A stretch of DNA of 64,000 bases from Dyella nitratireducens. Lineage in GTDB: Bacteria > Pseudomonadota > Gammaproteobacteria > Xanthomonadales > Rhodanobacteraceae. Position 1 is the first letter of the stretch. Every line of letters begins with the position of its first letter. This document shows positions 1 to 64,000 of this stretch, piece after piece. The translations under genes and the position numbers were made by a program. The notes under the pieces are model-generated. The model saw nothing but the letters and a program-made list of their open reading frames with translations. It ran no database searches and was not told where the DNA came from. The stretch is from the NCBI RefSeq assembly GCF_014642835.1, contig NZ_BMJA01000001.1, positions 1,989,324 through 2,053,323 on the forward strand, read 5' to 3'.

Positions 1-23
1 CTTCGCCGGAATGACGGTGAGGG
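1..23. repeat. Partial REP-like palindrome at window edge
   Basis: The right arm of the dispersed palindrome family (CTTCGCCGGAATGACGGTGA) is cut by the window edge. It matches the right arms of the complete copies near 54.7 kb and 63.9 kb. Confidence 0.75.
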
Positions 24-101
24 AAGATGAGCATCATCGCTAAATTTGCCTCTCTCTCCGGAAGGAGTAGGGGATTATTTCAGCAGCTTTCTACTGCTCG
101 C

Positions 102-653
102 TCAGGCCCTCTTTGCCACGCCAACAAGCATAGCGACGACACGCAACAACCCCGCTCGAACAAAGCAATAGATCACCATGGTGATGATCGCCACGACGGA
201 GCCGACGATGCTCGGCAGCACGCCGCCGAACGTATAGGCCATGCCCAGCACCAAACCTAGCAGGTATTCGGCACGATAAATGGGCGCTACCAGTGCGATC
301 ACAAACAGTGATTCGAACATGCTGTTGCTAACCGTATCATCACCAAGCGTGAAAAAGACGGATAGCAATACGCCGAACAGCAATGCACAGACAAAGCCGA
401 TCAAGGCGTATCGCTTGGCGGCATCGCCTTGCGTGGCAATGCGCTTCTGCACACGGCCAAGCAGAAACCACGTCATCAGAGGAAGCAGCAGGCCTCCCCA
501 CCCGTTGGAAATCGCCGGCATGTCGGCGCGGTCAAAGAAATGGTGGCTGGGCACACCGCCGTGAAAATATTGCCAGGCGAGCAACATCAAGTCGGCCACA
601 GCAACAAGTGTGGTCGATGCGATACGTAGACGTAGAAATGGTCGATCGTCCAT
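102..653 (-). CDS. Hypothetical integral membrane protein (183 aa)
   Basis: I do not recognise a named family. The protein has five or six hydrophobic stretches, including a first helix around residues 12-30 and several between about residues 55 and 175, with a basic C-terminus (VGVAKRA), so an inner-membrane location is likely. I chose the ATG at 653 because the upstream sequence AGGAGG lies 5 nt before it; the longer reading frame to 740 has no such site. It is transcribed away from the sigma-54 promoter region that follows and has no operon partner in view. Function unknown. Confidence 0.75.
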   Translation of the reverse strand: MDDRPFLRLRIASTTLVAVADLMLLAWQYFHGGVPSHHFFDRADMPAISNGWGGLLLPLMTWFLLGRVQKRIATQGDAAKRYALIGFVCALLFGVLLSVFFTLGDDTVSNSMFESLFVIALVAPIYRAEYLLGLVLGMAYTFGGVLPSIVGSVVAIITMVIYCFVRAGLLRVVAMLVGVAKRA

Positions 654-822
654 CACTTCCTCCTGTTGATGCATTGACGGCGCCTCTTTCGGCAGCCGCA
701 CAGTCACGCAAGGGAAATGCTCTCTCGGACAAATCATCACGGCTGCACTTGAGCAGGCATAGTGCCAGTCGTCACTCGCTAATCATCGACCGGCTCGTTC
801 AAGCCGCCGATCGACAGGTGGC

Positions 823-851
823 TGTCCGGACAACGCGGACAAACGTCCGCG
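823..851. promoter_or_regulatory. Double palindrome, candidate enhancer (UAS) for the sigma-54 promoter
   Basis: Two adjacent palindromes are visible: TGTCCGGACA (823-832) and CGCGGACAAACGTCCGCG (834-851). They centre about 85 bp upstream of the -24 element at 924, a usual distance for bacterial enhancer-binding protein sites. The role is inferred; no cognate activator lies in the window. Confidence 0.45.
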
Positions 852-922
852 GACACGCTGATGTGTTCTGCCGATTTTCGAGAAATGGCTTTACCATGCG
901 GTTTTCCGTGGCTGTGAGTGCT

Positions 923-937
923 TGGCACGGGCTTTGC
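923..937 (+). promoter_or_regulatory. Sigma-54 (RpoN) -24/-12 promoter
   Basis: TGGCACGGGCTTTGC matches the RpoN consensus TGGCACG-N4-TTGC without mismatch. GG (924-925) and GC (936-937) are separated by exactly 10 bases. Transcription would start near 948-950, about 30 bp before the small gene at 980. Confidence 0.75.
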
Positions 938-979
938 CATATCTATCTCGCAAAGCTCATTCACTCACGGAGAACCGCC

Positions 980-1066
980 ATGAAATTCGAAACGCTGATG
1001 CTGCACAGCCTGTTCGTCGCCTGCTTGCTGGTCTGTGTCTCGACATTGGGCGCCATGCTCGTCTGA
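980..1066 (+). CDS. 28-residue single-pass membrane peptide
   Basis: A short reading frame begins MKFETLMLHSLFVACLL and is almost wholly hydrophobic after the first few residues, so one membrane span is likely. GGAGA lies 7 nt upstream of the ATG. The strongest support is position: it is the first frame after a canonical sigma-54 promoter (923-937). The broken SH3-type gene follows 28 bp later and may have been its operon partner. Too short for family assignment; it could be a real micropeptide or a leader without a protein role. Confidence 0.45.
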   Translation: MKFETLMLHSLFVACLLVCVSTLGAMLV

Positions 1067-1094
1067 ACGCGTTCGGCTAGAACAAGGACTCTTC

Positions 1095-1529
1095 ATGCAA
1101 ATCGTTGCACGCGTTATCGGCAGTCTGGCTTTGGCCCCGGCATGCACGCACGCCTTCGCGCAAAACGCCACATTGCCGATACCGCCATCGGGAGTTATCG
1201 GCGTGCAGGAGGCGATGCTTTCGCCCGACTAGTGGATTGCCAAGCTGCGTGCGCCGGACACCGTGCTGATGAGTCGCGCGCAAATCGATGCGCATAACCA
1301 GCGCATGTTTGAAGCCGATCCGAGCATGTATGACTTGCGCTGCATCGGCCCCACCTTGAGCCACGCGCAGGTGGAAACCTGGATCAGAAAGGTTTCCAAG
1401 ATGCCGGGCAAGACCTTGCTCGACGAGCATGATCAGCCCATACCGGCAGCGACGCTCGACGCCATGGCATCAAACGTTGCCTTCGACACGATTCCCGCAC
1501 AAGCGACGGCCAGGTCGATCACTAAGTAG
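1095..1529 (+). pseudogene. Broken SH3/NlpC-P60-type periplasmic protein gene, N-terminal remnant
   Basis: The frame opens with a good start (AAGGA 7 nt before ATG 1095) and a signal-peptide-like N-terminus ending near THAFAQ. After SPD there is an in-frame TAG at 1230-1232, then the same frame continues WIAKLRAPDTVLMSR and on to 1529. Related secreted proteins with an NlpC/P60 stabilising N-domain plus SH3 domain carry a Tyr-Trp at this point, so a TAT/TAC to TAG change is the simplest reading. The remnant also stops at about 144 codons, where the family would continue into its SH3 region, so the 3' part is missing too. It could yield only a 45-residue secreted fragment. Family assignment is from memory of the motif pattern. 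Confidence 0.6.
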
Positions 1530-1653
1530 GAATACGCTATTCTGTTCACGCCGCATCCGTGCCCGCCACTGATGGCCCGCGCAAGCATGCGTTGACTCCG
1601 AGCGGGTCGTGCAATACCGGTCGGACCGTGGTTGACAGTCATTCGGGATTCCC

Positions 1654-3450
1654 ATGACCAGCATCACGCACTTCACCCGGCGCATTTATGAGCAGTGGAA
1701 GCGCGACACGCTCAGTCAAAGCGACTTCCGCCCGAGTGTCAGCATTCTCCGGCTTTCGTTGATGGCGGTGTTCATTGGCATCGCCGCCGCGCTGGTGGCG
1801 GTCGCGCTTTACCGCATGATCGGTTTCGTTACCAACCTGGCGTTTCTGCAGCGCTTGTCGTTCGACTTCGTTTCGCCTTCACTCGGCCATTCAAGGCTGG
1901 CGATCGTGATTGCGCCGATCGTGGGCGGCTTGATCATCGGGCTGATGGCGCGCTTCGGCTCCGATCGCATCCGTGGCCACGGCATTCCCGAGGCGCTGGA
2001 AGCGATCCTGTTCCGCAAGAGCAAGATGATGCTGAAGGTGGCGATCCTGAAACCGTTGTCCGCGGCCATCGCCATCGGCACGGGCGGACCGTTCGGCGCC
2101 GAAGGACCGATCATCATGACCGGTGGTGCGGTCGGTTCCTTGTTCGGCCAGATGTTCTACCTGACGTCGATCGAACGTCGCACTTTGCTGGTGGCCGGTG
2201 CATCGGCGGGTATGGCCGCAACGTTCAGCACGCCGATTGCAGCGACGTTGCTGGCGGTGGAATTGTTGCTGTTCGAATGGCGCCCGCGCAGCATCATTCC
2301 GGTGGCGATCGCCTGCTTCGTGGCGGACACCCTGCGGCCATTCCTGCTCGGTTACGGTCCGTTGTTCCCGCTGGCGATGGCATTCCACCTGAGCCTGGTG
2401 GATATGTGCATGGCCGCGGTCTGCGGATTTCTCGCCGGCCTGCTGGCGACGGCGCTCACCGCTGCGGTGTACAAGGCCGAGGACGGCTTCACCAAACTGC
2501 CGATCCATTGGATGTGGTGGCCAGCGATCGGTGCCATCGCGGTAGGCATTGGGGGATTGTTCGAGCCGCAGGCGCTGGGTGTGGGTTACGACGTGATCGG
2601 CCAGTTGCTGACCGGCAAGCTGGTAGGCGGCGCCATTCTGGTGTTCATGGTCGCCAAGTCGCTGATGTGGGTGATCTATCTGGGCTCGGGCACTTCCGGC
2701 GGCGTGCTGGCGCCGCTGCTGGCACTCGGCGCGGGCCTTGGCGGATTGGAGTCGATGGTGTTTCCCGGGAGCAACCCATTGCTGTGGCCGCTGCTCAGCA
2801 TGGGTGCGATGCTGGCTGGCGTGATGCGCTTGCCATTTACCTCGATCATGTTTGCCTTGGAACTCACCCGCAACGCCAGTGCATTGCCTGCATTGCTGGT
2901 CGCCTGCACGACGGCTTATGGCGTCAGCGTATTCCTGATGAAGCGCTCCATCCTCACGGAAAAGGTCGCTCGTCGAGGTTTCGATATTTTCCGCGAATAC
3001 ACGGTGGACCGGCTCGAGCACATGGCTGTGAAGGATGTGATGAGCACCGAAATCATGACGGTCTCCGGCAACATCAGTGTGCGCGAAGCGGCGCAAAAGT
3101 ATTTCGGGATCGACCAAAAATATCGTGCCTATCCCGTCGTCGATAGCGAAGGCCGGCTGCTCAATGTCATCAATCGGGAAGAGATGGCTCGTTTGTCACA
3201 TGCTGATCCTGACGGCACCAGCCAACTCGCCGACGTTCTTGGCAAGGACCCGGTTGTTTCCTATCCCGATGAAAGCTGCAAGACGGTGGCGATCCGCGCG
3301 GCGGTGGAGAAACTTGATCGCATACCGGTGGTGAGCGCAGAGCGACAATTGCTGCTCGGGATGGTGACTCGATACGACTTGCTGAAGCCATATACGCACC
3401 ATCATGAGGAAGAGCGGGTGCGGGAGCGGTTTTTTGGCAATAGTAAGTAG
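1654..3450 (+). CDS. CLC-family chloride channel/transporter with C-terminal CBS pair (598 aa)
   Basis: A polytopic CLC protein that should move chloride (or act as a Cl-/H+ antiporter) across the inner membrane. Signature loops are present: GHGIP at residues 108-112, GAEGP at 148-152 with the gating glutamate at 150, and GSGTSGGVLAP near 344-354. Two CBS domains fill roughly residues 455-590 (EIMTVSGNISVREAA and later PVVSYPDESCKTVAIRAA), which in this family bind adenine nucleotides and modulate gating. Length is normal for a CLC-CBS protein. It stands alone, with about 120 bp of non-coding sequence before it; only a weak GGGA precedes the ATG. Confidence 0.93.
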   Translation: MTSITHFTRRIYEQWKRDTLSQSDFRPSVSILRLSLMAVFIGIAAALVAVALYRMIGFVTNLAFLQRLSFDFVSPSLGHSRLAIVIAPIVGGLIIGLMARFGSDRIRGHGIPEALEAILFRKSKMMLKVAILKPLSAAIAIGTGGPFGAEGPIIMTGGAVGSLFGQMFYLTSIERRTLLVAGASAGMAATFSTPIAATLLAVELLLFEWRPRSIIPVAIACFVADTLRPFLLGYGPLFPLAMAFHLSLVDMCMAAVCGFLAGLLATALTAAVYKAEDGFTKLPIHWMWWPAIGAIAVGIGGLFEPQALGVGYDVIGQLLTGKLVGGAILVFMVAKSLMWVIYLGSGTSGGVLAPLLALGAGLGGLESMVFPGSNPLLWPLLSMGAMLAGVMRLPFTSIMFALELTRNASALPALLVACTTAYGVSVFLMKRSILTEKVARRGFDIFREYTVDRLEHMAVKDVMSTEIMTVSGNISVREAAQKYFGIDQKYRAYPVVDSEGRLLNVINREEMARLSHADPDGTSQLADVLGKDPVVSYPDESCKTVAIRAAVEKLDRIPVVSAERQLLLGMVTRYDLLKPYTHHHEEERVRERFFGNSK

Positions 3451-3573
3451 TATTGCGGAGAGTCCATGTGTGCGCCGTTGTCATTCCTTCGCCGCCCATT
3501 GCCACATAGCTTCTCCATTCCCGTCAATTGACGAGACCTTTCAGAACAGCAGGTTACAAAGGTCACTCGCTAA

Positions 3574-3602
3574 GCGGACAAACAATGCATAAAAATGTCC
3601 GC
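3574..3602. promoter_or_regulatory. Interrupted inverted repeat GCGGAC-N17-GTCCGC upstream of the AIM24-like gene
   Basis: GCGGAC (3574-3579) and GTCCGC (3597-3602) flank an AT-rich core. The half-sites are the same as in the palindrome at 834-851. Possible operator; inferred only. Confidence 0.3.
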
Positions 3603-3653
3603 GGATCTGGGCCACGCGAGCGTGCCCGGCACACATAGAGGGGATGGGCAGCC

Positions 3654-4454
3654 ATGAAGACTCGTACGGTGGGAACGACCTTGCCGGTTCTGGAAATTGG
3701 TCTGGAACAAGGTGACAGAATTATTTCGGAGCCAGGCCGATTTTCCTGGATGACACGCAACATCGTGCTGCAGACGTCCGCGCGGACGGCTGGTGCCAGC
3801 AGCTTTCTCGGTGTCATTGGACGCGCCCTTTCGGGCGGTGGCTTGTTCATGAATGAATATGCGACGTCGGGGTCGCCAGGCATGGTCGCGTTCGCGGCGA
3901 AAGTGCCCGGCTCGATCGTGGAGGTCCAGGTCAATCACGGACAGACCTACTTCATCCATCGCCACGGTTTTCTCTGCGGCACGGAGGGTGTGGAGCTGTC
4001 GATCGGTTTCCAGCGTTCGCTCGGTGCCGGCATCTTTGGCGGCGATGGCTTCGTGCTCGAAAAGCTGACCGGCAATGCGCGGGCCTGGGTGGAACTGGGC
4101 GGCGAAATTGTCACCTACACCCTTGCTCCCGGCGAAACGCTGCAGGTGCATCCCGGGCACATCGGCATGTTCGAAGGCACGGTCAATTTCGACATCACCA
4201 TGATTCCCGGATTGAAGAACAAGCTCTTCGGTGGGGATGGTTTGTTCATTGCCCAGCTCACCGGGCCGGGCCAGGTATGGCTGCAAACGCTCACCATGCC
4301 GAATCTTGCGCACGCGCTGGAGCCCTATCTTGCCCGCGAAGGTGGATCGAGTTCGCCTGTCTTGAGTGGTGACTCGGGCAATTCGATCGGCGGTGCCATC
4401 GCTGGTGGCGTGATCGGTTCGGTGCTTGGCGGGCTATTTGGCAAGGACGATTAA
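3654..4454 (+). CDS. AIM24 / TIGR00266 family protein (266 aa)
   Basis: Belongs to the AIM24 (TIGR00266) beta-rich family, named after a yeast mitochondrial inner-membrane biogenesis protein; the bacterial role is not settled. Two halves carry the family hallmark of repeated Gly-rich turns: GGGLFMNEY near residue 62, IFGGDGFVLEKLTG near residue 128 and LFGGDGLFIAQLTGPG near residue 195. The C-terminus ends in a Gly-rich segment (IGGAIAGGVIGSVLGGLFG), which could be a membrane-inserting tail. GGGGATGGG precedes the start. It is a single gene, convergent with the RND permease, with a hairpin in the 74 bp between them. Confidence 0.9.
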   Translation: MKTRTVGTTLPVLEIGLEQGDRIISEPGRFSWMTRNIVLQTSARTAGASSFLGVIGRALSGGGLFMNEYATSGSPGMVAFAAKVPGSIVEVQVNHGQTYFIHRHGFLCGTEGVELSIGFQRSLGAGIFGGDGFVLEKLTGNARAWVELGGEIVTYTLAPGETLQVHPGHIGMFEGTVNFDITMIPGLKNKLFGGDGLFIAQLTGPGQVWLQTLTMPNLAHALEPYLAREGGSSSPVLSGDSGNSIGGAIAGGVIGSVLGGLFGKDD

Positions 4455-4491
4455 CCGCCTGTAGAACCCTGGGCGTTCATCTGCATGGGAA

Positions 4492-4516
4492 GCCCCTCTT
4501 CCGATAGGAAAGGGGC
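4492..4516. terminator. Hairpin between convergent genes (no U-run)
   Basis: GCCCCT-C-TTCC, loop GATA, GGAA-AGGGGC form a strong stem between the stop codons of the AIM24-like gene and the RND gene. There is no T-tract, so it may be a weak or bidirectional terminator. Confidence 0.4.
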
Positions 4517-4528
4517 GTCACGCATCGA

Positions 4529-7500
4529 TCACGAGTCGGCGGTGTCCGCACTTACCAGCACCTTCGCGCGACGCTGCGCCAAATAGTTCCTGGCGCGATC
4601 AAGGAACAGATAGATAATGGGTGTCGTGTAAAGCGTCAGCAGCTGCGAAATCAGCAAGCCGCCCACGATCGTGATACCCAATGGACGGCGCAATTCCGCG
4701 CCTGCTCCCGAACCGAACGCCAACGGCAACGCACCCAGCAAGGCGGCAAGTGTCGTCATCATGATGGGGCGGAAGCGCAACAGCGAAGCTTCATAAATGG
4801 CATCCACCGGAGCCAGACCACGCTCCTTCTCTGCGCTTATCGCGAAATCGACCATCATGATGCCGTTCTTCTTGACGATACCGATGAGCAAGATCACGCC
4901 AATCAGTGCGATCAACGAAAACTCGTCATGAAGCAACATCAAAGCGCCGAGCGCGCCGATGCCAGCAGACGGCAGCGTGGACAAGATGGTCAAGGGGTGG
5001 ATGTAGCTCTCGTAGAGCATGCCAAGAATGATGTAGATCGCCAGGATGGCGGCGGCAATAAGCATGGGCTGCGTCGCCAGCGACGTCTTGAAGGCCTTGG
5101 CAGAGCCCTGAAATGTCGCTGTCAAACCAGGCGGCTGGCCCACTTCCGTGCCCTTGGCCTCAATCGCTTCGACGGCTTCGCTGAGGGAGTGCCCGGATGC
5201 AAGGTTGAATGAAAGCGTGACCGCCGGGAATTGCCCATCATGATTGACGGTAAGCGGTGCTACGCCGTGCTTGAGCGTAATGAACGTCGATAACGGCACC
5301 TGCTTTCCATCGTTGCCGGTCAGGTAGATCTGGCTGAGCGCGTTTTCATCCAACTGGTACGTCGGGTCAACCTCGAGTACGACACGATACTCATTGAGTT
5401 GCGTGTAATAGCTCGCAACCTGGCGCTGTCCGAAGGCGTCATTGAGCGTATCGTCCACCAGCTGAGACGTGATGCCGAGGCGGCTCATGGTGTCGCGATC
5501 GAACACCAGCGTCAGGCGTGGTGCTACCGGTTCGAGATCAGCCTCCACGTCCTGGATGACAGGAATCTCGCGCAGCGCCTTGAGCATGACAGGTGCCCAT
5601 TGGTGCAATTCATCGACGTTCGTATCGCGCAGCGTATATTGGAACTGCGACTTGCTGACGCGAGCGCCGATCTGCAAGTCCTGCCGCGCCTGCAGCGACA
5701 ATGAGATGCCCGGCACCTGAGCCACCCTGGGGCGCAGCCGGTTTATGACGTCGTATACCGATGCCTTGCGCTCGCCGAACGGCTTCAAGTCGATGGACAT
5801 GCGACCGATATTGATCGACGGATCGCCCTCCACCCAGTAATACACATGCTCGATCGCCGGATCTTGCTCAACGACCTCAGCCAGCGCATGCATGCGCTCG
5901 ACCATCGCCGGGTAGGAAATGTCCTGGGATGCCTCGGTCACGCCTGCAATGAGGCCATTGTCTTGCTGAGGAAAAAATCCCTTGGGAATGACTACATACA
6001 TGATGATGGTGCCGGCCAAGGTCGCTGCAGCGACGGCCAACATCACATTCGGGTGACGCAAGGCACGGCGAAGCCCTTTGGCATAGACGTTTTGAACCGC
6101 ATTGAAAAAAGCCTCGGCTGCCTGGTGGAAGCGCCCGCGCCCGTGAGCAGTCTGGCGGTTGAGCAGGAGCGCACACAGCGTCGGCGTCAAGCTCAGCGAT
6201 ACCGCGCCGGAGATGAGGATGGCCACGCCGGCGGTGACCGAAAATTCCCTGAAGAGACGCCCCACGACGCCGCCCATGAACAGCAGAGGGATGAACACCG
6301 CCACGAGTGAAAACGTCATCGACAGGATCGTAAACGCGATTTCGCCTGATCCTGAGAGCGCTGCCGTCCTGGGATCCTGGCCCTCTTCGATGTGCCGAAG
6401 AATGTTCTCCAGCATCACGATCGCATCGTCCACGACAAAGCCGATGACCACGGTCAGCGCCATCAGCGACACGTTGTCCAGGCTATAGTCGAGCAATGCC
6501 ATCACGGCGAAGGTGCCGAGAATCGAAATCGGTATCGTGATCGCAGGAATGAGCGTGGCACGCGCGTCGCGCAGAAAGGCGTACACCACTGCCACGACCA
6601 GCGCGATGCTTAGCAGCAGTGTGAATTGCAGGTCGATCACCGATGCCCTGATCGTCTGCGTCCGGTCACCCAGTACGGTGACGTGAATCGTGGCAGGAAG
6701 ATCGTGCGACAGGCGAGGCAGTTCAGCCTTGATCCGGTCGACGGTCTCGTCGATGTTGAAGCCTATCTGCTTATGCACATCAACGATGATGACCTGGCGA
6801 CCGTCGTACCAGGCGCCCTGCCGCACATCCTCGACGCTTGCCACGACATTCGCGATATCGCGCAAATGAACGGGCGCACCGTTGCGATAAGCAACAATCA
6901 AATGCGAGTAAGTTGCCGCATCAACGACTTGATCGGTGGCATCCAGCGTCACGGCCTGGCGCACGCCGTTGAGGGTTCCCTTGGGCGAGTTCGATGTGGC
7001 ATTGGCAATCGCAGCGCGAATGTCTTCCAGGCTTATGCCAAGCGAAGCGATCACCCCCGGGTTGACGCGTACGCGCACGGCAGGTTTCTGCTGCCCGTGG
7101 AAATCGACCACGCCCACGCCCTGGATACGGGCCATTTCGGGGGCGAGATAGTTCTCGACATAGTCGTCGACTTTGTCGATGGGCATCTGATCGGAGTACA
7201 CCGCCACACTCATCAGCAGCGCATCCGCCGGATTGGCCTTTTCAAAGGTCGGCGGATGCGGGAGTGTCTTGGGCAGGTCGCCGGCCGCCGCGTTGATCGC
7301 CGACTGCACGTCCAGCGCCGCCCCGTCGATGCTGCGCGAGAGATCGAATTGAACGTCGATGGAACTCGAACCCAGCGAGCTCGTCGACGTCATTTCGGTG
7401 ACGCCCGGCATGTTTACCAGGGCCCGCTCCAGCGGCGCGGTCACTGCCGTCGCCATCGTCTCCGCACTGGCTCCCGGAAGATAAGTGCTGATACTTATCG

Positions 7501-7639
7501 TCGGGATGTCGACCTGCGGTACGCCTGCGATAGGCAATGCCATGTAGCTGGCCATGCCCAGGAACACAATGCCCAGCATCAGCAGCGATGTGGCAACGGG
7601 GCGCTCAATGAAAATCGCCGAGATGTGGAAGGATCTCAT
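4529..7639 (-). CDS. RND multidrug efflux permease, HAE1/MdtC-like (1036 aa)
   Basis: Inner-membrane proton-driven transporter of the HAE1-RND group that exports drugs and other amphiphiles with an adaptor and an outer-membrane channel. It starts with the usual cytoplasmic leader and first helix (FIERPVATSLLMLGIVFLG), has the two large periplasmic loops, and keeps the helix-4 proton-relay pair (VVIGFVVDDAIVMLENI) and the second-half GVILLIGIVKKNGIMMVDF. The pattern is closer to MdtB/MdtC than to AcrB. Full length and intact. No adaptor or TolC gene is present: only 12 bp upstream ends a short adaptor-like remnant (7652-7735), so this is an orphan that would need a partner encoded elsewhere. 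Confidence 0.93.
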   Translation of the reverse strand: MRSFHISAIFIERPVATSLLMLGIVFLGMASYMALPIAGVPQVDIPTISISTYLPGASAETMATAVTAPLERALVNMPGVTEMTSTSSLGSSSIDVQFDLSRSIDGAALDVQSAINAAAGDLPKTLPHPPTFEKANPADALLMSVAVYSDQMPIDKVDDYVENYLAPEMARIQGVGVVDFHGQQKPAVRVRVNPGVIASLGISLEDIRAAIANATSNSPKGTLNGVRQAVTLDATDQVVDAATYSHLIVAYRNGAPVHLRDIANVVASVEDVRQGAWYDGRQVIIVDVHKQIGFNIDETVDRIKAELPRLSHDLPATIHVTVLGDRTQTIRASVIDLQFTLLLSIALVVAVVYAFLRDARATLIPAITIPISILGTFAVMALLDYSLDNVSLMALTVVIGFVVDDAIVMLENILRHIEEGQDPRTAALSGSGEIAFTILSMTFSLVAVFIPLLFMGGVVGRLFREFSVTAGVAILISGAVSLSLTPTLCALLLNRQTAHGRGRFHQAAEAFFNAVQNVYAKGLRRALRHPNVMLAVAAATLAGTIIMYVVIPKGFFPQQDNGLIAGVTEASQDISYPAMVERMHALAEVVEQDPAIEHVYYWVEGDPSINIGRMSIDLKPFGERKASVYDVINRLRPRVAQVPGISLSLQARQDLQIGARVSKSQFQYTLRDTNVDELHQWAPVMLKALREIPVIQDVEADLEPVAPRLTLVFDRDTMSRLGITSQLVDDTLNDAFGQRQVASYYTQLNEYRVVLEVDPTYQLDENALSQIYLTGNDGKQVPLSTFITLKHGVAPLTVNHDGQFPAVTLSFNLASGHSLSEAVEAIEAKGTEVGQPPGLTATFQGSAKAFKTSLATQPMLIAAAILAIYIILGMLYESYIHPLTILSTLPSAGIGALGALMLLHDEFSLIALIGVILLIGIVKKNGIMMVDFAISAEKERGLAPVDAIYEASLLRFRPIMMTTLAALLGALPLAFGSGAGAELRRPLGITIVGGLLISQLLTLYTTPIIYLFLDRARNYLAQRRAKVLVSADTADS

Positions 7640-7651
7640 GGGCTTGGCCTG

Positions 7652-7735
7652 TCAGCGCCCTTGGCGCGAGTCATCGACCACGCTCACAGGAGTGCCATCG
7701 TCAAGCCACTGCATCGGCGAGACAACGACAACCGT
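7652..7735 (-). pseudogene. C-terminal remnant of an RND membrane-fusion (adaptor) protein
   Basis: Read on the minus strand, the last 28 codons before the RND start give TVVVVSPMQWLDDGTP followed by VSVVDDSRQGR and TGA. This resembles the closing strand of RND adaptors (VVxSP...DGTPV). The stop lies 12 bp upstream of the RND ATG, exactly where an adaptor gene should end. Upstream of about 7735 the frame loses adaptor character and runs into repeats, so the rest of the gene appears to have been deleted. The match is short, hence moderate confidence. Confidence 0.4.
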
Positions 7736-7820
7736 TAGTAATAGAAGCCACTTGCCCACTGTGCATGCCGCCCGCAAGAACCCACGGCAGCGTATAGAGG
7801 GAACCTTACGGCGTGATTAG

Positions 7821-8062
7821 GGACGGTGCCTGAGGTATCCCCACGTTTTCTGCTTGATGATCTGAAAAAAATCAGCAAGCTAGCCAGAATCTATTAAATG
7901 ACCTCGGCGTCATTCCGGCGAAGGCCGGAATCCATGCTACGCATTCACCATGGATTCCGGCCTTCGCCGGAATGACGCCGAGGTAAAAATGCTAAGTATT
8001 GGCCGCGAAAAGCCCATCCTTGAACAGCTCGAAAAACGTGGGGATATCTCCAGGGACGGTGC
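7821..8062. repeat. Nested repeats: 36-bp-arm palindrome flanked by a second inverted repeat
   Basis: A perfect palindrome has left arm 7901-7936, 12-nt loop 7937-7948 and right arm 7949-7984; its ends read ACCTCGGCGTCATTCC and the complement. Outside it lies a second pair: ATCCCCACGTTTT near 7838-7850 and AAAACGTGGGGAT near 8032-8044, with GGGACGGTGC at 7821-7830 and again near 8053-8062. The remainder of the 499 bp between 7736 and 8234 shows no gene. Confidence 0.8.
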
Positions 8063-8234
8063 TTGATCGAATATCAACGCTTGCAGCTGTTTTTTTGCCT
8101 GAAATATGAAGAACTGATTACTTTTATATGACTGGAGATTGACACTTTGGCGGCGATGCCAGGCCATTGAATTCCAGATCCATCGCCGCTCGATATTCGA
8201 TTGATGTCATGCATATGCAAAGTGGATTGCTAGG

Positions 8235-10406
8235 CTAATGGCTCTTTGCTATCGCGATTCGGCCCGGTAGTTGTGTATCGAGAAATGCGTACATGTCGGT
8301 GCTGAGAGAGGCAGCAGCGGCTTCGGACCCCGCACCATGCCCTGCATTGTCATCCAGGCGAATCCAGACCGGCTTGCCGCTGCGTGAGGCCGCCCGCAGT
8401 CGCGCAGCGAACTTGCCGGTTTCCCATGGCTCTACCCGACTGTCGTTGAGCCCAACCATGAGCAGCACGGATGGATAGTTCACGCCATCACGGATGTGCT
8501 GATAGGCGTCCATCGCCGCAAGAATGTGCAAGCCCTCGGCGGTACGCGGATCGCCCGTTTCACCGATCTGATTCGCTCCGTTCTGCTGTTCAAGCAGCCT
8601 GACCGGGTTGAGCATCCCTACGTCGATCACGGCGGCACCAAATGACTGCGGCGATTGCGTCAGTGCATTTCCAGCCAGTATTCCACCAAAACTCTGGCCA
8701 TACAGGGCCGTGCGATCAGAGGTCGTATAACCGAGCTTGACGAGTGTCTCGCCACAGGCGATCACGTCGTCGATACTTTTTCCCTTGTTTGCACCTTGCC
8801 CGGCCCGATGCCAGGCATCGCCTTTTTCTCCACCACCGCGAACATGGGCTATGGCGTAGACTCCGCCCTCTTTCGCCCATTCCAGCCGCCGTGGACTGAA
8901 GAACGGTTGCAGGCTGACGCCATATCCGCCGTAGCCTTCGAGAATGGAGCGGTTTTCCCGGTCCAGCACCACATCTCGACGATGAAGAATGGTCAACGGT
9001 ACACGCGTACCATCCTTGCTCACGGCCTCTGTCTCCACGGCAACCACATCGCTGAAATCCAGAGGACTGATTGCTGTAAGTCCCGTATCTTGAAAACGGG
9101 ATTGGCCAGGCTTGTACAGGAAAATAGCCGGCGAACGGACCCATCCTTCCAGCGTCGTTACAAAGCCATCACCCCGAGGGTCTGTGCTGAATTCCCAGGC
9201 ACTACCCGCAAAAGGCGTGGTGCTCGCGGTAAGCACGCCCGTCTTGTAGTCAACGCGGTCAAAACTGTCGATGCCATCCGTCATGTGCTTTGCATACAGG
9301 GCATCGCATGCCGCCTGGATATTGGTCAATACCGAGCCGGACGCTTCGGGGATCACTTCACGGGCCTGCGCCAGCGATATCTCCGGCGCGGAGAGATCCA
9401 TCGCCAATAGCCGGCCGTTCGGGTGATTCTGCATGGACATCACATACAACGTGTTTTTGTGCAGCGCTGCACCTTGCACGTTGTCCGCGTAATCGACGAC
9501 GCAATGCCAATGAGTAGCACCTCTTACAACCCCGGCACGTGGGGCGTAACACAGGCGTTGTTCCTGGCGGGCTCCTCCTATCTCCGCAAGTGCCCAGGAT
9601 GAATCTTCCTGCACATCAATCACGGGAAATTCGTTGCTTGCCAAGCGGAGACCATCGTTGCGGCCACGCTCTGCCAAAACCATGTCTTGTACCGACGGCG
9701 CTCCAAGGCGATGTAGCCGGGCATGCATATTCTGCATGGGGTCGCCCTTTACTTGCTCCGCAGGCGGTGCCAGTTGCGTGTAGGTAAATCCGGTCCCATC
9801 CGGTAACCAGAGCGCCGAAAATTCACCCCACACGGGTTCGACCACATCGGGCAACCAGGTGACATGGTCTACATCGAGGAGCTGGATACGGCTTATTTCG
9901 TTGCCTTCGTGATCGATATTGACGGCGATCCGCTTTCCGTCCGGCGAAGGCATGAACGTGGTGATGCCAGCTGCCCCCTTGCCATCCTTGATATCTGCCG
10001 CATCGACCAGCAACCGTTGTGAACCATCCGGCTCACGCACCATCAATTTTCCTCGACTGTTGCCTTCCCGCCGCAAATAGAAAAGACGCCCAGCCGCAAG
10101 TACGGGATGGTTGTTGAATTGATAGTCGTTGGCGGCGGCCCGCATGCGGTCCCGCCACAGTCCCATGGTTGGCATGGCATCCAGCCGCGAACGCGTGTAT
10201 CCACCTTGTGCCTGCAACCAAGCTTGAAACTCGGCATTGTTCTTGCCCTCCATCCAGCGGTATGGATCGGGCAAGGTCAGCCCAAAGGCATGATCGACCA
10301 CGTTGACCGTACGAGCGCTTGGCGGCGCCTGTGTCTGTGCGAAAACCATCCATGACATGCAAACACAAGTCAGCATGGCGCTCAGGCACACCCGTCGACT
10401 GTTCAT
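8235..10406 (-). CDS. Secreted prolyl-oligopeptidase family (S9A) serine peptidase (723 aa)
   Basis: A prolyl oligopeptidase-type enzyme that cleaves proline-containing peptides, with an N-terminal beta-propeller (to about residue 430) and a C-terminal alpha/beta-hydrolase domain. A signal peptide (cleavage after MVFAQ, about residue 24) points to the periplasm or outside. The catalytic triad can be placed: Ser572 in YGQSFGG, Asp655 in GLNDSRVEPWE and His690 in DNAGHGAG. The nucleophile motif is GQSFGG rather than the common GGSNGG, a mild subfamily variation. The start has GGAGGG 7-8 nt upstream. Monocistronic in this view, flanked by repeats downstream. Confidence 0.92.
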   Translation of the reverse strand: MNSRRVCLSAMLTCVCMSWMVFAQTQAPPSARTVNVVDHAFGLTLPDPYRWMEGKNNAEFQAWLQAQGGYTRSRLDAMPTMGLWRDRMRAAANDYQFNNHPVLAAGRLFYLRREGNSRGKLMVREPDGSQRLLVDAADIKDGKGAAGITTFMPSPDGKRIAVNIDHEGNEISRIQLLDVDHVTWLPDVVEPVWGEFSALWLPDGTGFTYTQLAPPAEQVKGDPMQNMHARLHRLGAPSVQDMVLAERGRNDGLRLASNEFPVIDVQEDSSWALAEIGGARQEQRLCYAPRAGVVRGATHWHCVVDYADNVQGAALHKNTLYVMSMQNHPNGRLLAMDLSAPEISLAQAREVIPEASGSVLTNIQAACDALYAKHMTDGIDSFDRVDYKTGVLTASTTPFAGSAWEFSTDPRGDGFVTTLEGWVRSPAIFLYKPGQSRFQDTGLTAISPLDFSDVVAVETEAVSKDGTRVPLTILHRRDVVLDRENRSILEGYGGYGVSLQPFFSPRRLEWAKEGGVYAIAHVRGGGEKGDAWHRAGQGANKGKSIDDVIACGETLVKLGYTTSDRTALYGQSFGGILAGNALTQSPQSFGAAVIDVGMLNPVRLLEQQNGANQIGETGDPRTAEGLHILAAMDAYQHIRDGVNYPSVLLMVGLNDSRVEPWETGKFAARLRAASRSGKPVWIRLDDNAGHGAGSEAAAASLSTDMYAFLDTQLPGRIAIAKSH

Positions 10407-10581
10407 GACGAAGCCCTCCAGAAGCGAGACACTTCCGAATCGGTGAATCGTTCGAGATCGCCTGGATGCCCCTGCCCAAGCTTCGGCGATGCTACGTCGA
10501 ACCCATCACCGAAGTCGTCAAGATTCGTCCACAAAAGCGTGAATAACCTATTAAACAGGCGTACTTGAAGGGAGAGTGCTT

Positions 10582-10872
10582 ATGAGCCGCAGCCTATTTT
10601 CACGCCCGAGTGCCTGGGTTCCTCTCGCGATGTCGTTCACGGCGCTGTGCATCGTCGTTGGCCACCTTGGCTTCTTTGGCACCGCTCGTGAGGCAGATGA
10701 AGGCGCCGCTGCACATCTGTTCCAGCTTTTCATGGCTGGACAAATTCCCATCATCGCGTTCTTTGCCATCCGATGGCTGAGGCGTAGGCCCAAGCCTGCC
10801 TTGCTGGTTCTGGCCTCGCAGGCTTTGGCGGGTGTGGCGGCATGTGTCCCTGTTTGGTATTTCAATTTGTAG
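10582..10872 (+). CDS. Small hypothetical membrane protein (96 aa)
   Basis: No family recognised. Three hydrophobic segments are visible: VPLAMSFTALCIVVGHLGFF near residues 13-33, LFQLFMAGQIPIIAFFAI near 46-64 and LLVLASQALAGVAACVPVWY near 73-93, separated by charged turns (RRRPKP). ATG 10582 is preferred over the in-frame GTG at 10576 because GGGAG sits 7 nt before it. Divergent from the S9 peptidase gene, with a 175 bp shared upstream region. Confidence 0.7.
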   Translation: MSRSLFSRPSAWVPLAMSFTALCIVVGHLGFFGTAREADEGAAAHLFQLFMAGQIPIIAFFAIRWLRRRPKPALLVLASQALAGVAACVPVWYFNL

Positions 10873-10992
10873 TGCCGCCATGTGATTCGGATGGATGGTT
10901 TTCGCAGCGACGCGAACAACGTGTTCAAGGCGCTGCATATGCGCGTGCAGCGCGAGAACCGGGAGTTGTATCCGCTGGCGGAGCAGGTCTAG

Positions 10993-11141
10993 GGACTGAG
11001 ATTTTCCCGCATTTTTGGCCCGCTATTCTGACGAAATCCAGGATTACTTCGACCCCGTTTCGAAGCGAATCGTCATTCCGGCGAAGGCCGGAATCCATAG
11101 CCAGTGCGAAGCATGGATTCCGGCGTTCGCCGGAATGACGA
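10993..11141. repeat. Composite REP-like repeat, copy 1 (unique arm plus palindrome)
   Basis: The palindrome 11070-11141 (arms TCGTCATTCCGG.../...CCGGAATGACGA) is preceded by about 75 bp that also match the copy at 63.8 kb (shared pieces CGAAATCC, CTTCGAC, TCGAAGCGAATCGTCATTCC). The repeat unit is therefore larger than the hairpin alone. No gene is visible in the rest of 10873-11254. Confidence 0.75.
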
Positions 11142-11254
11142 CTCGCGCTGAAACAGCATTGTCGTGAACTTCGATTTTCCTGCCGGAATGACGGCAAACA
11201 ACGAGAGAGAGGCTCATCTCATACGCTGATTTAGCCAATGAATGCTGGCATGGT

Positions 11255-11644
11255 TTATTTCTTGGCTTTGGACTTGTTCAATGCCACCGCCGCGCGAACA
11301 AGCGCCTTCAACGCCTTCTCGTTGATTTTCTCGCCTTCATGAAAATCGATGGCGCGTCGCGTATTGCCATCGAGACTGGCGTTGAAGAGGCGCGAAGGGT
11401 CCGGCAAGAAAGCCCCTTTGGCGAAGGTCATCTTCACGGCGCTCTTGTAGGTTTCGCCGGTGCAGATCATGCCTTCGTGGTACCACACCGGAACCCCTCG
11501 CCACTTCCATTCCTCGACGACGTTGGGCTCGGCTTCCTTGATCAAGGCACGGAGTCGACCGAGCGTCTCGCCGCGCCAATCGCCCAGCTCTTCGATTCTC
11601 GCGTCGATCTGTTGAGAAGGCGACTGCGGTGCGCTTTTTGCCAT
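11255..11644 (-). CDS. DUF1801 domain protein (YdhG/YdeI-like, 129 aa)
   Basis: A small soluble alpha/beta protein of the DUF1801 family, whose function is not established. Family hallmarks are LRALIKEAEPNVVEEWKWR near residues 32-50, the WYHEG turn, and a C-terminal helical part ending in lysines (NKSKAKK). AAGGAG lies 8-9 nt upstream of the ATG, supporting the start. It is followed on the same strand, after an upstream gap of 62 bp, by the cupin/CMD pair, so it may share their transcript. Confidence 0.85.
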   Translation of the reverse strand: MAKSAPQSPSQQIDARIEELGDWRGETLGRLRALIKEAEPNVVEEWKWRGVPVWYHEGMICTGETYKSAVKMTFAKGAFLPDPSRLFNASLDGNTRRAIDFHEGEKINEKALKALVRAAVALNKSKAKK

Positions 11645-11706
11645 GTCCGTTTCTCCTTGTATCGACGGACTTTAATCCACACGAGGCCGGGATGCGCACG
11701 CAACCT

Positions 11707-12030
11707 CTAGGTCGTTTCCGCGAAGACTTTCCGAGCCACTTCGATAGCGGTATTGGCGCAGGGCCACCCGGCATAGAAAGCCAGATGCGTGATGAGCTCG
11801 ATCAGCTCTTCTTGCGTCACCCCGTTCTGTTGCGCGAACTTCAAATGAAACGGCAGCTCGTTGAAGCGGTAGAGCGCCACCAAGGTGGCCACCGTGATCA
11901 GGCTCCGATCCCTCTTCGGCAGTTCGGCGCGCTCCCACACTTGCCCGAACAACACCTGCCGGGTGTAGTCGTTGAGCGCAGGCGCCATGTCCGCATAAGG
12001 ACCGGCGCTGGGGTTGGTGTCGTTGCTCAT
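11707..12030 (-). CDS. Carboxymuconolactone decarboxylase family protein (107 aa)
   Basis: A small all-helical CMD-family protein, the fold used by AhpD-type peroxidases and by gamma-carboxymuconolactone decarboxylase. Visible features are RQVLFGQVWERAELPKRDR and ITHLAFYAGWPCANTAIEV; the single Cys in GWPCAN replaces the CxxC of true AhpD peroxidases, so a thiol-peroxidase role is doubtful. I take ATG 12030 (AAGGAG 7 nt upstream) rather than the GTG at 12033. Its ATG overlaps the cupin stop by one base (TGATG), so the two are translationally coupled. This cupin-CMD pairing is common and often tied to small-molecule oxidation. Confidence 0.85.
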   Translation of the reverse strand: MSNDTNPSAGPYADMAPALNDYTRQVLFGQVWERAELPKRDRSLITVATLVALYRFNELPFHLKFAQQNGVTQEELIELITHLAFYAGWPCANTAIEVARKVFAETT

Positions 12031-12440
12031 CACAGGGCTCCTTGACCTGACGAATACTGTTCATCAGTGACGTGTTCCATCCATTCGACGGCTTTGCCAT
12101 CCAGGTATTCCTGCACGGCGATGTGCGTCATCGAGGTGGTGGGCGTTGCACCGTGCCAATGGCGATGCCCCGGCGGGCACCAGATCACGTCGCCGGCGCG
12201 GATGACCTCAACGGGTCCACCTTCGCACTGCGTCCAACCACAACCAGCTATAACGATCAGGATCTGGCCGAGTGGATGGGTGTGCCATGCCGAGCGCGCG
12301 CCGGGTTCAAAGGTCACGCTGGCGCAGCCTACCCGCGCAGGTTCGGGGGCATTGAAGAGCGGGTCGATCCGCACGCTGCCGGTGAAGTAGTCGGCCGGAC
12401 CTTTTGCCGAGGCCTGCGTGCCGCCGCGGATGAGATGCAT
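12030..12440 (-). CDS. Cupin domain protein (136 aa)
   Basis: Single-domain cupin of the (R)-mandelonitrile-lyase-like/COG1917 type. Cupin motif 1 is seen as [19 protein letters not shown] (two His and the later Gly), and motif 2 as [10 protein letters not shown]. These His residues normally hold a metal ion, so a small metalloenzyme or sensor is expected; the substrate is unknown. GGAG lies 7 nt before the start. It is coupled to the downstream CMD gene through a TGATG overlap. Confidence 0.87.
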
Positions 12441-12592
12441 GAGCTTGCTCCAAACATGAGAGAACCTCGCCAGTTTGTCTCAAGCACCGGTTGCTGATTA
12501 GATGGGAATGGGTGATTGCACCTATGACCGGTATCGATAAATCGGCTTGTAGGCCATAGGCACATAAGTTGCTTTGCTCTTGGGTTGCGTCG

Positions 12593-12617
12593 GCATGCAA
12601 AGCTAGGGCATGCAAAG
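12593..12617. promoter_or_regulatory. Direct repeat GCATGCAAAG, 15 bp period, upstream of the borosin methyltransferase
   Basis: GCATGCAAAG occurs at 12593-12602 and again at 12608-12617. The second copy contains the in-frame ATG at 12610. A regulatory repeat here favours the downstream start at 12643. Operator role is inferred. Confidence 0.35.
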
Positions 12618-12642
12618 TTTCAGGTCACTGCAAGACATCGCT

Positions 12643-13482
12643 ATGAACACATTGACTCTTCGTGCATCCAGTAGTCGCCGCGGCAGCCTCGCCTGTGTCG
12701 GCATGGGCATGACCCTCGGCTCCCACCTCACACCGCTTGCCCGCAGCCATATCGAGCGTGCCGACGTGGTGTTTGCGGCACTTTCCGATGGGGTGGTGGA
12801 AAAGTGGCTGCAGCGCATGCACCCGGATGTGCGCAGCCTCCAGCCCTACTACAAGGAGGGCAAGTCGCGACTGAAAACTTATAAAGAGTGGGTCGCGCTG
12901 ATGATGGCCGAAGTGCGTGCCAGCAAGCGTGTGTGCGGGGTGTTTTACGGCCACCCGGGCATTTTTGCCTGGTCGCCGCATAAGGCGATCGAGATGGCTC
13001 GCGCCGAAGGTTTCGAAGCGCATATGGAACCGGGCATTTCGGCCGAAGACTGCCTTTATGCGGACTTGGGCATCGATCCGGGCCGATTTGGGTGCCAGCA
13101 CTCCGAGGCCAGCCAGCTGCTTTTTTATGAGCGGCGCATCGACCCTACCGGTTATCTGGTGCTGTGGCAGGTGGGCCTGGTCGGCGATTGGTCGCTGGGG
13201 CGCTTCCAGACGGGGCCGGCGTACCGGCAGGTATTGGTGGAACGATTGGGCGAAGACTATCCGCTCGACCACGAGGTGATCGTCTACCGGGGCGCGACGC
13301 TGCCGATCGAGAAGCCGCGCGTACGGCGGGTTGCCCTGCGCGATCTGCCCCATATCGCGTTGACTGCCGAGGAAACGGTAGTACTGCCGCCAGCAGCGCC
13401 ACTGAAGTTGAACCAGGCGATGCGGGAGCGGCTGAATGCCTTGGACAAGCTGGAAAAGGCTGGCATGGAGACGCAAACCTAG
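12643..13482 (+). CDS. Split-borosin peptide backbone alpha-N-methyltransferase (279 aa)
   Basis: A tetrapyrrole-methylase-fold enzyme of the borosin type, which uses SAM to methylate backbone amides of a RiPP precursor. The borosin signature runs through the domain: ACVGMGMTLGSHLT (residues 17-30), PYYKEGKSRLKTY (68-80), VFYGHPGIF (100-108), EPGISAEDCLYADLGIDP (129-146) and LVLWQVG (172-178). The residues known to be catalytic in fungal OphMA (Y66, R72, Y76, Y98) have counterparts Y70, R76, Y80 and Y102 with identical spacing. Unlike OphMA, no peptide is fused at the C-terminus: the protein ends after a short helical tail. No cobalamin or siroheme gene is nearby, arguing against a tetrapyrrole substrate. 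The start is uncertain: ATG 12610 in the same frame would add 11 residues. Confidence 0.9.
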   Translation: MNTLTLRASSSRRGSLACVGMGMTLGSHLTPLARSHIERADVVFAALSDGVVEKWLQRMHPDVRSLQPYYKEGKSRLKTYKEWVALMMAEVRASKRVCGVFYGHPGIFAWSPHKAIEMARAEGFEAHMEPGISAEDCLYADLGIDPGRFGCQHSEASQLLFYERRIDPTGYLVLWQVGLVGDWSLGRFQTGPAYRQVLVERLGEDYPLDHEVIVYRGATLPIEKPRVRRVALRDLPHIALTAEETVVLPPAAPLKLNQAMRERLNALDKLEKAGMETQT

Positions 13483-13605
13483 AAACATCCAGCCGGGGAA
13501 CAATCTTTGCTTAGGGCACCTATGCCGATGAAATCAGCCCGCAGGTGTACGCAGTGCCATAATCAAGCGTAATAATGCTTGGATTGTGGGGTTTTAAATC
13601 ATGAG

Positions 13606-13627
13606 AAAAGGCACCTGAGTGCCGCTT
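13606..13627. terminator. Hairpin between methyltransferase and precursor genes
   Basis: GGCAC (13610-13614), loop CTGA, GTGCC (13619-13623), flanked by AAAA and CTTTT. It could be a weak terminator or attenuator that lowers or separates expression across the 189 bp gap, or protect the precursor mRNA 5' end. Confidence 0.45.
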
Positions 13628-13671
13628 TTCAGCGCAGAACCAGTACCACATAAAAAGCAGGGGAGGAAAAC

Positions 13672-13956
13672 ATGATTGACACACTCGACTTATTGGAAGC
13701 CATCGGCCGCGATGCATCGTTGCGCCACGCTTCGACGGAGGAGCTCACCAGCGCGCTTGTACAAGCGCAGGCGTCCGAGGCGCTCACTGCCGCGGTAGCG
13801 TCCGGTGATAGCTCACGGTTATTTGAGGAATTCGGACACATGCAGAACGAACCGCCTCAATCCGGCAACCACCCCTTTCACGAAGAAGAGCCGGATGAAG
13901 AGCAGCCGCTCGAAGTCCCGGTTCCCGAAAAAACGCCACCACCATCCGAGAATTAG
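13672..13956 (+). CDS. Split-borosin precursor peptide (94 aa) with Pro/Glu-rich tail
   Basis: Predicted substrate of the methyltransferase encoded 189 bp upstream. Residues 1-57 are helical and resemble the borosin-binding domain of split precursors such as Shewanella SonA: an opening LLEAIGRDASL segment and the closing LTAAVASGDSSRLFEEFG segment line up by eye with the corresponding SonA helices. Residues 58-94 are disordered-looking and very unusual: 10 Pro and 10 acidic residues of 37, with NHPFHEEEPDEEQPLEVPVP in the middle. Proline nitrogens cannot accept a methyl group, so the modifiable stretch is probably short (around H67-E77 or L80-V84). A strong ribosome site (GGGGAGG, 5 nt spacing) suggests high expression. 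The cyclase gene follows 10 bp later. Precursor status is inference from pairing and domain shape. Confidence 0.72.
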   Translation: MIDTLDLLEAIGRDASLRHASTEELTSALVQAQASEALTAAVASGDSSRLFEEFGHMQNEPPQSGNHPFHEEEPDEEQPLEVPVPEKTPPPSEN

Positions 13957-13966
13957 GCATCCTCAC

Positions 13967-15766
13967 ATGTCCGGGCTACCAAGCCACATCCGCTTTTGGT
14001 CTGCCTTAGCAGCCATGGCGTGGTGCTTGTTTGCGCAGCCCGGATACGCTGCCACGCCCATAGCAAGTCCTGCCAGGTTCCTCGACCAAGCTGAAAGCTT
14101 GCGCCTGAAAGATCATTCGCGATTCGTGCAGATGTTGGAGCAAATCCACCAGGAGTCTTCTTCCCTTTCCGAGAGCGAGCAATGGCATCTGCGTTACCTC
14201 GATGCGTGGGAAGCTCAATCCGACGGAAACTACGCCCAGTCTGAACTGCAGTTTCGCCAAGTCATCGATCATTCGGGCGACCCGGAACTGATTGGCAAAG
14301 CGTCGGCACGTCTCTTGAAAATCCTGTCGCTCAATCGGCACTACGACGAAGCCTTTGTTCTGGCCAATCACCTAGCGTCCACCCTGCCTCAGGTCAAGGA
14401 TGCTCAAGTGCGTTTTGACCTGCTGACGGAACTGTCGGAGATGCTGGATTTTGCCGACCAAACCGATCTGGCGCTCCAGTACGCACGTATGGCAGAAGAT
14501 GCCATTCCTCCTGGCGAGACTTCGTGTTTCCCGCTCATGCTACAAGCTGCGGCACTCTACAACGGCAAACGGTTGACATCAGCCAGCCCTGAGCCACGTC
14601 AAGCCATCGATGCCTGCACAACCGCCGGAGACCTTGTCTCCGCCAACGCGATATGGTTGGTGCTGGGTAGTATGTACATCGACGGCAATCAACCACTCAA
14701 AGCCCTGGACCTTCTCGATCAAATCGGCCCCTCTATCCGTACTGCTGGTTATTACCCTCACCTGCTGTCCTCGCAGGTAGAGCGCGCGCAGGCCTATCTC
14801 AAATCAGGCAATGACGACGAAGCAAAAAAGGCTGCCTTGGCAGCCCTGGCCATCAGCCATCCCGATGACACCGGCGACTGGGTGATGACCGATTACCAAG
14901 TGCTCTACCAGATCGAGAAGAAGCAGCGCCATGACGCTGCCGCACTGGCCTATCACGAACGCTTCTCTACTCTGGAGAAGAACCATCTCGACGACGTCCA
15001 TGCCCGGGCACTGGCCTATGACATGGCCGAGCAGCACTTGCTGGTTCAAAAGATGCAGACGGAAGGACTCAGCAAGCAGAACAGTATTCTGAAATTGCAG
15101 CAGGCATTGACCGGCAAAGCCGTCGAGACCAGCCGGCTGTATATCGCGTTGCTGTTATTGATGCTCGTATCGGTCGTCTTTTGGCTGTTTCGGCTCAAGC
15201 GCTCGCAGCTTCGTTTCAAAGAACTATCCAGCCTGGATGGGCTCACCGGCATCTTCAACTATCAGCACTTCATCAGCGAAGCGAGCCGCACCCTGCAGAT
15301 ACTGGAAAAAAGACGCAGCACGGCCTGCGTGATCGCCATCGACCTCGATCATTTCAAGCAGATCAATGACACCTACGGTCATGCACTCGGCGATACCGTG
15401 CTCAAACGCACCGTTGCCATCTGCCGGCATCAGTTGCGCCCCGACGATTTGTTCGGCCGCCTGGGCGGCGAGGAATTCTGCGTGCTGCTGTCAGGTTGCC
15501 ACCGCAACCAGGGCATGGCGATTGCCGACTGCATTCGCAAGGCTTTGGCAGCCACGCTGGTTGATGTAGAGGGGGGAGTCGTGTCGTTTTCCGCCAGCTT
15601 CGGCTTGGCGTGCACCGATACGTCGGGTTATGAGCTGCAGCGCTTATGCAAAGATGCGGATGCAGCGCTTTACAAGGCCAAGCGGACTGGTCGCAATCAG
15701 GTTGTTGCCAGTGGCGAACATATCGATCAAGTCCAAGCCCAGCACGCCGAGAAGTGGGCGAGCTAG
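13967..15766 (+). CDS. Membrane diguanylate cyclase with periplasmic TPR-like sensor, copy 1 (599 aa)
   Basis: Makes c-di-GMP from two GTP. A signal sequence (MAWCLFAQPGYAAT) leads to a periplasmic helical-repeat region (about residues 30-385, TPR-like), one membrane span near 391-410 (LLLLMLVSVVFWLF), then a GGDEF domain. The active motif is GGEEF at 500-504 and an inhibitory I-site RxxD (RPDD) lies at 491-494, so activity and product inhibition are both expected. The DLDHFKQIND metal site is intact. The start at 13967 is 10 bp after the borosin precursor stop, so co-transcription is likely. Its neighbour downstream is a paralogue, roughly 70% identical by eye. Confidence 0.9.
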   Translation: MSGLPSHIRFWSALAAMAWCLFAQPGYAATPIASPARFLDQAESLRLKDHSRFVQMLEQIHQESSSLSESEQWHLRYLDAWEAQSDGNYAQSELQFRQVIDHSGDPELIGKASARLLKILSLNRHYDEAFVLANHLASTLPQVKDAQVRFDLLTELSEMLDFADQTDLALQYARMAEDAIPPGETSCFPLMLQAAALYNGKRLTSASPEPRQAIDACTTAGDLVSANAIWLVLGSMYIDGNQPLKALDLLDQIGPSIRTAGYYPHLLSSQVERAQAYLKSGNDDEAKKAALAALAISHPDDTGDWVMTDYQVLYQIEKKQRHDAAALAYHERFSTLEKNHLDDVHARALAYDMAEQHLLVQKMQTEGLSKQNSILKLQQALTGKAVETSRLYIALLLLMLVSVVFWLFRLKRSQLRFKELSSLDGLTGIFNYQHFISEASRTLQILEKRRSTACVIAIDLDHFKQINDTYGHALGDTVLKRTVAICRHQLRPDDLFGRLGGEEFCVLLSGCHRNQGMAIADCIRKALAATLVDVEGGVVSFSASFGLACTDTSGYELQRLCKDADAALYKAKRTGRNQVVASGEHIDQVQAQHAEKWAS

Positions 15767-15803
15767 TTTTGAGTGGCCAAGCTGTCTTCGCTTGTGGCCC
15801 GCC

Positions 15804-17546
15804 ATGGCGGCCATGGCGTGGTGCCTGCTCGTGCAGCCCGGTTACGCCGCCACCTCGATCACGAATCCCGGCCAGTTCCTCGACCAGGCTGAAAGCCTGC
15901 GCCTTAAAGACCACGCGCAATTCGCGCAGATGCTGGCGCAGATCCACCCTGAAGCACCGCGCCTGTCCGAAGCCGAGCAATGGCATCTGCGTTACCTCGA
16001 CGCATGGGAGGACATGTTCAACGGGAACTACATCAAGTCCGAGACGGAGTTTCACCAGATCATCGATCGCTCCGGCGATCCGGTCCTGATCGCCAAGGCA
16101 TCGGGCTTGTTGCTGAGCAATCTGGCGTTCAATCGTCGCTACGAGGAAGCCTTTGCACTGGCCAATCACCTGGCATCGAGCCTGCCCGAGGTCAAGAATC
16201 CGGAGAGCCGCTATACGCTGCTGACGAATCTCTCGCAGATGCTGGATTTCGGCGAGCAGACCGATCTGGCCGTCCAGTATGCACGCATGGCGGAAGATGC
16301 CGTTCCTCCTGGCGAGAGTTTGTGCCGGCCGTTCTATCTGGAAGCCGCGGCGCTTTATAACGGCAAGCGGCTGACATCGGCCAGCTCTGAATTGCGTCGC
16401 GCCATCGATGTTTGTACCGCTGCAAAGGAACCGGTCTTCGCCAATGGCATGTGGCTCGTCCTGGCCAGCCTGCATATCGACGAAAACCAGCCAGCCAAGG
16501 CGCTGGCCCTGCTCGATCAGGTCGCCGCCTCGGTTCGTACCGCGCATTATTACCCGCATAGGCTGTCCTCCCGCGTGGAGCGCGCACAGGCCTATCTCAA
16601 GTTGGGCAATGACGGGGAGGCGAAAAAAGCCGCTCTGGATGCGCTAGCCATAAGCCAGCCCGACGACACCAGCGAATGGCTGATGGACGACTACCAGGTG
16701 CTCTATCAGATCGAGAAGCAGCAGGGCCACAACGCCGCCGCGCTCAACTATTACGAACACTATTCCAACCAGGAAAAAAGCCATCTCGACGATATCCGCT
16801 CCCGCGCACTGGCCTACGACATGGCCGAGCAGCATTTGCTGATGCAAAAGATGGAGACGGAGCGCCTTAGCAAGCAGAACAGCATCTTGACCTTGCAGCA
16901 GACGTTGACCGCCAAAGCGATCGAGACCGGCCGGCTTTATATCGTTCTGTTGGTATTGGTGCTGGTATCGGTGATCCTGTGGCTGTTCCGGCTCAAGCGT
17001 TCGCAGCTTCGCTTCAAACAGCTTTCCTGCCTGGACGGGTTGACGGGCATCTCCCATTACCAGCACTTCACCAGCGAGGCCGGCCGCGCCCTGCAACTGC
17101 TCGAGAAAAAACACGGCATCGCTTGCCTGATTGCCATCGATCTCGATCACTTCAAGCAGATCAACGATACCCATGGCCATGCCCTGGGCGATGCGGTGCT
17201 GAAGTGCACCGTTGCTGTCTGCCAGCAGCATCTGCGTTCGGAGGATTTGTTCGGCCGGCTCGGCGGCGAGGAATTCTGCGTGCTGCTGCTTGATTGCCAC
17301 CGCGAGCAAGGCATGGCGATTGCCGACCGCATCCGCGCAACCATCGAGGCGACACTGGTTGATGTCGAAGGGGGCGTCATGTCGTTTTCCGCCAGCCTCG
17401 GTGTGGCGTGTACCGATCGATCCGGTTATGAACTGCAGCGCTTGTGCAAGGATGCGGATGCAGCGCTTTATCGAGCGAAACGGCATGGACGCAATCGCGT
17501 CATCGCAGATACCGGGAGCGACGATCTGCAAGACGCTACCGCGTAG
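15804..17546 (+). CDS. Membrane diguanylate cyclase with periplasmic TPR-like sensor, copy 2 (580 aa)
   Basis: Tandem paralogue of the preceding cyclase with the same plan: short hydrophobic leader (CLLVQPGYAAT), periplasmic repeat region, one membrane span (IVLLVLVLVSVILWLF) and GGDEF domain with GGEEF at 487-491 and I-site RSED nine residues before it. Aligning the two genes shows that the position of copy 1's start codon is AGT here. The first in-frame ATG is 15804, and a TTG lies at 15792; neither has a clear ribosome site. Translation may therefore be weak or depend on the upstream gene, whose stop is 37 bp away. The leader is shorter than in copy 1. Confidence 0.85.
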   Translation: MAAMAWCLLVQPGYAATSITNPGQFLDQAESLRLKDHAQFAQMLAQIHPEAPRLSEAEQWHLRYLDAWEDMFNGNYIKSETEFHQIIDRSGDPVLIAKASGLLLSNLAFNRRYEEAFALANHLASSLPEVKNPESRYTLLTNLSQMLDFGEQTDLAVQYARMAEDAVPPGESLCRPFYLEAAALYNGKRLTSASSELRRAIDVCTAAKEPVFANGMWLVLASLHIDENQPAKALALLDQVAASVRTAHYYPHRLSSRVERAQAYLKLGNDGEAKKAALDALAISQPDDTSEWLMDDYQVLYQIEKQQGHNAAALNYYEHYSNQEKSHLDDIRSRALAYDMAEQHLLMQKMETERLSKQNSILTLQQTLTAKAIETGRLYIVLLVLVLVSVILWLFRLKRSQLRFKQLSCLDGLTGISHYQHFTSEAGRALQLLEKKHGIACLIAIDLDHFKQINDTHGHALGDAVLKCTVAVCQQHLRSEDLFGRLGGEEFCVLLLDCHREQGMAIADRIRATIEATLVDVEGGVMSFSASLGVACTDRSGYELQRLCKDADAALYRAKRHGRNRVIADTGSDDLQDATA

Positions 17547-17766
17547 GCAGCGTTGCCGTAGCAATGGTTCCAAACGTCAGGGGACCCGATCGCCTCATAA
17601 ACTTAAGGTATGCTCGCCGACGAGCAGGGTGCATCAACCCAACCTGCAACTGGCATCCGGCTTCTGCATGCCTTCCCCCTCGGCGTGTAAATTGGCATAC
17701 ATTCACGCGCTATATGCAGTGCACGGTGCTCTAAGCTAGTCAGCATCTTTCCGCGGAAGCTCGCCG

Positions 17767-18171
17767 ATGTCCGACGCCGTCGCCTTGATCGAACGCTACT
17801 ACGCCGCCTTCAATCGTGGTCATTGGCAAGCCATGCTCGATTGCCTGGCCGATGACGTGGCGCATGACACCAACCAAGGCTCGCGCGAGTTGGGGCGGGA
17901 GGCGTTCCGTGCCTTTCTTGCGCGCATGGAGCGCAGTTATCGCGAGCAGCTGACGGATATCGTGGTGATGGCCACGGCCGACGGTAGCCGCGCCGCAACG
18001 GAATACGTGGTGCACGGCGAATATCTGGCCGATGATGAAGGCCTGCCGCCGGCACGTGGGCAGCGCTACGTGCTGCCGGGCGGTGCGTTCTTCGACGTGC
18101 GCGATGGCAAGATCACGCGCGTAACCAATTACTACAACCTCAACGACTGGATCGCCCAGGTGTCCGCCTGA
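17767..18171 (+). CDS. SnoaL-like / ketosteroid-isomerase-related protein (134 aa)
   Basis: NTF2-fold protein of the TIGR02096 type (steroid delta-isomerase-related). Family features are the N-terminal IERYYAAFNRGHWQAMLDCL helix pair, the DDVAHDTNQG strand and the closing GKITRVTNYYNLNDWI. The reaction is unknown. GGAAG lies upstream of the ATG. It heads a tight three-gene set with a GNAT acetyltransferase (16 bp later) and a nitrilase (5 bp after that); this trio travels together in several proteobacteria, which suggests a common small-molecule amide or amine pathway. Confidence 0.85.
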   Translation: MSDAVALIERYYAAFNRGHWQAMLDCLADDVAHDTNQGSRELGREAFRAFLARMERSYREQLTDIVVMATADGSRAATEYVVHGEYLADDEGLPPARGQRYVLPGGAFFDVRDGKITRVTNYYNLNDWIAQVSA

Positions 18172-18187
18172 GCACAGGAACGCGACG

Positions 18188-18781
18188 ATGACGCTGCATA
18201 TTCTCAGCTGCAACGGCGAAGCGGTGGCGCCTTATCTGGAGGATCTGGCCCGGCTGCGCACCACGGTGTTCCGCGATTACCCTTATCTGTATGAGGGCAG
18301 CACGGACTATGAGAGCGACTATCTCATGGCGTACGCACGCTCACCGCGCAGCGTGTTCGTACTGGCGCTGGATGATCAGGAGGTCGTGGGCGCGGCAACC
18401 GGCATTCCGTTGATCGACGACCAGACAGCTTTTCAGTTGCCCTTCCGCAAGAAGGGTTACGCGCTGGAACCGATTTTCTATTTCGGCGAATCGGTGTTGC
18501 TGCACACCTATCGCGGCAAAGGCATCGGTCATCGTTTTTTTGACGAGCGCGAAACACACGCACGGCGCAGCGGCTTCAAGCTGGCGGCGTTCTGTGCGGT
18601 GGAGCGTGACGAGCACGATCCACGCCGCCCACCGGAATACCGCTCCAATGACGCGTTCTGGGCCAAGCGCGGTTATCAGCGCCAGCATGATTTGTTTTGC
18701 GAACTGTCATGGCGCGAACTTGGCCAACAGGAAGCCAGCCCCCATCTGCTGCGTTTCTGGTTGCGCTCGCTGGAGTTTTGA
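18188..18781 (+). CDS. GNAT family N-acetyltransferase (197 aa)
   Basis: Transfers an acetyl group from acetyl-CoA to an amine; acceptor unknown. The GNAT core is visible as VFVLALDDQEVVGAATGIPL (strand beta2-beta3 region), FYFGESVLLHTYRGKGIGHR containing the acetyl-CoA loop YRGKGIG (residues about 108-114), and FKLAAFCAVER. AGGAA is 8 nt before the ATG. It lies between the SnoaL-like gene and the nitrilase; in some bacteria GNAT and nitrilase domains of this kind are fused, supporting a joint role. Confidence 0.87.
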   Translation: MTLHILSCNGEAVAPYLEDLARLRTTVFRDYPYLYEGSTDYESDYLMAYARSPRSVFVLALDDQEVVGAATGIPLIDDQTAFQLPFRKKGYALEPIFYFGESVLLHTYRGKGIGHRFFDERETHARRSGFKLAAFCAVERDEHDPRRPPEYRSNDAFWAKRGYQRQHDLFCELSWRELGQQEASPHLLRFWLRSLEF

Positions 18782-18786
18782 ACGCG

Positions 18787-19683
18787 ATGAAAGTGACGTT
18801 TGCCGTCGGTCAATGGCTGATCGGCGCCCCTCGGCATGTCGATGATTTCGCTGCCCGCGTCGAACGCGAGCTCGCGGCGGTGGCCGCGCAAGGCGCGCAG
18901 TTGGCGCTGCTGCCGGAATACCTGGCGCTGGAACTGGCCTATACGTTCGGGCCAGAGGTGCACGGCGACCTGCACCGCTCGCTGGCGGCGGTGGATACGC
19001 TGTATGCGTCGTGGCTGGCGCTATTCGGCGAGATCGCACAACGGCACGGCATCTACGTGTTGGCTGGCAGCTTTCTGCGCCGCCAGGACGATGGCAGCTA
19101 TCGCAACCGCAGCCTGCTGTTCGATCCACAAGGGCGCCATGTCTGGCAGGAAAAGCTGCGCCTTACCGGCTTTGAGAAAGAGGCCAAGGTGATCACACCC
19201 GGCAATGCGCTCAAGGTGTTCGACACCGAGCTCGGACGCGTAGGCATCAACATCTGCTACGACGTGGAATTCCCCCTCTACGCACGCGCCCAGGCCGAAG
19301 CCGGCGCTGTCCTGCTGCTGGTGCCTAGTTGCACCGATACCCTGGCCGGAGCAGCGCGCGTGCGCATCGGCTGCCAGGCACGTGCACTGGAAAATCAGAT
19401 TCCCGTGTTGTGTGCGGTAACGGCCGGCGAAAGCGAATGGAGTGCGGCACTGGATACGAATACCGGGCACGCGGCGATTTATGTGCAGCCGGATCGCGGT
19501 CTGCCGGATGGTGGCGTGCTGGCGGAGCTCGCAGCCGAATCGGGCTGGCTGGTGACCGAGATGGATGTTGCGGGCGTGCAAGCCGCACGTGCCAATGGGC
19601 AGGTAGGCGTTGCTGGTGATTGGCAGGGGCAGCTGTTGCCAGGGGTGCAGCGGGCACGGGTTGCGGGGTTTGAAAGCGCTTAG
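18787..19683 (+). CDS. Carbon-nitrogen hydrolase (nitrilase superfamily, 298 aa)
   Basis: Cleaves or forms C-N bonds of an amide or nitrile. The Glu-Lys-Cys triad is complete: E44 in LLPEYLALE, K123 in WQEKLRLTGFE and C157 in NICYDVEFP. I start at ATG 18787, five bases after the GNAT stop; the longer frame to 18697 would overlap the GNAT gene deeply. Substrate unknown. It completes the SnoaL/GNAT/nitrilase operon. Confidence 0.88.
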   Translation: MKVTFAVGQWLIGAPRHVDDFAARVERELAAVAAQGAQLALLPEYLALELAYTFGPEVHGDLHRSLAAVDTLYASWLALFGEIAQRHGIYVLAGSFLRRQDDGSYRNRSLLFDPQGRHVWQEKLRLTGFEKEAKVITPGNALKVFDTELGRVGINICYDVEFPLYARAQAEAGAVLLLVPSCTDTLAGAARVRIGCQARALENQIPVLCAVTAGESEWSAALDTNTGHAAIYVQPDRGLPDGGVLAELAAESGWLVTEMDVAGVQAARANGQVGVAGDWQGQLLPGVQRARVAGFESA

Positions 19684-19757
19684 ATTGTCTGGCTTGGCAC
19701 GCGCGCGCCGCCCTGGCGAATGCCAGCGTCTGGCGGCTTTGACTGGGAGTGAGTGAG

Positions 19758-19949
19758 CTACGTGTTGCGATCCGGCCAAACTATCGCCTGAGCGACAACG
19801 ACATGCTCGCCATTGAACGTTGCGGCCGGGGAACCATGCAGCGCATAGCCAAGATTCAGCGCTTCCGAAACACGGTGACAAAACGTTGCATCGTCTTTCC
19901 CGGTCAGCAATCGATATCGTGGAAGGCCATCTGGGGGTAAGTCGGGCAT
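19758..19949 (-). CDS. DUF1737 domain protein (63 aa)
   Basis: Small DUF1737 protein: RYRLLTGKDDATFCHRVSEA and GYALHGSPAATF match the family outline, with the closing VVVAQAIVW strand. Function unknown. I prefer ATG 19949 (TAGGA about 7 nt upstream) over the in-frame ATG at 19973. It lies 55 bp downstream of kptA on the same strand. Confidence 0.75.
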   Translation of the reverse strand: MPDLPPDGLPRYRLLTGKDDATFCHRVSEALNLGYALHGSPAATFNGEHVVVAQAIVWPDRNT

Positions 19950-20004
19950 GGGAGTTCCTAGTGGTTGTGCCAAGAATCGTCGGAAAGTTCGATGATCCGG
20001 TGAT

Positions 20005-20544
20005 TCAATCGGGAAAACTTATGAAGCTCGCCGGCACACTGTCAGTGAGCCATACACCATTCTTGGATTTATAGAACCGGTGCCCTTCGCTGCACATCTT
20101 TCCCGCTTGAACCGTAAGCACGAGGGGATGGCCATGGCGCTGGCCAACAAGAACAGCTGTGGCTTCCTGCTCTGAAAGATGGACATGCTGCCGCTGCCTC
20201 TTTTGCAAGCCTTGGGTACGAATCGATTCGACAAACCGTGTGGCTGTGCCGTGAAAGAGCACGCTTGGCGGCGTAAGCGGCTGCAGTTCCAGGTCCACAC
20301 TGATCGAATGCCCCTGATTTGCACGTATCCGCACTCCCGCATCGTCGAGGGTAAAGCGCTGCTTATCACTGCTGGCGACGATGTCGGTAATGATCCGGCG
20401 ATCCAGCTTGCGTCCACGAGCGTTGGCCAACCGGATGAGATCGTCAACATTGGCCCAACCGTTCTTATCCAGTTGAAGGCCGATCGCCTCCGGATCATGC
20501 CGGAGTACCAAGCTTAGAAATTTGCTTATCGTGACGTGGTCCAT
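20005..20544 (-). CDS. kptA: RNA 2'-phosphotransferase KptA/Tpt1 (179 aa)
   Basis: Transfers an RNA 2'-phosphate to NAD+, giving ADP-ribose 1'',2''-cyclic phosphate. Family motifs are present in order: FLSLVLRHDPE (residues 9-19), the winged-helix part with NGWANVDDLI, RANQGHSISVD near 74-84, LFHGTATRFVESI near 95-107 and HVHLS near 119. These supply the Arg-His-Arg-Arg catalytic set of the family. Length is typical. Bacteria lack the eukaryotic tRNA splicing that needs this enzyme, so its cellular substrate is open. Confidence 0.93.
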   Translation of the reverse strand: MDHVTISKFLSLVLRHDPEAIGLQLDKNGWANVDDLIRLANARGRKLDRRIITDIVASSDKQRFTLDDAGVRIRANQGHSISVDLELQPLTPPSVLFHGTATRFVESIRTQGLQKRQRQHVHLSEQEATAVLVGQRHGHPLVLTVQAGKMCSEGHRFYKSKNGVWLTDSVPASFISFPD

Positions 20545-20604
20545 ATCTCTATTCTAGGGCTTGGAGGCTTTCGCCAGATACTTGACCGCGCGTACGGCAA
20601 ACAG

Positions 20605-21015
20605 CTATCTATCCCCTAATAAAGGAAAATGCCGATCCCCTTCCAGCCGTGAAACGTCCAGCCGGCTGCACATCTCCGCGGTGTCGATGCGGAATTTGAA
20701 ATAGGCAACGATCTCTTCGTCATCGCCAAGGTGAAGCCATCCACGCATGCCCCGGCCGTCGCGATCGACGTGCTCGATGGTGGTGAAGTACATCATGCCG
20801 ACGTGGTCACGCGAAAATTGATGGAAGCCTCGTCGCTTGCCGTTGTCGAACAGCTTGGCCGAAGCGGTGAAGCAAGTCAGCCACGTGAGTTTGTCGCCCA
20901 CCTGCAAAGCGGAGATCGCTTTGTGGACGGTGGGATGTAAGCCTGCCTCCAAATCGATGTCCATACAGACGACTCGCAGCAAAGGAAGGTCAACCTTGCA
21001 GATGCCTGACAACAT
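20605..21015 (-). CDS. Hypothetical protein (136 aa)
   Basis: Not recognised. The protein is soluble, with a central GWLHLGDDEEIVAYFKFRID segment and no signal peptide or membrane span. Codon use looks like that of its neighbours. The start at 21015 has a distant CAGGAG; an internal ATG at 20964 (MDIDLEAG) is an alternative. It lies 60 bp downstream of the kptA start region on the same strand and is not clearly co-transcribed. Confidence 0.55.
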   Translation of the reverse strand: MLSGICKVDLPLLRVVCMDIDLEAGLHPTVHKAISALQVGDKLTWLTCFTASAKLFDNGKRRGFHQFSRDHVGMMYFTTIEHVDRDGRGMRGWLHLGDDEEIVAYFKFRIDTAEMCSRLDVSRLEGDRHFPLLGDR

Positions 21016-21252
21016 CCGATATCAGTGCAGAGCTCCTGAAAATGGCGCGATAGTTCAGTGATGAGTACCTTTACGTGTGCTGCGTCGTAACGACGTGATC
21101 ATTCACGTTTGTCGAACAAATTTGCTTTGCTCGATCGAGCTCTCTTCATTTATGTGAACGTTCCGCTACTCGCCTCACGCTGATTAATCTGCGTGTAAAC
21201 ATCGTCACGGTATTCTCGACAGACCGAGAACAAGAAGACGCGAGGTGCACGA

Positions 21253-21570
21253 ATGACAGTCATGCATTTAACAAACGTGCTGCGTTTCGATGAATTTCTT
21301 AGCAAAGGCGGCCGGCATCTTTTCGAAATCACGGCGGACGAAGTGCCTGAATTGCAGAACGTCCAAGGCGTACACCAAGGCATCAAGATCGCCTGCAAGG
21401 TGTCTAGCACATCGGTGAAGAAGGGCACCTGGACCAGGATCGTGGATCAGCTGGCTGCGCGTAATGGCAGCTGCCTCTACAGGCAAGTCGCTTCGAACAC
21501 TTATCGTGTCGTCTGCACCATCCCGCAAGAACCTGGCTTAGCCGAGAATTCCTGCGCCATCCCGCCATAA
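21253..21570 (+). CDS. Hypothetical protein (105 aa)
   Basis: Not recognised. A soluble, mixed-charge protein beginning MTVMHLTNVLRFDEF, with two Cys residues and a C-terminus rich in Pro. A GAGG-like ribosome site lies about 9 nt upstream. A second small unknown gene follows 74 bp later in the same direction. No mobile-element signals seen around them. Confidence 0.5.
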   Translation: MTVMHLTNVLRFDEFLSKGGRHLFEITADEVPELQNVQGVHQGIKIACKVSSTSVKKGTWTRIVDQLAARNGSCLYRQVASNTYRVVCTIPQEPGLAENSCAIPP

Positions 21571-21644
21571 CGCGGGATGGTTCGGTTCGTTCGCTTGAAC
21601 GAAACGTCAAATTCACGAAAGCTGGATAGCGTCATTGCAAGAGT

Positions 21645-21914
21645 ATGGGCTGGGTTCAGCACCGGGTGTTGCAGCCGTTGCCTAAGTTTTATCTTCCCTA
21701 CTCCGGCATTGATTCCGCAGACAGCGTTCTTATGCATGGCGACAGGGCCATGCGCTTTCCGTCGCGAAAAGCTGCGCTTGCGTTCGTCATGGAGCACTAT
21801 CGCGACGAAAGAACGGCAGTGAATGCGAACCAGGCCGTCATCAGTATCGAGGGGCAGGATGGTATGTGGCGCTCGTTCGATACGCGCCTGCTGCCGGCTA
21901 GGGAACATAGCTAG
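21645..21914 (+). CDS. Hypothetical protein (89 aa)
   Basis: Not recognised. The middle part (RFPSRKAALAFVMEHYRDER) looks like a genuine amphipathic helix and is followed by a short beta-like end, so I think the frame is real. The ribosome site is weak (AAGAG). It may form a pair with the preceding small gene. Confidence 0.45.
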   Translation: MGWVQHRVLQPLPKFYLPYSGIDSADSVLMHGDRAMRFPSRKAALAFVMEHYRDERTAVNANQAVISIEGQDGMWRSFDTRLLPAREHS

Positions 21915-21983
21915 TTTTGTGCGCGAGGCTTGCCGTCTCTTACCGCAAGATATTTTTTGCCGGCAAATTCAACGCTCCCGATT

Positions 21984-22062
21984 CGTCGCCCCGGCGAAAG
22001 CCGGGATCCAATGATGTTGACGCTTTTCAAGTCGCTGGGCCCCGGCTTTCGCCGGGGCGACG
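21984..22062. repeat. Palindromic repeat, variant REP (22-bp arms)
   Basis: Arms 21984-22005 (CGTCGCCCCGGCGAAAGCC...) and 22041-22062 are exact reverse complements around a 35-nt loop. The core differs from the GTCATTCCGG family but keeps CCGGCGAAAGCCGG. Confidence 0.8.
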
Positions 22063-22107
22063 GACTATCCGAGAGCGCGTCCAAGCTTGCTTCACCTCCC
22101 ACCTCAA

Positions 22108-22134
22108 CCCTCCCCTGCTGCACACAGGGGAGGG
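22108..22134. repeat. CCCTCCCCTG hairpin repeat
   Basis: CCCTCCCCTG (22108-22117) pairs with CAGGGGAGGG (22125-22134). It sits 41 bp past the SPFH gene's stop and may act as its terminator on the minus strand, although no T-run follows. Confidence 0.6.
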
Positions 22135-22174
22135 AATTGTTCACTGCACGTATGAGCGTTGCACGCGATCGGTA

Positions 22175-24184
22175 TCACTCGTGCGGTTGCTGATCGTTGA
22201 TCCAGCTTTGCCAATTTTCCGGAGCACCTCCGTCAAGCTTCTCAGCCATGAAAGCATTTGCCAGCTGAGCAAGCGTAGAGAGCGCATTCCCACCGTCCGT
22301 ACCCAGCGCAATCTTCGGCACGATCGCAATCTGACCTTCACGCAGGGCATCGGCAAACTGCTTGCCGAGATCGTTGACCAATTGCATGCGAGCGCCTTCG
22401 CCGGTCAGCGCCTCGGCCTTGGCGCGAATGGCATTGGCTTCGGCCTTGCCCACCGCTTCCGTGGCAGCAGCCTTGCCTTCACCCACTGCAATCTGGCGTT
22501 TGCGTTCAGCATCGGCGTTGATGTTGATTACCTGCGCTTCCTTGGTGGCGGCCGCAATGGCGGCATCGCCTTCGTTGGTCTTGATCTTCACGTTGATTTC
22601 GGACTTGGTCAGCTCGGCCTGGATCTGGTTTCTGGCTTGCGCTTCGCGCAAGGTGCGCTCCTTGATCGCCGCTTGTTGTTGTTGGTCGAAGGTATCCATT
22701 TGCTCCTTGGCCACCTGACGATCACGCAGCTGGTTGAGGATGGTGTCGATGCGCTGGCCGGAGGTAGCGCCAGGGCTGCCGTGCGGCGTGCCGATCAGCA
22801 CTTCCTGCAAGTCGAGGTTGTAAGCAGCAAAGCGTTCTTTCATATCGGTGCTGGCTCTTTCCTGGATCGCCGAACGTTCCTGCAGCAATTCAATCAGTGT
22901 CTTGGTTTGGCCGATGTTCTTGAAATACGCGGAAACCATGGGATCGAGCGTCTGGTCGACCAAGCGCTTGATGTCACCGAAACGCTGCACCACCAGCGGC
23001 GCCTTGCGATAGTCGATATGCACCACGACCGACAATGGCATCAGCGGTTCAAACGCATCCTTGGTAATCAGCGAGACTTCCGTGAGGTTCTCATCGTATT
23101 TGTGCGCGTTGGTCACTTCCGGCGACCATTTCAGGATGAAGTTGGTGGTCGGCACCAATTGAATCTTGCCTGCATACGTATTGAACGCATACTTGCCCGG
23201 CAATAGCGGTTCTTTCCACACACCGCGGCAACCGGTATCGACCAGCTCACCATGTGAGTAACCATCACCGGAACGGTCGGTACCCGCCTGGCCAAAATAC
23301 GAAACCACCACGCCCACGCTGCCTACCGGCACAATCGTTTTCCTGATGAACTCCACCGTGGCAAACAAGCGGTTGAGGTAGTACGTGCCTTCCACCAGCA
23401 CCTGGTGTTGGCGGCCACGGCGGCCACCTGCACGCAGGAATGCATTGATGTTCTGGAAGTTGTTATGGAAGGTCGCCTTGTTGGCAGGATCTTCGCCCAC
23501 GCGCGGTGCTACGATTTCATCGGGCGGCAGCACCGGGCCATCGTGGATGGTCACGACACCGAGCAAATCGCGCGGATCATCATCCGGACGGTCGGATCGA
23601 TCCGCACCGGTCGTCGAGGCTAGGCCGCCGATGACCACGGGTGTGAAACCACCGCGCTCACGCAGCACTTGTCCCATGTGCTCGACGGTGTCCTTTTCCT
23701 CATCCGAGAGCAGCAGACCGTGGACGCGGGCGGCTGTAATGATGGCGAACTGCGCCACGTTGATGGCATGGGTGCCCTCACGCAGGATCATGCGCTGGGG
23801 ACCTTTCTGGCCACCCGCTTTCAGGAAGGCCGAGGCGTCTTCAATACCGGTGTCGACGATCGCACCCAAGGTTTGGCCGTCCACCAGCTCATGGCCGTCA
23901 CGCGCAAAGATATAACCAAGCTCGCCTTGGGGAATCGTCACCAATTCGACCTTGTGTACGCGGTATTGGAATGGAGCGAAGTAGTGCAGGCCACCGCGCA
24001 ACACGTGCGGTTGAAAGCCCACTTCGCCGTTCAAGGCAATCAGGCCGCGGGTGAGCGACGAGGCACCCCATAACCGCTCCACGATACCGACACGGTCATT
24101 GGGAATGTAGACGACGACGTTGGAAATAAAGATCAGCACTACCAGTGCTACGACAGCTACGGCAATTGCGATTAACAGAGTCAT
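22175..24184 (-). CDS. SPFH/Band-7 domain membrane protein, flotillin-like (669 aa)
   Basis: A membrane-anchored scaffold of the SPFH superfamily, expected to form oligomers at the inner membrane. An N-terminal span (residues about 2-22, IAIAVAVVALVVLIFI) precedes the VVYIPNDRVGIVERLWG strand typical of SPFH starts. The middle holds an extended Band-7 region to about residue 430. Residues about 470-610 are a long Ala/Glu/Lys-rich coiled coil (AAIKERTLREAQARNQIQAE, AEANAIRAKAEALTGE). The C-terminus is a short QLANAFMAEKLDGG tail. Larger than simple flotillins. No NfeD-type partner is adjacent. Confidence 0.88.
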   Translation of the reverse strand: MTLLIAIAVAVVALVVLIFISNVVVYIPNDRVGIVERLWGASSLTRGLIALNGEVGFQPHVLRGGLHYFAPFQYRVHKVELVTIPQGELGYIFARDGHELVDGQTLGAIVDTGIEDASAFLKAGGQKGPQRMILREGTHAINVAQFAIITAARVHGLLLSDEEKDTVEHMGQVLRERGGFTPVVIGGLASTTGADRSDRPDDDPRDLLGVVTIHDGPVLPPDEIVAPRVGEDPANKATFHNNFQNINAFLRAGGRRGRQHQVLVEGTYYLNRLFATVEFIRKTIVPVGSVGVVVSYFGQAGTDRSGDGYSHGELVDTGCRGVWKEPLLPGKYAFNTYAGKIQLVPTTNFILKWSPEVTNAHKYDENLTEVSLITKDAFEPLMPLSVVVHIDYRKAPLVVQRFGDIKRLVDQTLDPMVSAYFKNIGQTKTLIELLQERSAIQERASTDMKERFAAYNLDLQEVLIGTPHGSPGATSGQRIDTILNQLRDRQVAKEQMDTFDQQQQAAIKERTLREAQARNQIQAELTKSEINVKIKTNEGDAAIAAATKEAQVININADAERKRQIAVGEGKAAATEAVGKAEANAIRAKAEALTGEGARMQLVNDLGKQFADALREGQIAIVPKIALGTDGGNALSTLAQLANAFMAEKLDGGAPENWQSWINDQQPHE

Positions 24185-24690
24185 TGCTGCTTGTCCTTGA
24201 TGAAAAGAAACCTGACACGTAGTCAGGACCGTTTTTTGGCTGCAAAGAGCTGCAACCGCGGCGTTACCCGCGGGTTGTTGGTGATTAGGGTTGAGCGGCG
24301 ACGCTAAGCGCCGGGAGTGCTCGTCAAGCGGCTATAGGTGCCGTCGTCGGCCGATAGGCCGGCGAGGCAAACACCATCCGTTCGGCATTTGCCGAGTCGT
24401 TATGAGAAACGCAAGAAAGGGAATGAACATGGCGATGACCATGAGCGAGCGAACGCTCTCAGTCGTACATGCTTCAAGTGGGAGGAATGAAAGTTTGCCC
24501 CTGTTGAACAGGACGCTAAGTCCTGTTTGTCTTTCGCGATGCGTCCAAGTGGGGAGGACACTGAAAGATGCGGTTCATGTCGGCCAGTCGGTTGACCTTG
24601 AATGGCGCGCATTCTACGCCGAAATTTTGGGAGTGGGGGTGACGTTATAACAGTCGGTATCTCTACCGCGTGCGGCAATGACAACCCGCC
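24185..24690. other. Gene-poor stretch with structured, GGA-rich core
   Basis: No convincing protein gene is visible in about 500 bp. The core (24470-24590) has two similar pieces, CAAGTGGGAGGAATGAAAG and CAAGTGGGGAGGACACTGAA, separated by a perfect hairpin AACAGGAC (24507-24514), loop GCTAA, GTCCTGTT (24520-24527). This could be an undescribed small RNA or the remains of a repeat; the frame starting near 24426 has unnatural composition. Confidence 0.35.
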
Positions 24691-24694
24691 AAGG

Positions 24695-24885
24695 TGTCAT
24701 TCCGGCGAAGACCGGAATCCAGTCTAAATATGCGTCCGAAGGACACAATATTAATTATTTATGTTGAGTGCTTCGCACGACATGTTTGTACTGGATGATT
24801 CGCTTCGCTCACCCCTTTGGGGCCGTCCTTCGGACGTTCTCCGCGCTTCGCGCTCCGTCCGGCCTTCGCCGGAATGACGGTGAGG
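24695..24885. repeat. Expanded REP-like palindrome with internal insertion
   Basis: The left arm GTCATTCCGGCGAAGACCGG and the right arm CCGGCCTTCGCCGGAATGAC bracket about 150 bp. Part of the inner sequence (TTATGTTGAGTGCTTCGCAC and the following ACATGTTT) resembles the inner part of the copy at 54.6 kb. The extra 60 bp near 24798-24860 are short GC-rich palindromes. Confidence 0.7.
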
Positions 24886-24929
24886 CACAACAAGCAGCTC
24901 GAATAAATGCATCACCTCAGAACTGGTTA

Positions 24930-25718
24930 CTACGGCGAAATAGGCTTCACCGGAAAATCAAAATACGTCTCCGGATAAGGCTCATCCTTCAACGTGAAAT
25001 GCCACCACTCCGTTTCCAGCGGCACAAAGCCCGCCTCCACCATCAAGGTTTGCAATAACAAGCGATTGGCCTTCGCCTGTGGCGAAATTGCCTGGTACGA
25101 AGGATGCGACACTGGACTGAAACAATCGAAGCCCGTGCCGAAATCCAGGCTGTTGTCAGGCGCTCGCTGCGCCTTCGGGGCCGCGCAATCCACCAGCGGC
25201 ATATCCGTCGTAAAACGCGGAACATTGCTATTCACCGGAACAATGGTGAGATCGATCGTGCTGCCACGACTATGGCCGGAATGCGCGGCGATATAGCCCT
25301 CATCAAACAGACGATTTTTAGGCACGGAAGGATAGAACTCCGCCTGCATCCGCGTTTCCTCCATATCAGCTGCCCAACTGACGAAATCGTCGACAGCGCG
25401 CTGGGGGCGATAACAGTCGTACGCCTTGAGAGTAAGACCTCTTGGCAGCAGCTTGGCTTCTACTTTCTTGAGTGCATCAACGGCAGGCCCGGTAAGTAGA
25501 CATGCAGGTTCTTCGTAGCCATGGACCTTGCGGCCAACGAAATTGTGGCTGGAGACATAGCGGATATCGAACTGCATCTGCGGGATTGCCTTGCCGACAT
25601 CCACGATATTCGCCGGCCGCTGCGCGACGACCTTGAAAGCCTGATCGGCAGCGATCGACGCAACTGGCACCAGTCCCATCATCATGCTGACCAAGACGGC
25701 CACGTGCTTGGCAATCAT
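24930..25718 (-). CDS. ddpX: D-alanyl-D-alanine dipeptidase, VanX/DdpX type (262 aa)
   Basis: Zinc dipeptidase of family M15D that cleaves D-Ala-D-Ala, here exported: a signal peptide runs to about ASIAADQ. Zinc and catalytic motifs are SGHSRGSTIDLT (His and Asp ligands) and ETEWWHF (catalytic Glu and His ligand). The SRGS-TID spacing matches VanX. I use ATG 25718, preceded by GGTGAG; an upstream ATG at 25751 has no ribosome site. A periplasmic enzyme of this kind fits peptidoglycan-peptide recycling rather than vancomycin resistance. Divergent from a LysR gene 98 bp away, which may control it. Confidence 0.92.
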   Translation of the reverse strand: MIAKHVAVLVSMMMGLVPVASIAADQAFKVVAQRPANIVDVGKAIPQMQFDIRYVSSHNFVGRKVHGYEEPACLLTGPAVDALKKVEAKLLPRGLTLKAYDCYRPQRAVDDFVSWAADMEETRMQAEFYPSVPKNRLFDEGYIAAHSGHSRGSTIDLTIVPVNSNVPRFTTDMPLVDCAAPKAQRAPDNSLDFGTGFDCFSPVSHPSYQAISPQAKANRLLLQTLMVEAGFVPLETEWWHFTLKDEPYPETYFDFPVKPISP

Positions 25719-25816
25719 TTTGCTCACCGGGAATGTCGTTGCTCTACTCATAGCACAGCGGCCGGTTTTCAGTATGCTCCGGCACTATCATCCCTTGCGC
25801 CTGGGAACGAGACACT

Positions 25817-26710
25817 ATGGATCGATTCGCATCGATGGAAACCTTTGTGTGCGTGGTGGAAGCCGGTTCCTTTTCGGCAGCGGCGCGGCGGCTCAACGTG
25901 GGTCAGCCGGCCGTGTCCAAGTCGATCGCGCAACTGGAAGATCATCTAGGCGTGCGCTTGCTGCTGCGCTCTACACGCGGACTCACCCCCACCGAAGCGG
26001 GGCAGCATTATTACGAGCGTGCCAAGCGCTCGATCGAAGAAGCGAACGAAGCCGAGTTGGTGGCTCGTGGCGCCGGCAAAGGGCTTTCGGGCCGGCTACG
26101 TGTCTGCGGCGCGGTGACGTTTGCACGCCTGCATGTGCTGCCGCGACTGAAAACCTTTCTGGACGCACATCCCGATCTGAACATCGACATCGTGCTGGAC
26201 GATCGGCAGATCGATCTGCTGGAGCATGGCATCGACGTCGCCTTGCGCATGGGCGCGTTGAACGATTCCAGCATGACGGCTCGCCGCCTTGCGCAGTCGC
26301 GTCGTTTCGCCGTCGCCACACCGGCTTATTTGAAAGCGCATGGCGAACCGAAAACGCCCGCGGATCTCGCGCAACACCAGGCAGTGGTCTACAACCCTGG
26401 CGGGAGCCAAACGGCGTGGAATTTCCGGCGTGGCGAAAGCGAAGTTTCAGTCGCCGTTTCTGGGCGCATCCAGGTCAGTGCCGCGGAAGGTGTGCGTGCG
26501 GTGGTGTTGGCGGACATGGGTATCGCTATTGCGTCGGAATGGATGTTCGTGGACGAAATCAGGAAAGGTAAGGTGAAAACGCTGCTCAAAGGCTGGGAGT
26601 TGCCGACCATTGATCTATGGGCAGTGTTTCCTACCGGGCGGATGGTGAGTGCCAAGGCGCGTGCGTTTGCGGATTTTGTCGAGGGGATGTTGAAGGAATC
26701 CACCACGTGA
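25817..26710 (+). CDS. LysR-family transcriptional regulator (297 aa)
   Basis: Typical LTTR: N-terminal winged helix (FASMETFVCVVEAGSFSAAA and VGQPAVSKSIAQLEDHLGV) and a C-terminal periplasmic-binding-like effector domain from about residue 90. ATG 25817 matches the family start (MDRFASME). Transcribed divergently from the dipeptidase gene, the usual layout for an LTTR and its target. The subfamily resembles regulators acting on oxidoreductase genes, so the redox genes downstream are also possible targets. Effector unknown. Confidence 0.9.
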   Translation: MDRFASMETFVCVVEAGSFSAAARRLNVGQPAVSKSIAQLEDHLGVRLLLRSTRGLTPTEAGQHYYERAKRSIEEANEAELVARGAGKGLSGRLRVCGAVTFARLHVLPRLKTFLDAHPDLNIDIVLDDRQIDLLEHGIDVALRMGALNDSSMTARRLAQSRRFAVATPAYLKAHGEPKTPADLAQHQAVVYNPGGSQTAWNFRRGESEVSVAVSGRIQVSAAEGVRAVVLADMGIAIASEWMFVDEIRKGKVKTLLKGWELPTIDLWAVFPTGRMVSAKARAFADFVEGMLKESTT

Positions 26711-26742
26711 TCTGCGCTTGCTGTAACGGCGTGAGATGCCGT

Positions 26743-26768
26743 TCCCTCCCCTGCCTGCAGGGGAGGGA
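26743..26768. terminator. CCCTCCCCTG hairpin between convergent LysR and peroxiredoxin genes
   Basis: TCCCTCCCCTGC and GCAGGGGAGGGA form a 12-bp stem around a 2-nt loop in the 66 bp between two stop codons. Location suggests a bidirectional terminator, though T-runs are lacking. Confidence 0.5.
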
Positions 26769-26776
26769 GTACATAC

Positions 26777-27445
26777 TCACGCTACGCTGTACTGATGCAG
26801 CACCGGCAACACATCTTCCGGCTCCGGACGATGGGTGTAATCCGGATTCACCTCGGCATACACGATGATGCCATTCGGTGCGACCACGTAGCGAGCCGGA
26901 ATCGGCAAGGTCCAGCTGTCATCGCCATTGAACGCCGGCAGATGGTTCTTCAGCTTCTTGTAGAGCTCAACCAAGTAATTCGGCAGCGCATGACGAATAC
27001 CGAAAGCGGCAGCGACATCGTTATTCGTATCGCTCAGGATGGGAAAAGTGAGCTTGTTATTGCGCTCGGACTTGAGGCTGTTCACCGCGATCTGCGGCGA
27101 TATCGCGACCAGATTGGCACCCGCTTCGCGAATCGCCGGTAGCGCGGCTTCCAGTGCCTGCAATTCAAAATTGCAGTATGGGCACCACACGCCGCGATAG
27201 AAGCTGATCACCAATGGACCCTGCGCGAGCAGTTCCCGGGAGGAAACGGGTTGGCCATGTGCATGGTTCAAGATGAAATGCGGCATCTGGTCGCCTGCCT
27301 TGAGCGCGCGAGTCGCCTGGCCGGAGGAGATCAGTTCCTGCGTGGCGCGATCCATGATGGGATGAATGTCGGCCGGTGCGTTGTACGGCGGTTTGCCTGC
27401 GCGAAAATCAGCTTTGAAGGCGTCGAGAGTGGCTTGCAGAGACAT
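26777..27445 (-). CDS. Peroxiredoxin-like (AhpC/TSA) protein (222 aa)
   Basis: Thioredoxin-fold protein of the AhpC/TSA group, expected to reduce peroxides with thiols. The active region reads VISFYRGVWCPYCNFELQAL, with a CxxC (about residues 87-90), as in the peroxiredoxin-like subfamily rather than classic 2-Cys enzymes. An N-terminal helical extension of about 45 residues precedes the domain. ATG 27445 is preceded by AGGAGT 8 nt away. It lies 146 bp downstream of the RclC-like gene on the same strand and is probably part of the same oxidant-response operon. Confidence 0.87.
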   Translation of the reverse strand: MSLQATLDAFKADFRAGKPPYNAPADIHPIMDRATQELISSGQATRALKAGDQMPHFILNHAHGQPVSSRELLAQGPLVISFYRGVWCPYCNFELQALEAALPAIREAGANLVAISPQIAVNSLKSERNNKLTFPILSDTNNDVAAAFGIRHALPNYLVELYKKLKNHLPAFNGDDSWTLPIPARYVVAPNGIIVYAEVNPDYTHRPEPEDVLPVLHQYSVA

Positions 27446-27591
27446 GACATGGACTCCTATGCGTTTGGGTGTGTCCATGTTTGCGATGGTTGGCCGAAAG
27501 CAGAACGCAGGAGGCACGCATATCTGCCATTCCTGCGGGGAATCCCCACGTGACGTTGCCGGAGCGCGTTTGATGCTCCGGCTATCGATGT

Positions 27592-28083
27592 TCACGCCTT
27601 GGGAAGTGCACGTACCCGCACCACATCCTCCTTGAGCAGATAGATCGATACGGCAAGCAACACGACATCTTTCATCAGGAAGGGAACATTGCCGACCATC
27701 GCCGGGAAACCGCCAGCGGAAGCGGCCCAGCCGTTCGGCATGAACGGAATGATCGTGACCGTCATGACGAAGGTGGCGACCGAACCGGCTGCGCCGAGAA
27801 TGCCCAGGCGCTTGTTCCAGAAACCGGCCAGGATCAGCGCGCCGAAGGTCCATTCCGAAACACCCAGGAATGTGCTGGCGCCGCGAATACCGAATACCGG
27901 ATACATCCAGGAAATAAGCGGCCCGTTGCTGATGAAGGGAATCAGTACCTGTGCCTCGTAGTTGAACCACTTCTGGTAACCGAAGAAGAAAAAGATGATC
28001 ACCATGGAAGTACGCAGCAGGTGGTAATCGAGATCTTTCTTGAGCAGGCCAGAGCTGGCCAGGATGCGGGTGAGCGAGTTCAT
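27592..28083 (-). CDS. rclC: DUF417/YkgB family inner-membrane protein, RclC-like (163 aa)
   Basis: A four-helix membrane protein of the YkgB (RclC) family, part of the reactive-chlorine resistance system in E. coli. Hallmarks are LLRTSMVIIFFFFGYQKWF, LIPFISNGPLISWMYPVFG and SEWTFGALILAGFWNKRLG. ATG 28083 (GAGGACC upstream) is preferred over 28113. The RclR-like activator is encoded divergently 123 bp away, as in E. coli. The RclA flavoenzyme and RclB are not present here; a peroxiredoxin takes the next position. Confidence 0.85.
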   Translation of the reverse strand: MNSLTRILASSGLLKKDLDYHLLRTSMVIIFFFFGYQKWFNYEAQVLIPFISNGPLISWMYPVFGIRGASTFLGVSEWTFGALILAGFWNKRLGILGAAGSVATFVMTVTIIPFMPNGWAASAGGFPAMVGNVPFLMKDVVLLAVSIYLLKEDVVRVRALPKA

Positions 28084-28151
28084 GACGGTGGTCCTCGGTG
28101 GTGAGCAAGCCATGCTTGCGACGGAGCCACTTTACGCAGCCATGTCGAGCC

Positions 28152-28194
28152 GATTAATGTTACAAAAGCTCAGATATATGCCCATTCGTCTCAA
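28152..28194. promoter_or_regulatory. Candidate RclR operator, site 1
   Basis: Between the divergent rclC- and rclR-like genes, the element ends ATTCGTCTCAA and contains CTCA at 28169 and 28190, a 21-bp direct-repeat spacing usual for AraC-type activators. A second copy (22 of 26 core positions equal) lies upstream of the AhpD-like gene at 30.27 kb. Binding is inferred. Confidence 0.5.
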
Positions 28195-28206
28195 ATAGGT
28201 TCCCAC

Positions 28207-29148
28207 ATGTCACCACCGCTGGATTGGCTGAGCCGCCTGCTCGAGATCACGCCCGTGCGTGGGCAACTTGACCTGCGCTGCATGTACGGCGCGCCCTGGC
28301 GTATCGACCAGAGCGAATCGGCGCCGGGCGAAATTCCGTATCACGTGGTGCTGGGTGGAACCGCCATGCTGGAAGATCCTGCGGGTGGGGAACCACGACA
28401 GCTGGTGGCAGGCGACATCGTGATACTTGCCGATGGCGATGCGCACACCTTGCACGATGGTGGCGGTAAGCGCGCCAAGCCGGCACGCGAGCGGGCCGTT
28501 GCGAATCTGGTGTGGAGTGAAAACACCGGCGCCGGTGCGCGGCTGGACATGTTGTGCGGACGCTTCGTACTCAGTCCCGCGCATGCGCACTTGCTGCGTG
28601 GTTATCTACCCACGCGTTTGATTGCACATTCGGCGGTGCGGCCGGAAGATGCCACGGATACCGGCTTGCACCTGTCGAACCTGCTCGGCCTGATGCGCGT
28701 GGAAACGGGAGGCGACAGTCTCGGTGGGCGCGCCATGCTCAATGCGCTGTCGACGGCGCTGTTCGCGTTGACCTTGCGGTTTGCGAGCGAATCACAGGAA
28801 GCACCTTCGGGATTGCTGGCGCTGGCGGGTTATCCGCGTCTGGCGCCGGCCTTGGATGCGTTGTTCCACCATCCAGGGCATCCGTGGACGCTGCCTGCGC
28901 TGGCGGAGTTGTGCAACATGTCGCGCGCCACGTTCGTGCGTTTGTTTCAGGAGAAGTTGGGGCGTTCGGCGAGTGATCTGTTGACGGATGTTCGCATGAC
29001 GATGGCGGCGAATGAGTTGCGTACGTCGTCGGCGTCGACGGGAGCGATTGCGGAGATGGTGGGGTATCAGTCGGAGGCGGCGTTTCAGCGGGCTTTTAAG
29101 CTGCATATGGGAGTGACGCCAGCCAGTTGGCGGCGTGCCGCGGATTGA
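28207..29148 (+). CDS. rclR: AraC-family regulator, RclR-like, with N-terminal cupin (313 aa)
   Basis: Activator of the AraC/XylS group with a cupin_6 sensing domain (residues about 1-190) and two C-terminal helix-turn-helix motifs (PALAELCNMSRATFVRLFQE and AIAEMVGYQSEAAFQRAFK). E. coli RclR senses HOCl through cysteines in the N-terminal domain; here Cys25 (LDLRCMYG) sits where RclR Cys21 would be expected, and a second Cys is near residue 118. Divergent from rclC-like, with a candidate operator 12 bp before its start. Assignment to RclR rests on the neighbour and domain layout. Confidence 0.85.
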   Translation: MSPPLDWLSRLLEITPVRGQLDLRCMYGAPWRIDQSESAPGEIPYHVVLGGTAMLEDPAGGEPRQLVAGDIVILADGDAHTLHDGGGKRAKPARERAVANLVWSENTGAGARLDMLCGRFVLSPAHAHLLRGYLPTRLIAHSAVRPEDATDTGLHLSNLLGLMRVETGGDSLGGRAMLNALSTALFALTLRFASESQEAPSGLLALAGYPRLAPALDALFHHPGHPWTLPALAELCNMSRATFVRLFQEKLGRSASDLLTDVRMTMAANELRTSSASTGAIAEMVGYQSEAAFQRAFKLHMGVTPASWRRAAD

Positions 29149-29150
29149 CG

Positions 29151-29176
29151 CTCCCTCCCCTGCTAGCAGGGGAGGG
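29151..29176. repeat. CCCTCCCCTG hairpin after rclR-like gene
   Basis: CTCCCTCCCCTGC / GCAGGGGAGGG directly after the stop codon, continued by TTGGGGTGGGG. Possible terminator. Confidence 0.55.
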
Positions 29177-29222
29177 TTGGGGTGGGGTTGGGCAATCTGC
29201 GGCAATGCTTGGACTCACCTTG

Positions 29223-29590
29223 TCGTCATTCCGGCGAAAGCCCACTGCTGTCCGGGAAACTTTTAGCTTGCCGGATCGCCCCCTCCCCTACGTGTAGTAG
29301 GGGAGGGTTGGGGTGGGGTGAAGCAACCTCGCGAGAGGTTCCGTTGATGTCTCACGCTCATGCCCGCGTAGCCGGAAGCGAGCTTCGCTCGCCTTACCCC
29401 ACCCCAACCCTCCCCTGCACGCAGGGGAGGGGGCCGTTTCCGGTTCACTCGTGGATATCGCGTTGAGCAAACTTTTTAAGTCGCTTGCTGTGCGAATCAT
29501 GCAAACGTGTTGTCCCTCAAGTGCTCGTTACTTTTTTCGCAAAATTTCCCCGGACAGCAGGGGGCAAAGGCCGGAATGACAGTGAGGGGG
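29223..29590. mobile_element. REP-like palindrome split by a ~320 bp MITE/IS-relic-like element
   Basis: The outer arms (GTCATTCCGGCGAAAGCC near 29225 and GGCCGGAATGACA near 29569) belong to one REP palindrome. Inside it are facing repeats ACTGCTGTCCGGGAAACTTT (from 29244) and its near-complement AAAATTTCCCCGGACAGCAG (29541-29560), about 18 of 20 equal. Between them lie two CCCTCCCCT hairpins (29281-29310 and 29397-29430) and no gene. This looks like a non-autonomous element inserted in the palindrome loop; no transposase and no clear target duplication are seen. Confidence 0.45.
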
Positions 29591-29607
29591 ATGAACATCG
29601 CCGAGAA

Positions 29608-29638
29608 CCCTGCCCCTCTCCCCTTAGGGAGAGGGAGT
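29608..29638. repeat. CCCCTCTCCCC hairpin repeat
   Basis: GCCCCTCTCCCCTTAGGGAG makes a short stem next to the AhpD-like gene stop; same general type as the other pyrimidine/purine hairpins. Confidence 0.45.
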
Positions 29639-29654
29639 CGAAGAGCAGCTCGCC

Positions 29655-30197
29655 TCACACCCGCTCAACCGCCGGAAAATCCACCGTCGTGTCATTGATG
29701 CGATTGAACGTGTTGGTAAACGTAATCGCGGCAATCGCCAGGCTGATATCCACCAGCTGTGCATCCGTATAACCCGCTTGCTTGATCGCGGCGAAATCCG
29801 CATCGCTGACCGTGCCGCTGCTCTTCACCAGCTTGAGCACGAACTCCACCAGCGTATCGCGCCTGGCATCGCCGGTGGTTTCGCCCTTGCGGATCTGCTT
29901 GAGTTCATCGGGCTTCAAGCCAGCCATCTTGCCTAGCAGGCTATGGGCCGCCTCACAGTAATCACAGCCGGTAGCAGCGCTGACGGCCAGCTTGATGGTT
30001 TCAATGTCTTGCTTGGCCAGCGTGCCGGCCGCCAACACGGCGTCGGCTTGCAGCATGGCTTTCAAGGCGGTTGGGTTTAGTGCACCCATCGCGGCATACA
30101 GGTTGGGTACTTTGCCGCCGGCCTTCTTGATTTGTGCGTAGACCTCGGCGGTGGCGCCGGTGGCAGTGTCGAGTGCGGGAACGTTGATGCGAGACAT
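29655..30197 (-). CDS. AhpD-like carboxymuconolactone decarboxylase family protein (180 aa)
   Basis: Helical CMD-fold protein with a redox-active CxxC-H motif (GCDYCEAAHSLL, Cys near residues 94 and 97), the signature of AhpD-type alkylhydroperoxidases. It probably reduces peroxides or recycles a peroxiredoxin. The domain is duplicated in outline: the second half (RDTLVEFVLKLVKSSGTVSD) lacks Cys. The candidate RclR operator lies 74-99 bp upstream of its start, so it probably belongs with the RclC/peroxiredoxin response. Confidence 0.9.
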   Translation of the reverse strand: MSRINVPALDTATGATAEVYAQIKKAGGKVPNLYAAMGALNPTALKAMLQADAVLAAGTLAKQDIETIKLAVSAATGCDYCEAAHSLLGKMAGLKPDELKQIRKGETTGDARRDTLVEFVLKLVKSSGTVSDADFAAIKQAGYTDAQLVDISLAIAAITFTNTFNRINDTTVDFPAVERV

Positions 30198-30252
30198 GAT
30201 CGTGACTCCGTTGTGGTTGGGACGGTGATCACTTTAGGGAAGATGCATCAGA

Positions 30253-30296
30253 CGCTTAATGCTTCACCGGCTCAGAAACATGCTCGTTCGTCTCAA
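30253..30296. promoter_or_regulatory. Candidate RclR operator, site 2
   Basis: The sequence ends GTTCGTCTCAA and has CTCA at 30271 and 30292, again 21 bp apart. With site 1 it shares CTCAGA-N-A-N-ATGC and CGTCTCAA, and upstream CG-N-TTAATG. It sits between the AhpD-like gene (minus) and the SDR gene (plus). Confidence 0.5.
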
Positions 30297-30422
30297 CCTT
30301 GCGCTGGGGGTATTCCTGCCAGGACTGGGTGATATCTCCACGTGCCTGCTACTGGCGTCCACGCGGCGCGCGCAAAGTTCGCTCCAGCAACAAACCCACT
30401 CACTTGTTTCAGGAGCACACTC

Positions 30423-31172
30423 ATGAATACCCCCGTCGTTCTGATCACCGGCGCACTGACTGGCATCGGCCGCGCCACCGCCATCGCCTTCGCCAAGGAA
30501 GGCGCACGCCTCGCCGTCAGCGGCCGCCGCGAAGAGGAAGGCCAAGCCCTTGCTGCCCAATTACGTGGCATGGGTGTGCAAGCCGCATTTATTCGCGCCG
30601 ACGTGCGTTTCGAGGAGGACGTGCGCAAGCTGGTGGAACAGACCATGGCGCACTACGGCCGTCTCGACGTCGCTGTCAACAATGCCGGCACCGAAGGTGG
30701 CCTTGGACCCATCGTCGACCAGACCGTCGAGAACTACGAAAGCACCTTCGCCACCAACGTGCTCGGTACGCTGCTGTCGGTAAAGCACCAAATGCGTGTG
30801 ATGTTGCCGCAGGGTTCCGGCTCGATCGTGAATGTTTCCTCCGTCGCTGGGAAGGTCGGTTTTGCGGGCGCTTCGGTGTATGTCGCCAGCAAACATGCCG
30901 TGGAAGGCATCACCAAGAGCGCCGCGCTCGAAGGTGCTGCGGTGGGCGTGCGTGTCAACGCGGTGGCGCCCGGCCCGGTGGCAACCAATATGCTCGATCG
31001 CTTCACCGGCGGCAGTGATGAGATGAAAGCCGGTTTTCTCGGCTCGATCCCGGCCAAGCGCGCGGCGGATGTGGATGAGATTGCGCAGACCATCGTGTTT
31101 CTGGCGAGCGGCAAGGCGCGGTATCTCACGGGTCAGGCGATCGCGGTGGATGGCGGGTATGTAGCGCAGTAA
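30423..31172 (+). CDS. Short-chain dehydrogenase/reductase (249 aa)
   Basis: NAD(P)-dependent classical SDR with Rossmann motif TGALTGIG (residues 9-16), NNAG near 88, catalytic Ser in NVSSVAGK and the YVASK motif (Tyr, Lys near 154-158). AGRRE after strand 2 (SGRREEE) suggests NADP preference. AGGAG precedes ATG 30423. Length and C-terminal GQAIAVDGGY are typical. Substrate unknown; it faces the AhpD-like gene across the shared candidate operator, so an oxidant-linked role is possible. Confidence 0.92.
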   Translation: MNTPVVLITGALTGIGRATAIAFAKEGARLAVSGRREEEGQALAAQLRGMGVQAAFIRADVRFEEDVRKLVEQTMAHYGRLDVAVNNAGTEGGLGPIVDQTVENYESTFATNVLGTLLSVKHQMRVMLPQGSGSIVNVSSVAGKVGFAGASVYVASKHAVEGITKSAALEGAAVGVRVNAVAPGPVATNMLDRFTGGSDEMKAGFLGSIPAKRAADVDEIAQTIVFLASGKARYLTGQAIAVDGGYVAQ

Positions 31173-31188
31173 ATACCTGCGCAAGACC

Positions 31189-31212
31189 AACTCCCTCTCC
31201 CCTGCGGAGAGG
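31189..31212. repeat. CCCTCTCCCC hairpin after SDR gene
   Basis: CCCTCTCCCCTGCGGAGAGGG forms a short stem 17 bp after the stop codon; possible terminator. Confidence 0.45.
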
Positions 31213-31295
31213 GTTGGGCTTTTGAGCCGCTCCGGCCCACCCCCACAGGGAGAAAGTGAGCGGATGCCGATTGAACCGAACCACCCTCGCGAGGT

Positions 31296-31922
31296 ATGAA
31301 CACCTCAAACACCGATGCTTGGGGCACGGCCATGCGCAAGAAGCAGGCGGATCCGGCAGGGGGGTGGGAAGGCACGTCAGTGGACGAGGAGGCCGCCTTG
31401 CTCAGCCGCGTGGCGGCTGAGGAAAAGGATGCCTTCGAGGCGTTGTACCGCCTTTATAGCCCGCGTCTGCAACGCTTCGTACGTGGTGTCACCAAGCAGC
31501 CCGCGCTGGTCGAGGAGATTCTCGACGACACCATGATGGTCGTGTGGCGCAAGGCCTATACCTTCAACCATAGCGCGAAGGTATCCACCTGGATTCTCGC
31601 CATTGCCTATCGCCAATCGCTGAAAGCGCTCAAGCGCCTGGGCCAACGGCAGGATACCGAACCCTACGAGGGCGCCGATGCTTCCACGCCCGGCCCCGAC
31701 GATGCCTTGCAGCAGCAGGAAGTGCGCAAGCATCTGGACGATGCGCTTGCTGCGCTTTCACCCGAACAGCGCGCGGTGATGGAACTCACCTACTACTTCG
31801 GTTACGCCTGCCGCGAAATTGCGCAGATCATGGGCTGCCCGGTGGATACGGTGAAGACGCGCATGTTCTACGCGCGGCGCAAATTGAAGGCATCGCTGGC
31901 ATCCCAGCGGGAGGCCATATGA
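31296..31922 (+). CDS. ECF-type RNA polymerase sigma factor (208 aa)
   Basis: Sigma-70 family protein with region 2 (FEALYRLYSPRLQRFVRGVT and LDDTMMVVWRKAYTF) and region 4 (LSPEQRAVMELTYYFGYACR and MGCPVDTVKTRMFYARRKL). The N-terminus to residue 30 is a variable leader; a shorter start at ATG 31332 (MRKKQ) is possible. Its last codons overlap the anti-sigma gene (ATGA at 31919), so the pair is coupled. It should direct transcription of its own operon and possibly of the secreted proteins downstream. Confidence 0.92.
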   Translation: MNTSNTDAWGTAMRKKQADPAGGWEGTSVDEEAALLSRVAAEEKDAFEALYRLYSPRLQRFVRGVTKQPALVEEILDDTMMVVWRKAYTFNHSAKVSTWILAIAYRQSLKALKRLGQRQDTEPYEGADASTPGPDDALQQQEVRKHLDDALAALSPEQRAVMELTYYFGYACREIAQIMGCPVDTVKTRMFYARRKLKASLASQREAI

Positions 31923-32557
31923 ATGGTCGAGTCATCAAGTTCGAAGGTTCGGTGCACGCGGAAACCGATCGGCTGTTGCCGTGGTATGTGAACGGAACGC
32001 TGGATGATGCCGAACGTCTGCACGTGGAGCAGCATCTGGTGGAATGCGTGCATTGCCAACGGGAAGTAGCGTGGCTGCGCGACGTGCATGAAGAATTCGC
32101 GGTTCAGGCGGAGCAGGATGATGTGTCGCCGAAGATGCAGCACCTGCATCGCCGCATGGAAAAGCGGCGCCGTGTCCCGCCCGCATCGCTCGTATGGCGA
32201 CGTCGCGAACGGCGGCTGGCCTGGCTGGTGGCGGTGCAAGCGGCCGTCATTCTGGGCTTGGGCATCACTTTGCTCCACCAACAGCACGCGCCTTATCACA
32301 CCTTGAGCGCGCCGGGCGACAAGGGTGTATTGGACAAAGGTGCCTTGCTGGTGGTCGTGTTCAACGCGCAAACGCGTGAGGCGCAGATGCGCGAGCTGGT
32401 GCGTGAAAGCGGCGCCCGCATCGTGGGCGGCCCCACCGCGCAGGGTGCCTACGTACTGCGTGTGCCGGATGCGCACGAGACGACGGCGCGCCAGATGCTG
32501 GCAGCTTCGCCGCAAGTCACGCTGGTGGAAGATCTCAGCTCGGGTGGCAATCCATGA
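31919..32557 (+). CDS. Transmembrane anti-sigma factor with zinc-finger and I9-like periplasmic domain (212 aa)
   Basis: Holds the preceding sigma factor at the membrane. The cytoplasmic part has a zf-HC2 motif (HVEQHLVECVHCQ, HxxxCxxC form). One membrane span follows (LVAVQAAVILGLGITLL, about residues 100-117). The periplasmic domain (about 135-205) has a beta-alpha-beta-beta-alpha-beta outline: LLVVVFNAQTREAQMRELV, GARIVGGPT, YVLRVPD, and ASPQVTLVED. This outline is that of subtilisin propeptides (Inhibitor_I9), which is striking because a subtilase gene follows with a 4-bp overlap. The I9 likeness is my inference. Confidence 0.87.
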   Translation: MNGRVIKFEGSVHAETDRLLPWYVNGTLDDAERLHVEQHLVECVHCQREVAWLRDVHEEFAVQAEQDDVSPKMQHLHRRMEKRRRVPPASLVWRRRERRLAWLVAVQAAVILGLGITLLHQQHAPYHTLSAPGDKGVLDKGALLVVVFNAQTREAQMRELVRESGARIVGGPTAQGAYVLRVPDAHETTARQMLAASPQVTLVEDLSSGGNP

Positions 32558-33801
32558 TGCGCATCTGGCTGCTCGCTGCCGCACTCTGCGTACTTGGTCC
32601 TTGGGCCGCGGTGCGCGCGGAAACGCAGCCGCCAACACAGGTGCTGGTGATGTTGCGCGCTGCTGCACCCCATCTTCGCGCAGCCGATGGCTATGCCGTC
32701 GGTTATACCGCGTCTCCCGATGAAAACGCGCGCATGCACACGGCGCGCGAGATTGCGCAGCATTACGGCTTGCACATCGTCGACAGCTGGCCGATGCCGG
32801 CGTTGGGGCTCGATTGCTTTGTGATGCGTCTTGCACCCGGCATGTCCGCGAGCGATGTCACGCAACAGCTTGCGCAGGATGCACGGGTGGAATCGGCCGA
32901 GCCGCGGCAGGCGTTTCATACCCTTGCCAAGGATGATCCGCTCTATGCGCTGCAACCTGTCGCCAAGCCTTGGCATCTCGCCGAACTGCATGCCGTGGCG
33001 TCGGGGCGTCATGTGACCATCGCGGAGGTGGACAGCGGCGTCGATACCAGCAATCCGGATCTGACCGGCCAGGTGCTCGAGCAACGGAATTTCGTGGACG
33101 ACGGCGACTATCGCGCCGAACTGCACGGCACCGAAGTGGCCGGCATCATCGTCGCACGCGAAGGCAATGGCGTCGGTATCGCGGGCGTGGCGCCGCAAGC
33201 GCAGCTGCTCGCCTTGCGCGCCTGCTGGCAGTTGGCGCAAGGCAGCGCTGCATCGGCATGCGACAGCTTCACCCTGGCCAAGGCGTTGCAGTACGCGCTG
33301 GAAAAGCACGTGCAAATCATCAATCTCAGCCTGACCGGGCCTGATGACCGCTTGTTGCAACGTTTGCTGGATGCTGCCCTGGCGCAGCGCGTTGCCGTGG
33401 TGGTTGCGGTGGACGACAGCGCTGCAGACGGCGGTTTTCCGGCCTCCTACAAAGGCGTGCTGGCCGTGGCGGGAGAACGTTCTCCCGCGCAGGCACGCGA
33501 TGTATTGCTGGCACCGGCGGAAGATATCCCCACCACCCAGCCCGGCGCACGCTGGAACCTGGTGAACGGATCGTCCTTCGCGGCAGCGGAAGTCAGCGGC
33601 CTGGTCGCCTTGCTGCACGAACTCTCACCTGACATCACGCTGACGCAGCTGCATGACGCTTTGCACGCGCGAACTGCGCTAGGCTTGGTCTCAATGCGGC
33701 CGAAGACGATCGATGCATGCGCGGCCGTGGCGCAGGTGAGTCAGCGCTGCATCTGCGACTGCGCCGCGACGCATGCTTCCCTGGGAGAGCCGCGCCGATG
33801 A
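32554..33801 (+). CDS. S8 family subtilisin-like serine peptidase (415 aa)
   Basis: Exported subtilase with signal peptide (to about VRAE, residue 23), an N-terminal propeptide-like region to about residue 130, then the catalytic domain. The triad is complete: Asp160 (AEVDSGVD), His191 (ELHGTEVAG) and Ser341 (VNGSSFAAAE). Five or more Cys residues near the C-terminus (CAAVAQVSQRCICDCA) may form disulfides. The ATG overlaps the anti-sigma stop by 4 bp, so expression is coupled to the sigma/anti-sigma pair. A role in cleaving the anti-sigma is plausible but not shown. Confidence 0.9.
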   Translation: MMRIWLLAAALCVLGPWAAVRAETQPPTQVLVMLRAAAPHLRAADGYAVGYTASPDENARMHTAREIAQHYGLHIVDSWPMPALGLDCFVMRLAPGMSASDVTQQLAQDARVESAEPRQAFHTLAKDDPLYALQPVAKPWHLAELHAVASGRHVTIAEVDSGVDTSNPDLTGQVLEQRNFVDDGDYRAELHGTEVAGIIVAREGNGVGIAGVAPQAQLLALRACWQLAQGSAASACDSFTLAKALQYALEKHVQIINLSLTGPDDRLLQRLLDAALAQRVAVVVAVDDSAADGGFPASYKGVLAVAGERSPAQARDVLLAPAEDIPTTQPGARWNLVNGSSFAAAEVSGLVALLHELSPDITLTQLHDALHARTALGLVSMRPKTIDACAAVAQVSQRCICDCAATHASLGEPRR

Positions 33802-33810
33802 GCATGCCTC

Positions 33811-34503
33811 GTGTTCCGGATCGTCGTGGCAGTCCTTGTCGCTCTGTTGGCAGTACAGGCCCGCGCGCAGGTGACGGGCAGCGCCACCTTCGTTTCCGAT
33901 TACCGCTTTCGCGGCACGTCACTCAGCGACGACCGGCCCGCTGCGCAACTGGCGTTCGATGCCGACTGGCCGTCTACCGGCTGGTACGCGGGAGGCATGA
34001 TGTCCAACGTACGGCTTGATTCAAGTCATGCGGCACAACTGCTCGGCTATGCCGGCTACGTGCGCCGTTTGAATGCGGATCTGAGCTGGGAAGGCGGCGT
34101 GCGTTATACGCGCTTCACCGGCGGTGAATCGTATGCGTATGCGGAAGCGTATACGGGACTTACCTTTCGGCAACTGGTCGGCCGCATCTACTACGCGCCG
34201 AATTACTTCAACGCCGGTTATGCAACCTGGTATGCCGAACTCAACGACAGTATTGCGCTGTCCGGCAAATGGTATGCGTTTGCGCACGCGGGCTACCTGC
34301 GTCGCGCAGGCGACGTGGCGGAGTATCACGTCAGCCGTTTTCGTTCCGATGTCAGAGCCGGTATCGGGCTCACTTTGCAGCCGTGGGATATCCAGTTGAG
34401 CTGGACCACGGCGCACGGCGCACCTGATGTCGCGCTTGGTTATCCCTCCGCTGCGGGTACCAGCCGCAACGCCTGGGTCTTCAGCGTCGCATATGCGTGG
34501 TGA
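33811..34503 (+). CDS. TorF-family putative outer-membrane porin (230 aa)
   Basis: A beta-barrel of the TIGR02001/TorF type. A signal peptide (VVAVLVALLAVQARAQ) is followed by GSATFVSDYRFRGTSLSD, the family opening, and alternating strand patterns to the C-terminal aromatic residue (VFSVAYAW). The start must be GTG 33811: the ATGs just upstream (33798, 33804) are in another frame. It begins 9 bp after the subtilase stop, so it is the fourth gene of the sigma-factor operon. Transported solute unknown. Confidence 0.85.
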   Translation: MFRIVVAVLVALLAVQARAQVTGSATFVSDYRFRGTSLSDDRPAAQLAFDADWPSTGWYAGGMMSNVRLDSSHAAQLLGYAGYVRRLNADLSWEGGVRYTRFTGGESYAYAEAYTGLTFRQLVGRIYYAPNYFNAGYATWYAELNDSIALSGKWYAFAHAGYLRRAGDVAEYHVSRFRSDVRAGIGLTLQPWDIQLSWTTAHGAPDVALGYPSAAGTSRNAWVFSVAYAW

Positions 34504-34634
34504 TGCTATGGGCGTACCTATCTCACTGATCTGAATTCATCGCCAGCGTTTGCACGGTACTTCTCATGGAGCCCATGAGAAGCGGGGGCTTTTACGCCTT
34601 CGACCAACACCTTCACCCCAAAGGAGGACACGCA

Positions 34635-35723
34635 ATGACCCCCATTCTGCGCAACAAGAAACTCGTCCATGCCGTGCTTGCGAGCCTGGTCGTGGCCGGT
34701 GTCGCAAGCGGCACGCTGTATGCCGGACCCGCCCACGCACAGAACGACAACGGCCACGTGCTGATCGCCGACCAGTTCAACAACCGCGTGATCGAAGTCG
34801 ACCGCAGGACGCACCAGGTGGTGTGGCACTTCGGCAATGGTTCGGATCTGCCCGGTCCGCATAGCGTCGTCGGTACCAATGATGCGGAGCGCTTCGGACC
34901 ATTCACGCTGATTTCCGGCACCGGTACGCCGCCTGGTTTGCCAGGATGCTCCGATACGGTGAACGGTTGTCCGGACAATCGCGTGTTCATCGTGGATCCG
35001 AACGGCAACATCATCTGGCAGTACGGCCAGGCCGGCATCGGCGGTTCGGGGCCCGATCAGTTGAATACGCCGGTGCAGTCATTGTTTCTGATCAGTTTCC
35101 CCGGGCACCTCGGTCCGCACGTGCTGATCACCGACCAAGTCAATGAGCGGGTCATCCTGGTCAATCTGGATCACCAGATCGAATGGCAGTACGGCACCAC
35201 TGGCGTGAGCGGCAATGGCGCAAACCAACTCAACAACCCGAACAGTGCGGAGGTGTTGGAGAACGGGCACATTCTGATTGCCGATGAAAATAATAATCGC
35301 GTGATCGAGATCAGACCCAATGGACAGATCGTCAAGCAATTCACTGCAGGCGGCACGGTCAGCGGCGCCGCGTTCGCGAGCCGGCTGCCGAACGGCGATA
35401 CCTTGATCACCGATTCCAACAACAATCGCATTGTGGAAGTAAACGGCAACGATCAGGTGGTGTGGCAGTACATCACCAATTTGCAGCCAGGCAGTAATCC
35501 GACGCCGCTGCCGACACGCGCTGTGCGGCTGCACAATGGCGATACGCTGATCAGTGATCAGTTCAATGATCGCGTATTCGAAATCACTCCAGCCGGCAAG
35601 ATCGTGTTCAACCAGGGCGATCTCAATATGCCGGGCGATGGCTTCAACCAGCTCAACGGCCCATACGACGCCAAGCAGATCGGCGACTTTACCGGTTTGA
35701 CGCCGCCGTTTGATCTGTTCTGA
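34635..35723 (+). CDS. Secreted NHL/PQQ-like beta-propeller protein (362 aa)
   Basis: Exported protein (signal peptide to about GPAHAQ, residue 36) built from beta-propeller blades. Five near-repeats are seen: HVLIADQFNNRVIEV, HVLITDQVNERVILV, HILIADENNNRVIEI, DTLITDSNNNRIVEV and DTLISDQFNDRVFEI, each followed by a WxYG-type turn. No catalytic residues recognised; the shape suits binding or scaffolding. A very strong ribosome site (AAGGAGG, 8 nt before ATG 34635) and a clear terminator (35748-35782) suggest an abundant product. It lies 131 bp after the TorF-like gene and may have its own promoter. Confidence 0.85.
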   Translation: MTPILRNKKLVHAVLASLVVAGVASGTLYAGPAHAQNDNGHVLIADQFNNRVIEVDRRTHQVVWHFGNGSDLPGPHSVVGTNDAERFGPFTLISGTGTPPGLPGCSDTVNGCPDNRVFIVDPNGNIIWQYGQAGIGGSGPDQLNTPVQSLFLISFPGHLGPHVLITDQVNERVILVNLDHQIEWQYGTTGVSGNGANQLNNPNSAEVLENGHILIADENNNRVIEIRPNGQIVKQFTAGGTVSGAAFASRLPNGDTLITDSNNNRIVEVNGNDQVVWQYITNLQPGSNPTPLPTRAVRLHNGDTLISDQFNDRVFEITPAGKIVFNQGDLNMPGDGFNQLNGPYDAKQIGDFTGLTPPFDLF

Positions 35724-35747
35724 CGCATCAACTCGACAAGCCGCACG

Positions 35748-35782
35748 CCCTCCCCTGTTTCGCAGGGGAGGGCTGTTTTTTT
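35748..35782 (+). terminator. Rho-independent terminator
   Basis: CCCTCCCCTG (35748-35757), loop TTTCG, CAGGGGAGGG (35763-35772), then CTG and eight T. A textbook terminator for the propeller gene, and an example of the CCCTCCCCTG repeat serving this function. Confidence 0.88.
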
Positions 35783-35905
35783 CATAGCTGAAGATTGCGA
35801 AACCGTTCGCAATCTTCGCCACGATGAGGAAGGAGTGCGTTCAGGTAACCAAGGTAGTCTTTGCCTTGCGGCACTACAGCCGAATCACCCACACGGATTA
35901 TCCGT

Positions 35906-36310
35906 ATGAAACGACATCTTTTAGCACTGGCCTTGCTGTCCTCGTTGCCGCTTGTCATGACTACGACGGCTGCGGCCGCACAGGACTATCAGGATCATGA
36001 CCATGGGGACCATGACCACGGCTGGGATCAACATGATCATGACCGCGATCACCATGACGACCGTGACCATCACGACGATCATGGCTGGCACGATGATCAC
36101 GGCCGCCACGAAGGCTGGGACAGGCATTACCGCCGCGGCGAGTATCTGCCGGACCGCTATCGCGGACGGGAGTATTACGTCGATGACTATGCGCGGTACC
36201 ACTTGTATGCCCCGCCGCGCGGCTACGTGTGGATTCACGGCGATGAAGGGCAGTTTGTGCTCGTTGCGGTGGCAACCGGCTTGATCGTCAATGAGTTGAT
36301 CGGGAATTGA
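35906..36310 (+). CDS. RcnB-like periplasmic protein, His/Asp-rich (134 aa)
   Basis: Signal peptide (to about AAAAQ, residue 25), then about 45 residues made mostly of His and Asp (DHDHGDHDHGWDQHDHDRD and similar), which should bind metal ions. The C-terminal part has the RcnB-family outline: YRRGEYLPDRYRG, YAPPRGYVWIHGDEGQFVLV and a final hydrophobic GLIVNELIG. RcnB in E. coli affects Ni/Co homeostasis; the metal here is unknown. No RcnA-type exporter nearby. Start at ATG 35906 chosen for the signal peptide; the ribosome site is weak. Confidence 0.82.
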   Translation: MKRHLLALALLSSLPLVMTTTAAAAQDYQDHDHGDHDHGWDQHDHDRDHHDDRDHHDDHGWHDDHGRHEGWDRHYRRGEYLPDRYRGREYYVDDYARYHLYAPPRGYVWIHGDEGQFVLVAVATGLIVNELIGN

Positions 36311-36340
36311 ATTACTTACTTTCCCGTCGCGAAATGCGGT

Positions 36341-36480
36341 TCCCTCCCCTGCGTGCAGGGGAGGGTTAGGGTGGGGTGACGCGAGCGAAGCTCGCGTCCG
36401 GCTACACCGGCAGGATCTAATATCATCGCAAGATTGCTTCACCCCACCCCAGCCCTCCCCTACTACACGTAGGGGAGGGA
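36341..36480. repeat. Two facing CCCTCCCCT hairpin repeats
   Basis: CCCTCCCCTGCGTGCAGGGG with trailing TTAGGGTGGGGTGA, and in opposite orientation CCCCACCCCAGCCCTCCCCT with a matching stem to 36480. The pair fills the space between convergent genes; the outer parts (GGGTGGGGTGA / TCACCCCACCCC) are themselves inverted. Confidence 0.7.
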
Positions 36481-36539
36481 GCGCATTCTGGTGAACTGAG
36501 ATTCGAGGTCAATCAAACCAAGGGAAGTTCAGCATCACA

Positions 36540-38429
36540 TCAAGACTGCCGCACCAGCACCTGCTCTTCTTTCACCGCAACGGCCACCCGCTCGCTGTTG
36601 AGCCACTGCAACCACTCGCTCAATACAACCAGCGTCCAGATCGCCCTGGCATGATCGCTGATGCGTGCCTGGTGTTCGGCAAACAAAGCTTGCGCGACAC
36701 GCGTGTCGATACCCACCGCAGCAAGCTCGCCGCTTGCAAGATGCGCCTGCGCCCATTCGCGCAACGGCCCGCGCAACCATGCCGCCAACGGCACTGACAA
36801 ACCGCGCTTGCGGCGCGTCACCACGTCCTTGGGCAGGTAATCCAGCGCGTAGCGCTTGAGGAACACCTTGGTGGTAAGACCGCGCACGCGTGCTTCCACC
36901 GGTAGCGTGGCAGCAAATTCGATCACGCTTTGATCGAGGAACGGTGCGCGGATTTCCACGCCATGCAGCATCGCGCCGCGATCGGCTTTCGCCATCAGCG
37001 CATCAGGCAGCGAATGGTCGAAGTCGTAGCGCTGGATGGTGTCGATCAGGCGTGTTGCATCATGCCTGGTATCGTCGATGGGCGGCTTGATGCCGAGCTT
37101 GTGCTGCCACAACGGCGGAATGCTCGCGGTCCACAGCATATGCCGCGCCAGGCCGTCCAGTTCCTGCCCGCGAATGAACCGCTTGAGCAGAAACGACAGC
37201 GTGACCTTCTTGTCGCTGGTGGGCAGTGCTTCGATCGCACGCTGCGCCAGCGCTTTCACCGGCGGCGCCAGGTTCGCGTAATGACTCGCCCAGCGCGCGC
37301 CAAGATAAGTGGGATAGCCGCCGAACAGTTCGTCCGCACCTTCGCCTGCAAGCAACAGCCGTACATCTTGCGAGGCACGCTTGGTAACCAGCGACAGCGG
37401 AATCCACGCGGGATCGGCAAGCGGTTCGCCATTGGCGCGAATCAGTTCGCGCAGCGTGCGCGGTACGTCCTGGGCGGAGACGTTCACCTCGATGAAGTTG
37501 CAGCCGAGCTGGCCGGCAAGCTGAGCCGCATGCTGCCCTTCGTCGAAAGATTCTTCCGCGAAGCGGATGCAATACGCCGAGAGTGGCTTCTCCGGCCGCA
37601 CGCTGCGCGCTACTGCCGTCATCAGTGCCGAATCGATACCGCCGCTGAGCAGCACGCCGTAATCCACGTCGATATCGCTCTGCCGCCGTACGGCTTCGCG
37701 GAAGATCGGATCGAAACTGCGCAAAGGCGGCACCGTGGTGGCCTTTTCCGTTGGAAAATCCCAGTAGCGCACACGCCGGATGCCGGCGGGATCGATCACG
37801 ATCATCTCGCCGGGGCTCACTTTGTGAATGTGCTTGAGCGGGCTGTTCGGCGCGGGGCAATAACCGGAGCGCAGATAGTGCGCCAGACCCTCGGTATCGA
37901 TCTCGATGTCCGGCTTGCATGCTTTCACCAGCGCAGCCAGTTCGGAGGCGAAGTACACCGTTTGACCGATGACGGCGTAATACAGATGCCGCTCACCGGC
38001 GCGATCACGCGCCAGGACCAGCCGCTGATGACGGCCGTCCCACAGCGCCAGCGCGAACACACCCTGCACGTGTTCCAGGAACGAGAGCCCCTTTTCCAGA
38101 TACAACGGCGCCAGCACGGCGACGTCGGTGGTCTGCGGAATGTCATGCCCGGCGTCGGCGAGCGAGCGGCGCAATTCCTGGTGATTGTCGATCTCGCCGT
38201 TGCAGGCAACGATCACACCGGCCTCGTACTCCAGCAGCGGCGGCTGATGCTGATCCACCCCGCGGATCGCCAGGCGGTTGGTGGCCATGGCGAGATTGGG
38301 CCGCGAAATGAAGGCATCCCCATGCGGCCCGCGATGGGCCAGGGCCTGCAGCATGGTGCTCGCTTTGTGCTCAAGGTGTGGCGGCGGGTGCCCTGCATCC
38401 CGGCTCAAGATTCCGCAAATTCCACACAT
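36540..38429 (-). CDS. asnB: Asparagine synthase (glutamine-hydrolysing) (629 aa)
   Basis: Two-domain amidotransferase: an N-terminal class II glutaminase with catalytic Cys2 (MCGICGI, initiator Met removed) and RLAIRG/NGEI loops, and a C-terminal ATP-PPase synthase with PP-loop SGGIDS near residue 264 and AGEGADELFGGYPTY. It should convert Asp to Asn, or amidate another carboxylate as in exopolysaccharide clusters. Length fits. It lies just downstream of the ArnT-like and GT9 genes on the same strand, so a role in surface-glycan modification is possible, but the gap of 114 bp includes a hairpin. Confidence 0.93.
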   Translation of the reverse strand: MCGICGILSRDAGHPPPHLEHKASTMLQALAHRGPHGDAFISRPNLAMATNRLAIRGVDQHQPPLLEYEAGVIVACNGEIDNHQELRRSLADAGHDIPQTTDVAVLAPLYLEKGLSFLEHVQGVFALALWDGRHQRLVLARDRAGERHLYYAVIGQTVYFASELAALVKACKPDIEIDTEGLAHYLRSGYCPAPNSPLKHIHKVSPGEMIVIDPAGIRRVRYWDFPTEKATTVPPLRSFDPIFREAVRRQSDIDVDYGVLLSGGIDSALMTAVARSVRPEKPLSAYCIRFAEESFDEGQHAAQLAGQLGCNFIEVNVSAQDVPRTLRELIRANGEPLADPAWIPLSLVTKRASQDVRLLLAGEGADELFGGYPTYLGARWASHYANLAPPVKALAQRAIEALPTSDKKVTLSFLLKRFIRGQELDGLARHMLWTASIPPLWQHKLGIKPPIDDTRHDATRLIDTIQRYDFDHSLPDALMAKADRGAMLHGVEIRAPFLDQSVIEFAATLPVEARVRGLTTKVFLKRYALDYLPKDVVTRRKRGLSVPLAAWLRGPLREWAQAHLASGELAAVGIDTRVAQALFAEHQARISDHARAIWTLVVLSEWLQWLNSERVAVAVKEEQVLVRQS

Positions 38430-38521
38430 GTAAGGGTGCTCTGGTCGATTCCGCGGGCGTGTGCCGCCCAGTTGAGCAATTGTAAAGGAAGGGGGTGGAA
38501 GCCGGGCTCGACGCGGTGTGA

Positions 38522-38544
38522 AGCCCCTATACCGAAAGGGGGCT
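38522..38544 (-). terminator. Hairpin at the end of the ArnT-like gene
   Basis: AGCCCC and GGGGCT pair around TATACCGAAA (plus-strand reading), overlapping the gene's stop codon. No T-run, so weak. Confidence 0.35.
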
Positions 38545-40064
38545 CAAAGCTGCACCAGCTTCAGCACATTCCCCCGCCACGTGCCCAGCTCGCTGACATG
38601 CCCCGGGCAGCGCGCCAGCGCCGGCTTGATCGCCTCCGGCCCCAGGTCCGGATCGATCACCACCAACGCCCTGCCCTCGTTGTGCAAGGCATGGCACAGC
38701 GCGTCAGAACCCTCCGGCGCCAACCACGGGATACCGTAGACCGCCTTGCTCAGGTACATGCGCAGGCCCCAGGGAGTGGCCTCTTCAATGGTGTAACTCT
38801 CTGCCGTGTTCTCGATAAAAATCAGCGCCTTGTACTGCTCGACCGGCGTCGCTGCACGCAGCTCGCCGGCCATCTGGCGGTTGTCGTCCTTGGAATGCCA
38901 GCCGTACGCAGCGCCAGCCTTCACTCCCAGCAGGATCACCACCCACACCGCCAGCAGGACCTGCTGCCTGGCCTGGCGAAGATCGACGCGATCACGCAGC
39001 TCCAGCCCGATCAGCAGGGCCAAGGGCACGAACAGCGGCAGCATGTACAGCGGCAGGCGCGATTGCACCAGGCAGAAGATCACAAACGGCACCAGGAACC
39101 ACAGCACCAGGAACAACTCGATGCCCGGGCTGCTTTTTGCACCCCAGCGTTCGGCGGACACCCAACGCCTGATCACCCGGCCGACCGCCGGCCACCACGG
39201 CAACAACCCGATGCCCAGCACCGGCAGGTAGATCTTGATCCAGCCAAACCATCCCGCATTGCGCTTGTGCGCGGCCGTAAAGATGCGGTTGTACACCTCC
39301 TGGTGCAGGAAGTAGTGCAGCAGGCCCGCATAGCGGATCACCACCACCGCGTACCAGGACAGGCCGATGGCCAGGAACAGCACGATGCCGCGCCACGGGA
39401 AAAACCGCCGCAGCCCATGCCAGCCGTCGCGGCGCACGATAAAGGGAATCGCCGCCAGCAGCGGCATCAACCCGGGCGGTCCCTTGGTCAGAAACGCCAA
39501 TCCCCAACCCGCCCACATCAACAACACATAGCGCTGGCGCCCGCGTTCGTTGTCGTCAAACGCGGCGCGCACAAAGCCCAGCATGGCCAGCGCTTCGCAC
39601 AAGGTCAGAAAGGCATCGGTACTGACGATGTTGCTGGCCATTAACGGCGCCGCCGCACAGGCGTACACCAATCCGGGCAGCCAGGGCTTTTCCGGCACCA
39701 CGCAGCGGCCCATCGCGTACAGAATCCACAGCGTCAGCACGAAGGCCAGCGCATAAGGCGCGCGCGCCGCCCAGCTGTTGCGGCCGAACATCTGGATGGA
39801 CCCGGCGATCACCCAGTAGGTGGTCGGCGGCTTGGAGAAGTTGACCTCGTCGGGGCTGTAGGCCGGCGCCAGGTAATTGCCGGTATCCAGCATCTGCAGC
39901 GCCGCGACGGTGTAGCGCCCTTCGTCGGGGCTCCACAGGCCGCGCGTGCCCTGGAACGCAAACCCGAGCAGCAGGCCGAGGCAGATCAGGGCGACAAGCG
40001 GCCATCGCGAGGCGTGCGTGGTGCTGGGCCGCAGGCGGTGTTCCATGGTGCGGTCGTTGGGCAT
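38544..40064 (-). CDS. ArnT-like (GT39/GT83-type) membrane glycosyltransferase (506 aa)
   Basis: Polytopic GT-C enzyme that uses a polyprenyl-phosphate sugar at the periplasmic face. The first periplasmic loop has the diagnostic RGLWSPDEGRYTVAAL (acidic pair DE) soon after the first span, then GSIQMFGRNSWAARAPYAL and ten or more further spans to about residue 400, with a soluble C-terminal domain. ATG 40064 is chosen (GGAA upstream). It could add aminoarabinose-like or other sugars to lipid A or protein; acceptor unknown. GT9 gene lies 138 bp upstream on the same strand. Confidence 0.88.
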   Translation of the reverse strand: MPNDRTMEHRLRPSTTHASRWPLVALICLGLLLGFAFQGTRGLWSPDEGRYTVAALQMLDTGNYLAPAYSPDEVNFSKPPTTYWVIAGSIQMFGRNSWAARAPYALAFVLTLWILYAMGRCVVPEKPWLPGLVYACAAAPLMASNIVSTDAFLTLCEALAMLGFVRAAFDDNERGRQRYVLLMWAGWGLAFLTKGPPGLMPLLAAIPFIVRRDGWHGLRRFFPWRGIVLFLAIGLSWYAVVVIRYAGLLHYFLHQEVYNRIFTAAHKRNAGWFGWIKIYLPVLGIGLLPWWPAVGRVIRRWVSAERWGAKSSPGIELFLVLWFLVPFVIFCLVQSRLPLYMLPLFVPLALLIGLELRDRVDLRQARQQVLLAVWVVILLGVKAGAAYGWHSKDDNRQMAGELRAATPVEQYKALIFIENTAESYTIEEATPWGLRMYLSKAVYGIPWLAPEGSDALCHALHNEGRALVVIDPDLGPEAIKPALARCPGHVSELGTWRGNVLKLVQL

Positions 40065-40202
40065 GGGGAATTCCGGATAAAGCACCGCTTGCCGTCGACG
40101 GTGGCGGCACAAAGTCGGTGGGAAGCTCAGATTCGTCGCGACCTTGCGCCCGGATGGCGCAAGACCCAGGAAGACGATTGTAAGCGACGAGGAGTGCGGG
40201 TA

Positions 40203-41318
40203 TCAGGACCCCAACGCTGACTGGATGCGCCCAGCCAGCTCAACGACATCCGCAAGCGTTGTCGCGGGACTTGCCTCTTTCAACGGCAGTCCGGGCGCGG
40301 CGAACAAATCCGGAAACGTCCTCATGACATGCCGGGCGACTTCCTGCCCCGACATATTGCGGGTGCGCAGCGAACTGTTGCGCGACCCGTACGGCCCGTA
40401 GGTCTTTGCGTCGGTCACGCTGAACAGGCCCATGGTCGGCACCTGCGATGCCACGGCCAGATGCATCACCCCGCAGTCGGCGCTGATCATCAGGTCGACC
40501 GCCGACATGACCGCGCCCATGCGCCGGATGCTGGTGGAGTAGTAGCTGGGCCAGCGTGAGCCGAGCATGGAACGGCCCTGCATGGGCACGATTTCCACCA
40601 GGGCGCATTCCGGTGACTGCTCCTCCAGCGTGGCAAGAAATTCGTCCCACCATGCCTGCGGATAGCGTTTGTTGCCGGTCGCGTCGGCGAAGATGCCGAT
40701 GGTGCAGCGTGCTTGATGTTGCAGCTGTTCGGCCAGCAGTTCGCGCAGCACAGCCTTGCCGCAAGCCCGTTCGCCATCAGTAAGCCGGATATCCATCATG
40801 GGAAAGCCCTGGCCTTCCTGCTGCGCCGGCGATGCATGCCAGCGCACCAACGCCACCGGCCGCTGCGCCATGTGACTGGGTGCCATCGTCTGCGGCACCA
40901 GGTGGGTGAAACTCGCCGAGGCTTCAGGCTCCCCAAAACCAAGCTTGTAACGCCCTTTGAAAATGCGCGCGAGCGTACGGCTGAAACCGGAGCCGAAACA
41001 GGGATCGATGATCAGGTCGTAATGAGTCCGGCGAATGCGTGAGATCAAGCCAAGAAAACTCACCGGGTGCTTGAAGCCACGGCGCGGCAGGCAATAGATG
41101 TTCTTGACGCTGAAGAACGTGGCGAACACGTCGGCCGCCAGCGTGCCCTCCGCCACGATGTCGATTTCCGCGCCCTTGTACAGACGTTCCAGTTCGGCGA
41201 TCAGCGGCGTCATCAGCAGCATGTTGCCCAGCCGATGATTCGGCCGGCACACCAGGATGCGATGAATCCCCTGCCGGGGGATGCCGTTGAGAAGTGGATT
41301 GCTAGCGATTGCGCTCAA
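40203..41318 (-). CDS. Glycosyltransferase family 9 (heptosyltransferase-like) (371 aa)
   Basis: GT-B enzyme of the LPS heptosyltransferase family. The N-terminal IHRILVCRPNHRLGNMLLMTP is the family opening, and SADCGVMHLAVASQVPTMGLF is the donor-binding segment (Asp, His). The start codon is TTG at 41318, preceded by GGTGAG; no ATG lies in the 32 residues before the conserved core. Likely role: adding a heptose or related sugar to LPS core, in step with the neighbouring ArnT-like enzyme. Confidence 0.88.
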   Translation of the reverse strand: MSAIASNPLLNGIPRQGIHRILVCRPNHRLGNMLLMTPLIAELERLYKGAEIDIVAEGTLAADVFATFFSVKNIYCLPRRGFKHPVSFLGLISRIRRTHYDLIIDPCFGSGFSRTLARIFKGRYKLGFGEPEASASFTHLVPQTMAPSHMAQRPVALVRWHASPAQQEGQGFPMMDIRLTDGERACGKAVLRELLAEQLQHQARCTIGIFADATGNKRYPQAWWDEFLATLEEQSPECALVEIVPMQGRSMLGSRWPSYYSTSIRRMGAVMSAVDLMISADCGVMHLAVASQVPTMGLFSVTDAKTYGPYGSRNSSLRTRNMSGQEVARHVMRTFPDLFAAPGLPLKEASPATTLADVVELAGRIQSALGS

Positions 41319-41457
41319 AGCTCACCCGACGCACTGATTGTTTGAATGGCGTTTCGGCATGATCGGACCCCGCATGAAACGGCTTGGTTCAACCACGCGC
41401 CAGCACGTCCTTGGGCCTGGATGGCAAGTGTGGAAGGGCAAACTTAGGCGAGACTTA

Positions 41458-41498
41458 CATGCGTGTTACGAGTTTGTAATCTGTTCAAAAACGCATGT
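41458..41498. promoter_or_regulatory. Inverted repeats upstream of the two-component operon
   Basis: ACATGCGT (41458-41465) and ACGCATGT (41491-41498) are exact complements; between them TTAC-N6-GTAA forms a smaller palindrome. They lie just upstream of the predicted promoter. Could be an autoregulatory response-regulator site. Confidence 0.35.
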
Positions 41499-41503
41499 TT
41501 TCA

Positions 41504-41531
41504 CTGACTTTGCATCGCTCGTTGTTATAGT
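41504..41531 (+). promoter_or_regulatory. Predicted sigma-70 promoter of the two-component operon
   Basis: CTGACT (41504-41509), 16-bp spacer, TATAGT (41526-41531). The -10 is strong and the -35 moderate. About 60 bp of leader would precede the response-regulator ATG at 41599. Confidence 0.5.
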
Positions 41532-41598
41532 CGCCGCGACGTTGCAGCGAACGGGAAAAATACGCTGTCAGGCCCGACAGATTACCGAAAGGAACCGG

Positions 41599-42336
41599 AT
41601 GCATACGACGCTTGTCTGGAACGACGCGGGTAACCGTGGCATCGCCTGCGAAAGGGGAACTGCTCTGAACGTTCTTATTGTCGAAGACTCCGCACGTTTG
41701 CGCGATTCGCTGGGGCGTGGCCTGACGGCATCCGGGTTCACCGTGGATAACGCGGTCAACGGCGTGGCGGCCTGCCAGCATCTGGACACGTATGAATATG
41801 AACTGGTCGTGCTGGACTTGGGGCTGCCCGGCATGGATGGATTCGGCGTGCTGCGTCATATACAGGGGCATACAACGCGTCCGCGCGTGCTGGTGCTGTC
41901 GGCACGCGATCAGATCGCCGACCGCGTCGATGCGCTTAATCGCGGCGCGGATGACTATCTGGTCAAGCCTTTTGCCTTCGACGAGCTGGTGGCGCGATTG
42001 CATGCGCTCGCCCGCCGCTCGCAAGATGCGCAGACACCGCAACTGATCATCGGCACGCTGACGCTCGATCCCGCAGGACGCACGGTGCGTGTGCAAGACC
42101 AATGGTTGACGCTGACACCGCGCGAATTTTCCTTGCTTGAACTGCTGATGAGGCATCGCGGCCGTGCGTTCTCACGCAGCGACATTCTCGAACGCCTGGC
42201 CGGCTGCGAATCCACCGCCTCCGACCGCAGCGTGGAAGTGCTGGTGTTCGGCCTGCGGCGCAAGCTGGAGCAAGCCGGCATCAGCGAGCTGGTGCACACG
42301 CGCCGCGGTTTCGGCTATCTGATTCCCAAGAGCTGA
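41599..42336 (+). CDS. OmpR/PhoB-family response regulator (245 aa)
   Basis: Receiver domain with acidic pocket (VLIVEDS) and phosphoacceptor Asp73 (VVLDLGLPGMDG), conserved Lys in DDYLVKPFAFDEL, and a C-terminal winged helix (LTPREFSLLELLMRHRGRAF and VEVLVFGLRRKLEQAG). ATG 41599 with AAAGGAA upstream gives 22 residues before the usual family start; translation from a CTG at 41665 after AAGGGG is possible. Coupled to the kinase gene by TGATG. Resembles QseB/PmrA-type regulators in layout. Confidence 0.9.
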   Translation: MHTTLVWNDAGNRGIACERGTALNVLIVEDSARLRDSLGRGLTASGFTVDNAVNGVAACQHLDTYEYELVVLDLGLPGMDGFGVLRHIQGHTTRPRVLVLSARDQIADRVDALNRGADDYLVKPFAFDELVARLHALARRSQDAQTPQLIIGTLTLDPAGRTVRVQDQWLTLTPREFSLLELLMRHRGRAFSRSDILERLAGCESTASDRSVEVLVFGLRRKLEQAGISELVHTRRGFGYLIPKS

Positions 42337-43754
42337 TGGCGCGGTCCATGGCGGCAAGCCCACGCGCAACCTCGCTGCGCCTTCGCACCACCCTGCTGGT
42401 GATTGCGGCGATCGTGGTGGTGCTTGGAACAGCCATGATCGTGATCGACATTCGCGTGGATAACGAAGTCGCGCAACGCGCCGATGCCGACCTGCTGGAA
42501 CACGCGCAGGCGCTGGCGGATATTTTCACGGCGCGCACCAAGGCATCCACGCAGCCCTTTCCCTCGTATTGGACGCCCTCGTTCCTGGCGGATGACGGGA
42601 CCAACTATTTCCGCATCGACTGCCGTGGCCAGCACGTCGTATCGTCCGATGACGTCAGGTCGCTAGCGTGGCCAACGCCTGCGCCGAACCAGTCGATGGA
42701 CTTCAGCGATATGACCGATCATCGCGGCACCCGGCTGCGCGCCATCGTCTTGCGCTTTTTCCCCGACCTCAACGCCATGCATGACGCGCCATCCGGCCCC
42801 GATGCTGCGAATGAAGCGGCAGATGCGACGGAGTGCATGCTGGGATTGGCGGTAGATCACAGCGAAGTGCTGGACTTCCAACACTCCATGGATCGGATCG
42901 AATTTGGCGGCGTGGTGCTGGGCTTCCTGATCGTAGCCATTCTTACGCCGTTGCTGGTCATGCGCAGCCTGCGTCCTCTCGCAGGCCTGGCCGAAGCGAT
43001 GGACAAGATCGGTCCGGAAACGCCGAGCATGCGGTTGCAAGGTACCAATATCCGCGAACTTGCACCGCTGATCGCACGCTTCAATGCGGTGCTCTCGCGC
43101 ATGGAGGAAGGCCTGTTGCGCGAGCGCCAGTTCGCCAGCAGCGTGGCGCATGAACTGCGCACGCCCTTGGCGGAATTGCGCACCGCCATCGAAGTGGAAT
43201 TGCGCTATCCCAGTGGCCGCGATCCACACGTGTTGCTGGCGGACATCGGCGAGATCGGCGCCAAGATGGAACGTATCGTGACAGCCCTGTTGCTGCTCAC
43301 CCGTATCGAGGCGGGTATCGAGCAACTTTCCTTGCAACGCGTGGATGTCACCGCGCTGACGGATGCACTGGTCATTCGGCATCAGCATCGCTTGCGCGAA
43401 CGTGCCTTGAACCTGAGGCTGGACATCGAGCCCTCCGTTGCCTGGATGGCAGACAGCACGCTGCTGGACGTGCTACTTGGCAACCTGCTGAGCAACGCGA
43501 TCGCCTACGCACCGTCCGGCAGCACCATCGTGCTATGCAGTGCGCAATCCAATTGGTCCGTCACGAACGCCGCCCCGGATCTTACCGACGAGGATATCGC
43601 CCGCATGAAGCAGCGATTCTGGCGCAAAGGCAAGGACGCCGGCGTGCATACCGGGCTTGGTCTGGCGCTGGCTGCGTCGGCGGCGCACGCGCAGTCATTA
43701 CGGCTGGAGCTGGTGTTGCGCGAGGGGAATTTGCAGGCGAGTGTGATGCCTTGA
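42336..43754 (+). CDS. Membrane sensor histidine kinase (472 aa)
   Basis: Partner of the preceding regulator. Two spans (LLVIAAIVVVLGTAMIVIDI near residues 20-40 and VVLGFLIVAILTPLLVM near 190-207) bracket a periplasmic sensor of about 150 residues with two Cys (FRIDCRG and ATECMLG). A HAMP-like linker leads to the H-box SVAHELRTPLAELR with phospho-His272, then the N-box LLGNLLSNAIAYA. The ATP lid is short (GLGLALAASAAHAQ). Signal unknown; the QseC/PmrB group is the closest in form. Confidence 0.9.
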   Translation: MARSMAASPRATSLRLRTTLLVIAAIVVVLGTAMIVIDIRVDNEVAQRADADLLEHAQALADIFTARTKASTQPFPSYWTPSFLADDGTNYFRIDCRGQHVVSSDDVRSLAWPTPAPNQSMDFSDMTDHRGTRLRAIVLRFFPDLNAMHDAPSGPDAANEAADATECMLGLAVDHSEVLDFQHSMDRIEFGGVVLGFLIVAILTPLLVMRSLRPLAGLAEAMDKIGPETPSMRLQGTNIRELAPLIARFNAVLSRMEEGLLRERQFASSVAHELRTPLAELRTAIEVELRYPSGRDPHVLLADIGEIGAKMERIVTALLLLTRIEAGIEQLSLQRVDVTALTDALVIRHQHRLRERALNLRLDIEPSVAWMADSTLLDVLLGNLLSNAIAYAPSGSTIVLCSAQSNWSVTNAAPDLTDEDIARMKQRFWRKGKDAGVHTGLGLALAASAAHAQSLRLELVLREGNLQASVMP

Positions 43755-43764
43755 ATAAACCGGG

Positions 43765-44412
43765 CTACGGGTTGAAACGATGGATGAATCCAATCTTGAA
43801 CCCGCCCGGCAGCCAGCTGATGATCAATGGCGAATGCCGCCGCGACGCATAAATTCCGAATCCTACGCCTACCCCCGCGCCCACTAGCACATCGCTTTGC
43901 CAGTGGCCGCGCGTTTTCACGCGCGCTACCGCGTCATAAGCCGGCAGCAAGGCCAGTGCGTATACCGCTGGATGATCTTCGCCGTAGGCGGCCATGAAGG
44001 GCGTCACCGCCGCGGAAATCGCCGACACCTCGCCGCTGGGAAAGCTCTGCGCATGCGTGCCGCGGAAAAACAGATTGGGATTGGACGTCTGCGAAGGGCG
44101 TTCGCGCTGGAACGAGTATTTCATCACTTCCGTGGTGACGCCCGTGAACACCATGGCATCCACCGATCGCCACAAGGTGTCGCCAAACTTGTCCTGGTCA
44201 CCGAATGCCAGGGCACCGAGGCCGACGAAAGCGACGGTTCCATCCAGCACGCCGCTCTGGATGTTGCGATTCCAGATGCCGCGATTGTCGTAAGCCACCC
44301 GATGATCGATGCCAAGAAAACCGCCACCCGCCCATGCGCTGCTGGGCAGCAAGCACGCCACGCATAGCATCGCCTGCAAAAAGAAATGAGAACGAGAACG
44401 TAATGCAGCCAT
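43765..44412 (-). CDS. PAP2-superfamily protein with altered motif 2 (215 aa)
   Basis: Exported or membrane PAP2-like phosphatase (signal peptide to about SAWAGG). Motif 1 is KYSFQRERP, motif 3 is RVKTRGHWQSD with its His. In motif 2 the usual PSGH reads PSGE (SFPSGEVSAIS), so one of the two active-site His is replaced by Glu. Some outer-membrane or periplasmic PAP2 subfamilies carry this form; activity may be changed. ATG 44412 is preferred to 44445 for the signal peptide. It is convergent with the kinase gene, 10 bp apart. Confidence 0.85.
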   Translation of the reverse strand: MAALRSRSHFFLQAMLCVACLLPSSAWAGGGFLGIDHRVAYDNRGIWNRNIQSGVLDGTVAFVGLGALAFGDQDKFGDTLWRSVDAMVFTGVTTEVMKYSFQRERPSQTSNPNLFFRGTHAQSFPSGEVSAISAAVTPFMAAYGEDHPAVYALALLPAYDAVARVKTRGHWQSDVLVGAGVGVGFGIYASRRHSPLIISWLPGGFKIGFIHRFNP

Positions 44413-44425
44413 GACACGACGCTCG

Positions 44426-44437
44426 TTGTCCGGACAA
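44426..44437. promoter_or_regulatory. Palindrome TTGTCCGGACAA upstream of the PAP2-like gene
   Basis: A perfect 12-bp palindrome 14 bp before the start codon. It contains the same GTCCGGAC core as the site at 823-832. Possible repressor site; inferred. Confidence 0.3.
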
Positions 44438-44665
44438 ATCCTCACGCAAACCCATTTGACCCTATGCCTTTCATCTTTGCATTGGCTTAGTGCGCGGTGA
44501 AGTTTGCGCTATGTTTCGACCACGACGATGTGTACTGTCAAAACGGCTCGCTCACGTCACACACTCGTCATTCAAGACATGAATCCTTCGTCATGAAGAA
44601 CACGTGCCACCGCAAAAGATGGCAGCGTTTTTCGCGTGCAACATTCCTCCCCCACGAGCCTTTGT

Positions 44666-45448
44666 ATGCAGCTTCGACGTGCCCTGCCGTATGCCGCGCT
44701 TTTCGCCGCATCCCTGATGTCTCCCTACGCACACGCAGATCTCACCGACGAGATCCAGGTGTATGACGACAGCATCAACCGTCAAGGCCAGTTCGGCCTC
44801 GAACTGCATTTGAACACCACGCTGGAAGGCCGATCGATGCCGGATTATCCCGGTGAGATTCCACCCGATCGCGGCTTTCGCACCACCATGGAATGGTCCT
44901 ACGGCATCACCAATAGCCTGGAAGCGGGGCTTTATCTGCCATTTCTGCACGATGCAACGGGTACCAATTACTTCGCCGGTCCGCGCATTCGCCTGAAATG
45001 GATTCCGGTCAAGCCGGCAGAAGGCGGCTCCGGTCCGTTCCTGGGCTTGAATGTGGAAGTGTCGGCGGTGAACGAACGGCTGGAACAAGGCCGCCCTGCC
45101 GTCGAGCTGCGGCCGATCATCGGTTATCACAGTCCGTTGTGGTTGATCTCCTTCAACCCTGTGGTCGATGGCACGTTTCATCCGCGCTACGGCAGCAGCT
45201 ATGGCGATTTCGCTCCGGCGCTGAAAGTGGCGCGGACGATATGGCCTGGTACTGCGCTGGGCTTCGAGTACTACAACGATTTCGGCCGCATCGGGAATTT
45301 CGATCCGGCGCGCAAGCAGTTCCAGCAGCTGTTCGCGGCCGTGGACGTCACGCGGGGACTCATTCCCTTCAACTTCGGCATTGGAAGAGGTTTGAATGGC
45401 GCCACAGACAAATGGACGGTGAAGGCGATTCTGGAGATCCCGATTTGA
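44666..45448 (+). CDS. Putative outer-membrane beta-barrel protein (260 aa)
   Basis: Signal peptide (LPYAALFAASLMSPYAHA, to about residue 24), then an alternating hydrophobic pattern with Gly/aromatic turns (GQFGLELHLNTTLEG, TTMEWSYGITNSLEAGLYLP, GPRIRLKWIPV) and a C-terminal KAILEIPI. This is the look of small outer-membrane barrels of the MetA-pathway/phenol-degradation type, but I cannot assign a family. Start at ATG 44666. It lies 72 bp before the methyltransferase gene on the same strand. Confidence 0.72.
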   Translation: MQLRRALPYAALFAASLMSPYAHADLTDEIQVYDDSINRQGQFGLELHLNTTLEGRSMPDYPGEIPPDRGFRTTMEWSYGITNSLEAGLYLPFLHDATGTNYFAGPRIRLKWIPVKPAEGGSGPFLGLNVEVSAVNERLEQGRPAVELRPIIGYHSPLWLISFNPVVDGTFHPRYGSSYGDFAPALKVARTIWPGTALGFEYYNDFGRIGNFDPARKQFQQLFAAVDVTRGLIPFNFGIGRGLNGATDKWTVKAILEIPI

Positions 45449-45519
45449 TGCGCTAGCCATCGACGTGCGCGCGCGGTGTAATGTTTCGCTCCTAAAGGCA
45501 AGCAGGATGGACGACAGCC

Positions 45520-46140
45520 ATGGCTGACACCCGACACCATTGGGAGCAGGTCTACGAAACCAAATCCGCCGATGCGGTGAGCTGGTACCAGACCCATCCG
45601 GATACCTCGCTGACGTTCATCGCAGCCAGCCAGCTACCGCTCGACGCGCCGCTGCTGGACGTAGGTGGCGGCGCTTCCACCCTCGTCGATCATTTGCTGG
45701 AACTTGGCTATACCGACGTCAGCGTGCTCGACATCGCCTCGCACGCACTGTCCCAGTCACAGGCACGCCTTGGCGCCGCGAAGGCGCAGCGGGTGCATTG
45801 GCTGGTGGATGACGTCACGCGCTTCGCACCTTCCCGCCACTACGCGCTGTGGCACGATCGGGCCGTGTTCCATTTTCTGACCGATGATGCATTGAAGGCG
45901 GCGTATCTGGCTGCACTGCGCCGCAGCCTTGCACTGGGCGGCAGCGTGATCATGGCTACGTTTGCCGCCGACGGCCCGACTCGCTGCAGCGGATTGGACG
46001 TGGCGCGCTATGACGCTGACAGCTTGTATGCCTTGTTCGGCGATGATTTCGAACGCCTGGCGGACGGGCGCGACATGCATGTCACGCCGTGGGGATCCGA
46101 CCAGGCTTTTACTTATCTGCACTTGCGCAGGCGTTCATGA
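45520..46140 (+). CDS. Class I SAM-dependent methyltransferase (206 aa)
   Basis: Rossmann-type methyltransferase with SAM motif LLDVGGGAST (residues about 45-54) and VSVLDIAS at strand 2. The N-terminus HHWEQVYETKSADAVSWYQ is typical of a widespread group often annotated as thiopurine/tellurite-type methyltransferases; substrate unknown. GACGACAGCC precedes the ATG without a strong ribosome site. The multicopper oxidase gene follows 16 bp later, so co-transcription is likely. Confidence 0.87.
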   Translation: MADTRHHWEQVYETKSADAVSWYQTHPDTSLTFIAASQLPLDAPLLDVGGGASTLVDHLLELGYTDVSVLDIASHALSQSQARLGAAKAQRVHWLVDDVTRFAPSRHYALWHDRAVFHFLTDDALKAAYLAALRRSLALGGSVIMATFAADGPTRCSGLDVARYDADSLYALFGDDFERLADGRDMHVTPWGSDQAFTYLHLRRRS

Positions 46141-46155
46141 AACGGGGGACGATGT

Positions 46156-47625
46156 ATGTCGATTGACCGGCGCGAATTCCTGAAATGGAGCGGATTGGCC
46201 GCACTGGCAGGAGGCACACCAGGGTGGCTACACGCCGCCGCTCCCGCCATCGCACCCGCCGGCAATGCGGATTACACCCTGCATATCGCTCGTAGCCTGG
46301 TTGAGTTGGCACCGGACCATATCGTTTCCACCACCACGTACAACGGCCAGTTTCCCGGTCCATTGATCCGGCTGAAGGAAGGGCGGCGCGTGGTGGTGGA
46401 TGTCTACAACGACACTGACGTGCCGGAGCAATTGCATTGGCATGGACAGTTCGTGCCGGTGGACGTCGACGGTTCCGCCGAGGAAGGCACGCCGTACATC
46501 CCGCCGCGCGGTATGCGCCGTTTGTCGTTCGTGCCGGGGCCGTCAGGATTCCGCTTCTATCACACGCATTTGGTGGCGGGCAGCGATCTCACCCAGGGAC
46601 AGTACAGCGGCCAGGTGGGGCCTGTGTACATCGAAGCCCGCCATGCGCCGGGCGACTACGACCAGGAGGTGTTCCTGGTGCTGAAGGAGTTCGATCCGTT
46701 CTTCAGCCAGGGTGGCGACATGGCGCAGGACTTTCTCGTGCCGCGTGAACCTGAGCGTGCATTGAAAGAACGCGGCGAAACAGCCATGAATGCGTCCTTG
46801 GCAAAAGGACAGCCGCACGGTTACGAAGTGGGTTATCAGGCCTTCGCCATCAATGGTCGCATGCTTGGGGCTGGCGAACCGATTCGCGTCAAACCTGGCG
46901 AACGCGTGCTGCTGCACGTGCTCAACGGCAGCGCCACGGAAATACGCAGCCTGGCGCTGCCCGGCCACACGTTCAAAGTCATTGCGCTGGACGGCAACCC
47001 GGTACCGAATCCGGCCGAGGTGCCGGTGCTGTGGCTGGGAACGGCGGAGCGCGTCAGTGCCGTCGTCGAGATGAAGTATCCCGGCACGTGGATACTCGGC
47101 GATCTGGATGACGACGACCGCGGGCACGGCATGGGCATCGTGGTGGAGTACGCGGGGCATCGCGGCAAGCCGCAGTGGATCAAACCCACATCATCCAGCT
47201 GGGATTACCGGCGTTTCGCCTTGGCCCATGCCGAACCTGGCACGGCGGACGAGATCATCGAGATGACGTTCGCCAAGCAGAACGCCGCAGACAACGGTTT
47301 CAACCGCTGGACCATCAACGACGTGGCCTTCGACATGGCGGCGAGAAAACCGATATTCCCGTTGCACTACGGCAAGCGCTATCGCCTGCGCATGCACAAC
47401 ACCAGCGACGATATCCATCCCATCCACCTGCATCGGCATAATTTCGAGATCACGCGCATCGCCGGCCAACCGACGGCGGGCGTAATCAAGGATGTGGTGA
47501 TGCTCAACGGCTACCAGACCATGGAGATCGACTTCACCGCCGATCAGCGCGGGCTTTCGCTGTTCCACTGCCATTCGCAACTGCATATGGATTTCGGCTT
47601 CATGGCGCTGTTCGATTGCGCATGA
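46156..47625 (+). CDS. Tat-exported multicopper oxidase (489 aa)
   Basis: Laccase/CueO-like oxidase that couples substrate or metal oxidation to O2 reduction in the periplasm. A twin-arginine signal is visible (DRREFLKWSGLAALAGG). All four copper motifs are present: HWHG at 94-97, HTH near 136, HPIHLH starting at His421 and HCHSQLH at 471-477. The type-1 copper axial position (ten residues after Cys472) is Phe482, as in high-potential laccases. No Met-rich CueO insert is obvious. The stop overlaps the chrA start (ATGA). Confidence 0.92.
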   Translation: MSIDRREFLKWSGLAALAGGTPGWLHAAAPAIAPAGNADYTLHIARSLVELAPDHIVSTTTYNGQFPGPLIRLKEGRRVVVDVYNDTDVPEQLHWHGQFVPVDVDGSAEEGTPYIPPRGMRRLSFVPGPSGFRFYHTHLVAGSDLTQGQYSGQVGPVYIEARHAPGDYDQEVFLVLKEFDPFFSQGGDMAQDFLVPREPERALKERGETAMNASLAKGQPHGYEVGYQAFAINGRMLGAGEPIRVKPGERVLLHVLNGSATEIRSLALPGHTFKVIALDGNPVPNPAEVPVLWLGTAERVSAVVEMKYPGTWILGDLDDDDRGHGMGIVVEYAGHRGKPQWIKPTSSSWDYRRFALAHAEPGTADEIIEMTFAKQNAADNGFNRWTINDVAFDMAARKPIFPLHYGKRYRLRMHNTSDDIHPIHLHRHNFEITRIAGQPTAGVIKDVVMLNGYQTMEIDFTADQRGLSLFHCHSQLHMDFGFMALFDCA

Positions 47626-48824
47626 AGCAAACATCGCAGCCGCAAGGCAATGTCCGTGAAGTCGGTGCCGCGTTCCTGAAACTCGGGCTGATGTCGTTCG
47701 GCGGGCCCATTGCACATCTGGGCTATTTCCGTCGCGAATTCGTCGAACGCCGACGCTGGCTGGACGAAGCGCATTTCGGCCAGTTGCTGGCCTTGTGCCA
47801 ATTCCTGCCCGGACCCGCCAGCAGCCAGCTGGGTTTCTCCCTTGGCCTGCTGCGCGCGGGATGGCTGGGAGCGCTGGCCGCATTTATTGGTTTTACGTTG
47901 CCTTCGGCCGTGCTGATGTTTGCGTTCGGCACCTGGAGCCATGATCTTGCCGGCGCGTGGGGACAAGGTGTCGTGCATGGGTTGAAGCTCGTCGCCGTCG
48001 CAGTCGTGGCGCACGGCGTATTGGGCATGGCACGCAACCTGACACCGGATGCGCCGCGTGCGCTGATGGCGGTGGCTGCAGCAGGGTTGATTGCGTTCAG
48101 TGCCAGCTCGGTGATGCAGCTTGGCGTGGTCACGGGTGGCGCTTTGCTGGGGCCATGGATTTGCAGGAGTGTCACAGCACGGCAAGGCGAAACGTTTCCG
48201 CTGCGATATAGCCGGCGCACCGGCGTGATGTTGTTGGGTGTTTATGCCGTCTTGCTCGTGCTTGCGTTGACGATCGCCACAGCGTTGCCGCAGCGGGCGC
48301 AAATGGCCGCCGCGTTTTATCGCACCGGTGCGCTGGTATTCGGTGGCGGCCATGTCGTGCTGCCGTTGCTCAAGCAGGCGGTCGTCGATCCGGGCTGGAT
48401 CAATAACGATACGTTCCTCACCGGTTACGGTGCCGCGCAAGCGGTACCTGGACCCATGTTCACGCTGTCAGCGTTCCTGGGTGAGTGCCTGCCCGGCCAT
48501 CAAGGCGGCGTGGTAGGTGCCATCGTCAGCCTGCTCGCCATTTTTCTGCCCGGCTTGCTGGCCGTATCAGGATGTTTGCCGTTCTGGCGTGCCTTGGCCG
48601 CACGGGACAACGCCGCACGCATGCTGGCCGGCGTGAACGCTGCGGTGGTAGGGATTCTGGCGGCCGCGCTGTACAACCCGGTGTGGGTGAGTGCGGTGCG
48701 CGATGGGAAGGATTTTGCGATTGCCTTGATCGGGTTTGCGTTGTTGGCGGCTGCGCGGCAATCGGCGTTGGTGATTGTGCTGTGGTGTGTGGTGGCGTCG
48801 GTGTTGCGCGTGGCGCTTTCGTAG
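47622..48824 (+). CDS. chrA: Chromate transporter ChrA, two-domain form (400 aa)
   Basis: Inner-membrane CHR-family transporter that expels chromate. Both halves show the family motif: LMSFGGPIAHLGYFRREFV with QFLPGPASSQL in the first, and ALVFGGGHVVLPLL with QAVPGPMFTLSAFLG in the second. ATG 47622 overlaps the oxidase stop by 4 bp, so the two are coupled. The stop codon TAG (48822-48824) belongs to the palindromic repeat starting at 48821, so the repeat defines the protein's end. The last residues (RVALS) are otherwise normal. Confidence 0.93.
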   Translation: MKQTSQPQGNVREVGAAFLKLGLMSFGGPIAHLGYFRREFVERRRWLDEAHFGQLLALCQFLPGPASSQLGFSLGLLRAGWLGALAAFIGFTLPSAVLMFAFGTWSHDLAGAWGQGVVHGLKLVAVAVVAHGVLGMARNLTPDAPRALMAVAAAGLIAFSASSVMQLGVVTGGALLGPWICRSVTARQGETFPLRYSRRTGVMLLGVYAVLLVLALTIATALPQRAQMAAAFYRTGALVFGGGHVVLPLLKQAVVDPGWINNDTFLTGYGAAQAVPGPMFTLSAFLGECLPGHQGGVVGAIVSLLAIFLPGLLAVSGCLPFWRALAARDNAARMLAGVNAAVVGILAAALYNPVWVSAVRDGKDFAIALIGFALLAAARQSALVIVLWCVVASVLRVALS

Positions 48825-48893
48825 GTTGGGGTGCAAACCCCAACATCGTCATCTCCCATGCATCACGATGTTGGGGTTTGCACCCCAACCTAC
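48821..48893. repeat. GTAGGTTGGGGTGC palindrome (29-bp arms), copy 1
   Basis: Arms 48821-48849 and 48865-48893 are exact complements around a 15-nt loop. It provides the chrA stop codon and fills the gap to the convergent esterase gene, where it may terminate both. Confidence 0.88.
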
Positions 48894-48913
48894 ATGCCCT
48901 CGCCATCACCGAC

Positions 48914-49945
48914 TTACAGTTGCAGCGAGCCGCCCGCCAAGTGATTCACCTCCGCCATGATCGCCGTCATCTGCGGCCCGGACTTCAGCGCGTAATGGCT
49001 GTTGGTGTAACCCCACCAATCCCAGCAACCGTACGGGTTATAGGGCACCGACGCATCGATGGTCTGCGGATACAGCACGATGATGTTGTTGGTATCTGCC
49101 CATTCGTTGATGCCGGCGTACTGCACGAAGCTGGTGCCGATGGTTTCCTGGTTCTGCGAGCAGCCATGCAGTGCAACCAGCAGCCGGCACGATTGGCCTT
49201 GCGCGCAAGCCTTGGGCACATAGACCCAGCCGGTGCTGTCCATGGAAATCGCGGCACAATTGCCGTTCGGGCAGAACGCATTCTGGTTGAACTGAATAAA
49301 GCTGCCGCCAAGCGTGCCGTTGTTGCGCGCATTGAGCGGCCCATAGAACAGGCTGAGAAAAGTCTGTTCGGCGTCGAAGCCGCAGTTGTTCATGAACGGT
49401 GCTTCGAGATACGAGCAAGGCACCACCGAATCGGGCGTGATCCAGGCATGCTCGGCCGGGGTGTCGTTGTTGTAGGTGATGTTGGCGGTGGCAGTGAAGC
49501 TTTGGTAATAGCTGTACAAATCGTCCATCGTCGGCTGGTAGTTCACCGTATCCAGCGTGCCGCTGAACATGTAGATCGGTTTGCCGGCGATATTGCTGGT
49601 CGGATCGATCGTTCCCGCCACCGCTTGCTGGTTGGTGTAGCTCACCAGCGATGACACCGGTACGCCGTCGCCGGTGGCGCAGACGGCGCCCCAGTACGCT
49701 TCATTGTCCTGCGCACAGTCGTACGCGCCGCCGGCCATCACGGCGGTGCCGAAGATGGCCCTGGAATACGCCACCTGCAATTGCACCGCCATATAGCCGC
49801 CGGAAGAAATGCCGGCGACGGTGACCGAATGCGGCGCAATGGTGTAGGAGCCAAGCGTTGACGCACCCCACGCCCATGGTGAAAGCAGCAGCGCAACGCC
49901 AAGCAATACACATCGAAACGAAGACCTGGTGAATCTCGACAACAT
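48914..49945 (-). CDS. PHB-depolymerase-family extracellular esterase (343 aa)
   Basis: Alpha/beta-hydrolase of the poly(3-hydroxybutyrate) depolymerase family, exported by a signal peptide (to about WAWGAS). The lipase box is GISSG with nucleophile Ser47 (VTVAGISSGGYMAV), in the family's N-terminal position. Many Cys residues (CAQDNEAYWGAVC, CSYLEAPFMNNC, CPNGNC, CAQGQSC, HGCSQN) predict disulfides, as in secreted enzymes. No substrate-binding domain is fused, so soluble oligomers or other esters may be the substrates. Confidence 0.87.
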   Translation of the reverse strand: MLSRFTRSSFRCVLLGVALLLSPWAWGASTLGSYTIAPHSVTVAGISSGGYMAVQLQVAYSRAIFGTAVMAGGAYDCAQDNEAYWGAVCATGDGVPVSSLVSYTNQQAVAGTIDPTSNIAGKPIYMFSGTLDTVNYQPTMDDLYSYYQSFTATANITYNNDTPAEHAWITPDSVVPCSYLEAPFMNNCGFDAEQTFLSLFYGPLNARNNGTLGGSFIQFNQNAFCPNGNCAAISMDSTGWVYVPKACAQGQSCRLLVALHGCSQNQETIGTSFVQYAGINEWADTNNIIVLYPQTIDASVPYNPYGCWDWWGYTNSHYALKSGPQMTAIMAEVNHLAGGSLQL

Positions 49946-50112
49946 GATGAATGTCCTCCCAAGATCAGGTACGCATGTTGAATGCGCGCAGCCGTACGCA
50001 TCCGGTGCCTTGGTGGCCGGAGTGTGAGCGGCAAGCGCATGCCGTTTGTTGCTGCTTTAAGAGAGCACCAATGCGTGATGCAGGAAATTGGACTTAGGGG
50101 CAAGGCCCAAAT

Positions 50113-50139
50113 AAAGAGGGCGCCACATGCGCCCTCTTT
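50113..50139. terminator. Bidirectional rho-independent terminator
   Basis: AAAGAGGGCGC (50113-50123), loop CACAT, GCGCCCTCTTT (50129-50139), with A-run before and T-run after. It lies past the csbD stop on the minus strand. Confidence 0.85.
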
Positions 50140-50214
50140 TGGCTCAATCCTTTGCGAAGCCGCCTCAGCTTCGTGCGTCGCTCCTTTGAAACCTGCAGCC
50201 CAGTATCACAGCAA

Positions 50215-50397
50215 TTACCGATCTTCGTGCTTGCGCGCCTGATCGTTGGCCTTACCGATTTCTTTTTGGACTTTGCCGGCGTTCTTTTCGAGATTGCCGG
50301 ACATCTCGCGCGCATGATTGCCGGTGATTTTTCCGGCTGCTTCTTTCAGGTTGCCTTTGATTTCGTGCTTGGTGCCTTCAATGCGATGCTTGTCCAT
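50215..50397 (-). CDS. CsbD family stress protein (60 aa)
   Basis: Small, highly charged, unfolded-type protein of the CsbD family: MDKHRIEGTKHEIKGNLKEA is the family opening, and the rest is Lys/Glu/Gly-rich with AAGKITGN. Related genes are induced by general stress; molecular function unknown. GGAGG lies 5 nt before the ATG. A strong terminator is downstream. Confidence 0.92.
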   Translation of the reverse strand: MDKHRIEGTKHEIKGNLKEAAGKITGNHAREMSGNLEKNAGKVQKEIGKANDQARKHEDR

Positions 50398-50649
50398 GGT
50401 TTCCTCCAACCGCTTGTCGTGAGGCGCATCATGCTTGCCGTCACCGCACAAGACAGTGCAATTGAAGTGAAGAGCATCGCGATCTTGCTGAGCAGGCCGT
50501 AAAAGACGCGCCTGTCTGCTGCGTGCCTTGAGCGTGCTCACGCTGCTTGCACGCGTTCTGGATGGGCCGCTCACATGGGCGTTTCAGGCCGATAAATGCT
50601 GCTTTTGCAGAGCTTGCCCGCTCCGCATGCGGCGCGGGGTGCAGGCGCC

Positions 50650-52860
50650 CTAGCGTGCCTGGCGCAGCTTGATTTCCGGGCTGCCGTGGTTGCCGCCATC
50701 GTCACCGCCACCGTTGCCGAGACCATGCGTAAGGAAACGATAGGTATCCCTGCCCGCTTCCTTGGCCTTGTACAGCGCATCGTCGGCCAGCTTCATCAGC
50801 GCGTCGTCCGACAGTTCGTTCCGGCAGATCGCCGCGCCGACGCTCATGTTGACCGTGACTTGCGCGACGCCTGCGTCGATCGTGATGTGCAGGCGCTCCC
50901 ACAACGATTGCACGAACGCCTTGGCCTGCTTGAGGCTGGTGATGTCGTTGCACAGCACGACGAATTCGTCGCCACCGAGGCGCGCGACGATTTCGCCCTC
51001 CCGCACCAGCTTCTGCAGGCATTGACCTACCTCGGTCAATACCACGTCGCCAACCGCATGCCCGTAGGTATCGTTGATGGCTTTGAAGTTGTCGATGTCC
51101 ACCAGCGCCAGCAAAATGATCGCGTTGCCTTGCTGCGCCTGCATGAGGAAGTTCGGCACGCGTTCACTGAAATAGCGCCGATTCGCCAGGCCGGTAAGCA
51201 TGTCCTGATGCGCCAGGCGCAGCAGTTCACGCTCCGCGTTTTTGATGTGGGTGATCTCTGTGGTGAGTGCATAGACGCCACGCACCTTGCCGCGCGTATC
51301 ACGATCGGGCACGTAGTGGCACTGGAAGTGCAGCGGCCTGCCGCGGTATTCGGCGGCGTATTCGAACATCACGGATTCGCCATCGTAGGCGCGATAGAGG
51401 TAGGGCTTTAGGCGTTCGTACAGGGCATTGCCACGTATTTCGCGCACCGTCTTGCCGATGATCTCCACCGGAATTTCGCCGGAGACCTGTTCGACGTAGC
51501 GGTTGACGTAGGTGTAGCGCTCGTTCATGTCGATACGCGCGATCACCGCGGGAATATTGTCCGTGACGGTGCGCAGTTGTCCCTGGCTCTCCATCAATGC
51601 ATGCTCGATGAGCACCCGCTCGGTGACGTCGCGGCCGGTGTAAATGATGTCCATCGTGCCGTCGTCGTCGGGGCTCGGCACCAGGCGCGCGAACGCTTCG
51701 ATCCACAGGTAATGACCATCCTTGTGCCGCAACCGGTAGGTGGCGTTGGTGGTGCCGCCTTCCATGCGCAGCTTCACGACCTCGGCCGCGATGCGCTCGC
51801 GGTCGTCAGGATGGATCAGGTCGGGCCGCGGCTTCTGGAAATCTTCCACTTCCCAGCCGAGCAGTTCTTTCACGGATGGCGACACATACATGCGGTCGCC
51901 ATTGGGGCGAATGCGCATCACCAGGTCGCCGCTGTGATCGGCCAGCATGCGATAGCGCAGCTCGCTTTCCTGCATCTGCTTGCGCATGCGATCCTGCTCG
52001 GACAGCACCAGCGCTACCGGCAACGCCACGAAACACGTGACGCCGATGAAGACCTGCCCCATGACGATGCGAAACGCCGGCGTGGCCCCCACGACCAGGT
52101 TGAACGGACCGACATCCAGCGTGGTGGCAAGGCTGACGCCCAAGGCGATGATCACCATGCCGAACACCATGCCGGTGAAGCGATGACGGTATACCACCCA
52201 CAAAAGGGGCAGATAGACCAGAAAGACGAGCGGCACGCGCGGCTCCATGCACACGCCTGCCGTCACGGCGACGAGCACGCCTAAATCGCGCACCAGCGCC
52301 CAGGCCTTGCCGGATAGCACGCGGCGCAAATGGTGGGTGAGCACCAGCGAAGCACTGCCGGCGATCACCATGCCGACGAAATGCGCTCGGAACTGGGTAT
52401 TCAGCGCCATCAGCACGCCTACCTGCGTCCACAGGTGCAGGATGCACATCAAGCCCAGCGCACACAGCACGCTGCCGATCAGCGCGCCGATCATGCCCGT
52501 GCGCGCAAGATCGATAAAGCGTGTGTCCTGCGTGATTTGCGGAAAACGGCGGCGGATGGATTCACTGACAATCACCGTTTCCAGCGTGTGGAACGGGCCA
52601 ATCAGCATGGTCTGTGCGATCGAGTCGCCCAGGCTCAGCTTGGCCACAAGGAAACCCAGGAAGGCTGCAACCAGCACTGGCCATGTTTGTGCAAGCGGCT
52701 TCTGCACCAGCCAGCCGATCAGGACGCCATTGGCCAGCCACAGCGCAACCGGGCTGTGATTCGCCCTTGCCAGCGCCAACGCATAGAACGAGAGGCCACC
52801 GGAAAGGGCGAACGCAGCGAACAGCGGCCATAGGCCATGCGGATCGCGCCTGGCGAGCAT
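50650..52860 (-). CDS. MASE1-PAS-PAS-GGDEF diguanylate cyclase (736 aa)
   Basis: Membrane c-di-GMP synthase. Residues about 10-290 form an eight-span MASE1 sensor (GLSFYALALARANHSPVALW is its opening). Two PAS domains follow (ELRYRMLADHSGDLVMRI with PAC part GHYLWIEAFARLV; then LRTVTDNIPAVIARIDMN). The GGDEF domain has the intact RLGGDEFVVL and DIDNFKAINDTYGH. The inhibitory I-site is degenerate (REGE in place of RxxD), so product inhibition may be absent. ATG 52860 is used; the longer frame runs back into a palindromic repeat. Gly/Asp-rich C-terminal tail. Confidence 0.92.
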   Translation of the reverse strand: MLARRDPHGLWPLFAAFALSGGLSFYALALARANHSPVALWLANGVLIGWLVQKPLAQTWPVLVAAFLGFLVAKLSLGDSIAQTMLIGPFHTLETVIVSESIRRRFPQITQDTRFIDLARTGMIGALIGSVLCALGLMCILHLWTQVGVLMALNTQFRAHFVGMVIAGSASLVLTHHLRRVLSGKAWALVRDLGVLVAVTAGVCMEPRVPLVFLVYLPLLWVVYRHRFTGMVFGMVIIALGVSLATTLDVGPFNLVVGATPAFRIVMGQVFIGVTCFVALPVALVLSEQDRMRKQMQESELRYRMLADHSGDLVMRIRPNGDRMYVSPSVKELLGWEVEDFQKPRPDLIHPDDRERIAAEVVKLRMEGGTTNATYRLRHKDGHYLWIEAFARLVPSPDDDGTMDIIYTGRDVTERVLIEHALMESQGQLRTVTDNIPAVIARIDMNERYTYVNRYVEQVSGEIPVEIIGKTVREIRGNALYERLKPYLYRAYDGESVMFEYAAEYRGRPLHFQCHYVPDRDTRGKVRGVYALTTEITHIKNAERELLRLAHQDMLTGLANRRYFSERVPNFLMQAQQGNAIILLALVDIDNFKAINDTYGHAVGDVVLTEVGQCLQKLVREGEIVARLGGDEFVVLCNDITSLKQAKAFVQSLWERLHITIDAGVAQVTVNMSVGAAICRNELSDDALMKLADDALYKAKEAGRDTYRFLTHGLGNGGGDDGGNHGSPEIKLRQAR

Positions 52861-52954
52861 GGGTTTTGGATCCTTAGGTTGCGGGCTGCCCCTCTTGGTT
52901 CTAGGTGAAGCAAGAGTCCTGCCAGGCAGAAGCCGCCACCTCGCCGGATCCATC

Positions 52955-53027
52955 GTAGGTTGGGGTGCAAACCCCAACACCGCCATGCCTGTCACCACGC
53001 CATGTTGGGGTTTGCACCCCAACCTAC
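52955..53027. repeat. GTAGGTTGGGGTGC palindrome, copy 2
   Basis: Arms of at least 24 bp (52955-52978 and 53004-53027). It lies between two minus-strand genes, directly after the CehA-like stop codon. Confidence 0.88.
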
Positions 53028-53028
53028 A

Positions 53029-54540
53029 CTAGTTATTGATGTAAATCGGGTTCCCCACCAGCAACAATTCCCCGGCACTGCCGCGTACATTGGCCCGTAT
53101 CCAATGCCGCTTGCCATCGCTCGGCCAGTCAAACGACTGACTCAATTTGCCATGCACAACCAGATCGGCACCGGTCTGCCATGGCTTGCCGTCTACGAGG
53201 ATCTCCGCGTGGGCACCTTCCGATGCAGTGGCGGTGACGGTAAAGCGCAGCTTCTGACCGGCTGCCGCGGCGATGGCATCACCCATCTCGGCCGTCTGCG
53301 ACCCCACGCTGGCGGTGAGATCGAGCATGCGGTCACGCGTACCCTGCACATCGATAAAGACGTGCCCCGCCCGGATACCGGCAAGAATCGCCGGCATGGA
53401 AAGCTCGCTGGCATGTACCACCGTCGTGGGCGTGCCGACCAGCGTGCCTACCACCAGCTTGGCATCGTGGTTGTCGCTGCCGCCCACACCAGTCAGGCGA
53501 TAGCCCTGGTCGAGCAGATGCTGCCAGAACGGAATACCTGAATCGGGCAGCATGGCGTCGACGCCGTTCACCGCTTCAATCGCCTGCACCCGATGCATGT
53601 CGACCGGTTTCGCAGGAGCCCAACCGCAACCCATGCAGGTTTCATCGTCAGGCCGGATCGGGTGATTGATGGAAACCAGTCCATGCAGCTTCGCAGCGGC
53701 GTGCAACAAGCTGTTCCAATCCGGCACCGTGGCGCTGCCGACGCGGAAATCCAGCGGTTCATCCGTACCGAACAGATTCGCGTGACCGGTAAACGTGGTG
53801 ATCTCGCGCGCCGGAATCATCAGCAGTTGATCGTAGTAAGGCTGCAGCTCGCGAATGTCGTTGGTTTGCGAGACCGTGTTGTGATCGCTCAGCGCAATAA
53901 AGTCGAGCCCGCGCTGGAGTGCCGCATCGATGGTGAGAAATAGCGGGCACGGCACACGCTGGCGACCGCTCTGGCTGGTGCAGCTGCCGTCACTGTGCGC
54001 GCCATGCATGTGGAGATCTCCGCGATACCAACCTGCTTCTGTACGCAACGGCGGATTGAGCACTTCCGGCAGCCACGCGGGATCGCCCGGATGGCCAAAC
54101 CAGACCTTGGCGGTGTATCCGGCGGTCACGTTGGGGCGGATGTTGGGAATGCCGAGCAGCAGCGTCCAGCGGCCAGGGCGAATCGCGCCGGGCAGAAACG
54201 ATGGCGTGGCATCGGTGGCGCTGATGGTAAAGAGCTTCTTGCTGCCGCCGCTCCAGCCGCGGAAGCCATCCTGCCCGCGAAAACCATCCGGTCCGAGCAG
54301 GCCGAGGTCGATGGTGGTGCGTTTGTCGCGTTCCGTGTAGTCGAATTCGACCGTGATGCGATTGACGTTCGCGGGGACGGTGAAGGGAACGGGGTGATAG
54401 GTGTGGTTTTCGTTGGGATGGATTTGGCCTTGCAGCACCAGGTCGGGTGCGTTGCCGTCTGCATGGGCGGTGCAGGCGAGGCACATGAACAGGATCATCA
54501 GGACCAAAAGAAAAAGGTAGTTAGGTTGTAGCGTTTTCAT
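53029..54540 (-). CDS. CehA/McbA-type PHP-domain metallohydrolase, secreted (503 aa)
   Basis: Signal peptide (to about CTAHADG), a beta-rich N-domain (to about 165), then a PHP domain with metal motifs RGDLHMHGAHSDG, ALSDHNTVSQ and GGSDNHD. The CehA/McbA group hydrolyses carbamates such as carbaryl in some organisms; here the substrate is unknown and phosphoesters are also possible. A collagen-like GPDGFRGQDGFRGWSGG stretch lies near residue 85. ATG 54540 is chosen over 54606 for the signal peptide. Confidence 0.85.
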   Translation of the reverse strand: MKTLQPNYLFLLVLMILFMCLACTAHADGNAPDLVLQGQIHPNENHTYHPVPFTVPANVNRITVEFDYTERDKRTTIDLGLLGPDGFRGQDGFRGWSGGSKKLFTISATDATPSFLPGAIRPGRWTLLLGIPNIRPNVTAGYTAKVWFGHPGDPAWLPEVLNPPLRTEAGWYRGDLHMHGAHSDGSCTSQSGRQRVPCPLFLTIDAALQRGLDFIALSDHNTVSQTNDIRELQPYYDQLLMIPAREITTFTGHANLFGTDEPLDFRVGSATVPDWNSLLHAAAKLHGLVSINHPIRPDDETCMGCGWAPAKPVDMHRVQAIEAVNGVDAMLPDSGIPFWQHLLDQGYRLTGVGGSDNHDAKLVVGTLVGTPTTVVHASELSMPAILAGIRAGHVFIDVQGTRDRMLDLTASVGSQTAEMGDAIAAAAGQKLRFTVTATASEGAHAEILVDGKPWQTGADLVVHGKLSQSFDWPSDGKRHWIRANVRGSAGELLLVGNPIYINN

Positions 54541-54591
54541 GGCTTTGATCCGCTTCAAGGCACCAGCGTAAGCTCGCCGTAATGCCAGTTC

Positions 54592-54730
54592 TCGCCTCAC
54601 CGTCATTCCGGCGAAAGCCGGAATCCAGTTTTAATACACCGTGCGAAGCACACAAAACCTTTTTATGTTGTGTGCTGCGCACGCCATGTTTGACTGGATT
54701 CCGGCTTTCGCCGGAATGACGGTGAGGCGA
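54592..54730. repeat. REP-like palindrome with 38-bp arms
   Basis: Left arm 54592-54629 and right arm 54693-54730 are exact complements; the loop contains TTATGTTGTGTGCTGCGCAC, itself similar to the copy at 24.7 kb. Confidence 0.88.
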
Positions 54731-54762
54731 TGTCAAGCATTGCGAGACAACATGCAGATCAA

Positions 54763-57561
54763 TCAGAACTGATACATCACCGACGCCCTGAACGACCGCC
54801 CCAGCAACGGCCGCGCGATAAACACCGTCGCCCCCGCATCGCTGCTCTTCAACTCACCCGAACGCGGATTGCCCTCGGTCAGACCCAGCGAATTGTTGAG
54901 ATTGTCCGCATACACGAAGAACGTCAGATTCGGCGAGGCCTGGTAGCGCGCACTGAAACCGAGCGTGTAGTACTGCGGCAGCTCCACGGAGTTGGCGGTG
55001 TCGGAGTAGCGCTTGCCTTCGTACTCGTAGGTCATCTGCAGGCGCAACTTGTTGTTGAGCAAGTTCACGCCAGGCACCAGGCGCAGGCTCTTTCTCGGCA
55101 CGCGAATCAGCTGGTTGTCGTCGTAATCGAGCAGCACCGGCTCGCCAGCCTGGATCGTGGTGTAGCGCAGGCCCTTGTAGCGCGGATCCTGCAAGGTAGC
55201 GCTGTATTGCAGGTCGAACCACTTGCAAGGATAGATCGTACCTTCCAGCTCCAGGCCGAAGGTTTCCGTATCCGCGTAGCCCGTTTCCGCCGTCGACGCA
55301 CCGGAGGTGGGATTGAACACGTAGTTGCTGAAGCCGACGTTGTTGTACTTGGTGTAGAACAGCGTCTCGTAGGTTTCGATGTAGCGATTGGCGAACTTGT
55401 AGCCGATTTCCGGCAACACCATCGTCTGCGTCACCGGTACGGCAGTCGGCGTGGTGATGTACGTGCTGAGGTTGGGCAGGCGGAAGGTGGAGGTGTAGCG
55501 CGCGAAGACACCTTGGTGATCGCTGAACTGGTAGTTCGCGCCGAGGGTCCAGCCAAGCTTGTTGAAGCTATGGTCGTAGCTTGCGTACTGGCCGCTGCCG
55601 GTAATGATGGCCGCACTCCACGGCGTACCCAGGTTCACCGTAGTCGGCAATTCCGTCCAGCCGGTGGTGTTGACACGCTCCCAACGCGCGCCGCCATCGA
55701 TACGCAGCTTGTCGTTGATCTGCCACTCATCGGAGGCATAGAACGCATCGGTGTCGGACGTGCCATGCGCATGCGCCCATTCGTAACCGTTGTTGTAGAT
55801 GCCGCCATCGGTCAGTGAACCAATCGTCTGGCCGGCCGCATTCACCGCCACCAGGTTCAGCAGCTTGGCGTTGTCGGAGGTATCCAGCAGCACGGTCGAC
55901 GAATAGCGATCGAAACTCTGGTTGAAGTATGCGTGGTAGTAACCCAGCGTCACGTCATGCGTCTGGTCGCCGAATTCGAATTTGCGCAGCAGGCGTGTAT
56001 CGCTGGTGATTTCGTTCACCGGCATGGTGATGCCGCGCAGGCCGCCGAGCATCACCAGGCCGTTGCCGTTTTGATTGGGGCCAAACGCGGCGCCTGAATC
56101 GACATATTGCAGCTGCATGCCCGCAGCGTTGGGGTAGTACTGCTTCAGGTGCGACTCTGCCGAGGCATAGAAGGCAGCGGCCGTCTCGATCGAGTTCGGA
56201 TAGACACCGTTACGTATCGTGTTGGTGGCGCTGTAGCGTACGTCTTCGGCCAGCTTCCAGTCGTCCCACAGGTTGTAGTCGAACTTCAGCGTAAGCTGGG
56301 TGCGCTTCACGTCGGTGCCGAGGCTGTTGTCGAAGTTGTAGTAGCTGCCGTTGCCTTGCTGCAGCTCCATATGCTCGGTTTCCGGACCAGCCACGGTGCC
56401 GTAGTTGCCGTTGAAGCCCGGCACCGAAACCAGATCACCGCTCGTATTGCGGTACATCGGAATACCAAGATCAAAATAGACCCGGTCATCCAGGCGCTTC
56501 ACGTCGAAGCTGATGTCGCCATTCTCGAATTGCTTGGACAAGGTGGCGCGCAACTGTCCGCCATTGTCGCCGTTGTACCCGGGGTTGCGGATGTTGTGGT
56601 CGATGCGGAAAAAGCCGCCGGTGCTGAATTTCCAGCCGTCGCCGATCGGCGTGCCGTACCAGAAGTCCAGGCGGCCCAGGCCATAGTTGCCGGCGGTGTA
56701 CTTGATCAGGCCCTCGGCCATGTCATCGACCTGGCGCGGAATGAAGTTGATCGCGCCAGCCGGCGCATTCGAATAGAAAATCGAGGAAGGACCGCCGCGC
56801 ACGACTTCGATGCGCTCGATCGTTTCATCCAGGCGAAACACCTGGTCGGCATTGAGATAGCCCAGCGCCGGATCGTGCTGCACGGGAATGCCGTCTTCCA
56901 GCAGGTTCACCGAGCCGTAGCCATCCACCGGAATGCCGCGCGCGCGGATATTGCCGCTCGCCTCGCCACCGGACGCTTCCACCCAGAAACCAGGCACGGA
57001 TTTCAGCGCTTCGGTCACGCTGGTCGGGCCCTGCATGCGCAGGCGATCTTCGTCGATGGTGGTGATGGAGTAGCTGGTTTGTGCCCGCGTGCGCACATCG
57101 ACGCCGGAGCGCGCCGTCACCACGACACGATCAAGATCCTTCGCCGTCTTGTCGCTCTGGGAAGAAGCCGCGTTGTTGCTGTTCTTGCCTGCGCCTGCAC
57201 TACCGGCCGTCGTCACCGCAGCGGAGGCCGGACTGCCCGCATTGGTTGCCACGTTTCCCGGGACGATCGTCACCGTGTTCGGCGTTACGAAGCGATAGGT
57301 AAGGCCGGTGCCCGTCAGCAGCTGGCGTAGTTGCTGCTCCGGCGTGATGCCTGCGTCAGCGCCCGGGCTGCGGATGCTGTCGGCGATCTCCGAGCCATAC
57401 ACGATCTGCAGCCCCGCTTCATGCGAGAAGTTCTGCAGTGCCTTGGACAGCGGCATCGGTGCAATGGCGATGGTGTGTGGTGTGGCGGCTTGCGCGAACG
57501 CAGCCAGCGGAATGCCTGTGCCCAGAACGAGGGCAATATGAAGTGCCAAACGGTTTCGCAT
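54763..57561 (-). CDS. TonB-dependent receptor with STN signalling domain, FecA type (932 aa)
   Basis: Outer-membrane receptor taking up an iron complex or other ligand and signalling it inward. Signal peptide (to about FAQAAT), STN domain (about residues 25-95, MPLSKALQNFSHEAGLQIVY), a Ser/Ala/Asn-rich linker, plug domain (VVVTARSGVDVRTRAQ; GFWVEASGGEASGNIRARG) and a 22-strand barrel ending in the terminal aromatic (RASVMYQF). The STN domain is the part that contacts FecR, and the FecR and FecI genes lie directly upstream, so this is a complete cell-surface signalling set. Ligand unknown. Confidence 0.92.
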   Translation of the reverse strand: MRNRLALHIALVLGTGIPLAAFAQAATPHTIAIAPMPLSKALQNFSHEAGLQIVYGSEIADSIRSPGADAGITPEQQLRQLLTGTGLTYRFVTPNTVTIVPGNVATNAGSPASAAVTTAGSAGAGKNSNNAASSQSDKTAKDLDRVVVTARSGVDVRTRAQTSYSITTIDEDRLRMQGPTSVTEALKSVPGFWVEASGGEASGNIRARGIPVDGYGSVNLLEDGIPVQHDPALGYLNADQVFRLDETIERIEVVRGGPSSIFYSNAPAGAINFIPRQVDDMAEGLIKYTAGNYGLGRLDFWYGTPIGDGWKFSTGGFFRIDHNIRNPGYNGDNGGQLRATLSKQFENGDISFDVKRLDDRVYFDLGIPMYRNTSGDLVSVPGFNGNYGTVAGPETEHMELQQGNGSYYNFDNSLGTDVKRTQLTLKFDYNLWDDWKLAEDVRYSATNTIRNGVYPNSIETAAAFYASAESHLKQYYPNAAGMQLQYVDSGAAFGPNQNGNGLVMLGGLRGITMPVNEITSDTRLLRKFEFGDQTHDVTLGYYHAYFNQSFDRYSSTVLLDTSDNAKLLNLVAVNAAGQTIGSLTDGGIYNNGYEWAHAHGTSDTDAFYASDEWQINDKLRIDGGARWERVNTTGWTELPTTVNLGTPWSAAIITGSGQYASYDHSFNKLGWTLGANYQFSDHQGVFARYTSTFRLPNLSTYITTPTAVPVTQTMVLPEIGYKFANRYIETYETLFYTKYNNVGFSNYVFNPTSGASTAETGYADTETFGLELEGTIYPCKWFDLQYSATLQDPRYKGLRYTTIQAGEPVLLDYDDNQLIRVPRKSLRLVPGVNLLNNKLRLQMTYEYEGKRYSDTANSVELPQYYTLGFSARYQASPNLTFFVYADNLNNSLGLTEGNPRSGELKSSDAGATVFIARPLLGRSFRASVMYQF

Positions 57562-57688
57562 GTGCAGAAGAACCCTGGGAGGATGAACGTACGGCAGGCG
57601 GCGGCGCATCATGCACTTTTCGACTGCCCATACTTCTCAAGAGTCTCCCGGCGCGAAACCGGGTACCGTCGATTCGGTGAAATTTTTC

Positions 57689-58819
57689 TTACAGCTTGCC
57701 GGCTTTCGTGTCAGTTCGATGTACAGCCACGACGCGGATGCGATCGCTGCCGTGGATCACGCGCACGTCCGGCAAGGTCGATAGATAAGCAACGAACGCC
57801 TGCGGATTGTTCGCGTGGAAGACACCGCTTATGTGCTTGCCTGCAATCGCTTCGTCATCGATTTCCAACGGCGTGCTGGTGTAGGCGTTGAAGCGGCGCG
57901 CCACGTTGGCGATGGTTTCGTGCTGGAAGCTGATGTCAGCGGGCAGCCAATCGGTCGCCTTGGCAATCTGCACCGGGTGCACGGGACTCGCATGGGCCGC
58001 ATCCAGTTCGATCTGCTGGCCGGCCGTAAGGTCGGCAATGGCCGTGCCGGGGAGCGGCAGATCATCGCCTTTCGCCGATGGCTCATGCGCGTTCAGGACA
58101 CGCACGCGGCCGCTGATCACGGTCAGCGTATCGCCGCTGGCATCACGCTTTACGTCGAAGATCGTGCCGATGTCTTGCAGGATATGTCCACCAACGTCGA
58201 CGAACATCGGCCGTGCCGGATCCTTGCCCACGTCGAACAGCGCGTGGCCGTGCTGCACCTCGATGCGGCGATAGTGGCTGTCGAAGTGCACGTCGATGCT
58301 ACTGTTGCGATCGAGCTGGATCAGCGTGCCGTCGGCGAGTGTCAGCGACTGCACGGCATTGGCAGCAGCGTAGTGCTCCGCAACGATCGGCTCGGAATGC
58401 ATCGGCATGCTGCGCCAATGTGCGATGCCCAACCATGTCGTGGCGATGGTGGCCGCGCTGGCCGCCGCGGCAAACGCATACTTGGCGAGCGTACCGCGTG
58501 CCGGTTGCGTATGGCGCTCCTCCGGCATCACCTTTTCCATGTGGGGGAACATCACCACCGGATTTTCGCGCCGCGCCTTCTCGACCAGCTCGCCTGACGT
58601 GAGCTTTTGCAGCGACGCAGCGGCCTTCATGTCGCCGTGCATCTGCACAATGGCGAAATATTCGGCGACGTGCTTGGGCGAAGCACGCAGCCAATCCAGG
58701 AATGCCACCCGCTGGCGCTCGCTCAGCGGCTCCTGCTGCTCGATGTACCAGGTCACCGCTTGCTCGGTGATGCGGCGCGCCTGGCGTACCGCATCGAAAT
58801 GCGTCGACTCGTTATTCAT
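57689..58819 (-). CDS. FecR-family transmembrane sigma regulator (376 aa)
   Basis: N-terminal cytoplasmic DUF4880-type domain (AVTWYIEQQEPLSERQRVAF, FLDWLRASPKHVAEYF), one span near residues 110-130 (FAAAASAATIATTWLGIAHW), then the periplasmic FecR domain (LADGTLIQLDRNSSIDVHF; GTIFDVKRDASGDTLTVISG) and an STN-like end (VARRFNAYTSTPLEIDDEAI). It passes the receptor signal to the sigma factor. Its ATG overlaps the sigma gene by 8 bp. Confidence 0.92.
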   Translation of the reverse strand: MNNESTHFDAVRQARRITEQAVTWYIEQQEPLSERQRVAFLDWLRASPKHVAEYFAIVQMHGDMKAAASLQKLTSGELVEKARRENPVVMFPHMEKVMPEERHTQPARGTLAKYAFAAAASAATIATTWLGIAHWRSMPMHSEPIVAEHYAAANAVQSLTLADGTLIQLDRNSSIDVHFDSHYRRIEVQHGHALFDVGKDPARPMFVDVGGHILQDIGTIFDVKRDASGDTLTVISGRVRVLNAHEPSAKGDDLPLPGTAIADLTAGQQIELDAAHASPVHPVQIAKATDWLPADISFQHETIANVARRFNAYTSTPLEIDDEAIAGKHISGVFHANNPQAFVAYLSTLPDVRVIHGSDRIRVVAVHRTDTKAGKL

Positions 58820-59327
58820 ATTCGGCCATCCTTTGGCGGCACGCTGCCAAGCCCTTCACGATGTATTTCTTCACCATATTCGTCGAAATCGACATGCGTT
58901 CGGCGATTTCGCGATACGACAACTCGTCGCGGTAGTGCATGATCAGCACCGCCTTGCACTTGGGCGACAGGCGGTCGATCAGCGCGCCCAGCCGCTGCTG
59001 GCGCGATTCGCTGTCCATGTCCGCTTCGAGGTTGGTGGGCGCGACGAGTTGCTCCACCACCTGTTCCAATTCGTCGCTGCCCAACGGCTGCTGCGCACGC
59101 AGCACGGCGTGTTCCTTCACCAGGTTGGCCGCAACGGTGAACAGATACGCTTCGGGGCTGCGGATATTCGCCGCATCCGCCGGCTCGATGCGCAACAGGC
59201 GCAGATACACCTCTTGCACCAGATCCTGCGCATCCCATCGATGCGCGACGCGCCGAAGAAAATAGTTGCTCAGCGTCGTGCGCTTCTCAGCGAACAACGC
59301 CGACCACGTCGCATGCTTTTCACGCAT
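58812..59327 (-). CDS. FecI-like ECF sigma factor (171 aa)
   Basis: Small sigma factor with regions 2 (LFAEKRTTLSNYFLRRVAHR, DAQDLVQEVYLRLLRI) and 4 (LSPKCKAVLIMHYRDELSYR, MSISTNMVKKYIVKGLA). The form is that of iron-starvation/FecI sigma factors. GGAGG-like GAGGCTCG precedes the ATG. Together with the FecR and TonB receptor genes downstream it should activate the receptor gene when ligand is bound. Confidence 0.92.
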   Translation of the reverse strand: MREKHATWSALFAEKRTTLSNYFLRRVAHRWDAQDLVQEVYLRLLRIEPADAANIRSPEAYLFTVAANLVKEHAVLRAQQPLGSDELEQVVEQLVAPTNLEADMDSESRQQRLGALIDRLSPKCKAVLIMHYRDELSYREIAERMSISTNMVKKYIVKGLAACRQRMAEYE

Positions 59328-59452
59328 CGAGCCTCCTTCGACCGCGCTAGCCGAAACAGGCTACGGCAAAAACCGGAAGATTGCAGAGGCTAGGGGGAGC
59401 TTGTGACGGTTTTGTGAAAACGCTTGATGCGATCTATTTGCGCTGTATGGCC

Positions 59453-60091
59453 TCAAGCCCGCAACGCATTGAACGGAATGCAGATCCGCGCCACCTCATG
59501 CTCGTGCGGCTCCACAAAGTGCTCCAACCAATGCGGAAACAACACCAGCAAGCCTGCCGAAGGCCGTAGCTGGATATCTTTGTACGCGTTCGCACCGTTC
59601 CCCCTGGCGTAGGAATTCAGCACCCCGGCCCGCGGGTCCTTCAACACCAGCGCCCCTGATCCCTCCGGCACCTGCAGATAAAACGTGCCACTCAGCAATG
59701 CCCCTTCATGCATATGCTGAAAATTGAACCCGCCACGATCGTGGATATTCACCCACGACTGCAGCTCGAACGCCGGCGCCTCGACGCCCATCTCCTTGAA
59801 CGCCTGCGTGCAGTAGTGCCGTGCAGCTTGATGCAACTCGGCAAAGATCGGTTGGTGCAACACCTTGTTGTCAACACTGTTCCAGCCGCCCCGATTGGTC
59901 CGCCCCGCCGGCACCGGCGCAGCAGCCCGCATGGCGAGAATGGCTTCCACCCATTCGGCAAAATGGTGTGCCAATGGTTTGAGCGGCACTTGCCAGATAC
60001 GGGTGGGAAACAGGTCGAAAGCCTGTGCAGGCAGGAGCTTCGACGGTGGAATCATGTTCTCGCCCATGGTTATGCCGTAGGTCTGGTTCAT
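59453..60091 (-). CDS. Putative 2OG-Fe(II) oxygenase, TIGR02466 family (212 aa)
   Basis: Family TIGR02466 oxygenases are thought to bind Fe(II) through a double-stranded beta-helix. Visible parts: AFDLFPTRIWQVPL (family opening), WVNIHDRGGFNFQHMHEGAL (metal region), GTFYLQVPEGSGALVLKDP, and the end LVLFPHWLEHFVEPHEHE with R for the co-substrate. Such genes often sit beside TonB-receptor loci in Xanthomonadales and Caulobacterales, as here. Several ATGs (60091, 60067, 60055) could start it; none has a strong ribosome site. Substrate unknown. Confidence 0.82.
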   Translation of the reverse strand: MNQTYGITMGENMIPPSKLLPAQAFDLFPTRIWQVPLKPLAHHFAEWVEAILAMRAAAPVPAGRTNRGGWNSVDNKVLHQPIFAELHQAARHYCTQAFKEMGVEAPAFELQSWVNIHDRGGFNFQHMHEGALLSGTFYLQVPEGSGALVLKDPRAGVLNSYARGNGANAYKDIQLRPSAGLLVLFPHWLEHFVEPHEHEVARICIPFNALRA

Positions 60092-60166
60092 CGTGTTGGG
60101 CCTGGTGCATCCAAACATCGGCGGCACCATAACGGTCGAATGTGACCGTTCGCGTATGCGAGCCGC

Positions 60167-60242
60167 GTAGGTTGGGTTGGCGCAGCGTAACCCAACATTT
60201 CAGGCGTGACTCGTTGGGTTACGCTGCGCTAACCCAACCTAC
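60167..60242. repeat. GTAGGTTGGGTT palindrome, copy 3 (variant)
   Basis: About 30-bp arms (29 of 30 complementary) starting GTAGGTTGGGTTGGCGCAGC. The sequence differs from copies 1 and 2 inside, but the outer GTAGGTTGGG is shared. It lies between two minus-strand genes. Confidence 0.85.
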
Positions 60243-60265
60243 GAACTAGGGAGGCGGATTTCATT

Positions 60266-60676
60266 TTATGCAGCCTTGCCGCGTATGACTTGTAGCGCTG
60301 CGCGAGTCATAAATCCGGATCGCGTCTCGCCTGGATGATTGGATACATAAGCATCGATCTTCGATAACAACTTACGCGGCACCGTGATGTTGATCTTCTC
60401 GGCCTTGCCTTCGTATTTGGATGTATCGAAGTCCACCACTGCCCAGATGCCATTGGCATAGTCCGGATTCTGCTGGTGCACGTTGATCGGCTTGGGCTCC
60501 GGCAGCTCGGCAGTGTCGTCTTCCATCATGCCTTCAAGCTGCAGATCGATCGCCTCCAGCACTTGTACGAGAGCGTCATCAATGGAATCGCCTGCCGAGT
60601 AGCAACCGGGCAGATCCGGAACGATGACGCCGTAGTGCTGGCCATCATCCGTGTGTAAAACAACGGGGAATCGCAT
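60266..60676 (-). CDS. hicB: HicB antitoxin (136 aa)
   Basis: Antitoxin of a type II system. The N-terminal partial RNase H-like fold (FPVVLHTDDGQHYGVIVPDL, PGCYSAGDSIDDALVQVLEA) binds HicA; the C-terminus is a ribbon-helix-helix (INITVPRKLLSKIDAYVSNH, FMTRAALQVI) for DNA binding. ATG 60676 is selected because AGGAGG lies 4 nt before it, overlapping the region of the hicA stop; the ATG at 60694 has no such site. Gene order is toxin first, the usual hicAB layout. Confidence 0.92.
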   Translation of the reverse strand: MRFPVVLHTDDGQHYGVIVPDLPGCYSAGDSIDDALVQVLEAIDLQLEGMMEDDTAELPEPKPINVHQQNPDYANGIWAVVDFDTSKYEGKAEKINITVPRKLLSKIDAYVSNHPGETRSGFMTRAALQVIRGKAA

Positions 60677-60684
60677 AGGGCCTC

Positions 60685-60867
60685 CTATTTCCATCCCGCC
60701 TGTTTGGCAATGCTGTGGAACGTGCCTTTTGGAATGTCGGCTTTAGGGTGCGGAACGGTCACAAGGCCGGGTTTTGTCGGGTGTTTGAACTGATGGTGTG
60801 AGCCCTTGACCCGGCTCAACAGCCAACCCTCGGCTTCCAGCCGCTTGATCACGTCCGAGCTCTTCAT
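60685..60867 (-). CDS. hicA: HicA mRNA interferase toxin (60 aa)
   Basis: Small dsRBD-like RNase that cleaves mRNA. SSDVIKRLEAEGWLLSRVKG and catalytic-His segment GSHHQFKHP are intact, with PHPKADIPKGTFHSIAKQAG at the end. The predicted promoter (60875-60902) puts the transcript start at or next to the ATG, and no ribosome site is present, so the message is probably leaderless. The longer frame to 60945 is unlikely. Confidence 0.93.
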   Translation of the reverse strand: MKSSDVIKRLEAEGWLLSRVKGSHHQFKHPTKPGLVTVPHPKADIPKGTFHSIAKQAGWK

Positions 60868-60874
60868 GGTGGGT

Positions 60875-60902
60875 ATTATAACCACCAAGGCGAAGCTATC
60901 AA
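60875..60902 (-). promoter_or_regulatory. hicAB promoter with overlapping palindrome
   Basis: On the minus strand: TTGATA (60902-60897), 16-bp spacer, TATAAT (60880-60875). The -10 lies within TGGTGG-N9-CCACCA, a likely HicB operator. Confidence 0.75.
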
Positions 60903-61040
60903 CACCATACCCACCACTCGCCATGGGATGACGCGGAAAAACCATCCATCAACGGCAAGAGAGTCGATGCAGCAACGCGCGCCCTCTTATATGGTGTTGG
61001 GCTTCGCGTCACTCTCATTGCATTCGGAGCAAGCCACCCC

Positions 61041-61970
61041 ATGACGATCCCCGCCCCGTACCCGATTGGCACACCCGGCGTTCCATGGAGTGCCGACGAG
61101 ATTGCAACATGGCTTGCAAAGCAAACTCGCCATCGCAGTTATCAACAAGATGTGCTGAGCGTGATCGATGCATTGCGCTCGCGTTACGACATCGTGGAAT
61201 ACGGACGTCTGAATTACGCCTCGGAAACCTACCCGCTGATGGCCATCAAAAGCCGCGAGTGGCGGGACGAATTGCCTTATATGCTGGTGACAGGCGGCGT
61301 GCATGGCTACGAGACCAGTGGCGTACACGGCGCGCTGCGGTTTGCAGAGCAACATGCATCGGCTTACGAAGGCCGAATCAATCTCATCATCGCGCCCTGC
61401 GTCAGTCCCTGGGCGTATGAGCGGATTCATCGCTGGAATCCGCATGCGCTGGACCCGAACCGCTCGTTTCGCGAAAACAGCCCAGCCGAGGAATCGGCGG
61501 CCTTGATGCGCCTGGTTGCGGATTTCCGCGACAGCGTGCTGATGCACATCGACCTGCACGAAACCACGGACAGCGACGAATCCGAATTCCGTCCCGCCTT
61601 GGCGGCTCGCGATGGCGTCGCCTATGAGCCGGGTGAGGTTCCAGACGGCTTCTACCTGGTCGACGACAGCGAGAACCCGCAGCCTGCGTTTCAACAGGCC
61701 GTGATCGCGGCGGTGGCGAAGGTCACCCATATCGCACCGGCCGACCGCAACGGCCAGATCATCGGTTCGCCTATCGTTGCGCCAGGGATTATCGAGTACC
61801 CAATGCGCAAGCTCGGCCTTTGTGTGGGCATCACGCTGGCGCGCTATACAACGACCACCGAGGTTTATCCGGATAGCCCGCGGGCAAACCCCGAGCAATG
61901 CGTTGTGGCACAAGTGGCTGCCGTTTGTGCGGCGATCGATTTCGCATTGGCGGATACAGGGCATTCCTGA
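61041..61970 (+). CDS. M14-family metallocarboxypeptidase (309 aa)
   Basis: Cytoplasmic zinc peptidase of the M14 (AspA/succinylglutamate-desuccinylase-like) group. Zinc site: His and Glu in VTGGVHGYETSG and His in LMHIDLHETTDSDE; ALDPNRSF holds the substrate Arg; catalytic Glu is probably in TTTTEVYPDSP. No signal peptide. GGAG is about 11 nt upstream of the ATG. Substrate unknown; related enzymes trim gamma-glutamyl or acyl-amino-acid peptides. Confidence 0.87.
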   Translation: MTIPAPYPIGTPGVPWSADEIATWLAKQTRHRSYQQDVLSVIDALRSRYDIVEYGRLNYASETYPLMAIKSREWRDELPYMLVTGGVHGYETSGVHGALRFAEQHASAYEGRINLIIAPCVSPWAYERIHRWNPHALDPNRSFRENSPAEESAALMRLVADFRDSVLMHIDLHETTDSDESEFRPALAARDGVAYEPGEVPDGFYLVDDSENPQPAFQQAVIAAVAKVTHIAPADRNGQIIGSPIVAPGIIEYPMRKLGLCVGITLARYTTTTEVYPDSPRANPEQCVVAQVAAVCAAIDFALADTGHS

Positions 61971-61984
61971 GATTGACACCCTCC

Positions 61985-62012
61985 ACGCCACTTGGATTAG
62001 TCTTCGTGGCGT
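61985..62012. terminator. Hairpin after the M14 peptidase gene
   Basis: ACGCCAC (61985-61991) pairs with GTGGCGT (62006-62012). No T-run, so a weak terminator or pause at most. Confidence 0.35.
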
Positions 62013-62054
62013 TGGTATCTAGCGGTCAGGGTCGACTCCCCCAAGGGGTGCTGC

Positions 62055-62477
62055 ATGAGCACGGGTGCGCCGGATATTCTGCTGATTGACGACAGCCCCA
62101 CCACGGCTGATTTGTTCAAGTACGCGCTTAAGGTCAACAAATCCCAGGTCACCATCCAGGCCGTCTACGACGGCCAGGCCGCGCTGGATATGTTGCTCGG
62201 CAACGGGCAACCCTCTTCCATTGGGCTACCGCAACTCATCTTGCTCGATATGCATCTGCCCCGGCTGGATGGGCTGGAAGTATTGACGCAGTTGCGCGCA
62301 GCCGAACGGACCATGCAGGTGCCGGTGCTTATCTACAGTGGATCCGATGCCGACGAGGCGAAAGCGGAAGCCATGCAACATGGCGCCAATGGCTACGTCT
62401 GCAAACCCGCCGGATTCAAGGAGACCTGCGTGATGATCCGGCAAATTGAAGAGCAATGGCTGATGCGTGCAGATTAA
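62055..62477 (+). CDS. Single-domain CheY-like response regulator (140 aa)
   Basis: Receiver domain only: acidic pocket LLIDDSPTT, phosphoacceptor Asp65 (LILLDMHLPRLDG), conserved Ser/Thr (VLIYSGSDADEA) and Lys (GYVCKPAGFKE). No output domain, so it passes phosphate or acts by protein contact. This Rcp1-like form often partners with a phytochrome or hybrid kinase, none of which is in view. AAGGGGTG precedes the ATG. Confidence 0.9.
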   Translation: MSTGAPDILLIDDSPTTADLFKYALKVNKSQVTIQAVYDGQAALDMLLGNGQPSSIGLPQLILLDMHLPRLDGLEVLTQLRAAERTMQVPVLIYSGSDADEAKAEAMQHGANGYVCKPAGFKETCVMIRQIEEQWLMRAD

Positions 62478-62666
62478 TGGAATCCTTGGTTGAAAAAACC
62501 CAGGAGTCATAAGCGCCGATCAGGTTGTGGCTCATCTTTAAAGACGTCGATCCTGGCATCCATCACAGTCACCCACATCCGTCTTCCAGGCTCTTGCTCG
62601 TCATACTGTGGTGACGCACCATTCGGATACTTCGCATGGCTCGTCTAACCAGGGGAACAAACGCAT

Positions 62667-63797
62667 ATGACGCAACCGATCGTAACCGGCTTGTCCGGAA
62701 ATGAGATCTATTGCATGCAGTTGAAGGGCTTGAAGCCCAGCGGCATCGTGGTTGGCAATAGCGTTCAATCGATGGGATTTCTGGGTGGCGTTTCCTCCGC
62801 GTTTCGCGGCGCCGTCGGAGGCGAGGTCTCTGCGGTCACGTCGATGATCCATGATGGACGCGAAGCGGCTTTCGAGCGCATGGCCGACGAAGCACGGCGC
62901 GAAGGCGTGCACGGTGTCGTCGGCGTGTCATCCGACCTGCGCAACCTCGCAGGAAATTCCGAGTTTCTGTTCGTTGGTTCAGGCGTTATCGGCGGCACGG
63001 GCACCAAGGCGTTTACCAGCGCAGGAGACGCTCAGGAACTCTATTGCCACATGGATGCAGGCTATCAGCCGCTGCAATTCGTATTCGGCAACATTGCCTA
63101 TTCCGTTGGCGCGGTAGGTGGCTTTGTCGGCAACCTGAAAACCATGGTGCGCGGTGAAATCCGCGAATTCAGCGACATCTTCAACGCCACCCGTCATCGC
63201 GCGCTGGATCGCATGGTGAGTCAAGCGAGAAAAGCTGGCGCCAATGCCGTGGTCGGCGTCAGAACCAACGTGATGAAGTTCGTCGGGTTTCATGAGATGT
63301 ATATGACGGGTACGGCGTCCTTCCATCCGGCTCTGCCCGCCGAATGCAAGACTTACCCCGTTACCAGTGATTTGACGGGTGAAGAGCTGTGGTCCATGAC
63401 GAGCCTTGGCTACGCTCCGATCAAGCTGCTGATTTCGACCTCGGTTTATTCCCTGGGCACGATCGGCAGCTTGAAGGCCATGTTCAAGGGATTCGTCAAA
63501 GGCGAAATCAGTGACCTGACCACCTTGATCTATGACGCGAGAGAAAACGCGTTCGACCGTTTGAGAAAAGATGCGGCAGCGGTTCGGGCCGAGGAGATCG
63601 TCGGCATCAAGACCTACATCATCGAACTCAGCCCGGGTTTGATCGAAATCGTGGCAGTAGGAACGGCCGTGCAAAAGCTATCGGGCGTCAAGGTCGACAC
63701 GCCTTCGCTCCCTGCCCAGGCCATCATCCGCGACAAGGACACCTGGCTGAGCGGCGAAAGCGGATTTACGCTGCAGTCGACACGCGCGGGTAGATAG
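62667..63797 (+). CDS. Protein with three tandem YbjQ (DUF74/UPF0145) domains (376 aa)
   Basis: YbjQ-type domains form pentameric rings in known structures and are annotated as putative heavy-metal-binding; function is not settled. Three copies can be laid over one another: residues about 12-108 (VQSMGFLGGVSSAFRG, MADEARREGVHGVVGV), 120-220 (AYSVGAVGGFVGNLKT, MVSQARKAGANAVVGV) and 235-335 (VYSLGTIGSLKAMFKG, LRKDAAAVRAEEIVGI). Single-domain forms of about 105 residues are the rule. No signal peptide. Ribosome site AGGGG upstream. Single gene. Confidence 0.85.
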   Translation: MTQPIVTGLSGNEIYCMQLKGLKPSGIVVGNSVQSMGFLGGVSSAFRGAVGGEVSAVTSMIHDGREAAFERMADEARREGVHGVVGVSSDLRNLAGNSEFLFVGSGVIGGTGTKAFTSAGDAQELYCHMDAGYQPLQFVFGNIAYSVGAVGGFVGNLKTMVRGEIREFSDIFNATRHRALDRMVSQARKAGANAVVGVRTNVMKFVGFHEMYMTGTASFHPALPAECKTYPVTSDLTGEELWSMTSLGYAPIKLLISTSVYSLGTIGSLKAMFKGFVKGEISDLTTLIYDARENAFDRLRKDAAAVRAEEIVGIKTYIIELSPGLIEIVAVGTAVQKLSGVKVDTPSLPAQAIIRDKDTWLSGESGFTLQSTRAGR

Positions 63798-63825
63798 GAA
63801 CCAAAGCGAGGGTTGGAGTCTGCGG

Positions 63826-63966
63826 TTTCCCAGCGTTTTTAGCCGCCATTACAGCGAAATCCTGGGTTGCTTCGACGCCATGTCGAAGCGAATCGTCATT
63901 CCGGCGAAGGCCGGAATCCATCGCCAGCACGAAGCATGGATTCCGGCCTTCGCCGGAATGACGGTG
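63826..63966. repeat. Composite REP-like repeat, copy 2
   Basis: Same two-part unit as at 10993-11141: about 70 bp of flank (CGAAATCCTGGGTTGCTTCG region, TCGAAGCGAATCGTCATTCC) then the palindrome ending CGCCGGAATGACGGTGAGG. The window ends 34 bp later with no gene. Confidence 0.78.
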
Positions 63967-64000
63967 AGGCAAGATTGAAGGCTATGGCGAAAACAAGTTC

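Follow-up and report, generated by a model that had tools for sequence, protein, structure and literature searches.

Split (type IV) borosins are defined as systems in which the enzyme and the precursor are encoded separately, and borosins are described as natural-product pathways (Miller et al. 2021, PMC8429565). In the SonM/SonA pair of Shewanella oneidensis, the active site of SonM comprises Y58, R67, Y71, and Y93, and SonA is methylated at L63 and I65; neither GGDEF nor diguanylate appears in the main text of that paper (PMC8429565). Those fungal borosin cores that were tested are characterized as mainly hydrophobic (PMC11285071), and the title of a further report names OphP as a prolyl oligopeptidase (PMC12235650). 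Some link between borosins and GGDEF domains is already in print, because the Figure 1 legend of the borosin type scheme of Xu et al. 2024 (PMC11395268) spells out GGDEF; it shares with the locus described here the presence of GGDEF in some borosin architecture and is silent on the type and on whether the domains are fused or adjacent. This was the only paper combining borosin with GGDEF in the literature searched, and none there combined borosin with diguanylate; the main borosin surveys (Imani 2022, Cho 2022, and Lee 2024) lay outside that literature. TPR domains joined to diguanylate cyclases are described in Vibrio, namely in RcbB of V. vulnificus and in V. parahaemolyticus, where the TPR is predicted to be periplasmic. 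However, the partner of RcbB is RcbA, another TPR protein, and the passages describing these cyclases contain no borosin genes. The words TPR and tetratricopeptide are absent from the main text of a 2022 review of c-di-GMP sensing (PMC8846402).

The locus analyzed in this study lies in a 64-kb stretch of Dyella nitratireducens DNA (hereafter the window), and its features are listed in Table 1. It falls within the known split borosins, as a polar-core system whose conserved cassette includes a TPR diguanylate cyclase. It resembles SonM/SonA in its separate enzyme and precursor, in its active-site residues, and in a leader that aligns with SonA over residues 1-61 without gaps in a family profile. 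In contrast to SonA, which has 71 residues, the window precursor has a polar, proline-rich core and a long acidic tail.

Table 1. Features of the borosin locus, its neighbours in the window, and two distant loci (positions are those of the window unless a locus is named)
Feature	Coordinates	Strand	Basis or remark
Prolyl oligopeptidase	8235-10406	-	Peptidase_S9 2.2e-44; distance to the borosin enzyme 2.2 kb
Borosin-type peptide backbone alpha-N-methyltransferase, SonM-like, 279 aa	12643-13482	+	PDB phmmer, Pfam, active-site residues
Shine-Dalgarno-like GGGGAGGA 5' of the precursor	13660-13667	+	Sequence; GGG invariant in 10-sequence alignment
Precursor protein (likely), 94 aa	13672-13956	+	Homologue adjoins the enzyme in 32/32 loci and in 47/49 named loci
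Leader, residues 1-54, five predicted helices, SonA borosin binding domain-like	13672-13833	+	AlphaFold2, Foldseek, profile
Putative core, residues 61-70 (PPQSGNHPFH)	13852-13881	+	Column counts of alignment A3, SonA register
Tail, residues 71-94, acidic and proline-rich	13882-13953	+	Composition; acidic tails in many relatives
Diguanylate cyclase 1, 599 aa: signal-like N-terminus, predicted periplasmic TPR sensor, TM helix, GGEEF domain	13967-15766	+	
Diguanylate cyclase 2, tandem copy of cyclase 1	15792-17546	+	Start TTG 15792 or ATG 15804
Diguanylate cyclase with MASE1 and PAS	50650-53022	-	Matches the GGDEF part alone of the borosin-linked cyclase
TPR sensor, histidine kinase, and receiver domains adjoining a borosin methyltransferase	L161: 5477-8446	-	
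TPR sensor, histidine kinase, and receiver domains adjoining a borosin methyltransferase	L162: 5871-9128	+	

We compared the window enzyme with PDB proteins by using phmmer. SonM was its top solved relative (E 3.1e-75), fungal borosin enzymes matched at 2.9e-49 to 1.8e-45, and the closest corrin methylase gave an E value of 0.0049. The Pfam search of the enzyme returned TP_methylase alone (3e-20), which, together with the lack of a Pfam match for the precursor, is the annotation that the original prediction had expected. The NCBIfam models for corrin and siroheme methylases scored far below their cut-offs, the top one reaching 32.7 bits against a cut-off of 525. The residues proposed as catalytic, Y70, R76, Y80, and Y102, were found at the predicted positions with spacings of 6, 4, and 22, and they were unchanged in 54 of 54 homologues, drawn from cassettes in which enzyme, precursor, and cyclase were paired by distance rules. 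Since the SonM residues are Y58 and R67, the first spacing is 9 in SonM and 6 in the window enzyme; the HMMER alignment of the two proteins accordingly has a three-residue gap between the first Tyr and the Arg, a loop that is three residues shorter in the window enzyme. An ORF check confirmed the predicted coordinates and length of the enzyme, and an in-frame ATG upstream, at 12610, is an alternative start that would yield 290 aa. The closest named relative in the enzyme scan was Dyella flagellata, with an enzyme identity of 88%. Just 5' of the enzyme gene, a direct repeat, GCATGCAAAG, was seen by eye at about 12594 and 12610.

The position and length predicted for the precursor were likewise correct, as was the 189-bp gap that separates it from the enzyme. 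A precursor-like ORF lies beside the enzyme, on the same strand and 3' of it, in all 32 loci L001-L032, the window counted in; the co-occurrence expected of the pair in related genomes was thus found. This recurrence, and that in 47 of 49 named loci, led us to reject the reading of the 94-aa protein as a chance ORF. The precursor of L003 is divergent (BLAST E 0.07), and its match to an iterated profile at 4e-16 is to be read with the possibility that it was itself inside the last rounds of that profile. In the collected loci, the iterated profile gave 110 ORF matches, representing 80 distinct proteins. In the enzyme-precursor gap, an alignment of 10 sequences (mean column identity 55%) revealed no conserved element beyond the ribosome-binding site; a hairpin-like match lies in the gap on the minus strand. 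No sigma-70-type promoter was matched in 12400-18300, and no Rfam family was matched in the 64-kb window.

NCBIfam yielded nothing convincing for the precursor, and a single-sequence search of the PDB gave weak matches alone (cytochrome b5-type and others, best E 0.17). Two profiles were used for comparison with SonA: A1, comprising 77 members and including distant ones such as that of Shewanella corallii, and A3, comprising the 47 of these members that are Rhodanobacteraceae precursors. A1 matched the SonA chains at 2.9e-9 over the ungapped 1-61 alignment, and A3 did not find SonA. The AlphaFold2 model of the precursor (mean pLDDT 67.7 overall) predicted, with moderate confidence, helices at residues 4-13, 15-18, 22-31, 36-44, and 48-54, followed by a remainder without structure. 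The top Foldseek match was the SonA chain 7ltr_D (TMt 0.61, E 2.4), and SonA chains accounted for 7 of the 13 listed fold matches and were the best among them, all 13 being statistically weak. The N-terminal half had been predicted to resemble the borosin-binding domain of split systems; the five helices, the rank of SonA among the fold matches, and the A1 match agree with this, whereas the E value of 2.4 and the failure of A3 to find SonA do not. The modeled leader may resemble the SonA borosin binding domain, albeit with a weak best fold match, and the protein is likely a precursor. No signal peptide was seen in it by eye.

Extending the A1 register by four residues aligns L63 and I65 of SonA with Q63 and G65 of the window precursor. 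The usual core of the relatives reads P-Q-x-T/S-Q-x-P-G-H from residue 62. Among the 47 sequences of A3, Q occupies position 63 in 34, T or S occupies position 65 in 37, H occupies position 70 in 38, and E occupies position 71 in 44, and P occupies position 68 in 41 of 45; the window core differs from the most frequent form at residues 65, 66, and 69. The core is thus conserved and polar in this alignment and is followed by an acidic, proline-rich tail, and residues 57-94 of the window protein contain 10 D/E, 10 P, and 1 K/R. Paralogous cassettes differ in their cores, and the L003 copy carries a hydrophobic VCFVIPG ahead of its acidic tail. In Lysobacter profundi (L085: 6837-7673), three consecutive precursor ORFs with differing cores precede one cyclase. 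Taken together, the sequence matches, the conserved active site, the adjacency of the two separate genes, and the predicted SonA-like helical leader strongly support the split borosin originally proposed, and the joint identification of the enzyme as a borosin alpha-N-methyltransferase and of the 94-aa protein as its partner is, judged from sequence, very probably correct.

The original prediction ended at the precursor and overlooked a conserved third gene, which encodes a TPR diguanylate cyclase and is present here in two tandem copies, the first starting after a 10-bp gap. Cyclase 1 matches Pfam GGDEF at 6.5e-40 and has an intact signature, GGEEF, at residue 500. The Pfam TPR models matched weakly, below cut-off, and the TPR assignment is based on these matches, the helical pattern, and profile matches to TPR structures. 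The AlphaFold2 model (mean pLDDT 91.7) contains helices over residues 35-319 and a long helix at 323-422 that carries the TM segment. Cyclase 2 (Pfam GGDEF 4.9e-38) matches cyclase 1 with 70% identity over the sensor and 77% over the GGDEF portion. We collected 88 cyclases from relatives, defined as matches starting before query residue 131 and ending after 559, with start codons chosen by script; 85 of them passed the cut-off for a hydrophobic N-terminus, and all 88 had a TM-like segment and GG[DE]EF. The cyclase alignment (A2) included 72 of the 88 and relatives of the two window copies. Cysteines C187 and C217 of the sensor are invariant in 54 of 54 sequences, a pattern compatible with a disulfide in a periplasmic domain. 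The TM segment and the intact GGEEF are read from the sequence itself; the folds and the topology, with the TPR domain in the periplasm, are predicted. The RRNPP receptors of Gram-positive bacteria have cytoplasmic TPR domains that bind unmodified signalling peptides, whereas the window TPR domain is predicted to be periplasmic and is linked to a peptide-modifying enzyme.

The three genes form a conserved cassette. Among the 49 named loci of the enzyme scan, 46 had all three genes, 48 had the cyclase, and 47 had the precursor. The cyclase is missing from L079, which has two precursors; the profile detected no precursor in L083, which has a cyclase, or in L089, where a short precursor-like ORF is nevertheless present. 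The median gap between precursor and cyclase was 15 bp for 57 of 61 pairs; the gap medians were calculated from 53 and 57 of the 61 gaps, the others lying beyond set bounds. In one scan, with 12 matching genomes, the two weakest places (L111 and L112) were left out. To look for a conserved fourth gene, we clustered, across the 49 named loci, ORFs of at least 120 aa lying within 5.5 kb and inspected the components found in more than 17 loci. The largest components, in 49 and 48 loci, were the enzyme and the cyclase; those in 44, 41, and 29 loci each had as their longest member an antisense or alternate-frame ORF overlying these two genes, as judged by coordinates, and a fourth gene was rejected. 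No family of exporters or proteases emerged from this clustering in more than half of the 49 loci. GNAT acetyltransferase genes (Acetyltransf_3, 2.5e-23 to 6.3e-20) occur near borosin genes in Kangiella (L094: 5470-5994), Bowmanella (L089: 6865-7410), and Lysobacter (L085: 5378-5965).

The system had been suggested to be rare, which was not borne out: in a family sample, the enzyme occurred in 128 of 197 genomes at E < 1e-30, and the 5.68-Mb assembly that holds the window (on contig 1) has three copies. That assembly yielded 28 GGDEF matches, four of which extend across the sensor, and all four lie inside the three borosin cassettes. Enzyme and sensor occurred together in 123 of the 197 genomes, the enzyme alone in 5, the sensor alone in 1 (a genome 86% complete), and neither in 68; this table scores as negative six genomes with weak enzyme matches (best E 9.5e-6 to 3.5e-4) and two with weak sensor matches (G150 and G159). 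The Fisher p value of 1e-45 for this co-occurrence is overstated because the genomes are related, and the counts of genomes and loci throughout are likewise not independent. In six distant genomes (Shewanella, Kangiella, Undibacterium, Sapientia, Bowmanella, and Lysobacter), the top cyclase match among the 28 to 52 listed for each was, by its coordinates, the cyclase of the borosin locus. A few of the other listed matches also reach into the sensor; examples are those of Kangiella at profile positions 74-585, 14-356, and 17-359.

We further analyzed 15 sensor-cyclase stretches with no listed enzyme nearby. Thirteen had no enzyme match, and the remaining two, L154 and L155, had an enzyme match; the matches at 2076 in L155 and 6982 in L156 were to the precursor, not to the enzyme. 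A precursor match was present at 6 of the 13 places, in one case as a fragment of about 51 codons, and absent from 7. This finding indicates that precursor and cyclase can persist without their own enzyme and that the cyclase can stand alone.

In the 54 cassettes, the sensor and core distances correlated after the enzyme distance was removed (partial r 0.44, permutation p 0.001), and the partial r was 0.29 with the GGDEF distance removed. The core and GGDEF distances also correlated with the enzyme distance removed (partial r 0.38); shared ancestry of whole cassettes therefore explains part of the sensor-core correlation, which may reflect joint inheritance alone.

The locus varies in relatives. 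In Undibacterium and Sapientia, the gene order is precursor, cyclase, enzyme, and in Shewanella corallii (L099) a TPR-GGDEF gene comes after a pair resembling SonM/SonA. The five genomes scored as enzyme-only belong to one genus and have the enzyme fused to the C-terminus of the TPR-GGDEF protein. These fusions (L179-L183, in G159, G130, G150, G098, and G109) comprise six ORFs of 829-893 residues from stop to stop, all with a precursor-profile match nearby, and Pfam found TPR, GGDEF, and TP_methylase together in the one ORF searched. Of eight distant enzyme loci (L161-L168), two, L161 and L162, encode a TPR sensor linked to a histidine kinase (Table 1); their enzymes show 45% and 42% identity. 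The remaining six (L163-L168, 26-42% identical) have no sensor match, which limits the enzyme-sensor link. An MFS transporter gene lies just 3' of the methyltransferase in L164 (4535-5764, MFS_1 5.8e-43) and L166 (5928-6812, 1.6e-22) and is a possible export route there; a precursor-like ORF lies immediately 5' of the L164 enzyme. On the whole, a functional link between the peptide system and the TPR sensor protein is well supported and can be regarded as probable.

A possible signalling role for the modified peptide is suggested by the membrane signalling protein that accompanies the pair in almost every close relative examined. The methyltransferase would dock on the helical leader of the precursor and methylate backbone amides after the leader, around residues 63-66. 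A peptide fragment would then be trimmed and leave the cytoplasm by a general route, and the methylated peptide would be the ligand of the periplasmic TPR domain of the downstream diguanylate cyclase. Binding would alter cyclase activity, in whichever direction, and so set the cellular c-di-GMP concentration. In two distant loci the TPR sensor is found on a histidine kinase, which points to the sensor rather than GGDEF as the shared partner, although one of the two also has a TPR cyclase. We favor this signalling cassette tentatively, the chances of the mechanism as a whole being somewhat short of even; the role of the peptide as TPR ligand, which we infer from linkage, is plausible to a similar degree. 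Several findings count against the signalling cassette: the lack of a majority exporter family and of a visible signal peptide, which bears on whether the peptide reaches a periplasmic sensor; the absence of a precursor match from 7 of the 13 enzyme-less cyclase places; L079 without a cyclase and L083 without a detected precursor; the absence of a sensor match from L163-L168; the cyclase-enzyme fusion, which would equally fit a purely cytoplasmic role; a polar, proline-rich core, compared with the mainly hydrophobic fungal cores tested; the failure of A3 to find SonA and the Foldseek E value of 2.4; and partial sensor matches in cyclases elsewhere, as in Kangiella.

The main rival to the signalling cassette is control within the cytoplasm, in which the cyclase is influenced from its cytoplasmic side, either by the complex of enzyme and precursor or by the precursor once methylated, while the TPR domain senses something else; in a variant, the methyltransferase might report SAM or the growth state. 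The cyclase-enzyme fusion, with six ORFs in five genomes, would position the enzyme on the same side of the membrane as the GGDEF domain, and the missing signal peptide and majority exporter also agree with this explanation. However, in L161 and L162 the TPR sensor is coupled to a histidine kinase, although L161 carries a TPR cyclase in addition, and we consider cytoplasmic control unlikely.

Still less likely is an ordinary borosin natural product, that is, a secreted bioactive peptide merely co-regulated with the biofilm state through the adjoining cyclase. This explanation agrees with the description of borosins as natural-product pathways and with the variation in core among paralogous cassettes, and the prolyl oligopeptidase in the window, a type of peptidase that fungal borosin pathways also employ, could trim the peptide. 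Nevertheless, the peptidase gene is 2.2 kb away on the opposite strand and has a homologue in just 2 of the other 69 loci (L062 and L063), for which reason we set it aside as the processing enzyme; moreover, the sensor-cyclase occurs without the enzyme in only 1 of 197 genomes. A last alternative, a corrin or siroheme methylase next to an unrelated 94-aa protein, is highly improbable, and we reject it: Pfam and NCBIfam label the enzyme merely as a TP_methylase relative, but the E value is 3e-75 for SonM and 0.005 for the closest corrin methylase, the active-site residues are invariant, and the top NCBIfam match falls far short of its cut-off.

For split borosins from Rhodanobacteraceae to Shewanella and Kangiella, the signalling reading can be generalized, more tentatively still than for the window itself: their methylated peptides could be signals for periplasmic TPR receptors with c-di-GMP or phosphorelay output. 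If true, the signalling reading gives split borosins a biological function, and the methylated peptide would be a candidate input for TPR diguanylate cyclases. A conserved partner resembling a receptor would open the function of split borosins to direct testing through c-di-GMP.
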